DNA of 38,695 nucleotides from Gemmatimonadota bacterium (GTDB lineage: Bacteria > Gemmatimonadota > Gemmatimonadetes > Gemmatimonadales > Gemmatimonadaceae). The notes under the pieces are model-generated. The model made no database searches. It saw only the letters and a list, made by a program, of their open reading frames with translations, and was not told where the DNA came from. The translations under genes and the position numbers were made by a program. The number at the start of each line of letters is the position of its first letter. Within the stretch, counting starts at the first letter, position 1. This document shows positions 1 to 38,695 of this stretch, piece by piece. The stretch lies in assembly GCA_026387895.1 (NCBI GenBank), contig JAPLKT010000026.1:25476-64170 (forward strand). The letters run 5' to 3'.

Positions 1-680
1 AGCGCGGCGCCAGACCCCACGCCGTAGAGGAACACCCCGGGGCGCACAAACGACCAAGCACTCGGCGACCGACGCGCGGTCGCGGCGGAGTTGTCAGCGT
101 GCACGAGGGCTGGGCGCACGGGAAGCGCAGCCAGCGCATCGCGGAACCGCTGCTCTTGCAGCTCCATCGAACCGTCGTCGCGCTCGGACGAATGGAAATG
201 GGTGAAGGCGCCAACCGGTGGCGCGGCGCGGAGCAGATCCCCAAGTTCGCCGACCGCGTCCCAGCGCGCACCGGCGCGGTTCATCCCGGTGTCGATTGCC
301 AGATGCCAGTCGCCGCCACCCTGCTCGCGCCACGAGGAGATCGCGGCAGCGCTGCCGAGGGTCGGCGTGAGCCCCGCCGCGCGAGCCCCCAGCAGGTCAG
401 CGGGGGTGAGCGGCGAAAAGACCAGCACCGGGCGCACGATCCCCAGCGCGCGAAGCTCTTCTCCCTCGCGCACTGTGGCGATTCCAAAGCCGGCCAGATC
501 CAGCGGCTCCAGGGCGCGCGCCGCGCGAGCCGCGCCCAAACCGTAGGCATCGGCCTTGATCATGGGGAGAAGTGGCACCCCGGCGTGGCGGGCCAGCGTC
601 TCCCCATTGCGACGCAGCGCGCCGAGATCGACATCGACCCAAGCGCGCAAGCGAGAGGACTCTATAGATTGCACGGTCAT
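1..680 (-). CDS. alr: Alanine racemase, 3' end cut by window edge
   Basis: PLP-dependent racemase interconverting L- and D-alanine, supplying D-Ala for peptidoglycan in the cytoplasm. The minus-strand reading from the ATG at 680 stays open to base 1, giving 226 residues with no stop, so the C-terminal third lies outside the window. I see the PLP-lysine motif MIKADAYGLG (Lys42), the substrate-site segment LAIDTGMNRAG near residue 130, a THFHSSE segment, and RPGVFLYG near the cut end, all in the order expected for Alr. The start is 30 nt from the divergent mazG start. I see no strong Shine-Dalgarno, only TGGGA just before the ATG, so the exact start is less certain than the identity. Confidence 0.93.
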   Translation of the reverse strand, partial: MTVQSIESSRLRAWVDVDLGALRRNGETLARHAGVPLLPMIKADAYGLGAARAARALEPLDLAGFGIATVREGEELRALGIVRPVLVFSPLTPADLLGARAAGLTPTLGSAAAISSWREQGGGDWHLAIDTGMNRAGARWDAVGELGDLLRAAPPVGAFTHFHSSERDDGSMELQEQRFRDALAALPVRPALVHADNSAATARRSPSAWSFVRPGVFLYGVGSGAA

Positions 681-710
681 TCCCAGAACTCGGAAGCTAG
701 GGAGCGCTCG

Positions 711-1514
711 ATGACCATGCAAGACGACCAGCCCAAGAAATCGCTCGGCGATGCCCTCGCTATCATGCGTGATTTACGCACGCGTGACGCCTGGGATCGC
801 GCCCAAACGCACGACTCGCTCCGCCCGTACCTGAGCGAGGAGGCCCACGAACTCGACGACGCCATACGCGCCGGCAATGACGCCGAGTTGCGGAGCGAGC
901 TCGGCGACGTGCTCCTGCAGGTCCTCTTTCACGCAATTATCGCCGAAGAGCGCGGGGCGTTCGATATCCACGACGTGGCTGGCTCGCTTGTGCACAAAAT
1001 GGTCACGCGGCACCCCTGGCTCTACGGCGACTCGCCGGAGCGGGAGCCCTGGGAGCAGATGAAGTCCAAGACGCGGAAATCGCTCGCGGAGGGGCTCCCC
1101 GCGGGGCTCCCGTCCCTGCACCGCGCGCATCGGTTACAGGAACGGGCCGCCGGCGTGGGCTTCGATTGGCCTGACGTGCGCGGCCCGATCGACAAAGTGC
1201 GCGAGGAGCTGGGAGAAGTCGAAGAGGTGATCGCCGAGCATGGGTCGCAGTTCGACACGCATGGCGTGCCGAGTGGTGATCCCCGCCACGAGCAGCTCGA
1301 AGGGGAGCTGGGCGACCTGCTGTTTGCCGTGGTGAATCTCTGCCGTAAGGCAGGGACGCATCCCGCGCTCGCGCTCGACAAGGCGAACACGAAGTTCCAG
1401 CGTCGCTTTGAAGCGGTGGAGCGGATCGCGGGCGCGCGCGGCATCGACGTGAAGACCGCCGGCCTCGAGGTGCTCGACACGATCTGGGACGAGGTCAAGG
1501 CCCAGGAGAAGTAG
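711..1514 (+). CDS. mazG: MazG, nucleoside triphosphate pyrophosphohydrolase
   Basis: House-cleaning enzyme that hydrolyses (d)NTPs to NMP and pyrophosphate. The 267 residues match the usual two-domain MazG length (about 263 in E. coli). The N-terminal MazG domain has EEAHELDDAIRAG followed by ELGDVLLQVLFHA and the HPWLYGD segment. The second domain repeats the pattern with REELGEVEEVI and ELGDLLFAVVNLCRKAG, both carrying the acidic Mg-binding helices. The reading frame is open far upstream (to 99), but that stretch is antisense to alr. The ATG at 711 is preceded by AGGGAG about 6 nt upstream and starts the conserved region, so I place the start there; a second ATG at 717 is possible. This is the only accepted plus-strand gene. 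It converges on asnS, whose stop lies 16 nt away. Confidence 0.93.
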   Translation: MTMQDDQPKKSLGDALAIMRDLRTRDAWDRAQTHDSLRPYLSEEAHELDDAIRAGNDAELRSELGDVLLQVLFHAIIAEERGAFDIHDVAGSLVHKMVTRHPWLYGDSPEREPWEQMKSKTRKSLAEGLPAGLPSLHRAHRLQERAAGVGFDWPDVRGPIDKVREELGEVEEVIAEHGSQFDTHGVPSGDPRHEQLEGELGDLLFAVVNLCRKAGTHPALALDKANTKFQRRFEAVERIAGARGIDVKTAGLEVLDTIWDEVKAQEK

Positions 1515-1530
1515 GTCGAGCGGCTGCGCC

Positions 1531-2829
1531 TTATGGGCGCAACCGATGCATCATGCGCGGGAACGGGATGCACTCGCGGATGTGCTGGACTCCGCAGATC
1601 CACGCGACCGTGCGCTCGAGGCCGAGACCAAAGCCAGAGTGCGGGAAGGTGCCGTACTTGCGGAGGGCCAAATACCAATCGTAGGCGTCCTCGGGAAGTT
1701 TTTCCTCTCGGATGCGGTGCAGAATTTTGTCGTAATCGTCCTCACGCTGCGATCCGCCAATGATTTCGCCGTAGCCTTCCGGTGCGAGGCAATCATTGCA
1801 GAGCACCGTGCGCGGATCGTCCGGATTCTCCTTCATGTAGAAGGCTTTCGCCTCCTTCGGGTAGTTCATGATGAAGATTGGGCGGTCGTAGTCTTCCACC
1901 AGCAACGCTTCGTCTTCGGCGCCGAGGTCGTCGCCCCACTGGACGCTGCTGCCTTTCTTCTGGAGCGTGGCCACGGCATCGGTGTAGTCGATGCGCGGGA
2001 ACGGCGCGCTGATATGTTCGAGCTTGGTGATGTCGCGCTCAAGCTCTTTGAGCTCGTCTTTACGACGCTCGACGACGCGCTGCACCAGGAAGGAGACGAA
2101 GTCCTCCTGCAGCCGCATGTTGTCGTGCGTGTCGGCGAAGGCCACCTCGGGTTCGATCATCCAGAACTCGGTGAGGTGGCGACGCGTCTTGCTCTTTTCA
2201 GCGCGGAAGGTCGGGCCAAAGGTGTAGATCTTGCCGAACGCGGCCGCGGCGGCCTCGCCGTAGAGCTGGCCCGTCTGCGCGAGGTAGGCGTTGCCTTCCT
2301 CGAAATACTCGGTGGAGAAGAGCCCGCTGCGTTCGCCGATGGCCGCGGTGAGAATCGGGGTATCGACGCGCAGGAAGTCGCGTTGGTAGAAGAAATCGTG
2401 AATCGCCATCTCGATCTCGTTCCGGATGCGCATGATTGCCACCTGACGGGGCGTGCGCAGCCAGAAGTGCCGGTTGTCGAGGAGGAAATCGACCCCGTGC
2501 TCTTTGGGCTGGATCGGGTAGTCGAGCGGGCTCGTGCCGATGATCTCGACGTTCGTGAGTCCAAGCTCGTACCCGCCCGGGGCCCGCGCGTCGGCCTTCA
2601 CCTCACCCGTCACGGCGAGGCAGGTCTCTTGGGTGAGTTCGGCGAACCGCTCCCACACGTCGGGCGGCACCTGATTCTTCACGAGGACTGTCTGGAGGAT
2701 CCCCGTGCCGTCGCGCAGGACGATAAACGCGACCTTGCCCGACGAGCGCAGGTGCGTCACCCATCCGCGGACAGTGACCGATGCGCCCGCGTGGGCGCCG
2801 AGTTCGTTGATGCGAGCCGAGTCGGACAT
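1531..2829 (-). CDS. asnS: Asparaginyl-tRNA synthetase
   Basis: Class IIb synthetase charging tRNA-Asn with asparagine. It has 432 residues, slightly shorter than the E. coli enzyme (466). The N-terminal OB-fold anticodon domain carries VTVRGWVTHLRSSGKVAFI. The catalytic core has motif 2 (FRAEKSKTRRHLTEFWMIEPE) and motif 3 (GFGLGLERTVAWICG). The MNYPKEAKAFYM segment and GEIIGGSQRE distinguish AsnRS from AspRS. A dedicated AsnRS suggests the organism does not depend only on the indirect Asp-tRNA amidotransferase route; that is inference. The ATG at 2829 overlaps the upstream stop codon by one base (TAATG), so translation is probably coupled to the preceding dehydrogenase-like gene, although the two functions are unrelated. 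Confidence 0.95.
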   Translation of the reverse strand: MSDSARINELGAHAGASVTVRGWVTHLRSSGKVAFIVLRDGTGILQTVLVKNQVPPDVWERFAELTQETCLAVTGEVKADARAPGGYELGLTNVEIIGTSPLDYPIQPKEHGVDFLLDNRHFWLRTPRQVAIMRIRNEIEMAIHDFFYQRDFLRVDTPILTAAIGERSGLFSTEYFEEGNAYLAQTGQLYGEAAAAAFGKIYTFGPTFRAEKSKTRRHLTEFWMIEPEVAFADTHDNMRLQEDFVSFLVQRVVERRKDELKELERDITKLEHISAPFPRIDYTDAVATLQKKGSSVQWGDDLGAEDEALLVEDYDRPIFIMNYPKEAKAFYMKENPDDPRTVLCNDCLAPEGYGEIIGGSQREDDYDKILHRIREEKLPEDAYDWYLALRKYGTFPHSGFGLGLERTVAWICGVQHIRECIPFPRMMHRLRP

Positions 2830-4163
2830 TACTTCCCCTTGTAGCTGACCTTGTAGATGAGGCCGCCGACATCATCGGCGATGTAGAGCGAGCCGTCGGT
2901 GCCCTGCGCGAGTCCCGTGGGGCGATGCAACTTGCCGTCCTTGCCTGGGCCGCCGTTGTTGCTGAAGTCGATCGCGAAATCCTCGTGCTTCGTTCCCTTG
3001 TTATTCGTCAGCGGGAGGAACACGACGCGGAATCCCTGCTGCGGGAGCGGGGCGCGGTTCCAGGATCCGTGGAAAGTGATAAAGGCTCCGTTCTTATAAG
3101 CGGCGGGGAAGACGCTTCCCGTGTAGAACATCATGTCGTTCGGCGCCCAGTGCGCGGGAAATACATACGCTGGCTGCGACTTGCCACCGCAACGCGTGGA
3201 CTCCTGTCCATCGCCGCCGTACTCGGGCGCGCTCACGTACTTCTTTTCCTCGGTCGAGTAGTAGCAGTATGGCCAGGCGAAGTCCGCCCCCTTCACGATG
3301 TGGTTGACCTGTTCGCCCGGATTCTCAGATCCGTACTCGTTGGTGCGGGTCCACTGCCCCACTGGCGGTGCCTGCAAGCCGTCGCGTCCGTGCATGGTGG
3401 CCCAGAGCGACTTGTCGGCGGGGTTCACCGTGTGCGACACCGAGTTGCGCATGCCTGTCGCGTAGCGCACACCGTCGGTGATCTTCTGTCCGATTTTGTC
3501 GGCGTCGTAGCTCCACACGCCGGCGCGGGTCTCGAGCTCGACGCAGGGATCGATCCCCTTCACCTGCGGCCTTCGATCGTTCTCCTGACAGGAGTTCGTC
3601 CCTGAGCCAATGTTCAGATAGAGCGTCGAGCCAACAATGACGAAGTTATTGGCCGTGTGACCGCCGGCGTACAGCCCGTCGATCACGATCTCTGTCGGGC
3701 CGACAACTGTGTCGCCGACCGTGTACTTCTCGCGCACCACCGTGCGAGCGTTCGAGTGATAGATGTAGCCGTTGGCGAGCGCGATGCCCGAGCCACTCCC
3801 CGTGGCGAGCTTCTTGATCAAATCCGCCTTCCCATCCTTGTTGGCATCGCGCAGCAGGTACAGCCCGGACCCGACCATCCCGCCGCCGGACTCCGCATTC
3901 GCGCGCACGCTGTTGCCGATCAGCAGGACATCGCCGTTGGAGGCGACCACCATGTGCCGAGGGGCGACGACCGACGATGCAAAGATCGTCGCGCAGAATC
4001 CGGCTGGCAGCGTCAGACTTGCATTGTCGGCATCACAGGGCACAGCGCGCGCCACTGATGGCGTGGGCGCGATCTGCGCCGCGTCGGCGGGGCGCGCGAA
4101 GTTACTGGAGACAACGGCCGCGAGGGCGGCGGACACGCCGGCGAGAACGAGCACTTTGCGCAT
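2829..4163 (-). CDS. Exported PQQ-type sugar (sorbosone) dehydrogenase-like beta-propeller
   Basis: The 444-residue protein begins with a cleavable-looking signal peptide (residues 1-29, ending PADAAQ). The rest resembles the soluble PQQ-dependent glucose/L-sorbosone dehydrogenase propeller family, which oxidises aldoses in the periplasm. Supporting segments are PAGFCATIFASSVVAPRHMVV near the start, the blade motifs GMRNSVSHTVNPADKSLWATMHGRDG and ITFHGSWNRAPLPQQGF, and the end HRPTGLAQGTDGSLYIADD. A DANKDGKAD loop near residue 109 looks like a calcium-binding site. Several cysteines (NSCQEN, PCVEL, RCGGK) fit an exported protein. Substrate and cofactor cannot be read from sequence. No clear Shine-Dalgarno precedes the ATG, which is separated from recG by 87 nt. 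Confidence 0.8.
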   Translation of the reverse strand: MRKVLVLAGVSAALAAVVSSNFARPADAAQIAPTPSVARAVPCDADNASLTLPAGFCATIFASSVVAPRHMVVASNGDVLLIGNSVRANAESGGGMVGSGLYLLRDANKDGKADLIKKLATGSGSGIALANGYIYHSNARTVVREKYTVGDTVVGPTEIVIDGLYAGGHTANNFVIVGSTLYLNIGSGTNSCQENDRRPQVKGIDPCVELETRAGVWSYDADKIGQKITDGVRYATGMRNSVSHTVNPADKSLWATMHGRDGLQAPPVGQWTRTNEYGSENPGEQVNHIVKGADFAWPYCYYSTEEKKYVSAPEYGGDGQESTRCGGKSQPAYVFPAHWAPNDMMFYTGSVFPAAYKNGAFITFHGSWNRAPLPQQGFRVVFLPLTNNKGTKHEDFAIDFSNNGGPGKDGKLHRPTGLAQGTDGSLYIADDVGGLIYKVSYKGK

Positions 4164-4234
4164 ATAATGAGACCACTGGCTAAGGGAGCTTCGAGTGGGA
4201 ACCTATGGAATCTAAGCGGTTCCCGAGAGGGGCG

Positions 4235-4252
4235 AAGCCCGTACTCGGGCTT
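4235..4252 (-). other. Hairpin overlapping the recG stop codon
   Basis: Perfect 7-bp inverted repeat AAGCCCG / CGGGCTT with a 4-nt loop, overlapping the recG TAA (4251-4253). No T-tract follows on the minus strand, so it is at best a weak or Rho-assisted terminator or an RNA-stabilising end. The remaining 71 nt before the dehydrogenase-like gene hold no promoter I can defend. Confidence 0.45.
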
Positions 4253-6344
4253 AGCCGACCCGGAAGAGTTCCAGCGCCTTCGAATAGCTCTTCTTGAGCA
4301 CCGTATTCAGCGCCTTGTGCTCGGGCTTCGAGAGGTCAGGATCCTTCGCCAGGAGCTGCTCGGCGCCGGTGCGCGCGAACGCTCCGAGTTCCACGTCGCG
4401 GAGCGGGTCCGCAATCCGGAACATGGCCTCGCCATGCTGCCGTTCCCCGAACAAATCCCCCATCCCGCGGATGCGGAGATCCTCGCGCGCAATCTCGAAC
4501 CCGTCGTCGGTCCCCACAAAAATATCGAGCCGTTCCGCGGCGTCCGGGCTCACGTCTCCTAGCAAGATGCAGAACGACTCCGCGGCCCCGCGCCCGACCC
4601 GGCCGCGCAACTGATGCAACTGCGACAGCCCGAACCGCTCAGGGTGCTCAATAAGCATGACCGTCGCATTCGCCACGTCGATCCCCACCTCAATCACAGT
4701 TGTCGAGACAAGGATGTCGATCTCCCCGTCGCGGAAGGCGCGCATAGTGGCGTCCTTTTCCTCAGATGGCTGCCGTCCATGCAACAGCGCGAGTCGCCGA
4801 TGGGCGAAGTGCCCCGTGCGAAGCTCTTCAAATGCCTGCGTGGCGGCGCGAAGCGCGACCTTCTCGCTCTCGTCGATGAGCGGCAGCACGAGATAGGCTT
4901 GCCGCCCCTGCACGACCTGCCCCTCAACAAATTGCAGCACCTTCTCCCTAGCTTTCTCCGCGCGACGCGCCGTGGTCACGGGCTGTCGCCCGGGTGGGCG
5001 TTCGTCGAGTATGCTCACATCGAGGTCACCGTACAACGTAAGCGCGAGCGACCGCGGAATCGGAGTCGCCGACATCAACAGCGTATCGGGACGCGCGCCT
5101 TTCTTGCCGAGTGCGTTGCGCTGTTCGACGCCAAACCGATGCTGTTCGTCTACCACCGCCAACCCGAGTTTCGCGAACTCGGTGGAGTCCTGCACGAGCG
5201 CATGTGTCCCGACGACGAGTACCGGCTCTGCGCTCGCGAGCCGACTCGCCGCCGCACGACGCGCTTTGGCGCCGAGCGAACCGGTAATGAGCACCGGCAG
5301 GATTCCCAGCGGTGCAAGCAACTTCTCAAAGGTGCGCGCGTGCTGTTCAGCAAGGAGCTCCGTAGGTGCCATCACCGCGACTTGAAATCCATTCTCGATC
5401 GCGAGCATCGCGGCGAACAAGGCCACCACGGTCTTTCCGCTCCCCACATCGCCTTGCAACAAGCGGTGCATCCGGCGGTCGCTGCACATATCCGCAACAA
5501 TCTCACGCACCGCGCGCACCTGCGCGCCCGTGAGCTCGAACGGAAGCACCTGTTTGAGCTTCGATGTGAGTTCGCGGCGATTCGTCATTGCGGTGCCGCG
5601 TCGCTGCTCGCGCGCGAGCGACTTGGCGCGCGCCTGCAGAATGTGCACCGCGAGCAACTCCTCGAACGCGAGTCGCGCACGCCCACGCTCGGCCTCCGTA
5701 ATCGACGTGGGCCGATGCACCATACGGAGCGCCTCGGGGAGCGACGGCACCCCCGCGAGTTGCAACAACCAGTCGGGGAGATGCTCCACGTAGAGCGGCA
5801 GATACTCTTCGAGATGTTTGTCGATGAGTTGCCGGATAATCTTGAACGAGAGTCCCTCAGTCGCGGGATACACCGAAAGCACACGCCCACCGGCGGTCCC
5901 CGATTCATCGGTCCCGAGGTTGACGAACTCGCGCGGAACCAACTGCCGGCCGTGGAAGAATCGCACCGGCCCCGTGAGCAGCAGCATGTCCCCCTTTTTG
6001 ATCGTGCGGTCGAGAAACGGTTGGCCCGGCCACGAGGCCTCAATCAGGCCGCTCGCGTCCTGCACCACCGCCTGAAACACACGCAATCCTTTGCGGGTCG
6101 GCAACACGCCTTTCGACACGACGGTGCCAATGATCGTCGCGTCATCGCCGATGCGCAGCTTGGCGATCGGCGCCACCGTGCTCGCATCCTCGTAGCGATG
6201 CGGGACGTGCAAAAACAGTTCTCGGGCGGTGAAGATACCAAGCTTGCGCAGTGCATCGGCTCGCGCCGGTCCTACCCCCGTCAGATAGGTCACGTTGGTG
6301 TCGAGCGATTTCTGCGCGACGCGCGCCACCTGTTGCCGTCTCAC
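4251..6344 (-). CDS. recG: ATP-dependent DNA helicase RecG
   Basis: Superfamily 2 helicase that regresses stalled forks and branch-migrates Holliday junctions. It has 697 residues (E. coli 693). The N-terminal wedge domain starts at about residue 18 with YLTGVGPARADALRKLGI and HVPHRYED. The helicase core has Walker A GDVGSGKT (about residues 298-305), a DEQH box (VVDEQHRFGVEQR), LLMSATPIPRSLALTLYGD, and the motif V-VI region TTVIEVGIDVANA and QLRGRVGRG. The start is GTG at 6344, overlapping the ftsY stop as GTGA. The AGGAG immediately there overlaps the GTG itself and so cannot serve it, meaning initiation may rely on coupling or use a slightly downstream GTG. The wedge alignment with E. coli RecG fits the present start within a few residues. 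Confidence 0.95.
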   Translation of the reverse strand: MRRQQVARVAQKSLDTNVTYLTGVGPARADALRKLGIFTARELFLHVPHRYEDASTVAPIAKLRIGDDATIIGTVVSKGVLPTRKGLRVFQAVVQDASGLIEASWPGQPFLDRTIKKGDMLLLTGPVRFFHGRQLVPREFVNLGTDESGTAGGRVLSVYPATEGLSFKIIRQLIDKHLEEYLPLYVEHLPDWLLQLAGVPSLPEALRMVHRPTSITEAERGRARLAFEELLAVHILQARAKSLAREQRRGTAMTNRRELTSKLKQVLPFELTGAQVRAVREIVADMCSDRRMHRLLQGDVGSGKTVVALFAAMLAIENGFQVAVMAPTELLAEQHARTFEKLLAPLGILPVLITGSLGAKARRAAASRLASAEPVLVVGTHALVQDSTEFAKLGLAVVDEQHRFGVEQRNALGKKGARPDTLLMSATPIPRSLALTLYGDLDVSILDERPPGRQPVTTARRAEKAREKVLQFVEGQVVQGRQAYLVLPLIDESEKVALRAATQAFEELRTGHFAHRRLALLHGRQPSEEKDATMRAFRDGEIDILVSTTVIEVGIDVANATVMLIEHPERFGLSQLHQLRGRVGRGAAESFCILLGDVSPDAAERLDIFVGTDDGFEIAREDLRIRGMGDLFGERQHGEAMFRIADPLRDVELGAFARTGAEQLLAKDPDLSKPEHKALNTVLKKSYSKALELFRVG

Positions 6345-7279
6345 TCCTGGAGCAACTCCTCGGCGAACCGATCAGGATCGAAAGCCGCCAGATCACCGAT
6401 GCTCTCTCCAGTCCCCACGAACTTGATCGGCACATCGAGGGCCTCGTGCACCGCCAGCACCACCCCGCCCTTGGCCGTGCCATCAAGCTTGGTGACTACA
6501 ATTCCGGACAGCGGAACGGACGCGCTGAACACTTTGGCCTGCACCACGGCGTTCTGGCCGATTGTGCCGTCGAGCACGAGCAGCGATTCGTGCGGCGCCC
6601 CCGGCAAACGCTTGGCAATGACGCGCGCGACCTTGCGGAGCTCTTCCATGAGGCCGTCACTCGTGTGCAAGCGCCCCGCGGTATCAATCAGCAGCACGTC
6701 GCATCCACGGGTGATGCCGGCCTCGATCGCGTTATAGGCCACCGAGGCGGGATCGCCGCCGGGAGAACCCGCGACAAATTCCGCCCCCGTGCGCTCCGCC
6801 CACACGCGCAACTGATCGATGGCGCCCGCGCGGAACGTGTCGCCCGCAGCCACAAGCACTTTCTGCCCGTCCTGCTGCAACTTCGCGGCGAGCTTTCCGA
6901 TGAACGTGGTCTTGCCGGCGCCGTTTACGCCAAGCACGAGAATGACCGTGGGACCATCCTTTGCGAAGACGAGCGCAGGGTCACTCCGTCCAGCGCGCAA
7001 CGCCGCACTCACACTAACGCGGAGCGCATTCGCGAAATCGTCACTCGATTTCACCTCGCCTTTCGCTGCGCGGCGCTCGATCTCTGCCACGAGTCGCAAG
7101 GTCACGGGGACGCCGAAGTCCGCCTCGAGCAGCAAGGTCTCCAGCTGCTCCAGTGATCCCGCATCGACGCCGCCACGCGAGAGCACCGCGACGTCGGTCA
7201 GCGCGACGTCCTTGATGCGCTGCCAGAGCGAGCGCTTCGGCGCGAGCCCGGAGGAGGACGATCGACCAAAAATTGCCAT
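6341..7279 (-). CDS. ftsY: Signal recognition particle receptor FtsY
   Basis: SRP-family GTPase docking ribosome-SRP complexes at the membrane. The 312-residue protein has a short N-terminal region rather than the long acidic A domain of E. coli, then the NG domain. GTPase motifs are all present: G1 GVNGAGKTTFIGKLA, DTFRAGAIDQL, G3 DTAGRLHT and G4 TKLDGTAKGG, with the closing GTGE...DLAAFDPDRFAEELL. The frame is open upstream to 7930, but that part is antisense to the VWA-like gene. The ATG at 7279 gives MAIFGRSSS and fits the gap after the upstream stop (26 nt). No strong Shine-Dalgarno is visible. The last codons overlap recG by 4 nt. Confidence 0.95.
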   Translation of the reverse strand: MAIFGRSSSSGLAPKRSLWQRIKDVALTDVAVLSRGGVDAGSLEQLETLLLEADFGVPVTLRLVAEIERRAAKGEVKSSDDFANALRVSVSAALRAGRSDPALVFAKDGPTVILVLGVNGAGKTTFIGKLAAKLQQDGQKVLVAAGDTFRAGAIDQLRVWAERTGAEFVAGSPGGDPASVAYNAIEAGITRGCDVLLIDTAGRLHTSDGLMEELRKVARVIAKRLPGAPHESLLVLDGTIGQNAVVQAKVFSASVPLSGIVVTKLDGTAKGGVVLAVHEALDVPIKFVGTGESIGDLAAFDPDRFAEELLQE

Positions 7280-7305
7280 AATGGAATCTGGTGCCGCGTC
7301 GCGCC

Positions 7306-9114
7306 CTAGCGAAGCCCGACTTTCCGCCGCAGCACCCATTCGCCGCAGAGCGCGCCGAGCAAAAGTGCATACAGCCACCACGCCATGCGTGCTCGTGGAG
7401 CCCGATCCGACGGCGCGCCGCCACCAATGGCACCGGACACAACACTCGGCTTGCGTGGAAGCCACTCGGCTGAGGCATTGACGACGAGCAGTCCGTCGCC
7501 TGAGCCGCTGTGCAGGTCGTACACGCCGGGGGCCAGCGGGGGTGTTTCGGCGATTCCCGTCGCGCCGGCGAACTGCAGGGTGAGCGTGTCCGCGTGCGGA
7601 TTGGCGTTTCCGCGGGCTGCGCTTCTCGGCCGCAGGATCACGGTCGCGCTGGTGTCGCGCGGGCTGCCGCGACGCCACCGGACCGGCTCGCCAGCCCGCA
7701 CCCACGGGGTCGCTGGACGCGCCGCTCGGTTGTCGGTGGCATCCCCAGTCATCCAATCGAAGACGGAGCCCCAAACGGTCGTGAAGGCCTCGGCACTGCG
7801 GCCGCCACGCAGCCGCCACCGGTACATCCCCGATGCGTGGATCACCGCAATGCGGCGTGGCGAGGACACGCCGGAGATCATTGGACGCTCGTCGAACCGA
7901 CGCGCGCGACGCACGGTGACCGCCGTCCATTCAGCGTCCTTCGACGGGTCACCGACCTCAACCGGGGGCAGTGAATCCCACGGGAGCGCGCCGAGCGCGG
8001 CCGCGAGTGGGGATGGCGGGGCAGCCATTGCGTAGTACTCCTCACTGCGGCCACTGGGCGCCATGAGGGCAAGCGACCCGTGGGTCAGGGCGCGAGGGGG
8101 CCCGAAAATCGCAGTATCGCCATGCAGGAATACCAGAGGTGCTTCGGCGAGAGCCCGGCGGACGTCAGCCTCGGCGACGGAAGCCAAACTTCCTTCGACA
8201 CGCCACTGACCAGGCGCCACACGCAGATAGCCGCGCGTCGGTACAGCCAACGTTCCGCGCAGCACCGCGAGCGCCTCGCGCGCATCAACGTCGGGTGCGG
8301 TAGAGATAAAGACCGCGGATGCCCCGCGCGCGACCTCGAGCGATGCCGTGAGAGTGTCATTGCGAGCGATTGCGTCCCCCGCACTCGTCACGACCGCTCG
8401 TAGGATGCGGAAGCCAGGGTCACCGCCGATCGCCGTGCGGACTTTGACTTCGCGTTCCGCGTACGGCACGAACGAATCTATGGCCGCTCCGCCAATCGAG
8501 ACGCCGGCAAGGGTGAGCTCGACTCGCCCCGCGGCGGCCCCCGCCGCACCGCTGCTGACCACGACTGAGAACTCGGCAGTATCACCCGCGACCACGGCCG
8601 CAGGGCCATCAATCGAGACCAGCGCCGCGTCCCTAGCGCCTGTTCCGTCTAGGGCAATGACCTTTGACCCCGCAGGCAGCTCAGCGAGCCGCGCCGCGTC
8701 GTCAATGCGCCCGTCCGTGACGAGCACGACCGGACGGCCCGCGCCGAGCACCCGTTCCACGAGCGGCGCAACGCGAGAGGCTCCGTCGGTCGGGGTCGCC
8801 GGCGCTGCGCCGACGCGGAGCGAATCGCCCACGAGCAGTAATGTGTCGCCCCCTGCGCCTGCTGCTGCGGCACGGGCATCGGTCCAGAGCGCGGCATTCC
8901 CAGCCACCTGCCAGCTCGCGGAGGCATCGAGCGCCACATAATGTCCGACGGACGACGCCGGACCGATGGGGGCATCGAAGAGCAGTGCGAAGCCAATCGT
9001 GAACACCGATGCGCGCAACGCGAGCGGGATTGGGGCCTTCGCCCGAACACCGAACCGATACTGTGCCACCGCCGCCGCGGACCCCGCCAGCGCGGCGAGT
9101 AACCAAAGGACCAT
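7306..9114 (-). CDS. Membrane protein with VWA-like (Bat-type) domain
   Basis: The 602-residue protein has two hydrophobic N-terminal segments (about 1-20 and 32-50), a large extracytoplasmic region, and one C-terminal membrane helix (MAWWLYALLLGALCGEWVL) with a short basic tail. After the second segment, DASAS (residues 63-67) matches the DxSxS metal-ion-dependent adhesion site, and VLVTDGRIDD (TDG at 133-135) matches the later VWA strand. I therefore read a divergent von Willebrand A-like domain of the BatA/BatB type; the middle region is rich in beta-strand-like repeats and unassigned. Such proteins often accompany MoxR ATPases, but none is present here. It follows the unrecognised exported protein by 15 nt and precedes ftsY by 26 nt, suggesting one transcript. 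Role unknown. Confidence 0.65.
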   Translation of the reverse strand: MVLWLLAALAGSAAAVAQYRFGVRAKAPIPLALRASVFTIGFALLFDAPIGPASSVGHYVALDASASWQVAGNAALWTDARAAAAGAGGDTLLLVGDSLRVGAAPATPTDGASRVAPLVERVLGAGRPVVLVTDGRIDDAARLAELPAGSKVIALDGTGARDAALVSIDGPAAVVAGDTAEFSVVVSSGAAGAAAGRVELTLAGVSIGGAAIDSFVPYAEREVKVRTAIGGDPGFRILRAVVTSAGDAIARNDTLTASLEVARGASAVFISTAPDVDAREALAVLRGTLAVPTRGYLRVAPGQWRVEGSLASVAEADVRRALAEAPLVFLHGDTAIFGPPRALTHGSLALMAPSGRSEEYYAMAAPPSPLAAALGALPWDSLPPVEVGDPSKDAEWTAVTVRRARRFDERPMISGVSSPRRIAVIHASGMYRWRLRGGRSAEAFTTVWGSVFDWMTGDATDNRAARPATPWVRAGEPVRWRRGSPRDTSATVILRPRSAARGNANPHADTLTLQFAGATGIAETPPLAPGVYDLHSGSGDGLLVVNASAEWLPRKPSVVSGAIGGGAPSDRAPRARMAWWLYALLLGALCGEWVLRRKVGLR

Positions 9115-9129
9115 CGTACTACGCGCACG

Positions 9130-10008
9130 TCACGGGCATTTCACCGCCGGTGCGTTGCGGGACTTAGCAAACTGCTGTTCGGCGGCACAGGCTGTCTTGA
9201 GCGTGAGGAGTCCTTCGCGCGCTTCTCGAATGAGGTCTGGGAGAAGCGCCGACGGGGAGGCCTGCGTCCAACCGCTTGAGAGCTCCGCCACAGCATCGGC
9301 AATGAGCTCGGCGGCATCGAGGAAGAGTCCTTTCCTGCTACTGAGCGTTGCGAGTTCGAGCTTTTCGTGAACGCTCTTCTCAATGGTCGCGCGCTGGGAC
9401 ACCCCCGCAGCACGCTGGGCTGCCAACCGCTCCTCGGCTTCACGCAGTCGACGAATCCGCTCGAGGAGGGGAATCGTCTCGAGCGTGGTATCGAACGGAA
9501 GAGCGGGTGCAGGACAGGACCAGAGCTTGGTCGTGGCCGCGCCGTCGCCGGCGCCCAAATCACGAGGCTTGTCACACAGCGCTGACGCGTTCTCAAGCGA
9601 GAAACGGACCAACTCGCCTTGCCAGCGCGCCGATTCGCGATCTCCCGCAAGCGCGAACGATTCGGCCGCCCAGGCGCGCATCACGGCTTCGAGGACGTAC
9701 ATATCGCGCAGGCTGGGCTTCACAATCGTGACCCGCGGCATCGTACCGTCCGAGCAATCTTTGCAACTGGGGCGCTGCCAACCGGGAACTTTGCTGAGGA
9801 CGTAGCGAATCTGCGTCGCACCAGCTGCGCCGAAGTACCACTCGCTCTGCGCATCCGCCGAGCGCGGCATTGCCGCAATCGCGCCGCTCGCCACACAGGC
9901 GGCAACGCCAACGACGGCGCGCGCACGCGCACGCGCACGTGCACGCGCACGCGGCGAGGCAATCAGCGAGCGGACGCGCTGCAACAGTCCGGCTCCTCGT
10001 GCTCTCAC
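9130..10008 (-). CDS. Exported protein of unknown function with Arg-Ala repeat n-region
   Basis: I do not recognise this protein. From the GTG at 10008 it has 292 residues. The N-terminus carries an alternating Arg-Ala run followed by a hydrophobic stretch (VVGVAACVASGAIAAM) and SADAQ, which reads as a signal peptide with an unusually long basic n-region. The mature part has a cysteine pair (SCKDC) plus two later cysteines, a charged helical region with coiled-coil character (LLERIRRLREAEERLAAQR), and a further helical C-terminus ending in a cysteine. An in-frame ATG exists at 10038, but GTG at 10008 overlaps the upstream stop as GTGA, the dominant junction type in this window, so I prefer it. 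It probably shares the transcript of the Hcp-like gene; a joint envelope role is guesswork. Confidence 0.6.
   Translation of the reverse strand: MRARGAGLLQRVRSLIASPRARARARARARAVVGVAACVASGAIAAMPRSADAQSEWYFGAAGATQIRYVLSKVPGWQRPSCKDCSDGTMPRVTIVKPSLRDMYVLEAVMRAWAAESFALAGDRESARWQGELVRFSLENASALCDKPRDLGAGDGAATTKLWSCPAPALPFDTTLETIPLLERIRRLREAEERLAAQRAAGVSQRATIEKSVHEKLELATLSSRKGLFLDAAELIADAVAELSSGWTQASPSALLPDLIREAREGLLTLKTACAAEQQFAKSRNAPAVKCP
9917..9953. repeat. 37-nt perfect alternating purine-pyrimidine tract (CGCACG-type repeat)
   Basis: Every base from 9917 to 9953 alternates purine and pyrimidine, built mainly from the 6-nt unit CGCACG with one GTGCAC variant. It encodes the Arg-Ala run of the exported protein's n-region. 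The sequence class is prone to left-handed Z-DNA and to slippage in 6-nt (two-codon) steps. Confidence 0.9.
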
Positions 10009-12176
10009 TTCTTGACGCGGCAACGGCGGTCGTTCCAACCAGTCGTGCAGGCACGATCAAACCACTTCGAGGCCTCGTCTTTGTCCTTCGTCACCTGCTC
10101 GCCGCGATCGTACATCTCGGCGAGGGTCACGCAGGCGGAGAAGAGCTCATCCTCGCACGAGTTTTTGAAGAGTTCAATGGCCTTGCTTCCGTCCTTGGTG
10201 ATGCCGTCATCTCCCTTGAGAACGAGCTTCCCAAGATTCCAGCAACCGGCCGGGCTCCCACCGAGGCAGGACTTCTCGAACAGTGTCGCCGCCTTTGGGC
10301 GACTTTTAGTGACGCCAGCGCCGCGCACCAAGGCGTCTCCTAGGCTGTTACATGACTCGGCGTATGCTTTGTCACAGGCGGTTGTGAGCAGACTAACAGC
10401 ACGCTTCTCATCACGGGTCACACCGTCGCCGCCCATCAACATGTCCGCGGCGTAATCGCAGCCCGCCATCTCGCCATTCTTGCAGGATTCGTCGAACTGC
10501 GCCAGGAACGGCGCGCCGTCCTTGCCGGTACGCTGCACGAACTTCACGTGGGCCAACTGCACGCAGCCTCGCGTCGAGCGCGCGATGCACGCCTTGTCGA
10601 ACTGGCTGCTGGCGGCCACTACATCGCGCGCGCCACCACGCCCCTCCGCGAGCAGTTCCCCAAGATCAACACAACTGGACACAACGCCCGCAGCGCACGC
10701 CACTGTGTAATGCGCGCGCGCGTCGGCCAAGTTCCGGTCGGCACGCCGTCCGTTGCGCTTCAGATCGCCAAGGACGCTACATCCGATGCCGTCCTTCTTG
10801 TCGCAGGCCGCTTTGAGGCTCGCCAGCGCGCGTGCCGAGTCGGGCTTCCCGTCGGCGCGGAGGAAGAGCGCGCCAAGCTGCCGGCAGCTCACGGCACGTC
10901 CCGCATCGCAGGCGCCGGGGAGGTGCGACGCCGCCGCCGCGAAGTTCTTGAGCGCGTAGTCGAGATCACCGCCGCGCTCACAGCCCACCACATTTTTTGC
11001 CTCGCACCCCGCACCAAAACGCTTGGCCGATGCTGCGCTATCCACGGGGACTGCCCCCCCATCCACGAGCAGCGTCCCTGCCAGCACGCAGTCGGAGGCG
11101 GAGCCACCTTCGCAGGTCTTGCCCAGGACACCGACAGCCCAGGGCGCATCCTTCTTGGTGTACTCCTTTTTCACCACAAGATTCGCGATGGTCGAGCAGC
11201 TCTTGAGCTCGTTCAGGTCGCAGGCACGCACCAGAGCGTCACCGCCGCGTGGCATGTCCTTGGGGAACCGCTTGTCGTTGGTGAGCGCATCCCCGAGTTT
11301 ACTGCAACTCTCCACGTGCCCATCCGCACAGGCCTTCTCGCGCATCATGATCCAGCGTTCGATATCGGCGGCGGTCAGTTCGCTTTTTTCGATGGCATCG
11401 GCAGCCTTGGCACACCCAGCGATCGCGCCAAAGGTGCAGGCCTGCGCGTACATCTTCCCAGCACGAACGGGATCGGCGGGCACCCCACGACCGGCATCGA
11501 ACCCCTTGCCTAGGCGCAGGCAGAACTTCGCGATGTTGCGTTCGCACTGCACGGCCATCAGTCGCGCGGCGTTGACAATGTCCGCGCTGTCCTTGCTCGC
11601 GTCGTAGAGATCGATGCTTTTGTCGCAGGCTCCTTCGATGCCGCTTGAACACGCCATCAGGTAGAGTTCGGCGGCGCGGTGCTTGTCCTGTGGCGCGTAA
11701 ATGCCTTCCTCGTACTTCGCTGCGGCGCTGTCGCACGCCGCGGCCGCGCCTGCGGTGCACGATTGCTCCAGTTCACGCACCTTCGGGGTGACCTTGGAAT
11801 CGTCGAGCAGGCTCGCGAGTTCGGTGGTCTTCGCTTTCTCGACGCACGACGCCTTGATCTTGGCGATCAGGTCGTCCTTTGCACCTGCGACGCCGAGTGT
11901 TTTTTCGTCGTCGGGCGTGAGGGCGGCCACAAGGCAGTTTTGCTCGACCTTGTCGAGGATCAGCACGGCCGCCTGCTTACCGCGGACCAGCGCCTCGATT
12001 TCGGCGACGGTCATCGCCTTTTTGGCCATGCCGACTGGATTCGCGCCGGTCCCGCCGCCGCCGGCCTGAGCCGTGAGCCGCGTCGTCGTCGCACTGGTCA
12101 CAATCAGAATCGCCACAACGGCGGCGCGACGCAGAAGCGTCGATACACATTGCATCAGGTTTATACGGTTCGACAT
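10005..12176 (-). CDS. Exported cysteine-rich Sel1-repeat protein (Hcp-like)
   Basis: The 723-residue protein has an N-terminal signal peptide (RRAAVVAILIVTSATTTRLTAQA). The rest is built of about 17 helical repeats of the Sel1-like class, each marked by a cysteine pair. I count sixteen CX7C pairs (for example CSSGIEGAC, CADGHVESC, CKNGEMAGC, CLGGSPAGC) and a final CX8C. This spacing is the disulphide-bridged repeat known from Helicobacter cysteine-rich proteins (HcpA-HcpC), so I infer an oxidised, solenoid-shaped periplasmic or secreted protein; ligand unknown. The ATG at 12176 is chosen because it begins the signal peptide and has GGGGT 7 nt upstream; the frame is open to 12236. Its own promoter lies at 12268-12296. 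The gene overlaps the next by 4 nt (GTGA). Confidence 0.8.
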   Translation of the reverse strand: MSNRINLMQCVSTLLRRAAVVAILIVTSATTTRLTAQAGGGGTGANPVGMAKKAMTVAEIEALVRGKQAAVLILDKVEQNCLVAALTPDDEKTLGVAGAKDDLIAKIKASCVEKAKTTELASLLDDSKVTPKVRELEQSCTAGAAAACDSAAAKYEEGIYAPQDKHRAAELYLMACSSGIEGACDKSIDLYDASKDSADIVNAARLMAVQCERNIAKFCLRLGKGFDAGRGVPADPVRAGKMYAQACTFGAIAGCAKAADAIEKSELTAADIERWIMMREKACADGHVESCSKLGDALTNDKRFPKDMPRGGDALVRACDLNELKSCSTIANLVVKKEYTKKDAPWAVGVLGKTCEGGSASDCVLAGTLLVDGGAVPVDSAASAKRFGAGCEAKNVVGCERGGDLDYALKNFAAAASHLPGACDAGRAVSCRQLGALFLRADGKPDSARALASLKAACDKKDGIGCSVLGDLKRNGRRADRNLADARAHYTVACAAGVVSSCVDLGELLAEGRGGARDVVAASSQFDKACIARSTRGCVQLAHVKFVQRTGKDGAPFLAQFDESCKNGEMAGCDYAADMLMGGDGVTRDEKRAVSLLTTACDKAYAESCNSLGDALVRGAGVTKSRPKAATLFEKSCLGGSPAGCWNLGKLVLKGDDGITKDGSKAIELFKNSCEDELFSACVTLAEMYDRGEQVTKDKDEASKWFDRACTTGWNDRRCRVKK

Positions 12177-12267
12177 GATTGTACCCCGCGAGCTTTCGAT
12201 ACGAGTGCTGCGGTTCTTGAGCACTGTGGCGAGCACCTGAACGTGCTAACCTGTTCCTATTTAATGG

Positions 12268-12296
12268 ATTGTAGCGCCAGCCCGACGGCTGTGCAA
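12268..12296 (-). promoter_or_regulatory. Sigma-70-type promoter for the Hcp-like gene
   Basis: Reading the minus strand: -35 TTGCAC (12296-12291), a 17-nt spacer, and -10 TACAAT (12273-12268). Each hexamer differs from consensus at one or two positions and the spacing is ideal. Transcription would start near 12261, giving a leader of about 85 nt before the ATG at 12176. The element sits immediately after the M23 peptidase stop (12317), so it separates the Hcp-like unit from the ftsZ unit. Confidence 0.7.
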
Positions 12297-12316
12297 GCAC
12301 GGACGCGCTCGGGCCG

Positions 12317-13591
12317 CTAGTGGCTATTTGTTGCGTGCGAGACGGGTCCGGCCGTTCGGCTCATATCCTCTTGGGTCATGCGCAGCACCTGCTGGAACGA
12401 CGCGAGGTCTGACTTGGCCAGTGGGATCCCCGCCGTACGACTCAGCGCCCTCCGCGGGTCGCGCTGGACGCCCCCGACCAGGACCTCAAAATGAAGGTGC
12501 GGTGCGGTCGCAAGTCCGGTCATGCCCACGTAGCCAATCGTACTCCCCATCGACACCCGCCCCCCGGCCCGAACGCCACTCGCGAAGCCCCGGAGGTGCC
12601 CGTAGCGGCTCACATACCCATTCGGGTGACGGATGTCCATCACGTTGCCGTACCCGCTCTTTGTGCCTCGAAAGATGACCACGCCATCGCCAATGGAGCG
12701 GACGTTGGTGCCAGCAGCTGCAGCGTAGTCGGTGCCTTTATGGGCCCGCCACTCGCCGAGGATTGGATGCTTTCGCATGCCAAACACGCTGGAGACGCGA
12801 CGAAAGCTCAGTGGCGCCCGGAGGAACTGGGCCCGCAACGATCGCCCGTCTTGGTCAAAGTACTCCGGTTTGGCGGCGCGGCGCGGCGTGTAGCGGACGG
12901 CCTGGAGCTCCCGGCCGCTCCGCTCAACACCCGCGGCAATGATGACGCCGACTTTCGTCCTGCCCGAGGGGAGTCGCGAGCGTTCGAAGAGCACCCGCAC
13001 ACGATCGCCGTCCTGCAGTTCTCGACTCATGTCGAGCCGGTACTCGTAAATATCCGCGATCGTCCACGCGAGTTCCGCGCGCGCGCCTTTGGAGAGGAGC
13101 GCGCTGGCGCCCTCGTCGAGGGCGTCGTAGAGCGTGCGGTGAATCACGGCATGGACGACGACGGTATCGGTAGTCCAGGGAGTCTTTTCTTCTGTGGCGG
13201 TCCAGTGGTCGCCGTCGCGCGTCAGATGGAGCGCGTTCTCGGGAGAGAGTTGGAAGACGATGTCCGTCGGCGGCCCCTCCGTGCGTCCACTGTCGCCGTC
13301 CACGCGGACTTCCATGCCCGCCGGCACTTTGCGGTCGTTCAGGGGTTTGGCCGCGCGAAGTGCGTCGGCCACTTCCGCGGAGTCGAGCCCAGCGCGTGTG
13401 AGTAGCGACGCGAGCGATTCGCCTCGTGCGAGCGTGTCCTTGCGGCTCCACAACTTTGGCAACCGGAGGCTGCCGAGCCGTTCACCCGGGGCGTGGAGCA
13501 CCGGCGGCGTGAGACGAAGCGCGGCGGCGGCCCCGAGGGCCACCGCCGCGACAATGCCAAGCGCAATGACCTGCGCGCGGCGGTTGGTCAA
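12317..13591 (-). CDS. M23 family murein DD-endopeptidase (MepM-like)
   Basis: The 424-residue protein has an N-terminal membrane anchor (VIALGIVAAVALGAAAAL), a LysM-like/OapA-like region (about 52-97, with DTLARGESLASLLTRAGL) and a C-terminal LytM/M23 domain. Zinc ligands are intact: His284 and Asp288 in HKGTD, and HLH at 365-367, plus the GH pair at 331-332. It should therefore be an active metallo-endopeptidase cutting peptide cross-links in the periplasm, as E. coli MepM (440 residues) does. Its start is TTG at 13591, overlapping the ftsZ stop by 4 nt (TTGA); no better start lies nearby. Being coupled to ftsZ suggests expression with septation, which is inference. I withhold the symbol because orthology with mepM cannot be tested here. 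Confidence 0.85.
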   Translation of the reverse strand: MTNRRAQVIALGIVAAVALGAAAALRLTPPVLHAPGERLGSLRLPKLWSRKDTLARGESLASLLTRAGLDSAEVADALRAAKPLNDRKVPAGMEVRVDGDSGRTEGPPTDIVFQLSPENALHLTRDGDHWTATEEKTPWTTDTVVVHAVIHRTLYDALDEGASALLSKGARAELAWTIADIYEYRLDMSRELQDGDRVRVLFERSRLPSGRTKVGVIIAAGVERSGRELQAVRYTPRRAAKPEYFDQDGRSLRAQFLRAPLSFRRVSSVFGMRKHPILGEWRAHKGTDYAAAAGTNVRSIGDGVVIFRGTKSGYGNVMDIRHPNGYVSRYGHLRGFASGVRAGGRVSMGSTIGYVGMTGLATAPHLHFEVLVGGVQRDPRRALSRTAGIPLAKSDLASFQQVLRMTQEDMSRTAGPVSHATNSH

Positions 13592-14853
13592 TCCATCTGC
13601 CGCCGAATAAAGGTCGGGATTTCGAGGTCGTCGAGATCCGCGCTCGGACGCGAGGCCGGCATCGGCGACGTCCGACGCGCGGGGATGGCGCCTCCCGGCG
13701 CCGTCGCGTGCGAGGTGCCGAGCGCGCCGAGCGTGCCGAGCGTGCCGCCAGCAACGCCAGGCGCCGCGGCGCCTCCGGTATAGGCGCCGCCGATCACGAC
13801 GGGCCCCCTGCGTGCACCGTCGATCGGAATCACTGGCGTGCCGCTTGGCGACGACGTCCGCCCGTTGCCAGCCTTGACGCCGTGTGCGCTGGCGGCCTTG
13901 CCGAAGCCCGTCGCCACGACGGTCACGCGAACTTCTCCAATCATCGTGGGGTCGGTGACCGAGCCAAAAATCATTTCGGCGTCCTCGCCGGCGGCGTCGT
14001 GAATGATTTCTGCAACCTGCGTGACGTCGCCGAGCGTCAGATCCTCGCCGCCCGTCACATTGATGAGCACGCCGCGCGCACCGGCAATGGAGACATTGTC
14101 GAGCAGCGGGCTGCTGATGGCCATCTGCGCCGCATCCATGGCGCGGTTTTCACCGCGACCGACGCCGGTGCCCATGAGCGCGGCACCTCCGTCTTTCATG
14201 ATCGACTTGACGTCAGCAAAGTCCACGTTGATCTGGCCGATGCCCGAGATGATCGCCGAGATACCGCTCGTCGCGTGGAGCAACACTTCATCGGCCTTCT
14301 TGAGCGCGTCTTGGAAGGGGATGCCCTTGCCAACGACTGCGAGGAGTCGCTCGTTGGGGACCACAATCATGGTGTCGACATACTTCGACATTTCGGCGAT
14401 CCCTTCGTCGGCCTGCCGCATGCGCTTCCGCCCTTCGAACAGGAACGGCTTGGTGACGATACCAACGGTCAGGGCGCCCGATTCGCGCGCCAACTCACAG
14501 ACGATGGGGGCCGCGCCCGTTCCCGTGCCGCCACCCATCCCGCAGGTGACAAATACGAGGTCGGAGTTTCCAATCACACGAGCGACTTCGTCTCGATTTT
14601 CTTCGATCGCCTGCCGACCAATCTCGGGACGCGCACCGGCACCGAGTCCTCGGGTCAGCTTCTTGCCAATCTGAATCTTGACGTCGCTCTTGGCGGAGAT
14701 CAGGGCCTGTGCGTCGGTGTTCACCGAAATGAACTCCACCCCCGCGAGCGATTCCTCAATCATTCGGTTGACAGCGTTGCCACCACCACCGCCGACCCCG
14801 ATGACCTTCATCTTGGCGGCTTGCGGTGCGTCCTCGAATTCGAAGGTACTCAT
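13588..14853 (-). CDS. ftsZ: Cell division protein FtsZ
   Basis: Tubulin-like GTPase forming the Z-ring. From the ATG at 14853 it has 421 residues. I see the N-terminal GVGGGGGNAVNRMI, the tubulin signature GGGTGTG (107-113), the T7 catalytic loop NVDFADVKSIM, and the C-terminal conserved peptide DLEIPTFIRRQ that binds FtsA. The linker before it is low-complexity Gly/Ala/Thr/Pro and contains a 9-nt repeat encoding TLG-TLG-ALG. The frame is open eight codons further to a GTG at 14877, but the ATG gives the usual FtsZ N-terminus; GGAG lies 11 nt upstream. An intrinsic terminator separates it from ftsA, so it needs its own promoter. The stop overlaps the M23 peptidase start. Confidence 0.97.
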   Translation of the reverse strand: MSTFEFEDAPQAAKMKVIGVGGGGGNAVNRMIEESLAGVEFISVNTDAQALISAKSDVKIQIGKKLTRGLGAGARPEIGRQAIEENRDEVARVIGNSDLVFVTCGMGGGTGTGAAPIVCELARESGALTVGIVTKPFLFEGRKRMRQADEGIAEMSKYVDTMIVVPNERLLAVVGKGIPFQDALKKADEVLLHATSGISAIISGIGQINVDFADVKSIMKDGGAALMGTGVGRGENRAMDAAQMAISSPLLDNVSIAGARGVLINVTGGEDLTLGDVTQVAEIIHDAAGEDAEMIFGSVTDPTMIGEVRVTVVATGFGKAASAHGVKAGNGRTSSPSGTPVIPIDGARRGPVVIGGAYTGGAAAPGVAGGTLGTLGALGTSHATAPGGAIPARRTSPMPASRPSADLDDLEIPTFIRRQMD

Positions 14854-14893
14854 ACGCGTCGGGGCTCCGAGTGTCACGATTTGATTCGGTTCG

Positions 14894-14911
14894 GTCAGTC
14901 CGGTGACTGAC
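14894..14911. promoter_or_regulatory. Palindrome in the ftsZ leader
   Basis: Perfect 7-bp inverted repeat GTCAGTC-N4-GACTGAC, 41 nt upstream of the ftsZ ATG. A TATATT hexamer (minus strand, 14928-14923) lies 11 nt upstream and could be a -10, placing the palindrome at about +5 to +22; no good -35 accompanies it. It could be an operator or a leader hairpin. Confidence 0.5.
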
Positions 14912-14970
14912 TATCAGGCGGAAATATATGCGCTCGATGTTTGTGCGCTACATGTACTAGACGAGCCAAA

Positions 14971-15002
14971 TGCAAAAGCGGCACAGACTTAGCCTGTGCC
15001 GC
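14971..15002 (-). terminator. Rho-independent terminator after ftsA
   Basis: On the minus strand a perfect 9-bp stem (GCGGCACAG / CTGTGCCGC, 15002-14994 and 14986-14978) with a 7-nt loop is followed by TTTTGCATTT. It lies 61 nt after the ftsA stop and 118 nt before the ftsZ start, so it ends the rsmH-to-ftsA transcript. Confidence 0.85.
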
Positions 15003-15063
15003 CTTGTCCACATTCCCACAGCGATAGCAACTCTGTGATGCCTCGTAGCGAGTCCGGTTCGGC

Positions 15064-16329
15064 CTAAAAGAAGTCTTGGAGCCACACCTTCAGCTTCTGG
15101 CCGATCCCGTCCATGCTTGGCACCGCGCCAGGCATGCTCAGGCGCTTCCCCTTCCCGCTCGACGCGCCCATCGCCATCCGATGGGCGCCGTACTCCACGA
15201 GCCCGACAGCCGTACTGAAGCGCGGCGCGTGCACTTTGTCGGCCAATCCACCCAGGAACTCGCCCGGCGCACCGAGTCTGGCTCCCGTTCCGAAAATATC
15301 TGACGCGAGCTCCGGCGTCCCTGGCTGTCCGGCAGCGCCGCCAGTCACGACCACGCCCGCCGCCAACTTCTTGATAAAGCCAGCCTGCTCCACGTCGCGC
15401 ACCACGAGCTCGAAGATCTCTGCCGTACGCTGGTGGATGATGTGCGCCATCAACTCGCGCGGGATCTGCCGGTCCCCCTGCGCCACCGTGCTCGGCAACT
15501 TGATCACTTCACTGTGGTCCACCATCGGCTCGTAGGCGCAGCCGTAGAGCTCCTTCAAGCGTTCGGCATCGGCCTGCGTGACGCCGAGCCCGTGCACGAT
15601 GTCGCTGGTGACGTTGTTCCCGCCGTAGTTGATCGTGCCGAGGTGACGAATTTTCCCCTCGTGAAACACGGCAACATCGGTGGTGCCGGCTCCCATCTCC
15701 ACGAGGCAGACGCCGAGTTCCTTTTCGTCCTCGGTGAGCACACTGAGCGCGGCGGCCAGCGGCTCGAGTACGAGTTCGCCGACTTTATATCCACTTTTCT
15801 CGACGGCCTTGCGCAGATTCATGGCCGGGCTGCTGCCAATCGTGACCAGGTACATCTCGGTCTCGAGGCGCGTGCCGATCATGCCGACTGGATCGCGGAT
15901 GCCGCCGTTCTTGTCGACCGTGTATTCCTGCGGAATCGCGTGGATGAGTTCGCGGTCCTGCGGAATGGCCTGTGCACGAGCGACCGCGTTAGCACGCTCG
16001 ATGTCGGCTTTGCTGATCTCGCTTCCCGTGACGCTTGCGATGCCTTTGGAGGTCATCGCCTGCACATGCTCACCGGCGATGCCGGCGTAGAGCGTCTGCA
16101 CCTTCGCCCCGGCCATCTGCTCGGCTTCTTGCAGCGCCTTGGTAATGGAGCGGGTGGTCTCGTCGATATCGGCCACCACACCGCGTCGAAGGCCGGTGGT
16201 GCGTGCTTGGCCGATGCCGAGGATGTTGATGGTCGGATACTTCGGGAAATCGCCGACGACCTCCGCGATGATGGCGGTGGTCTTGGCACTTCCGATGTCT
16301 AGGCCAGCTACGAGGCGCTCTACATTCAT
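15064..16329 (-). CDS. ftsA: Cell division protein FtsA
   Basis: Actin-like ATPase tethering FtsZ to the membrane. It has 421 residues (E. coli 420). It opens with VAGLDIGSAKTTAII (phosphate-1 loop) and contains the DVAVFHEGKI region and TGGAAGQPG (adenosine motif). It ends with the amphipathic membrane-targeting helix IGQKLKVWLQDFF. All parts expected for a working FtsA are present, in contrast to the adjacent ftsQ. The ATG at 16329 overlaps the ftsQ stop as ATGA. A strong intrinsic terminator follows 61 nt after the stop, so ftsA is the last gene of the dcw transcript here. Confidence 0.97.
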   Translation of the reverse strand: MNVERLVAGLDIGSAKTTAIIAEVVGDFPKYPTINILGIGQARTTGLRRGVVADIDETTRSITKALQEAEQMAGAKVQTLYAGIAGEHVQAMTSKGIASVTGSEISKADIERANAVARAQAIPQDRELIHAIPQEYTVDKNGGIRDPVGMIGTRLETEMYLVTIGSSPAMNLRKAVEKSGYKVGELVLEPLAAALSVLTEDEKELGVCLVEMGAGTTDVAVFHEGKIRHLGTINYGGNNVTSDIVHGLGVTQADAERLKELYGCAYEPMVDHSEVIKLPSTVAQGDRQIPRELMAHIIHQRTAEIFELVVRDVEQAGFIKKLAAGVVVTGGAAGQPGTPELASDIFGTGARLGAPGEFLGGLADKVHAPRFSTAVGLVEYGAHRMAMGASSGKGKRLSMPGAVPSMDGIGQKLKVWLQDFF

Positions 16330-17039
16330 GGCAGTCTTGCGATCACTTGGTCGCGATAACGCAGGTCGAGTTCTGTGGCACGTTGATTTCTGTTGATCAG
16401 GTCCTGCTCCACCGGGATCACATCTGTTAGGCGCTGGGCGGTCACACCCGAGGCGGCAAGGATTGCAAAGGTGCCGCTCTCGTTGAGCCGAACCAGCAGA
16501 TCGCCCTTGGGCAGGCGGCGAATCTCTCCTACTCTGGCAAACAATCCCGGCGCGAGGTCGCGCAAATCACCGAGCAACGCGAGCGCGGCGATGTCGCGTG
16601 ACGCAAGTACCGGCAAATCCATGTCGGCGGTGGTCGGGTCTACGGGGAGCGAGCGCCCCACCGCATCGACCGGCACCAACCCCGACGCTGCCGGCACAAG
16701 TGCCACCGGCAAGTTCTCCGTGATCCGAACGACGAGCGTTCCCGGAAGCCGCCGCGAGATGTGCACATCGCGCACCGACGGATGCAGCCGAACCCGCTTT
16801 TCGAAGGGTTCCACGTCGTCGAAGACCGACGCGGTGCTGTCCACCCCCAATCGCGAAACGATTTGGTCGGGACTGACGTAACGTGTCCCCCCGCACAGGA
16901 AGAGCACGGCCCGCAGGCGTTTCTTCCATCGTGGCCGCTCTGGAGCGGCGCTCACCGCGGGTGTCGCGCGTCCACGCCCGCGCTCCGTGGGTGGTGGCTC
17001 GGGGATGGTGTCAAAATCGTCGAACGGGGCGTCGGCCAT
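16326..17039 (-). CDS. ftsQ: FtsQ with internal in-frame deletion (membrane segment / POTRA strand 1)
   Basis: Bitopic divisome protein that recruits FtsL/FtsB/FtsW; 237 residues. The cytoplasmic tail is Pro/Arg-rich and ends RPRWKKRLRAVLFLC (about 35-49). The expected 20-residue membrane helix stops after about nine hydrophobic residues. The sequence then jumps straight to GGTRYVSPDQIVSRLGV, which belongs inside the POTRA domain just after its first strand. The remaining POTRA and beta domain (VRLHPSVRDVHISRRLPGTLVVRITENLPVAL onward) looks normal. I infer loss of roughly 20-30 codons in frame near 16886-16895, next to a run of six Gs. As written, the product would lack a stable membrane anchor. 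Position between murC (7-nt gap) and ftsA (ATGA overlap) supports the identity. Confidence 0.82.
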   Translation of the reverse strand: MADAPFDDFDTIPEPPPTERGRGRATPAVSAAPERPRWKKRLRAVLFLCGGTRYVSPDQIVSRLGVDSTASVFDDVEPFEKRVRLHPSVRDVHISRRLPGTLVVRITENLPVALVPAASGLVPVDAVGRSLPVDPTTADMDLPVLASRDIAALALLGDLRDLAPGLFARVGEIRRLPKGDLLVRLNESGTFAILAASGVTAQRLTDVIPVEQDLINRNQRATELDLRYRDQVIARLP

Positions 17040-17046
17040 TAGGAAA

Positions 17047-18432
17047 TCACTTGGCGCGGAGGAGGGCCAGCAGCGCTGGCCCGGCTTTTGTGATGTCGCC
17101 AGCGCCGAGGGTAATCACCACATCGCCTTCGCGTGCGCCGGCGGCGACGGCCGCAGGTACGTCAGCGCCGCTGCCCTGCCAATACGGAGCCCGTCCGGCA
17201 CGTGTCATGGCGTCGGCAATCAGCGCGCTCGTCACCCCGACGATCGGCTGTTCGCGCGCGGGATAAATCGCGGTCAGGTACGTCGCATCGGCCTCAGCGA
17301 GCGCGTTGCCAAACTCGGCCGCGAAATCCCGTGTGCGGCTGAACAGGTGCGGCTGGAACGCGGCAACGATACGACGACCCGGGAAGCTGGCCCGTGCAGC
17401 ACTCAACGTGGCGGCAATCTCGGTTGGATGGTGCGCGTAGTCGTCCACGACCGTCACCCCCTGCGCCTCACCGAGGCGCTGGAAGCGGCGTTCGGCGCCA
17501 ACCACCTGTTCGAGTCCGCGCGCCATCTGCTCGACCTTCATGCCCCACGTGCCCAACCCGACTGCGATCGCCGCGAGAGAGTTGCGCACATTGTGGAGGC
17601 CCGGCACCAAGAGACTCACGGGACCGAGTGGCGTTCCATCATAGACCACGTCATAGGTGGTCGTGCGCTCGGTCATGCGAATGTTGCGCGCGACGAGTCG
17701 TGCATCGGCGCTCACCCCTTCAATGCCATAGCGCACCACTTCCGCCGAGGACGGGGTGTGGAGCGCGTTCGCGTTGGCATCGTCGGCGCACAGGACGATC
17801 CACCGCGCGCCGCGCGTGAACTGCGTGAACGCACCGCGGATGTCGTCGAGGTCTTTGTAGATATCGAGGTGGTCGGCTTCGATGTTCGTCACCACCGCGA
17901 CATCGCAGGTGAGCGCGAGGAACGACCGGTCGTATTCGTCGGCTTCGACGACGAACACGGCGTCTGCCCCGTCTGACAGATTGCCATGCCATGCGGCGAC
18001 ACGTGCGCCCACGACGCCGGTGGCATCGAGCCCGGCCCCCTTGAGCGCTTCGGTCGTCATCACCGTCGTCGTGGTCTTGCCGTGCGTTCCGGCGATTCCG
18101 ACGAGCTGCCCGCCAGCGGTCGCCTCCGCCAAGGCCTCGGCGCGACGAATCACCGGGATCCCCGCCGCGCGCGCGGCTTCGACCTCTGGGTGCGTCTTGG
18201 GGATAGCGCTCGACACGACCAGGGCGCGATGCGTCCCAAGGTGTGCCGCATCATGGCCGCTTGCCACCGAAATGCCGAGTCGCTCCAAATCGCCGACACC
18301 GTCGGCGCGTTGATCGCACCCGGTCACCGTCGCGCCGCGGCGGGCGCACAGTTCAGCGAGCGCACTCATACCAGCACCAGCGATCCCCATGAAGTGAATG
18401 GGGCGAGAGTCAGCAGAATCGAGCAATGGCAT
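17047..18432 (-). CDS. murC: UDP-N-acetylmuramate--L-alanine ligase
   Basis: ATP-dependent cytoplasmic ligase adding the first amino acid of the peptidoglycan stem to UDP-MurNAc. The 461 residues match the family. The N-terminal UDP-binding Rossmann domain has HFMGIAGAGMSALAEL. The central domain has the P-loop GIAGTHGKTTTTVMT and the FVVEADEYDRSFL and NIEADHLDIY segments. The C-terminal domain has VVDDYAHHPTEIAATL and RIVAAFQPHLFSRT. The Mur ligase lysine and acidic metal ligands appear intact. The ATG at 18432 follows the murG stop by 2 nt; the ftsQ start lies 7 nt after its stop. No murB or ddl follows, unlike many dcw clusters. Confidence 0.97.
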   Translation of the reverse strand: MPLLDSADSRPIHFMGIAGAGMSALAELCARRGATVTGCDQRADGVGDLERLGISVASGHDAAHLGTHRALVVSSAIPKTHPEVEAARAAGIPVIRRAEALAEATAGGQLVGIAGTHGKTTTTVMTTEALKGAGLDATGVVGARVAAWHGNLSDGADAVFVVEADEYDRSFLALTCDVAVVTNIEADHLDIYKDLDDIRGAFTQFTRGARWIVLCADDANANALHTPSSAEVVRYGIEGVSADARLVARNIRMTERTTTYDVVYDGTPLGPVSLLVPGLHNVRNSLAAIAVGLGTWGMKVEQMARGLEQVVGAERRFQRLGEAQGVTVVDDYAHHPTEIAATLSAARASFPGRRIVAAFQPHLFSRTRDFAAEFGNALAEADATYLTAIYPAREQPIVGVTSALIADAMTRAGRAPYWQGSGADVPAAVAAGAREGDVVITLGAGDITKAGPALLALLRAK

Positions 18433-18434
18433 GG

Positions 18435-19556
18435 TTAGCGGGTCGGTGTGCGGCCAGGAACGTCGAGCAGGCGCATGATATGCTGCGCAATCTCATCGGC
18501 GGCGTGAGGGCGTGCGCGCGTGAGTGCGCCAGCGGTCAACGCGGCGAGCCTGGCCGAATCGCCACAGAGCTCGCGCATGATGGTGTCGAGTCGTTCGGCG
18601 CTCAGGTCACGCTGTGCCAGATGCATCGCAGCACCGGCACTCTCGAGCGCAACGGCATTGGACGTCTGGTGGTCATTTGCGGCCGTAGGAAGCGGACAGA
18701 TCACCATCGGGAGCCCCCACGCACATAGCTCAGACGTGCCCATCATTCCGCCACGCACGAAGGCCACGTCGCTCGCTGCGTAGGCGTCGCCGATTGGAGA
18801 CAGGTAGGGCACGACGCGTACGTCCGCCCGGTCGTAGTGCTTGAACGCGTCGTACTGTCCCTTTCCGGTCGCCCACAGGACGCAGAGATCGCGCGGTAGG
18901 CCGTGGTCGATCCATGCCGCCACCGCCTGATTGATCGCGCGCGCGCCCTGACTGCCACCGAACACGAGGAGCACGCGACTCGCCGCGGGAAATCCCCAGC
19001 GAGCTTTAGCTGCGACGCGATCTGGCCGGATGTCCGGTGGCGGCTCGATGGGATTCCCGGTGACACGGAACGTGGTCCCGCCGTGCGGGAGATACGCCTC
19101 CGCCTCTGGGAATCCGAGGTACGCTTCCTTCGACATCCGCGTACACCAGCGCGCGGTCATGCCGGGATGGCTGTCGCCGATGTGCTGCACGATTGGCACA
19201 CGCCGCCAGAACGCCCACGCGAGCGCCATTCCACTCGCGTACCCGCCGGTGCCGACCACGAGCGATGGCTGCAACCGCGCGCCGAGCGTATTCATGGCAC
19301 TCCAAGCGGAACCCGCACCGCGGAGGGTCTTCCAGTTCTCCCAGACCTTTGGCCGATAGAGCGGATGCAGGTCGAGGAGCGTGTGCTCGAACTCGGTCTG
19401 CGGCAACACATCGCGTTCGATGCCGCGGCGTGCACCGACAAAATAGGGCTTCAGTGAGGGATCGCGCCGGACCAGCGCACGCGCAACTGCGAGCCCCGGG
19501 TACAGGTGCCCCCCGGTCCCGCCGCCGGCGAAGATCACATGCCGCTCGCTCGTCAC
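18435..19556 (-). CDS. murG: MurG, lipid II-forming GlcNAc transferase
   Basis: GT28 enzyme transferring GlcNAc to lipid I at the inner membrane face. From GTG at 19556 it has 373 residues. The frame is open 27 codons upstream, but that part overlaps ftsW, and GTG is preceded by AGGGG 9 nt upstream. Present are GGGTGGHLYPGLAVA, GTGGYASGMAL, VFGGSQGARAIN, and SELCAWGLP followed by PTAANDHQTSNA. Two motifs differ from what I remember as typical: the acceptor-site EQN is replaced by IGD (in VQHIGDSHPGMTARW), and the usual RAGAMT-type loop reads RGGMMGTSE. Identity is secure from order and context; effects on activity are unknown. ftsW lies 10 nt upstream and murC 2 nt downstream. Confidence 0.93.
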   Translation of the reverse strand: MTSERHVIFAGGGTGGHLYPGLAVARALVRRDPSLKPYFVGARRGIERDVLPQTEFEHTLLDLHPLYRPKVWENWKTLRGAGSAWSAMNTLGARLQPSLVVGTGGYASGMALAWAFWRRVPIVQHIGDSHPGMTARWCTRMSKEAYLGFPEAEAYLPHGGTTFRVTGNPIEPPPDIRPDRVAAKARWGFPAASRVLLVFGGSQGARAINQAVAAWIDHGLPRDLCVLWATGKGQYDAFKHYDRADVRVVPYLSPIGDAYAASDVAFVRGGMMGTSELCAWGLPMVICPLPTAANDHQTSNAVALESAGAAMHLAQRDLSAERLDTIMRELCGDSARLAALTAGALTRARPHAADEIAQHIMRLLDVPGRTPTR

Positions 19557-19566
19557 GGCCGCGCCC

Positions 19567-20778
19567 CTAGGTGGCCGCGCGAGCGAATGACCCGCCGCGT
19601 GATGTCGGAGCCATCGGGTTGGTGGCACGGTCACCAATCACCTTCTCGCGCGTACTCCCGATGTTGACGAGGATCCCCGTCATCAGGAAGGAGAGAATGA
19701 GATTGGATCGACCGTACGAGATGAACGGGAGCGTGAGCCCCGTGGTTGGGAGGAGCCCAATCACGACTCCGATGTGGAGATACGCGGTAATGAGCATGGT
19801 GCTGGTGATGCCGATGGCCACGAGCTGCTGGAACGTGCTCCGCGCCTGCGCCGCAATGCGGAACCCGAGCCAGCCCCAGACCGCAAAGAGCGCAATCAGT
19901 AGCGTGAGCCCGACAAACCCCCACTCCTCACCGATCGTCCCGCCGATAAAATCATCGTACGAGAGCGGGAGAAAGCCCAGTGCCTGACGTCCTTCACCAA
20001 AGCCGGTCCCAAACCACCCACCCGACCCAACGGCAATCAGCGATTGGTCGAGCTGATAGTTCACTTTCTGATGCGCGACACCCGCCATGTCGGCGAAGCC
20101 CAGAATCCGTTCCATCACGTACTGGAGGCGCTGCACTTCGTTCCAGAGCACCGGAACGGCCGCAATACCGAGAAACATGAAATGCCCGATACGGGCACCC
20201 GCCGCGATAAGAATAATCCCTGCCTGAAGGCCAAAGAAAAGCACCGTGGATAGATCTGGCTCCAGCGCCGCCGTGAGGCAGAGAAAACCAATCACGACGC
20301 CAATCGGCAGCAGCCCTTTCGATAGCCGCTGCATGTGCTCGGACTTCTTGACCGCCATCATCGACGTCCAGAGAATGACAGCGATCTTGGCAAACTCTGA
20401 CGGCTGGACGGACCCGCCATACAAATACCGGCGCGCGCCAAGGATTGGCGGAGCGATCTTGATCGTGAACGGCAGGACGGTCAAGAGCATCGCTGCAATC
20501 GCGAGCCCCATGACCCACCACGAGAGCCCGACCCACCGCTCGGCGTCCATCTTCGCCACCACGGCAAAAATCACGGTGCCAATCGCGACACCGGACAGCT
20601 GCTTGAAGAGAAAGAGCGCACTGTTTCGCCCATCGTGCGATGCTTCGAAGGCACTCGCGCTGTACAGCGCGGCAAGCCCGAAGGCGAGGAGCATCGCGGT
20701 CGCGATAACCAACGCCCGCGCCTCAATCCCCATCCGCCAACGCTCACGCACGGCAGTCGCCGTGGTGGCCACGCTCAC
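19567..20778 (-). CDS. ftsW: FtsW, SEDS septal peptidoglycan polymerase
   Basis: Polytopic SEDS glycosyltransferase working with FtsI to polymerise septal glycan; 403 residues with about ten hydrophobic segments. Signature pieces are ARRYLYGGSVQPSEFAKIAVIL, ALEPDLSTVLFF, the catalytic-loop region LSYDDFIGGTIGEEWGFVG with the conserved acidic residue, and PTTGLTLPFISYGRSNLI near the end. The last differs from the usual SYGGSS but keeps the layout. The start is GTG at 20778, overlapping the murD stop as GTGA, with GGTGGAG just upstream; an ATG at codon 16 is an alternative. The C-terminal tail of about 25 residues is polar. Its divisome partners FtsL, FtsI and FtsQ are in the same cluster. Confidence 0.95.
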   Translation of the reverse strand: MSVATTATAVRERWRMGIEARALVIATAMLLAFGLAALYSASAFEASHDGRNSALFLFKQLSGVAIGTVIFAVVAKMDAERWVGLSWWVMGLAIAAMLLTVLPFTIKIAPPILGARRYLYGGSVQPSEFAKIAVILWTSMMAVKKSEHMQRLSKGLLPIGVVIGFLCLTAALEPDLSTVLFFGLQAGIILIAAGARIGHFMFLGIAAVPVLWNEVQRLQYVMERILGFADMAGVAHQKVNYQLDQSLIAVGSGGWFGTGFGEGRQALGFLPLSYDDFIGGTIGEEWGFVGLTLLIALFAVWGWLGFRIAAQARSTFQQLVAIGITSTMLITAYLHIGVVIGLLPTTGLTLPFISYGRSNLILSFLMTGILVNIGSTREKVIGDRATNPMAPTSRGGSFARAAT

Positions 20779-22178
20779 GTCTCCACCGCCAATCGCTGGA
20801 AAGTCGTGCCGCGTTCTTCGTAGTTGCTGAACATGTCGAAACTGGAGCAGGCTGGGGAGAGCAACACCGCGTCGCCAGGCTGCGCTACAGCTCGGGCACG
20901 CGAGACCACTTCCTCGAATGACGATCCGAGGCGCTCCAGCGGCACGTGACCCGCCAAGTCCCCCTCGATCTGCGCCGCGGCCTCGCCGTAGGCAATGACG
21001 AGCCGCGCGTGCTGCTGCAGCAGCGGAATGAGCGTCTCGTAGGATTCGCCCTTATGCCGGCCACCGAGGAGCACCACGATAGGGCGTATCATCCCAGCGA
21101 CCGCAACCCGGGCGGAACTTACGTTCGTGGCCTTGGAGTCATTGATCCACTGCACGCCGTCGACCTCACCGATGACCTGCAGCCGATGCGGCATCCCGCC
21201 AAAGGTGGCGATCGCGGCGGCCATCAGAGCCCGCGCGTCCGGCGTCCGGTGCGCGGGATCAGCGACCGCGACCGCCAGCACAGCCGCGAGAACATTCGCG
21301 ACATTGTGGTCGCCCAAGAGCGGGATGTCCGCACGACGCATGAACGAGGTCCCAAAGATGGTGACCTCGCCGTGCGTCAAGTCTGCCACTCCCTCACACG
21401 ACGGATGTTCCCCGGTTACTGACCGGTCGGTGTTCGCATCAACCGTGAACCGATGGTGCGTCCCGGGGATTCCGCGCACGCGCCGCTGCACTTCGGGGTC
21501 ATCGGCATTCGTGACCCAGCGCGACCGAGCCGTGGCAGTGGCAAAAAGTCGCATCTTGTCGCCGTAATATTCGTCAATCGACGCGTACCGATCTAGATGA
21601 TCGGGGGCGAGGTTTGTGAGGACACCAACTGTCGGCGCGAGACTGGGCGTGTCGTGCAACTGAAAGCTCGACATTTCGAGCGCGATCCACTCGGGAGGCA
21701 TATTCTGCATCGCCAGCACACTCACCGGCGTGCCAATGTTCCCCGCGGCGACGGCTTTGGCGCCAAGCGCGGTCAGCAGATGATGGATCAGCGCTGTCAC
21801 GGTTGTCTTGCCGTTGGTTCCCGTCACCGCGATGTATCGCGTTGTGTTTGGCAGAAAGGCCAGCGCGGCCTCGACTTCGCTGAGGATCGGGATCCCCACC
21901 TGAGCAGCGGTGACGAGCGGGGGGGCGGTAGGCGGGACGCCAGGGCTCGCCACGACGGCGAGGGAGCGCGAGATCCGTTCGAGGTCGTGGTGCCCGACGT
22001 CGACGGCAATGCCCTGCGCCACGAGCTCGTCGGCAGCCGCTCGCACACCCGCGCCACTGCCTGCATCCGACACATAGGCGCGCCCACCATACCGCGCAAT
22101 CAGTTCGGCCACCGCGCGGCCGCTGCGTCCCAAGCCGATGACCGCAATCTCGCCACGGCCCATCAGGGAGCGAATCAC
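20775..22178 (-). CDS. murD: UDP-N-acetylmuramoylalanine--D-glutamate ligase
   Basis: Cytoplasmic Mur ligase adding D-Glu; 467 residues. The N-terminal nucleotide-binding fold has IAVIGLGRSGRAVAELI. The central ATPase domain has the P-loop VTGTNGKTTVTALI, AAGNIGTPVS, the ALEMSSFQLHD segment and NLAPDHLDRY. The C-terminal domain has GMPHRLQVIGEVDGVQWINDSKATN, then LLGGRHKG and LLSPACSSFDMFSNYEERG, all diagnostic of MurD. The start is GTG at 22178 in a GTGA overlap with mraY; an in-frame ATG five codons later is possible. It is intact, unlike mraY immediately upstream in the transcript. Confidence 0.97.
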   Translation of the reverse strand: MIRSLMGRGEIAVIGLGRSGRAVAELIARYGGRAYVSDAGSGAGVRAAADELVAQGIAVDVGHHDLERISRSLAVVASPGVPPTAPPLVTAAQVGIPILSEVEAALAFLPNTTRYIAVTGTNGKTTVTALIHHLLTALGAKAVAAGNIGTPVSVLAMQNMPPEWIALEMSSFQLHDTPSLAPTVGVLTNLAPDHLDRYASIDEYYGDKMRLFATATARSRWVTNADDPEVQRRVRGIPGTHHRFTVDANTDRSVTGEHPSCEGVADLTHGEVTIFGTSFMRRADIPLLGDHNVANVLAAVLAVAVADPAHRTPDARALMAAAIATFGGMPHRLQVIGEVDGVQWINDSKATNVSSARVAVAGMIRPIVVLLGGRHKGESYETLIPLLQQHARLVIAYGEAAAQIEGDLAGHVPLERLGSSFEEVVSRARAVAQPGDAVLLSPACSSFDMFSNYEERGTTFQRLAVET

Positions 22179-23258
22179 CGCAGCTTCAGCGTGGTGAGTG
22201 CCACGAAGGCACAGAGGATGCCAATGATCCAGAAACGCACCACCACCTGATTCTCAGGCCATCCCTTGAGTTCGTAGTGATGATGCAAGGGTGCGCGCAG
22301 GAAGACGCGGTTCTTCTGTGCGTACTCGAGGCCATGCCGCTTACGCCGCATCTTGAAGGCCGTACGCTGAATCACAACGGAGATCGTCTCAGCGACGAAC
22401 ACACCACCGATGAACACCACGAGAAACTCGGACTTCAAGAGAATCGCCACGGCACCCAGCGCGCCACCCAACGCCAGTGACCCGGTGTCCCCCATGAACA
22501 CCTGCGCCGGATGCGAGTTGTACCACAGGAATCCAAGACACGCACCAAAGGTCGCGGTACAGAAGATCGTCAACTCGCCGGCCCCACGCAGATAGAAAAG
22601 CTGCAGGTAGTTCGCGGCATTAAAGTTGCCCATCGAGTAGGCGAAGAGGGCGAGGGTGGCCATCGCAATAGCCATGAGCCCAGCGGCGAGCCCATCGAGG
22701 CCGTCCGTCAGGTTCACCGCATTGCTGGTGCCAGTGATCACGAACGTGACGAATGGCACGTAGAGCCACGCCATCCCAATCGTGGCCGGCACGACGAGGA
22801 CGTACTTCATGAAGGGGAGAGTCGTTGACGCCCCAGGCAACGGATTCAGCGGCACCTGCCACAGATACACCGCCATGACCAATCCAATCGCGATTTGCCC
22901 CGTCAGCTTGTACCGCTCGACCAACCCGCGGTTCTCCTTCCCTTCCCGCTTCTGCTTGAGCTTAGACGTACCGATTGTCGAGCCGCATCCAAAGCAAGGT
23001 AGGAATGAAGGTCGCGGCGAGAATAATCAGACCGCCCATGGTCGGGGTTTTTCCCTTCCCCGCGTGCGTCTCAGGAGTCCCCTCGCGCACCACCTGGTGA
23101 ATCATCATCGACTGGAGCCGACGCAGAATCATGGGGCCAATCACAAAGGCCACCAGCAACGCAGTCACAGCAGCACCCGCCGCCCGGAACGAGATGTACC
23201 GGAAGACGTTAAAAATCGAATGCTGCTTCGCGAGCGGGAACAGGAAGTAATAAAGCAT
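22175..23258 (-). pseudogene. mraY: mraY (phospho-MurNAc-pentapeptide translocase), frameshifted with catalytic block missing
   Basis: MraY makes lipid I in the inner membrane. Here the gene is in two frames. The first (ATG 23258 to a TAA at 22962-22964) gives 98 residues, including GTPETHAGKGKTPTMGGL, and ends LDNRYV. The second frame resumes at 22963 with KLKQKREGKENRGLVERYK and runs 262 residues to 22175, containing NAVNLTDGLDGLA, PAQVFMGDTGSLALGG and APLHHHYELKGWPE. Against E. coli MraY the missing piece is about 19 residues covering a membrane helix and the conserved Asp-Asp-Tyr that supplies catalytic aspartates. The predicted gap is 59 nt. Everything else is conserved, so either the assembly lost sequence or this copy is dead. 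It lies between murF and murD as expected. Confidence 0.88.
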
Positions 23259-23265
23259 CGCGTGG

Positions 23266-24631
23266 TTACCTGACTCCGGGGGAGGCGGACCAATCTGTAA
23301 GGTACGGCACGAGGCGCTCGAGGCGTACCCCTCGCGAGGCCTTCAGCAGAATCGCCGCGTTTGGCCTGAGCAGGGGCTGCAGCAACGGCCACAGCTCATC
23401 CACATCTGGGGCGGTCACGACAGTCGTCGCACCATGCGGAACAGTGCCGAGCGCTGCCGCAAAATCACCGATGCCGGCGACCACCCCAGCGCCACTCGCG
23501 AGCGCCGCCTCGGCAATCTCCCGATGCGAGCGCTCCGCGGCCGAGCCCAGTTCGCGCATAGTTCCCAGCACAATCACGCGTGGCCGAGTGCCCGCGACGT
23601 CCGCGAGCAACGTAATGGCCGCCCGCGCCGATCCGGGATTGGCGTCGTAGGCATCATTGATGAGCAGCGGCGCCGATCCGGGATTGGCGTTGTAGGCATC
23701 ATTGATGAGCAGCGCGCTGCCGAGTGGCACGACGGACGAGCGCATAGCGGGCACACTGCCCAGATCGATTCCTGCAATGCCCTGCGCCGCGTCCTCCATG
23801 GCGACCCCACACTCGGCGGCCACCGCGAGCGCGAGCATCGCGTTGCGCAGGTTGTGCGCCCCGCGGAGCGGGACCTCCACACGCGTGCCATTGACGTCCA
23901 TCCAGCCTCGGCCGTCCTCGTGCAATCCGTGGGCGGTCGCGGCCACTGTGCCGTCGCCGAGCCCCACGGACACAACGCAGCCCGTGCGCGCCACGCGCGC
24001 CATTGCCTCGCGCAGCAGCTCAACCTCCGCCGCCGGAATAATCACGGTCGCGACGCCATCGCACAGCGAGGCCTCCTCTGCGAGCACTCCCACGAGATCG
24101 CCGAACCCTTCGAGATGCTCTTCCTGGATTGCCGTGACCACCGCGATGTTTGGCTCGGTGATAGCGCGCAGCCACGCGATTTCGCCCGGCGCGTTGGTCC
24201 CAACCTCGATAACGGCTACGTCGGTGTCGTCGGGGAGCGCCAGCAGCGTGAGCGGTACGCCAATCTGGTTATTGAGATTGCCTTGCGTGGCGTGCACATT
24301 CAGCCGCGCACTGAGGGCGCCGCGAATCAACTCCTTCGTGCTCGTCTTCCCGTTGGAGCGCGTGTACCGTATCCTTCACCACTAGTGCCGGCACTCCGAG
24401 CCCAGCGGCGCGTGGTCCAGAGTTCACAATCACCGCGACCGCTCCCTTGGCAACGGCCTCCGCCAGAAAATCGTGCGCGTCAAAAGTCTCGCCGACCAAG
24501 GCAAGGAAACAGTCGCCGGGCTGCACGGCACGGGTGTCCGTGCAGATCGCACGGATTGGGCGATCGTCAGCGACGCCGAGTTCTAGCGCGGCGTGCAGAC
24601 GGCGGAGCGTCCAGAATGGGGCCGCGCTCAC
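23266..24631 (-). pseudogene. murF: murF (UDP-MurNAc-tripeptide--D-Ala-D-Ala ligase), frameshifted with P-loop start missing and internal duplication
   Basis: MurF adds D-Ala-D-Ala to UDP-MurNAc-tripeptide. The first frame starts at GTG 24631 (GTGA overlap with murE) and encodes DTRAVQPGDCFLALVGETFDAHDF and VVKDTVHA. At about 24357/24358 the homology jumps to another frame reading SNGKTSTKELIRGALSARL, then TQGNLNNQIGVPLTLL, VIEVGTNAPGEIAWL and EEHLEGFGD, to a TAA at 23266. By comparison with E. coli MurF about 20 residues are lost, including the front of the ATP-binding loop. The second frame also carries a 15-residue tandem duplication of LLINDAY(N/D)ANPGSA. Both parts sit exactly where murF belongs. 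As written, no complete MurF can be made. Confidence 0.88.
23625..23714. repeat. Tandem duplication, 2 x 45 bp, inside murF
   Basis: Copies 23625-23669 and 23670-23714 are directly adjacent and differ at one base (C at 23646, T at 23691). On the coding strand this changes Asn to Asp. The unit is a multiple of three, so it adds 15 residues in frame. The copy with Asn (23670-23714, read first in the protein) matches the canonical MurF segment; the other is the extra one. Confidence 0.95.
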
Positions 24632-26163
24632 GATGCGCCTCCAATGGGGTTGGCGAGGATATCACGCACAATCTCGTGCTCGTCGAATGGGTACTTTGTG
24701 GTGCCGCGAATTTGGTACGTCTCGTGGCCTTTGCCCGCGAGCAGCACCACGTCAGTGGCAGGATCCGCCAGGGCAATAGCACGGACGATTGCCTCGCGAC
24801 GATCCACAATCCGCTCGTAGCGACCCCCACGCATTCCCACTGCGATGTCATTGAGAATCTGCTGCGGATCCTCGGTTCGTGGGTTATCGCTGGTAGCGAT
24901 CGCGATATCGGCGCTTTTCACCGCGATAGCTCCCATCTCGGGGCGCTTGCCGCGGTCGCGGTCGCCACCGGCGCCGAAGACAACAATCAGGCGTCCCGGA
25001 GTGAACGGGCGCAGTGCGTCGAGCGCGCGTTGCAGCGCGTCCGGCGTGTGTGCGTAGTCGCGCAGCACGATCGGGTGTTCGCTCAGGATTTCGAGCCGCC
25101 CGGGCACTTGTGGGAGCGTTTCGAGCCGCGCGGCAATCTGTTCGTGCGTCATCCCCAACGCGTAGGCAGCGGCTGCCGCTCCGAGTGCGTTGGAGATATT
25201 GAAATCGCCAATAAGCGGCAGGTGCACGGCCGACGCGCCGGACGGCGTCACCAGACGCCAGCGACTTCCGCGCGGTTCGAAACGGACGTCTTCCGCGCGT
25301 ACATCGGCCGGCGCACTCGTGCACCCAAAACGGAGCGCGCGCGGAGTCCCGTGGAGTGCGCGCCACGCTTCGTCGTCAGCGTTGACCACCGCGCAACCGT
25401 CGGCGGCAATGGATTGTAGCAGCAACGCCTTGGCGGCGAAGTACTGCTCCATCGTGCCATGATAGTCGAGATGATCACGCGTCAGATTGGTGAACACACC
25501 AGCCGCGAATTTCAGTCCCTCCACGCGATGTTGGTGGAGCGAGTGCGACGACACCTCCATCGCCACACGCGTCACCCCGGCACCGACGAGGGCGCGCAAG
25601 AGGCGCTGCAGTTCGATGGGCCCGGGCGTTGTGAGCCCGCCTCCGCCGGGAAGATCGGCCCCCGCACTCCCGACGAGCACGCCGAGCGTTCCGATTGAGG
25701 CCGCGCGAGACTCCGGTGCATCGAGCAAGTGGCGGAGCATTCCGACAGTCGTTGTCTTGCCGTTCGTTCCGGTTACGGCCGCGAGAGTCAGCGACTGAGC
25801 GGGCTCCCCGTAGAACGCCGCAGCCGCAACCGCCGCCGCGCGCCGTGCATCATGCACCACAATCGACGGAAGATCCGTGGCCGCGGAATCCTCGACGATT
25901 GCGACGGACGCCCCCGCCTGATCCACGGCACCCAAGAAGTCGTGCCCGTCGCGCGCACTGCCGCGCACCGCCACAAACAGACCACCAGTGACAACTGTAC
26001 GGCTATCGTCGGTAATTCCGGCCACTGTGACAGGCAGCTCGCCACGCACGGAACGCACGAGCGCCGCGCGCTCTAGTGCACGAAGCAACACATCCGTGTT
26101 TATTCGAGACCCCGATGCTCCTCCCTGTCCGCGCACGGGGTTCACGGGGCTCACGGGGCTCAC
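24628..26163 (-). CDS. murE: UDP-N-acetylmuramoyl-L-alanyl-D-glutamate--2,6-diaminopimelate ligase
   Basis: Mur ligase adding the third stem residue; up to 511 residues, intact. The N-terminal domain has ITDDSRTVVTGGLFVAVRG. The central domain has the P-loop AVTGTNGKTTTVGML, the TTPGPIELQ segment, AMEVSSHSLHQHRVEG and NLTRDHLDYHGTMEQY. The C-terminal domain has LRDYAHTPDALQRAL, VFGAGGDRDRGKRPEMG and DNPRTEDP. The DNPR signature is associated with meso-diaminopimelate specificity, so an A1-gamma type peptidoglycan is likely. The furthest start is GTG at 26163, overlapping the ftsI stop as GTGA. A 9-bp repeat creates three more in-frame GTGs at 26154, 26145 and 26136, and the real start could be any of them. 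Confidence 0.95.
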   Translation of the reverse strand: MSPVSPVNPVRGQGGASGSRINTDVLLRALERAALVRSVRGELPVTVAGITDDSRTVVTGGLFVAVRGSARDGHDFLGAVDQAGASVAIVEDSAATDLPSIVVHDARRAAAVAAAAFYGEPAQSLTLAAVTGTNGKTTTVGMLRHLLDAPESRAASIGTLGVLVGSAGADLPGGGGLTTPGPIELQRLLRALVGAGVTRVAMEVSSHSLHQHRVEGLKFAAGVFTNLTRDHLDYHGTMEQYFAAKALLLQSIAADGCAVVNADDEAWRALHGTPRALRFGCTSAPADVRAEDVRFEPRGSRWRLVTPSGASAVHLPLIGDFNISNALGAAAAAYALGMTHEQIAARLETLPQVPGRLEILSEHPIVLRDYAHTPDALQRALDALRPFTPGRLIVVFGAGGDRDRGKRPEMGAIAVKSADIAIATSDNPRTEDPQQILNDIAVGMRGGRYERIVDRREAIVRAIALADPATDVVLLAGKGHETYQIRGTTKYPFDEHEIVRDILANPIGGAS

Positions 26164-26168
26164 GGGGC
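26134..26168. repeat. 9-bp tandem repeat at the ftsI/murE junction
   Basis: The unit CACGGGGCT (plus strand) recurs with period 9 across this stretch, with small changes in the outermost copies. On the coding strand it produces successive GTGA/GTGC motifs and encodes Val-Ser-Pro-Val-Ser-Pro-Val-Asn-Pro-Val at the possible MurE N-terminus. Because the period is three codons, all candidate GTG starts are in frame. Confidence 0.85.
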
Positions 26169-28256
26169 ACGCTCGATGCGCACAACGGTACCTGCCGGGA
26201 GCAGCGCCCCAGCGGCCGGCGATGTCCCGCGCACCAGCCCCGGGGCATCGTTGCCAAGCGCCACACGGAACCCCGCACGATGCAACGAGTGTACGGCATC
26301 GCGAATACTTGCCCCAGATACATCGGGCACACTCCGCTCGGCCACTACACGCACGTGGTCGTTATGCTTCTGTCCGAGCTCAAAGACAAAGGGCACACTC
26401 CCCGATGCCGTAGCGCGAACGACGGAATCCACACGCTGCACACTATCTGCGTTCGTGGGCTTGCCCGTGGCGCGCGTGGGCGCGGCAGCAAGCGACGCGC
26501 GATCCAGCGACACATCGCGAGCAGCGATTGCAGCCTGCAGCACCGCCTTCGAAACCGGGGCTGCAGCCTTGCCGCCGTAAATCGTCGTCGTCGGGTTGTC
26601 GATCTTCACGAGGATGACCACATGCGGCTTGTCGGCAGGAAAAATCCCGACAAAGCTCGCCGTGTACTTCCCCTTCACGTAGCGGCCGTGTTCGGTGCGT
26701 TTCGCCGTTCCGGTTTTGCCCGCCACATCGAAGGTGGAAAGGTTCGCCTGATCACCTGTGCCGCCGGTGACCACGCTCCGAAGCATCGCCAGTGCTGCCT
26801 CGGAGGTTTCGGGACTCATCACCCGACGGACGACCTTCCGCGTGTGACTGTACCGCACCGTGCCATCGACCGCGCGGATTTCCTTGACCAGCGCCGGCTC
26901 CAGCAACTCGCCGCCATTCGCGATGGCCGCGTAGGCCGTTGCCAACTGGAGCGGTGTCACGGTGAGCGCATAGCCCATCGCCAATGACGCCGGAGTCTGC
27001 TTGTCCCAGTTGCGCGGGGCGCGGAGCGTGCCCGGCTGCTCGCCCGGGTACGGCAATCCTGTCTGTGCCCCAAACCCGAGATCGCGCAACAGTTCGAACT
27101 GTTCGCCAGCATCCAAGCGCTGGGCGAACTGGACGATGCCAATATTGCTGGAGTACTGAATCACCTGCGCGAGCGTGAACTCAGCGGCGGGGTGGTCATC
27201 TTCGAGCTTGCGGCCATTCAACTCCCACTTGCCACCGTGGACATTCATCACTTCGTCCACGCGCGCGCGCTTGAGGTCGAGCAAGCGTGCGGCAACAAAG
27301 GGCTTGAGGGTCGAACCCGGCTCGTACGGCTCAAGGAGCGCGGTCGCGCCCGACGACAGCGGATTAATCCGACGGCTGGCCATTGCGCGCACTTCACCGC
27401 TGCGCGGGTCGAGCACCACGATGTCACCGCCCTCAGCCCCATACTGCTTGACCGCATCCGCGAGCGCTCGCTCGGTGATGTCCTGTAGCGCCTGGTTAAT
27501 CGTGAGCGTTACCGTGTTGCCTGGTATGGGCGCCGTGCCGCTGACAAGCGGTGAGTCAAAGCTCGCCCCACTCCCGTCTCTGAGCAGCGCCGCACGCCCG
27601 GGCGTTCCGCGCAACTGTGTATCGAGCGCCTTCTCGACCCCGTCGATGGGGTTCCCGCGCTCATCCGCGTGGCCGATCAAGCGCCGGAGCCCGTCGGTCG
27701 CAGCGGGCACGCGCTCAAGCACTGTGGTCGAATGCACGCCGCGGATCGTGCGAATACTCTGCACGTCGCTCGCGAGGAACCGGCCAGGGATCACCGCATA
27801 GGCGCGACTGGTGTCGGTGGCCTTGGCCACCCACTCGGCACTCACCCCCACACGCGTGAGCACCCGACGTACGCTGTCGAGCCGTTCGACTCCCGTCAGT
27901 CCACGCTTCTTGGCAACCGTCTTCATCTTCTCCGTCAGGCGCTGCGTCTGCTTCACCTTCTTCGTCGTGTCCGGTCGAGTACTGAGCTTGGGGAGCCCTG
28001 CGACTTCACGAGGCGCTACCTCAATCCTCACTTGCTCGCGACTCTCCACAAGCAGTGCTCCGGTGGCGTCGAGAATCATCCCGCGCGGGGCCTGCACCGG
28101 AGTGCCCGATTCATGCAGTCGACGCGCCTTCGCACGCCACTCCGCTCCATGTAATAGCTGCACGTAGGCGGCACGGGCTACAAGCGCCACGGCAAATAGC
28201 GTGAAGCCCCACTGGATGAAGCTCGTGCGAGTGAACCGCTGGAGAGTGAACCGCAT
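26160..28256 (-). CDS. ftsI: FtsI/PBP transpeptidase with C-terminal PASTA domain
   Basis: Class B penicillin-binding protein cross-linking septal peptidoglycan; 698 residues from the ATG at 28256. It has a short cytoplasmic tail, one membrane helix (about 13-34), a dimerisation domain starting APRGMILDATGALLVESRE, and a transpeptidase domain. The active-site motifs are STLK (nucleophile Ser315), SSN ending near 371, and KTGT near 514. The last 60 residues (VPDVSGASIRDAVHSLHRAGF onward) form one PASTA domain, as in SpoVD- and PBP2x-like proteins and unlike E. coli FtsI. The ATG overlaps the ftsL stop (TGATG); a GTG one codon earlier gives the same protein plus one residue. Catalytic residues are intact. 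Confidence 0.95.
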   Translation of the reverse strand: MRFTLQRFTRTSFIQWGFTLFAVALVARAAYVQLLHGAEWRAKARRLHESGTPVQAPRGMILDATGALLVESREQVRIEVAPREVAGLPKLSTRPDTTKKVKQTQRLTEKMKTVAKKRGLTGVERLDSVRRVLTRVGVSAEWVAKATDTSRAYAVIPGRFLASDVQSIRTIRGVHSTTVLERVPAATDGLRRLIGHADERGNPIDGVEKALDTQLRGTPGRAALLRDGSGASFDSPLVSGTAPIPGNTVTLTINQALQDITERALADAVKQYGAEGGDIVVLDPRSGEVRAMASRRINPLSSGATALLEPYEPGSTLKPFVAARLLDLKRARVDEVMNVHGGKWELNGRKLEDDHPAAEFTLAQVIQYSSNIGIVQFAQRLDAGEQFELLRDLGFGAQTGLPYPGEQPGTLRAPRNWDKQTPASLAMGYALTVTPLQLATAYAAIANGGELLEPALVKEIRAVDGTVRYSHTRKVVRRVMSPETSEAALAMLRSVVTGGTGDQANLSTFDVAGKTGTAKRTEHGRYVKGKYTASFVGIFPADKPHVVILVKIDNPTTTIYGGKAAAPVSKAVLQAAIAARDVSLDRASLAAAPTRATGKPTNADSVQRVDSVVRATASGSVPFVFELGQKHNDHVRVVAERSVPDVSGASIRDAVHSLHRAGFRVALGNDAPGLVRGTSPAAGALLPAGTVVRIERAP

Positions 28257-28549
28257 CACGGCTTCGCTCGAGGTGTCGCGACGGTGCGCTCCACGTACCG
28301 GACCATACTGTCACTCGGATCACGCATGTCGAGCCGCTGACTGACCACGCCGGCTAAACGCGACCGACTGGACGCGTCACGAATATCGCCCTTGAGCTTC
28401 GCGCGCTCGGCCCCGAGCGCCGCGCGCTGGTCTTCCAGCTTGTGCTGCTCGCGGGCCAGAATCGATCCGTAGCTCCGTCGCCAAATCACACCCGCGGCAA
28501 CGAGCACGAACCCCACGAGCACGAGCGCGAGAATAGAGCGCCCTCTCAC
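28256..28549 (-). CDS. ftsL: FtsL-like divisome protein
   Basis: Small bitopic protein of 97 residues: a basic start, one membrane helix (about 6-24, ILALVLVGFVLVAAGVIW), then a helical heptad-rich region (REQHKLEDQRAALGAERAKLKGDIRDASS) and a short C-terminal segment with RLDMRDPSDSMVRYVE. That architecture, and the position between rsmH and ftsI, identify FtsL; sequence alone would not, because the family is poorly conserved. The GTG start has a strong GGAGG 6 nt upstream that overlaps the rsmH stop region. It would act with FtsB and FtsQ in activating FtsWI. Confidence 0.85.
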   Translation of the reverse strand: MRGRSILALVLVGFVLVAAGVIWRRSYGSILAREQHKLEDQRAALGAERAKLKGDIRDASSRSRLAGVVSQRLDMRDPSDSMVRYVERTVATPRAKP

Positions 28550-28559
28550 GAGCGGCCTC

Positions 28560-29439
28560 CTACTGGGCTTTTCGCCAACAGCGCAAGTGCGCGCTCCGGG
28601 CGCGTGTGTTCCGAGCCGTCTCCTCGGTCGTGGCGGAGAGGGCCTTCTTGGTGAGCGGCAAGCCGAGTGGACGTCCGCGACAGGTGCACTGGAGCTGCTT
28701 AGGGGGACAGATGCACGACGAGCTCCACTCGCGGAAGGCGTGCTTGGCCAGCCGGTCCTCCCCCGAGTGGTAGTCGATCACTGCAAGGACGCCTCCAGGG
28801 GTCAGTCTGTCACGGAGTGCCGGGAGGGCTCGGGCCAGTCCGTCGAGCTCGTCATTGACGGCAATCCGAACGGCTTGGAATAGCCGGGCAAACTCTGGCG
28901 CTCCCGACCGCGGTCCCAACACCTTCCGGATTGCGCCCACCAGGTCGTCGGAACTCTCTAACGGACGGTTCTCGCGCCGGTGGATAACCTCTCGCGCCAG
29001 CCGGCTCCCCTTGGGCTCGTCGCCGAACTCCTTGAATGCCCGCGTGAGCTCGTCCTCGCTTGCGCTGTTCAGCCATTCGGCGGCGCTGAGCCCGCCATCG
29101 CGCCCCTCCATTCGCATGTCGAGCAGGGCACCCTCGCGGAACGAGAAGCCTCGACTCGCGTCGTCGAACTGGTGGCTGGAGACGCCGAGGTCGAGCAGAA
29201 TGCCATCGAAGGTCTGGCCGATGAGTTCGGGGGCAAGATCGGCGTCGGCGTAGTTGGTGAGAACAGTCCGGAATCGCCCGTTGCCTTCGTACTCCGCGAG
29301 TCGCGCGCGCGCGGTCGGAGTGTCCCCCGCCTCCCAACGTGCAGTCCAGCACGCGATGCCCTCCGCGGAAGGCGTCGAGAATCTCCGCCACCATGACGGG
29401 GGCGTGATAAACGGAGTCGAAACGCGCGGCGTCGGTCAC
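28560..29439 (-). pseudogene. rsmH: rsmH (16S rRNA m4C1402 methyltransferase), frameshifted with SAM-site block missing
   Basis: First gene of the dcw cluster; RsmH (MraW) N4-methylates C1402 of 16S rRNA using SAM. The first frame (GTG 29439) gives 41 residues: YHAPVMVAEILDAF and the SAM loop LDCTLGGGGHS. Near 29318/29319 homology moves to a second frame, beginning CCG ACC and reading RARLAEYEGNGRF. It continues through FDGILLDLGVSSHQFD, RGFSFREGALLDMRMEG, FQAVRIAVNDELDGL and VIDYHSGEDRLAKHAF to a TAG at 28560 (252 residues). Compared with E. coli RsmH, about 19 residues between GGHS and the acidic IDRDP-type strand are absent; the predicted gap is 59 nt. No Shine-Dalgarno precedes the GTG. 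No mraZ lies upstream. Confidence 0.88.
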
Positions 29440-29459
29440 AACAGAAAGATAACGGAACG

Positions 29460-29495
29460 CAGACGCCCGCCGGTCGACTGACCGGCGGGCGTCTG
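29460..29495 (-). terminator. Perfect 16-bp hairpin between the TPR gene and rsmH
   Basis: Inverted repeat CAGACGCCCGCCGGTC with a 4-nt loop and exact complement. On the minus strand it starts 21 nt after the TPR gene's original stop (29516) and is followed by a T-rich but interrupted stretch (CGTTCCGTTATCTTTCT). Most likely it terminates the TPR transcript. On the plus strand it is followed by AAAA, so it does not work as a terminator there. It ends 20 nt before the rsmH start. Confidence 0.7.
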
Positions 29496-29515
29496 AAAAT
29501 ACGTTGCGGCCAAGA

Positions 29516-29698
29516 CTACTTACAGAGCCCCTTCACCGCTTGGTCCGCGGCCGGCGAGTACTGCGCCAAGTTACCGAGCAGCTGCTTGATCACTTCGGCG
29601 TTGGTCGCACCACCGGCGGGCAGGTTGATCTGCGCGCTGGTGAAGGCATCCTGCGCGGCCTTTGCATCGGAGCACTGCTTGCTCTTGGTCAGGCCGCC
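29516..29698 (-). pseudogene. Orphaned C-terminal tail of the TPR protein
   Basis: This 60-codon stretch plus TAG reads GGLTKSKQCSDAKAAQDAF, then TSAQINLPAGGATNAEVIKQ, and ends KGLCK. It is clearly coding in style and continues the upstream TPR protein (the same frame before it reads RFVSGVAYFFLGTIH). It is cut off by an in-frame TAG at 29701-29699 and by a frame change near 29740-29765. As written it is not translated in the right frame. Confidence 0.7.
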
Positions 29699-31202
29699 CT
29701 AGTGAATCGTCCCGAGGAAAAAGTACGCAACACCGGAGACGAATCGCGATCGTGTAGATGAGCACGTAGGCCACCCACGTCAGCACCTTCTCAAAGTCGG
29801 CGACGGTCTTCGGATCCGCCTTCTGCGCAGCGGAGAGCAACTTGCTCGACCCACTGACTGCGAACTGACCCACGGTTCCGGCATCTTCACCGGCCTTGAC
29901 GGCGTCATGCATCGCGGTGAACAGCGTGTCCCACTGTCCGGCATCGTGGTACGACTTCAGGATAATGAGGCGAGCGCCCGGCGTCTTCGGGTTGATTTCG
30001 AGTGCGCGGCGGAGCGAGGTGATCGCCAGCGCCGTCTGCCCGCCCTTCAACTCGAACTGTCCACGCTTCGCCCAGAAATCATCACGCTTCGGGAACTTCG
30101 CGGTTGCCTTGGACGCCGTCGACGCGGCCTTTGCCGTGTTGCTGTCGGACGAGTACGCCGAGATCATGCGGTCGAAGTAATCAGCATCGGCGAGCGACGT
30201 ATCCATCTGCACCATCTCTTCGCCGACTTTTACGAACTTCTTGAGGTCGTCCGTGGCGCCCAAAACCAGCCAGTACAGCTTGGCCAGACCGGCGTCGCCG
30301 GGGTTCTCGCCGACCGCCTTCTCGATCATCGGCTTGGCCAAGTCAAACTTCTTGGCCGCCGCAAGTTCGTTCACGACCGTGAGCTGCAGTCGGGTGTTGC
30401 TCGGATCGGCCTGATAGAGCTTCATCAGGGCGTCGATCTTCTTGTCGGTCTGCCCAGCGGCTTCATACTGATTGATCGCTTCGGCGAGCGCTGGCTTGCT
30501 CTTGGGGTCGAGCTTGAGGATGTCTTCAACGACCGGAAGGATCTCGGCGGCCGGCTTCTTCTGCGACGTGAGCGCCTGCATTTGGCAGAAGCGAATCCAG
30601 GTGCTCGCCGGGAAACTCTTCACTCCTTCAGCGACTTCCTTGGAGACTTCGGCCCACTTGGACTCACGCACGGCAAGACGGCAACGCTTCTCGCCATCGA
30701 ATACACTGTGCGCCTTCTGGTAGGCCTTGGAGACCTGCGCGGCGACGACGTCGAGCTTCGGGCCGGAGAAAGTGCCGAGCGGCTGCACGAGCGACGCATC
30801 GCGCGCGAGCACAACGTTCGCCTCAATGGTGAAGCCTGTGGCGGTTTTCTGCACGCTGCCTTCGATGTACTCGTCGGCGCGCAGCATCTTCGCGAGCTGT
30901 ACGGCATCCGACGGCGAGAGCGCCTCGGTCACCGAGTATCCCGACTGCTCGAGATTGTTGTTGATGTCGTTTTTCGGGAACACATAAAGTTCGCGAACTG
31001 ACATGTCGCCGGCGATCCGATCACGGAGTGATTCCGCGGCATCGGGGCCGAGCTTCTTGTCCTCGCTCTTGAGCGTGCCGATCATCAATCGGGGCGCATT
31101 GGGATTTGCGCCACGCGAATACTGTGCGCTAGCCGTGGACGCCATACCGACAAACAGCGCCGTCACAATCGCCGCGAACGCGCGGGCCTGATGCCGAGCC
31201 AT
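29571..31202 (-). CDS. Exported TPR-repeat protein, C-terminus frameshifted
   Basis: From ATG 31202 (GGAGG 10 nt upstream) the protein has a signal peptide ending ASTASAQ. An N-terminal domain of about 140 residues (RLMIGTLKSEDKKLGPDAAESL, LRADEYIEGSVQKTATGF) resembles TolB/CsgG-type N-terminal folds; that assignment is tentative. Tetratricopeptide-like helices follow (for example VVEDILKLDPKSKPALAEAINQYEAAGQ and RRALEINPKTPGARLIILKSYHDAGQ). Up to KVLTWVAY the sequence is regular. Then a frame change near 29740-29765 yields an out-of-character Arg/Cys-rich tail to 29571. The natural tail survives in the neighbouring frame and would end at 29516. Function unknown; probably a periplasmic scaffold. 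A -10-like TATAAC (31250-31245) lies upstream. Confidence 0.75.
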   Translation of the reverse strand: MARHQARAFAAIVTALFVGMASTASAQYSRGANPNAPRLMIGTLKSEDKKLGPDAAESLRDRIAGDMSVRELYVFPKNDINNNLEQSGYSVTEALSPSDAVQLAKMLRADEYIEGSVQKTATGFTIEANVVLARDASLVQPLGTFSGPKLDVVAAQVSKAYQKAHSVFDGEKRCRLAVRESKWAEVSKEVAEGVKSFPASTWIRFCQMQALTSQKKPAAEILPVVEDILKLDPKSKPALAEAINQYEAAGQTDKKIDALMKLYQADPSNTRLQLTVVNELAAAKKFDLAKPMIEKAVGENPGDAGLAKLYWLVLGATDDLKKFVKVGEEMVQMDTSLADADYFDRMISAYSSDSNTAKAASTASKATAKFPKRDDFWAKRGQFELKGGQTALAITSLRRALEINPKTPGARLIILKSYHDAGQWDTLFTAMHDAVKAGEDAGTVGQFAVSGSSKLLSAAQKADPKTVADFEKVLTWVAYVLIYTIAIRLRCCVLFPRDDSLGRPDQEQAVLRCKGRAGCLHQRADQPARRWCDQRRSDQAAAR

Positions 31203-31253
31203 CACTGTGAATCCTCCAGAAAGGTAATCGAGCCATCCTACTGAGTTATACCC

Positions 31254-31274
31254 GGCACTCCACCGTGGAGTGCC
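31254..31274. promoter_or_regulatory. Palindrome upstream of the TPR gene
   Basis: Perfect 9-bp arms GGCACTCCA / TGGAGTGCC separated by 3 nt. It lies between the tRNA-Val 3' end and a TATAAC -10-like hexamer (minus strand 31250-31245), exactly where the spacer and -35 would be; the -35 hexamer itself (GCACTC) is poor. It may be a regulator site, or an end hairpin for the tRNA transcript; no T-tract follows. Confidence 0.5.
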
Positions 31275-31297
31275 ATGACCAAGCAAAAGTGCTTCAA

Positions 31298-31371
31298 TGG
31301 GCGAAGAGGGATTCGAACCCCCGACACCCTGCGTGTAAGGCAGGTGCTCTAACCAGCTGAGCTATTCGCCC
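31298..31371 (-). tRNA. tRNA-Val (anticodon UAC)
   Basis: 74 nt with a 7-bp acceptor stem (GGGCGAA / TTCGCCC), D stem GCTC/GAGC, anticodon stem CCTGC/GCAGG around loop CTTACAC (anticodon TAC), and a T arm with TTCGAAT and one G-U pair; discriminator A. CCA is not encoded. It lies 6 nt after the stop of the small membrane protein gene and is probably processed from the same transcript. Confidence 0.97.
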
Positions 31372-31377
31372 TCAATC

Positions 31378-31548
31378 CTACGAGAGAATCGCCACCGGCA
31401 CCAGCACCGCGTATCCGACCACGAGAAAGATGGGCGCCAACGTCATTCCACCGCGTGCGAGGTCGGCATACCCGATGGCTAGAACCGCAGCCGCGACCCC
31501 CCACTTCAAGGCGGACTTGCCGCCACCCACTCGCCCGTGTTCCGTCAT
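31378..31548 (-). CDS. Small membrane protein, 56 residues
   Basis: The ATG at 31548 opens a 56-codon frame: a polar start (MTEHGRVGGGKSALKW) and two hydrophobic segments (WGVAAAVLAIGYADLARGG; LAPIFLVVGYAVLVPVAIL), ending in TAG at 31378. I recall similar two-helix proteins in related genomes but cannot name a family or function. Support comes from a near-consensus promoter directly upstream, the clean two-helix pattern, and a position filling an otherwise empty stretch before tRNA-Val. The predicted transcription start is only about 3 nt before the ATG, and there is no Shine-Dalgarno, so translation would be leaderless. Confidence 0.7.
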   Translation of the reverse strand: MTEHGRVGGGKSALKWGVAAAVLAIGYADLARGGMTLAPIFLVVGYAVLVPVAILS

Positions 31549-31557
31549 AGTCGGCTG

Positions 31558-31586
31558 AGTCTACACCCCTATATAGTTGGTGTCAA
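31558..31586 (-). promoter_or_regulatory. Sigma-70-type promoter for the small membrane protein / tRNA-Val
   Basis: Minus strand: -35 TTGACA (31586-31581, exact consensus), a 17-nt spacer, and -10 TAGACT (31563-31558, four of six). The start of transcription is predicted near 31551. This is the best promoter in the window and suits a tRNA-bearing transcript. Confidence 0.8.
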
Positions 31587-31628
31587 GCAAAAACTAACAT
31601 GATGCACCTGACTTAATGAACTCGTCAT

Positions 31629-32684
31629 TCATTCTGGTTCCTTCGCCACCCCTGTCGAGGACGGCGCGTTGACCTCTGGAGGCGTCCCTGCACCGAGCCC
31701 CAGCACCTCTGAGAGCATACTCTCCCGCTCCTGCCGCTCCTGCTCCGCGTCCGCACGTCGCAGTCGCTCCATCCGGTCCGTATCCCGCGCTCGGCGCTGC
31801 CACCACAGTGGCCCCAAGAGCAACAGCAACACGAGCGACCCGAGTGTCGCATCGGTGAGCATCGCCAGCGCCCCATAGCGCAGCCGGGTCCGCAAGCGCC
31901 ACCGTGCCTCCACAGCTTCCGCCGTTTCCCCGTAGGCTCTGCGCAATCCGAGGTCGAACGAGCCCGTCTCCTTCCAATACCCGAAAAATAGCGAGAAACC
32001 CCGCTCAGGGTCACCTCGGGCGATTTCTTCGACCGCTCGAACGGATAGCGCATAGGCCGCGTGCGCCCGATCCTCCCCTTCTACGAACAATCCGTCCAAC
32101 TCGCTGAGACGGGGGAGCCCCCGGAGCGCCAACGCGAGATTTGTCGTGATGACCCCGTCCCCGTCCATTTCACCCGCCGCGAGGGTGGCATATCCCTCAT
32201 CGAACCAGCGCGGCGGGAGGTCCCCGAGGCGCTCGTGGAGTGCCAAATGGGCCAACTCGTGCCGAAGAACCCGGACGGGGTCCCCGGCCGAGGAGGGGGC
32301 CAACCGGCCCTGCATCACAATCCGTCCCAGGGCCGGGTAGGCCAGCGCGGCCCCCCATTCGGGGGCGCCTGCGCCACGCCAGCGTCGGAAGGTGCGGGTA
32401 TCTGGGGCTACAAAGATCTGTACCAGCCCGCGCGACCGGGGAAGCCCCGGGAAGGAATCGTCACGCGCTGCGGCCGCCAGGAGGGAGCGCGCGAGTTTTT
32501 CGTCACCTGGAGCCGACACAGCCGAGAATCGCCCACTCTCGTGGACAACTAACCCTGCGAGCGACGGAGGCCCCTGCGCGGCGGCCACCGTCCCCGCGCC
32601 CCACAACATCCCGGCGATGAGCGCACCGCCTACACATGCCGTGAAACGAGGTCGCCCCTCAGCTCTCGACGGCATAGAAGCCAA
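31629..32684 (-). CDS. Membrane-anchored zinc metallopeptidase (HExxH, peptidase MA-like)
   Basis: 351 residues: an N-terminal signal or anchor segment (about 16-36), an extracytoplasmic catalytic domain, a membrane helix near residues 275-297 (LGSLVLLLLLGPLWW) and a charged cytoplasmic tail with coiled-coil character. The zinc motif is HELAH (142-146), followed by WFDEGYATL with Glu163 as the likely third ligand, the gluzincin pattern seen in peptidase MA-type families. Substrate unknown. The ATG at 32684 overlaps the rluD end by 26 nt; a second ATG at codon 4 is equally possible. It is the last gene of the punA-to-peptidase operon. Confidence 0.75.
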   Translation of the reverse strand: MASMPSRAEGRPRFTACVGGALIAGMLWGAGTVAAAQGPPSLAGLVVHESGRFSAVSAPGDEKLARSLLAAAARDDSFPGLPRSRGLVQIFVAPDTRTFRRWRGAGAPEWGAALAYPALGRIVMQGRLAPSSAGDPVRVLRHELAHLALHERLGDLPPRWFDEGYATLAAGEMDGDGVITTNLALALRGLPRLSELDGLFVEGEDRAHAAYALSVRAVEEIARGDPERGFSLFFGYWKETGSFDLGLRRAYGETAEAVEARWRLRTRLRYGALAMLTDATLGSLVLLLLLGPLWWQRRARDTDRMERLRRADAEQERQERESMLSEVLGLGAGTPPEVNAPSSTGVAKEPE

Positions 32685-33639
32685 GGAAGTCGAGCGGATC
32701 GACCACCGTCTCCAACTCCGGCATCCCGCTCACCGCAACCAACGACGTTCGCAGGTCCATGGGGAGCACCGACCGGAAGTCGAGCAACTCTCCGCTGACG
32801 GGGTGCTTGAGCACCAACCACGCCGCGTGCAGGAAGTGTCGCTTGGGCTGGAGCGCGACAATACGGCGCGCGCCGCCGCCGCCATACGTGTCGTCGCCAA
32901 CCGCCGGATGCCCGACGGACGCGAGGTGCACGCGAATCTGATGCGTGCGCCCCGTGTGCAAATGCGCGCGCAGTAATTCCACGGAGTCGAATCGTGCGAG
33001 TTTCACGAAATCGGTCTTCGCCGGACGGCCATTCACGAGCACCGCCATCTTCTTGCGGTCGTTCGGGTCGCGGCCGATCGGCTTGTCGACCGTGAGCGTT
33101 GGTGCGTCGATATGTCCCCACGACAGCACGGCGTACCGCCGCGACACGCGGCGCTCGGCCATGGCCTTGCTCAGGACGCGATGCGCAATCTCGGACTTGG
33201 CCACAACGATCAACCCGGAGGTGTCCTTGTCGAGGCGATGCACGAGCCCGGCGCGATCCTCATCACCGGAATCGGCCAACGCTTGCCCACGTCCCTTGAG
33301 GGCGTTCACCAGTGTCCCGCTCCAGTGCCCAGGCGCGGGGTGCACCACCATCCCTGCCGCTTTGTCGACGACCATCATGTGATCGTCTTCGAATACGACG
33401 TCAATCGCAATGTCTTCGGCGAGGACCGGATGCGCTGCGGGCTCCGGAGACGTCACCGAAATGTCGCTCCCCGCCAAGGCGCGGAACGAGGCTTTTTCGG
33501 CCTCACCATTGACGGTGACAGCGCCGTTGGCAATCAACGTCGCGCTCTGGGTGCGGGAGAGATCGAGGCGCCGTGCGACGAGCACATCAAGTCGCTCGTC
33601 GTCTCCATCCTCAACCGTGAATCGCTGCGTCCGTTCCAT
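32659..33639 (-). CDS. rluD: RluD-family 23S rRNA pseudouridine synthase
   Basis: 326 residues from the ATG at 33639, which has GAGGGAG a few nt upstream. The open frame extends to 33774, but that part overlaps lspA and is unrelated. An S4 RNA-binding domain comes first (about 17-60, LDVLVARRLDLSRTQSATLI), followed by the catalytic domain with LVHRLDKDTSGLIVVAK (catalytic Asp137), AHLHTGRTHQIRVHL and HPAVGDDTYG. These features define the RluA/RluD family; assignment to RluD rather than RluA or RluC rests on the S4 domain and on adjacency to lspA, as in many bacteria. The start lies inside lspA (29-nt overlap). Confidence 0.88.
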   Translation of the reverse strand: MERTQRFTVEDGDDERLDVLVARRLDLSRTQSATLIANGAVTVNGEAEKASFRALAGSDISVTSPEPAAHPVLAEDIAIDVVFEDDHMMVVDKAAGMVVHPAPGHWSGTLVNALKGRGQALADSGDEDRAGLVHRLDKDTSGLIVVAKSEIAHRVLSKAMAERRVSRRYAVLSWGHIDAPTLTVDKPIGRDPNDRKKMAVLVNGRPAKTDFVKLARFDSVELLRAHLHTGRTHQIRVHLASVGHPAVGDDTYGGGGARRIVALQPKRHFLHAAWLVLKHPVSGELLDFRSVLPMDLRTSLVAVSGMPELETVVDPLDFLGFYAVES

Positions 33640-34219
33640 GGGCTCCCTCGGCAATTGCCTCGAGCGCCGCTGGCGCCGGGAGGTCAGCCGCCGACGAGGG
33701 CACAGACTGCGCCGCTTCGCTCCGGTCCCGCATATCTTCTTTCCACAACACAATCGCGAGCAACACGGCGCCACAGGTCACGGCGATGTCGGCCACGTTG
33801 AACGTGGGCCACCGCGCACTCCCAATGCCCACGTCGATAAAATCGACGACGCCACGAGACGATTTCAGTCGGTCCACCAAATTCCCGACGGCACCGCCAC
33901 ACACCAGCGCCACCGCGACCGTGCGGAGCCAATCGCCCGCACGGGTCGCGCGATGCAACTGCCAGAGCACGACGAGCGCGACCAAAGTGAGTCCCATGAA
34001 AATCCCGCGCGACCACGGGCCGAGGTGCAGGCCGAACGCCGCGCCTGGGTTGTAGACGAGCGTCAGGCGTAACCCCTCACCAATCACTCGGCGCGGGAGA
34101 TACACCGGCGACAGAGCGTCAACGGCCAAGACCTTCGTGAACGCGTCAGTCAGCACAACCACCGCCGCGATCATCCCAAAGGCCCGACCTTGCGCCCCTG
34201 TCGGATCACTTCTTTGCAT
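33611..34219 (-). CDS. lspA: Lipoprotein signal peptidase (SPase II)
   Basis: Inner-membrane aspartyl protease removing signal peptides from prolipoproteins; 202 residues with four hydrophobic helices. The catalytic aspartates are in VGNLVDR (Asp116) and FNVADIA (Asp144), matching the E. coli pair. NPGAAFGLHLG is the conserved periplasmic segment. The C-terminus extends about 35 residues beyond the last helix with an Ala/Glu-rich tail that overlaps the rluD start. The ATG at 34219 has GGGAGGA just upstream and overlaps the zinc-finger gene's end by 14 nt. Its presence implies lipoproteins and fits a diderm-type envelope. Confidence 0.95.
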   Translation of the reverse strand: MQRSDPTGAQGRAFGMIAAVVVLTDAFTKVLAVDALSPVYLPRRVIGEGLRLTLVYNPGAAFGLHLGPWSRGIFMGLTLVALVVLWQLHRATRAGDWLRTVAVALVCGGAVGNLVDRLKSSRGVVDFIDVGIGSARWPTFNVADIAVTCGAVLLAIVLWKEDMRDRSEAAQSVPSSAADLPAPAALEAIAEGAHGTDAAIHG

Positions 34220-34613
34220 CTTCCTCCCGCTGCTTACAATCGATACAGAACCGTGCGTGCGGCAGTGCATCGAGGCGATCGAAATGAATCTCCCCCTTGC
34301 ACTGGTGGCACATGCCGTACGTTTCGGGCGACTGATACAAACGCCGGAGCGCTTGGTCGATGTGCCAGAGGAATCGCCCTTCTAGGCTGGCAAAGAGTGC
34401 CGCTTTCTCACGCTCCATGGCGTCAGAGCCCTGATCGGCCATGTGGAACGAGTACGACGACAAGTCCGACGACTCGAAGGTCTCGTCGTAGTGACCGAGT
34501 TCCTTCACGACACGACGGCGCTCTTCGAGCAACCGCTTCTCGAAGTGCGCAATGAGCTTCTTTCCCATGGGCTTGAACTTCTTCTCGCCGGTCGTGGGGC
34601 CAGTACCAGGCAT
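34206..34613 (-). CDS. DksA/TraR-family C4 zinc-finger protein
   Basis: 135 residues. An N-terminal helical hairpin (about 16-95) carries MADQGSDAMERE, reminiscent of the acidic tip of DksA-type coiled coils. A four-cysteine zinc finger follows (Cys102, Cys105, Cys123, Cys126; YGMCHQC and ARFCIDC). Family members bind the RNA polymerase secondary channel and modulate transcription, often with ppGpp. Whether this one does, or is a TraR/YocK-type relative, cannot be decided here. It sits between ileS (2-nt gap) and lspA (14-nt overlap), an arrangement I associate with several phyla. Confidence 0.85.
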   Translation of the reverse strand: MPGTGPTTGEKKFKPMGKKLIAHFEKRLLEERRRVVKELGHYDETFESSDLSSYSFHMADQGSDAMEREKAALFASLEGRFLWHIDQALRRLYQSPETYGMCHQCKGEIHFDRLDALPHARFCIDCKQREEDAKK

Positions 34614-34615
34614 TG

Positions 34616-37600
34616 TCAGCAGTCCTTGGTGAGGGCAATGTGTGCCGCGATACCATCGAGCTCGACAGCAACGGCATTGAAACCTACTTGGTTCGTATCC
34701 TTCGTGACGAGCGACTCCGCAAGCACCTCACCCGCAATCCACTCGCGATGCACGCTGATTGCATCGCGCACTTCCGTTGGCCCGCTAATCTCGAGCCGGA
34801 TGCGATCACTGACCTGCAGCCCAGTCTCTTTCCGCATGCGCTGCACACGACTCACGACCTCGCGCGCCAACCCTTCTCGGCGCAACTCGGGCGAGATCGC
34901 CGGATCGAGCGCGGCGAAGCGTGTGCCATCCTCCTGCACCACCAACGCGCCACTCGCGCGCCGCTGAATACTCACTTCGTCGGCAAGTAGCTCGTGATCT
35001 GTCCCATCCACGCTGATCATGACCGGAGTCCCGTGCTCGAACGCACGCAGCGTCTCGCTCTCAAGCGCAGCGACGACGGCGGCAGCACGCGGGGTCTCCT
35101 TCCCCCAACGCTTCCCGAGCGTCCGGAAGTTTGGTTTCGCCTCGAGTGACACGAGCGAGTCAGCGCTCGTCGCGAACTCGATCTTCTTGAGATTGAGTTC
35201 GAGCATCAGTAACGGCGCCAGCGCGTTCACACAGGCTGTGGCCTCCGCTGACAACCGACCCGTCACGCAGATCATCGCACCGAGCGGTTGCCGGACTTTC
35301 ACGCTCGCCGACTCGCGCGCCGCACGACCAAGTGTCGCCAGGGCGCGGATCTCCACCATCGCAGCCTCGAGCTCTGGTCGCACCGCGAATGGGGTCGCAC
35401 GCACATATGGCGCGAGATGCACCGACGTGCCCGTCAGTTCACGATACACCCAATCCGAAAGGAACGGCGCCAGCGGCGCCAGCAAGCGGCACACGACCAC
35501 CAAGCATTCCTGCAACGTCGCGAACGCGGCGCGATTATCGGGCGCTGACACGTCGTAGAACCGATCGCGCGACAGTCGCACATACCACTTGGACAAATCT
35601 TCGTCTACAAATTCCATCACGACGCGCGCGGCACTCGTGGCATCAAAAGCCTCGAGCAGGCGGTGCGCCTCGGCCTCCGTCGCGGACAGTCGCGAGAGAA
35701 TCCACTGATCAAGCAACGCGCGCTGTTCGGGGAGCGGATCCTCGGCACTCGGCGACCATCCAAAGTTGGCAAGCTCGGCGAAGAACTTGTACACGTTCTT
35801 CAGCGTGAGGAGGAAACGACCCGCGGTATCGCGGATCACCGCCTCGTCAAAGCTACGCGGCTTCCAAATCTGACTCGCGCTCACGAGGAACAAGCGCACC
35901 GCGTCGGCGCCGTGACGCTCGAGCACCGCGGCTGGCGCGACCGTGTTACCGCGTGACTTGGACATTTTCTGCCCTGCCGCGTCGAGCACAAGGTCGTTCA
36001 CGACCACGTTCTTGTATGGCGACGTGGCGTTCGCTTCGGCGCCCGGGTGGAGCGCGTCGCCAAGTCCGGTGGCAATCGCGAGGAGCGAGTAGAACCAACC
36101 ACGCGTCTGATCCACCCCTTCGGCAATGAAATCGCCAGGGTAGTGCGCGCGAAACTTCTCCGCGTTCTCAAACGGATAATGCCACTGCGCGAATGGCATC
36201 GACCCCGAGTCGAACCAGGTGTCGATGACTTCGGGCACGCGACGCATGGTGCCGGTGCCCGATGGCGCAGGCCACGTGTAGGCGTCGATGTACGGCTTGT
36301 GCGGATCGAAATCCGCCGGAAGCGCACGCCCCGAGAAAGCCGCGAGATCCGCGTAGCTGCCCACCACCTGCCGCTCGGTGGGATCCGCGTCGTTGACCCA
36401 CACGGGGAGCGGTGTGCCCCAATAGCGGTCGCGCGAAATGGCCCAATCGATGTTGTTCTCAAGCCACTGACCGAAACGCCCCGCACCGACCTCGGGCGGA
36501 TTCCAGTTGACGGCATTGTTGGCCGCTATCATGCGATCCTTGAAGGCCGTCGTCTTGATGAACCATGACGTCCGCGCGTAGTACAACAACGGCGTCCGGC
36601 AGCGCCAGCAATGCGGATACGGGTGCATCAACGTTCCCGCCTTCCACAGCACATCGCGTTTCTTGAGTTCTTCAATGATCAGCGGATCAGCCTTCTTCAC
36701 GAAGAGCCCGCCCACCACCGGCATGTCGGCCGGGAACTCGCCGCGCGCATTCACCGGTTGCAGGAAGCTCAGTCCATGACGCTGCCCTGCAGCGTAGTCA
36801 TCGGCGCCAAAGGCAGGCGACATATGCACGACACCAGAGCCATCATCGGCTGACACGAACTCTTCGGCCACAATGATCTGATTGTTGCCTTCCGGATATT
36901 CAGCCCAGTCGAGCGGGCGCGTGTAGCGTTGCCCAGCGAGCGAGCGACCCGTGTGTGTCGCGAGCAACTCCCAGCGCTCCTCCCAGCCCTGCCCCAGCAC
37001 CGCGCCGGCACGCGACTCCGCGAGCACCAACGACCAGTCGTCACGCCCGTTCTTGCGAACCTCGACGTAGTTGAGCTCGGGGTTCACGGCGAGGGCGGCA
37101 TTCGACACGAGCGTCCACGGCGTCGTGGTCCACACCACAATGCGACGACGCTTCACCCGTCCGTCGCCGGCATCGGCGAGGTCGAGGGCGAGATACACCG
37201 AGGGATCTTCGACGTCCTCGTAGCCCTGCGCCACTTCGTGGCTCGAGAGTGCGGTGCCGCAGCGTGGGCAATACGGAAGGATCTTATGCCCTTGGAAGAG
37301 CAGTTCCTTTTTGTAGAGCGTTGCCAACGCCCACCAGACCGACTCCACGTAATCGTTGGAGTAGGTCACGTACGGATTCTCGTAGTCGAGCCAGTAGCCG
37401 ATTCGGCCGCTGATCTGCTCCCACTCCTGACGGTACGTCCAGACGCTCTCGCGGCAGCGCGCGTTGAAGTTCTCGATTCCGAACTTCTCGATGTCCTGCT
37501 TGCCGCTAATTCCCAGCGCCTTCTCAACCTCGATCTCCACGGGCAATCCGTGCGTGTCCCAGCCCGCTTTGCGGCTTACCGCGTGGCCGGTCATCGAACG

Positions 37601-37831
37601 ATGGCGGCAGAATAAATCCTTGAGCGTGCGCGAAAACACATGGTGGATCCCAGGACGGCCGTTCGCCGTAGGGGGACCTTCCAAGAATACCCAGCGCGGC
37701 TTGTCGGCATGCTGCGCGAGCGTCTGTTCGAACAGACGCTCCTCGCGCCACCGTTCGAGGAGGGCTTCCTCCATCTCGCGGGCGGGCTGCTCTGGGGGCA
37801 AGACGGCGAAGTGCGGCTGCTTGTCGGTCAC
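34616..37831 (-). CDS. ileS: Isoleucyl-tRNA synthetase, type 2, with GIHH signature
   Basis: Class I synthetase charging tRNA-Ile; 1071 residues, longer than E. coli IleRS (938) and typical of the eukaryote-like type 2. The HIGH motif is replaced by GIHH (residues 61-64, in [14 protein letters not shown]); KMSKS is canonical at 622-626. The editing domain has [13 protein letters not shown], and [11 protein letters not shown] follows the nucleotide site. The C-terminal region ends with an anticodon/tRNA-binding extension of the type-2 kind instead of the zinc-binding tail of type 1. Type-2 IleRS is associated with natural mupirocin resistance. The start is GTG at 37831, overlapping the punA stop (GTGA). 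Confidence 0.95.
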
Positions 37832-38682
37832 GCGGGAAGCTTCTCCAGCACGCCCGTCACGAGCGTAGTCAGGACGGGTTCGGCTTTGGCAGCCACGGCG
37901 AGAATGTGTTCGAGCGTGGCCGGTACAAGCGCGTCAGGCAGGCATTGGTCCGTAATGATCGACAGACCGAGCACGCGCATCCCACCGTGCACCGCCACGA
38001 TCACCTCAGGCACGGTGCTCATGCCAACCACATCGGCGCCGAGTAGGCGCAGCATGCGATACTCCGCACGCGTTTCGAGATTGGGACCCTGCACCGCCAC
38101 GTACGTGCCTTCGCGCAACGTGACATGCTGTGCGACGGCCACGTCATGCGCGAGTGTGCGCAACGAGGCATCGTAGCACGCACTGAGATCCGGGAACCGA
38201 GGCCCGAAGCGCTCGTCGTTCGCCCCAATCAATGGGCTGTCGCCGAGCAGATTGATGTGATCCGCAATCACCATGATGTCGCCCGGCGCCCACGACGGAT
38301 GCATACCACCACAGGCGTTGCTCACGACCAGCGTATGGGCGCCAAGCGCCTGCATCACGCGAACGGGAAAGGTCACCTGCTGGAGCGAGTACCCCTCGTA
38401 GCGATGGAACCGCCCCTGCATGGCGACCACATGCTTGCCGCCGAGTGTCCCGAACAGCAAGCGCCCGTGGTGCGACTCGACCGTCGAGAGCGGGAAGCCT
38501 GGGATCTCATCGTACGGAATCGTGTGCGACACTTTGATCGCTGCGCCGAGCGCACCGAGTCCGGTCCCAAGGATGATAGCAACGTCGGGAACGATGGGCG
38601 CACGAGAGCGAATGACGCGCGCGGCGGCGTCAACGGCCGCATGCGTATGCGCATGCGTATGCGCATGCGCGGCGCCAAACAT
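37828..38682 (-). CDS. punA: Purine nucleoside phosphorylase (trimeric PunA type)
   Basis: Phosphorolyses purine (deoxy)nucleosides to base and ribose-1-phosphate in salvage. From the ATG at 38682 it has 284 residues. The phosphate-binding start [13 protein letters not shown], the [10 protein letters not shown] segment, [20 protein letters not shown] and [13 protein letters not shown] with VGMSTVPE place it in the trimeric PNP family. The first 16 residues contain a His-Ala-Thr repeat ([12 protein letters not shown]) not seen in the E. coli or Bacillus proteins I recall. No in-frame start follows it before conserved sequence, and the frame remains open to the window edge, so the true start could lie further upstream. 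It appears to head the operon with ileS. Confidence 0.93.
38639..38671. repeat. 33-nt alternating purine-pyrimidine tract (ATGCGTATGCGC repeat)
   Basis: A 12-nt unit repeated about 2.6 times gives perfect purine-pyrimidine alternation and strong self-complementarity. It encodes the His-Ala-His-Thr run at the PunA N-terminus. The sequence could adopt Z-DNA or a cruciform and is liable to slippage in 12-nt, in-frame steps. Confidence 0.9.
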
Positions 38683-38695
38683 GCGGCCGTCCGCG

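Follow-up and report, generated by a model that had tools for sequence, protein, structure and literature searches.

The stretch of DNA analyzed here (the window; 38,695 nt) corresponds to C140:25476-64170 within a draft genome of 2.85 Mb and 154 contigs that is 96% complete. A cluster of mur and fts genes lies in this window, and mraY is present in two pieces on the minus strand (Table 1). A sequence-only reading of the window had described a first part of 98 residues ending in LDNRYV, followed by TAA and a switch to another frame. This description was borne out, as the gene is not one continuous reading frame but is divided between two frames, with the continuation after LDNRYV-TAA reading KLKQKREGKENRGLVERYK... 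in the different frame. The same reading had placed the resumption six bases after the stop codon. The AAG that opens the resumed frame starts inside the TAA, so that this frame overlaps the stop codon; the change of frame was correctly identified, but the distance was slightly off. A search with TIGR00445, the model for phospho-N-acetylmuramoyl-pentapeptide transferase, produced a match to mraY of 288.7 bits over positions 83-321, exceeding the curated cut-off of 192.05 bits, plus a second piece at positions 3-63. The Asp-Asp residues of MraY are catalytic, and the Asp-Asp motif that comes after the helix following RYV is absent at 22963/22964 of the gene as written.

Table 1. Pieces of mraY and departures from the reference relative G015 on contig C140 (window coordinates except where C140 is given)
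Feature	Coordinates	Strand	Remarks
mraY N-terminal part	22962..23258	-	98 aa, LDNRYV then TAA; 97% aa identity to G015 MraY
mraY C-terminal part	22175..22963	-	starts KLKQKREG; 98% aa identity to G015 MraY
mraY junction, 59 nt lost vs G015	22963..22964	-	20 residues lost, including Asp-Asp-Tyr block; no N, no microhomology
ftsQ, 87 nt lost vs G015	16890..16893	-	in frame; ~29 residues in N-terminal half
murF, 62 nt lost vs G015	24354..24359	-	frame change
murF 45-nt tandem duplicate	23660..23704	-	one mismatch; INDAYNANPGSAPLLINDAYDANPGSA; absent from G015
rsmH (mraW), 62 nt lost vs G015	29317..29318	-	frame change
TPR-type ORF, ~23 nt lost vs G015	29745..29765	-	frame change
Another gene, 52 nt lost vs G015	C140:1820		outside window

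The reference relative was G015, the closest genome compared and a member of the same genus as the source. The G015 alignment spans both flanks of the mraY junction, with identities of 87% and 91%, and G015 holds exactly 59 extra bases between window positions 22963 and 22964, while no window bases are left unaccounted for. The mraY gene of G015 is intact, and its product has 20 residues between RYV and KLKQ (...WIAMLVMLWMGAIGFLDDYL...), including the Asp-Asp-Tyr block. By comparison with E. coli MraY, the sequence-only reading had estimated that about 19 residues (59 nt) were missing and that this block was lost with them. The estimate proved to be essentially exact, and the block, absent from the window gene, is found in G015 within the extra bases. 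An uninterrupted single mraY frame was present in 105 of the 110 fetched loci, the other 5 being the window itself and four loci truncated at a contig end. The Asp-Asp motif was detected in all of the intact relatives whose mraY segment was displayed. The relatives named in GTDB were Gemmatimonadetes MAGs, with an amino acid identity of 81% for L033.

Alignment with G015 detected losses of 52, 87, 59, 62, 62, and ~23 nt on C140, all clean and all free of Ns; breaks of like kind to that in mraY are present elsewhere on this contig. MurF and RsmH of two other relatives (G014 and G016) gave matches without interruption, indicating that bases in these two genes had been lost from the window rather than gained by G015. 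The tandem duplicate in murF probably represents overlapping contig ends that were not merged, and these ends possibly derive from two strains. Two N runs are also present on C140, a 22-N run at C140:5228-5249 that stands for ~49 bases in G015 and an 18-N run at C140:25458-25475 that stands for ~20 bases and adjoins the window start. The latter run cuts an alanine-racemase-like gene at the left edge of the window. At window position 32622, G015 has ~3.2 kb more between the two flanks, which is likely to be a real difference in gene content.

The census of lesions covered three contigs only (286 kb), each compared with G015. Many of the matches with internal stops looked like wrong-frame ORFs, and the analysis therefore relied solely on frame changes at high identity. 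The two other large contigs (C30 and C70) likewise contained runs of N, together with a small number of comparably sharp losses in coding sequence (80 and 107 nt). Some of the losses on these contigs, located where the sequence is repeat-like or aligns poorly, may reflect true differences.

Between the window mraY and that of G015, codon changes across the two halves comprised 120 that were synonymous and 7 that were nonsynonymous. As judged from these changes, strong purifying selection acts on each half of mraY, with no sign of decay. A like excess of third-position changes relative to G015 was observed for murF and for the intact neighbors ftsA, murC, murG, ftsW, murD, murE, and ftsI, and no evolutionary decay was detected in the apparently broken genes. 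If the cluster were truly without mraY, murF, and rsmH, such conservation would not be expected unless the losses were very recent.

The junctions themselves were also examined. Across the compared losses, microhomology at the junction amounted to 0 to 5 ambiguous positions, with none at mraY. Microhomology-mediated deletion was rejected because microhomology at the junctions is slight or lacking, a property that fits a join across a gap. Hairpins or extreme GC content were considered as causes of lost coverage and found no support, as neither the hairpin energy nor the GC content of the lost segments was unusual. In three related drafts of the family (G001, G005, and G027; loci L178-L182), contigs terminate downstream of this mraY segment at a distance of 13 to 50 nt, and the two contig ends of G001 at mraY overlap by 28 nt. 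Three contig ends were thus seen at this spot versus 0.3 to 0.5 expected, the expectation being a rough estimate from contig numbers and the clustering having been noticed post hoc. This clustering constitutes modest, after-the-fact evidence that the mraY segment may be difficult to assemble.

The sequence-only reading had left two explanations standing, a stretch lost in assembly or a dead copy of mraY with a functional gene elsewhere in the genome. As the MAG is ~96% complete, a second copy could sit in the missing part. The search of the whole draft genome (~4% incomplete) with TIGR00445, however, detected no mraY beyond the two pieces, and matches to the missing piece elsewhere in the draft genome were at chance level only; the canonical position of the gene in the cluster and its strongly conserved flanks likewise argue against a dead copy. 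This explanation is therefore unsupported and we regard it as extremely improbable. A real and recent deletion in the sampled population, such as one confined to a minor strain, to a dying lineage, or to a variant without a wall, would agree with the sequence as given, and a clean loss without microhomology is possible. Such a deletion would, however, need independent and near-simultaneous losses in mraY, murF, rsmH, and ftsQ, none of which has decayed, and the N gaps and join-like duplicate of C140 also count against it, making a real deletion very unlikely. No other copy of murF or of rsmH was detected in the draft genome. It is not plausible that the out-of-frame losses in mraY, murF, and rsmH, lacking replacement copies and located in a constrained cluster, are all real. 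That this is a free-living bacterium with truly broken mraY, murF, rsmH, and ftsQ genes, representing a lineage that is only now giving up its peptidoglycan wall, is barely credible.

The break in mraY is, in contrast, very probably an artefact of assembly rather than biology; several neighboring essential genes carry like losses without Ns. Loss of the stretch in assembly, as envisaged in the sequence-only reading, is strongly supported by these losses together with the N runs, the purifying selection, and the intact relatives. The pattern fits a scaffolded short-read assembly. Two contig ends were probably joined over a short unsequenced or unresolved gap of 59 nt without Ns being written; alternatively, overlapping contig ends could have been set side by side and left unmerged. 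We infer that the join would have been made by the assembler or a scaffolder. The living cell most likely has an ordinary, intact MraY encoded in the usual division and cell wall cluster.

Joins without Ns in draft genomes can mimic the loss of essential genes, and apparent losses of this type call for caution. A usable sign of such joins is that neighboring conserved genes on a single contig show several out-of-frame losses of 50 to 90 nt. A search of the literature for artefacts of this kind in MAGs yielded no sufficiently specific source. The mraY case is very probably an ordinary assembly artefact with no real feature behind it.

In comparison with known systems, both window pieces fit the MraY family (TIGR00445), match the G015 protein at the identities given in Table 1, and occupy the usual genomic place of the gene in the mur/fts cluster, whereas the gene as written differs from the family in the absence of the Asp-Asp-Tyr block and in its shifted frame. 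With the gaps of short-read MAG assembly and scaffolding, C140 shares N runs, small, clean, out-of-frame losses in conserved genes, and a short tandem duplicate. The mraY junction differs from such gaps in that no Ns were written, and the gap consequently passes for real sequence.
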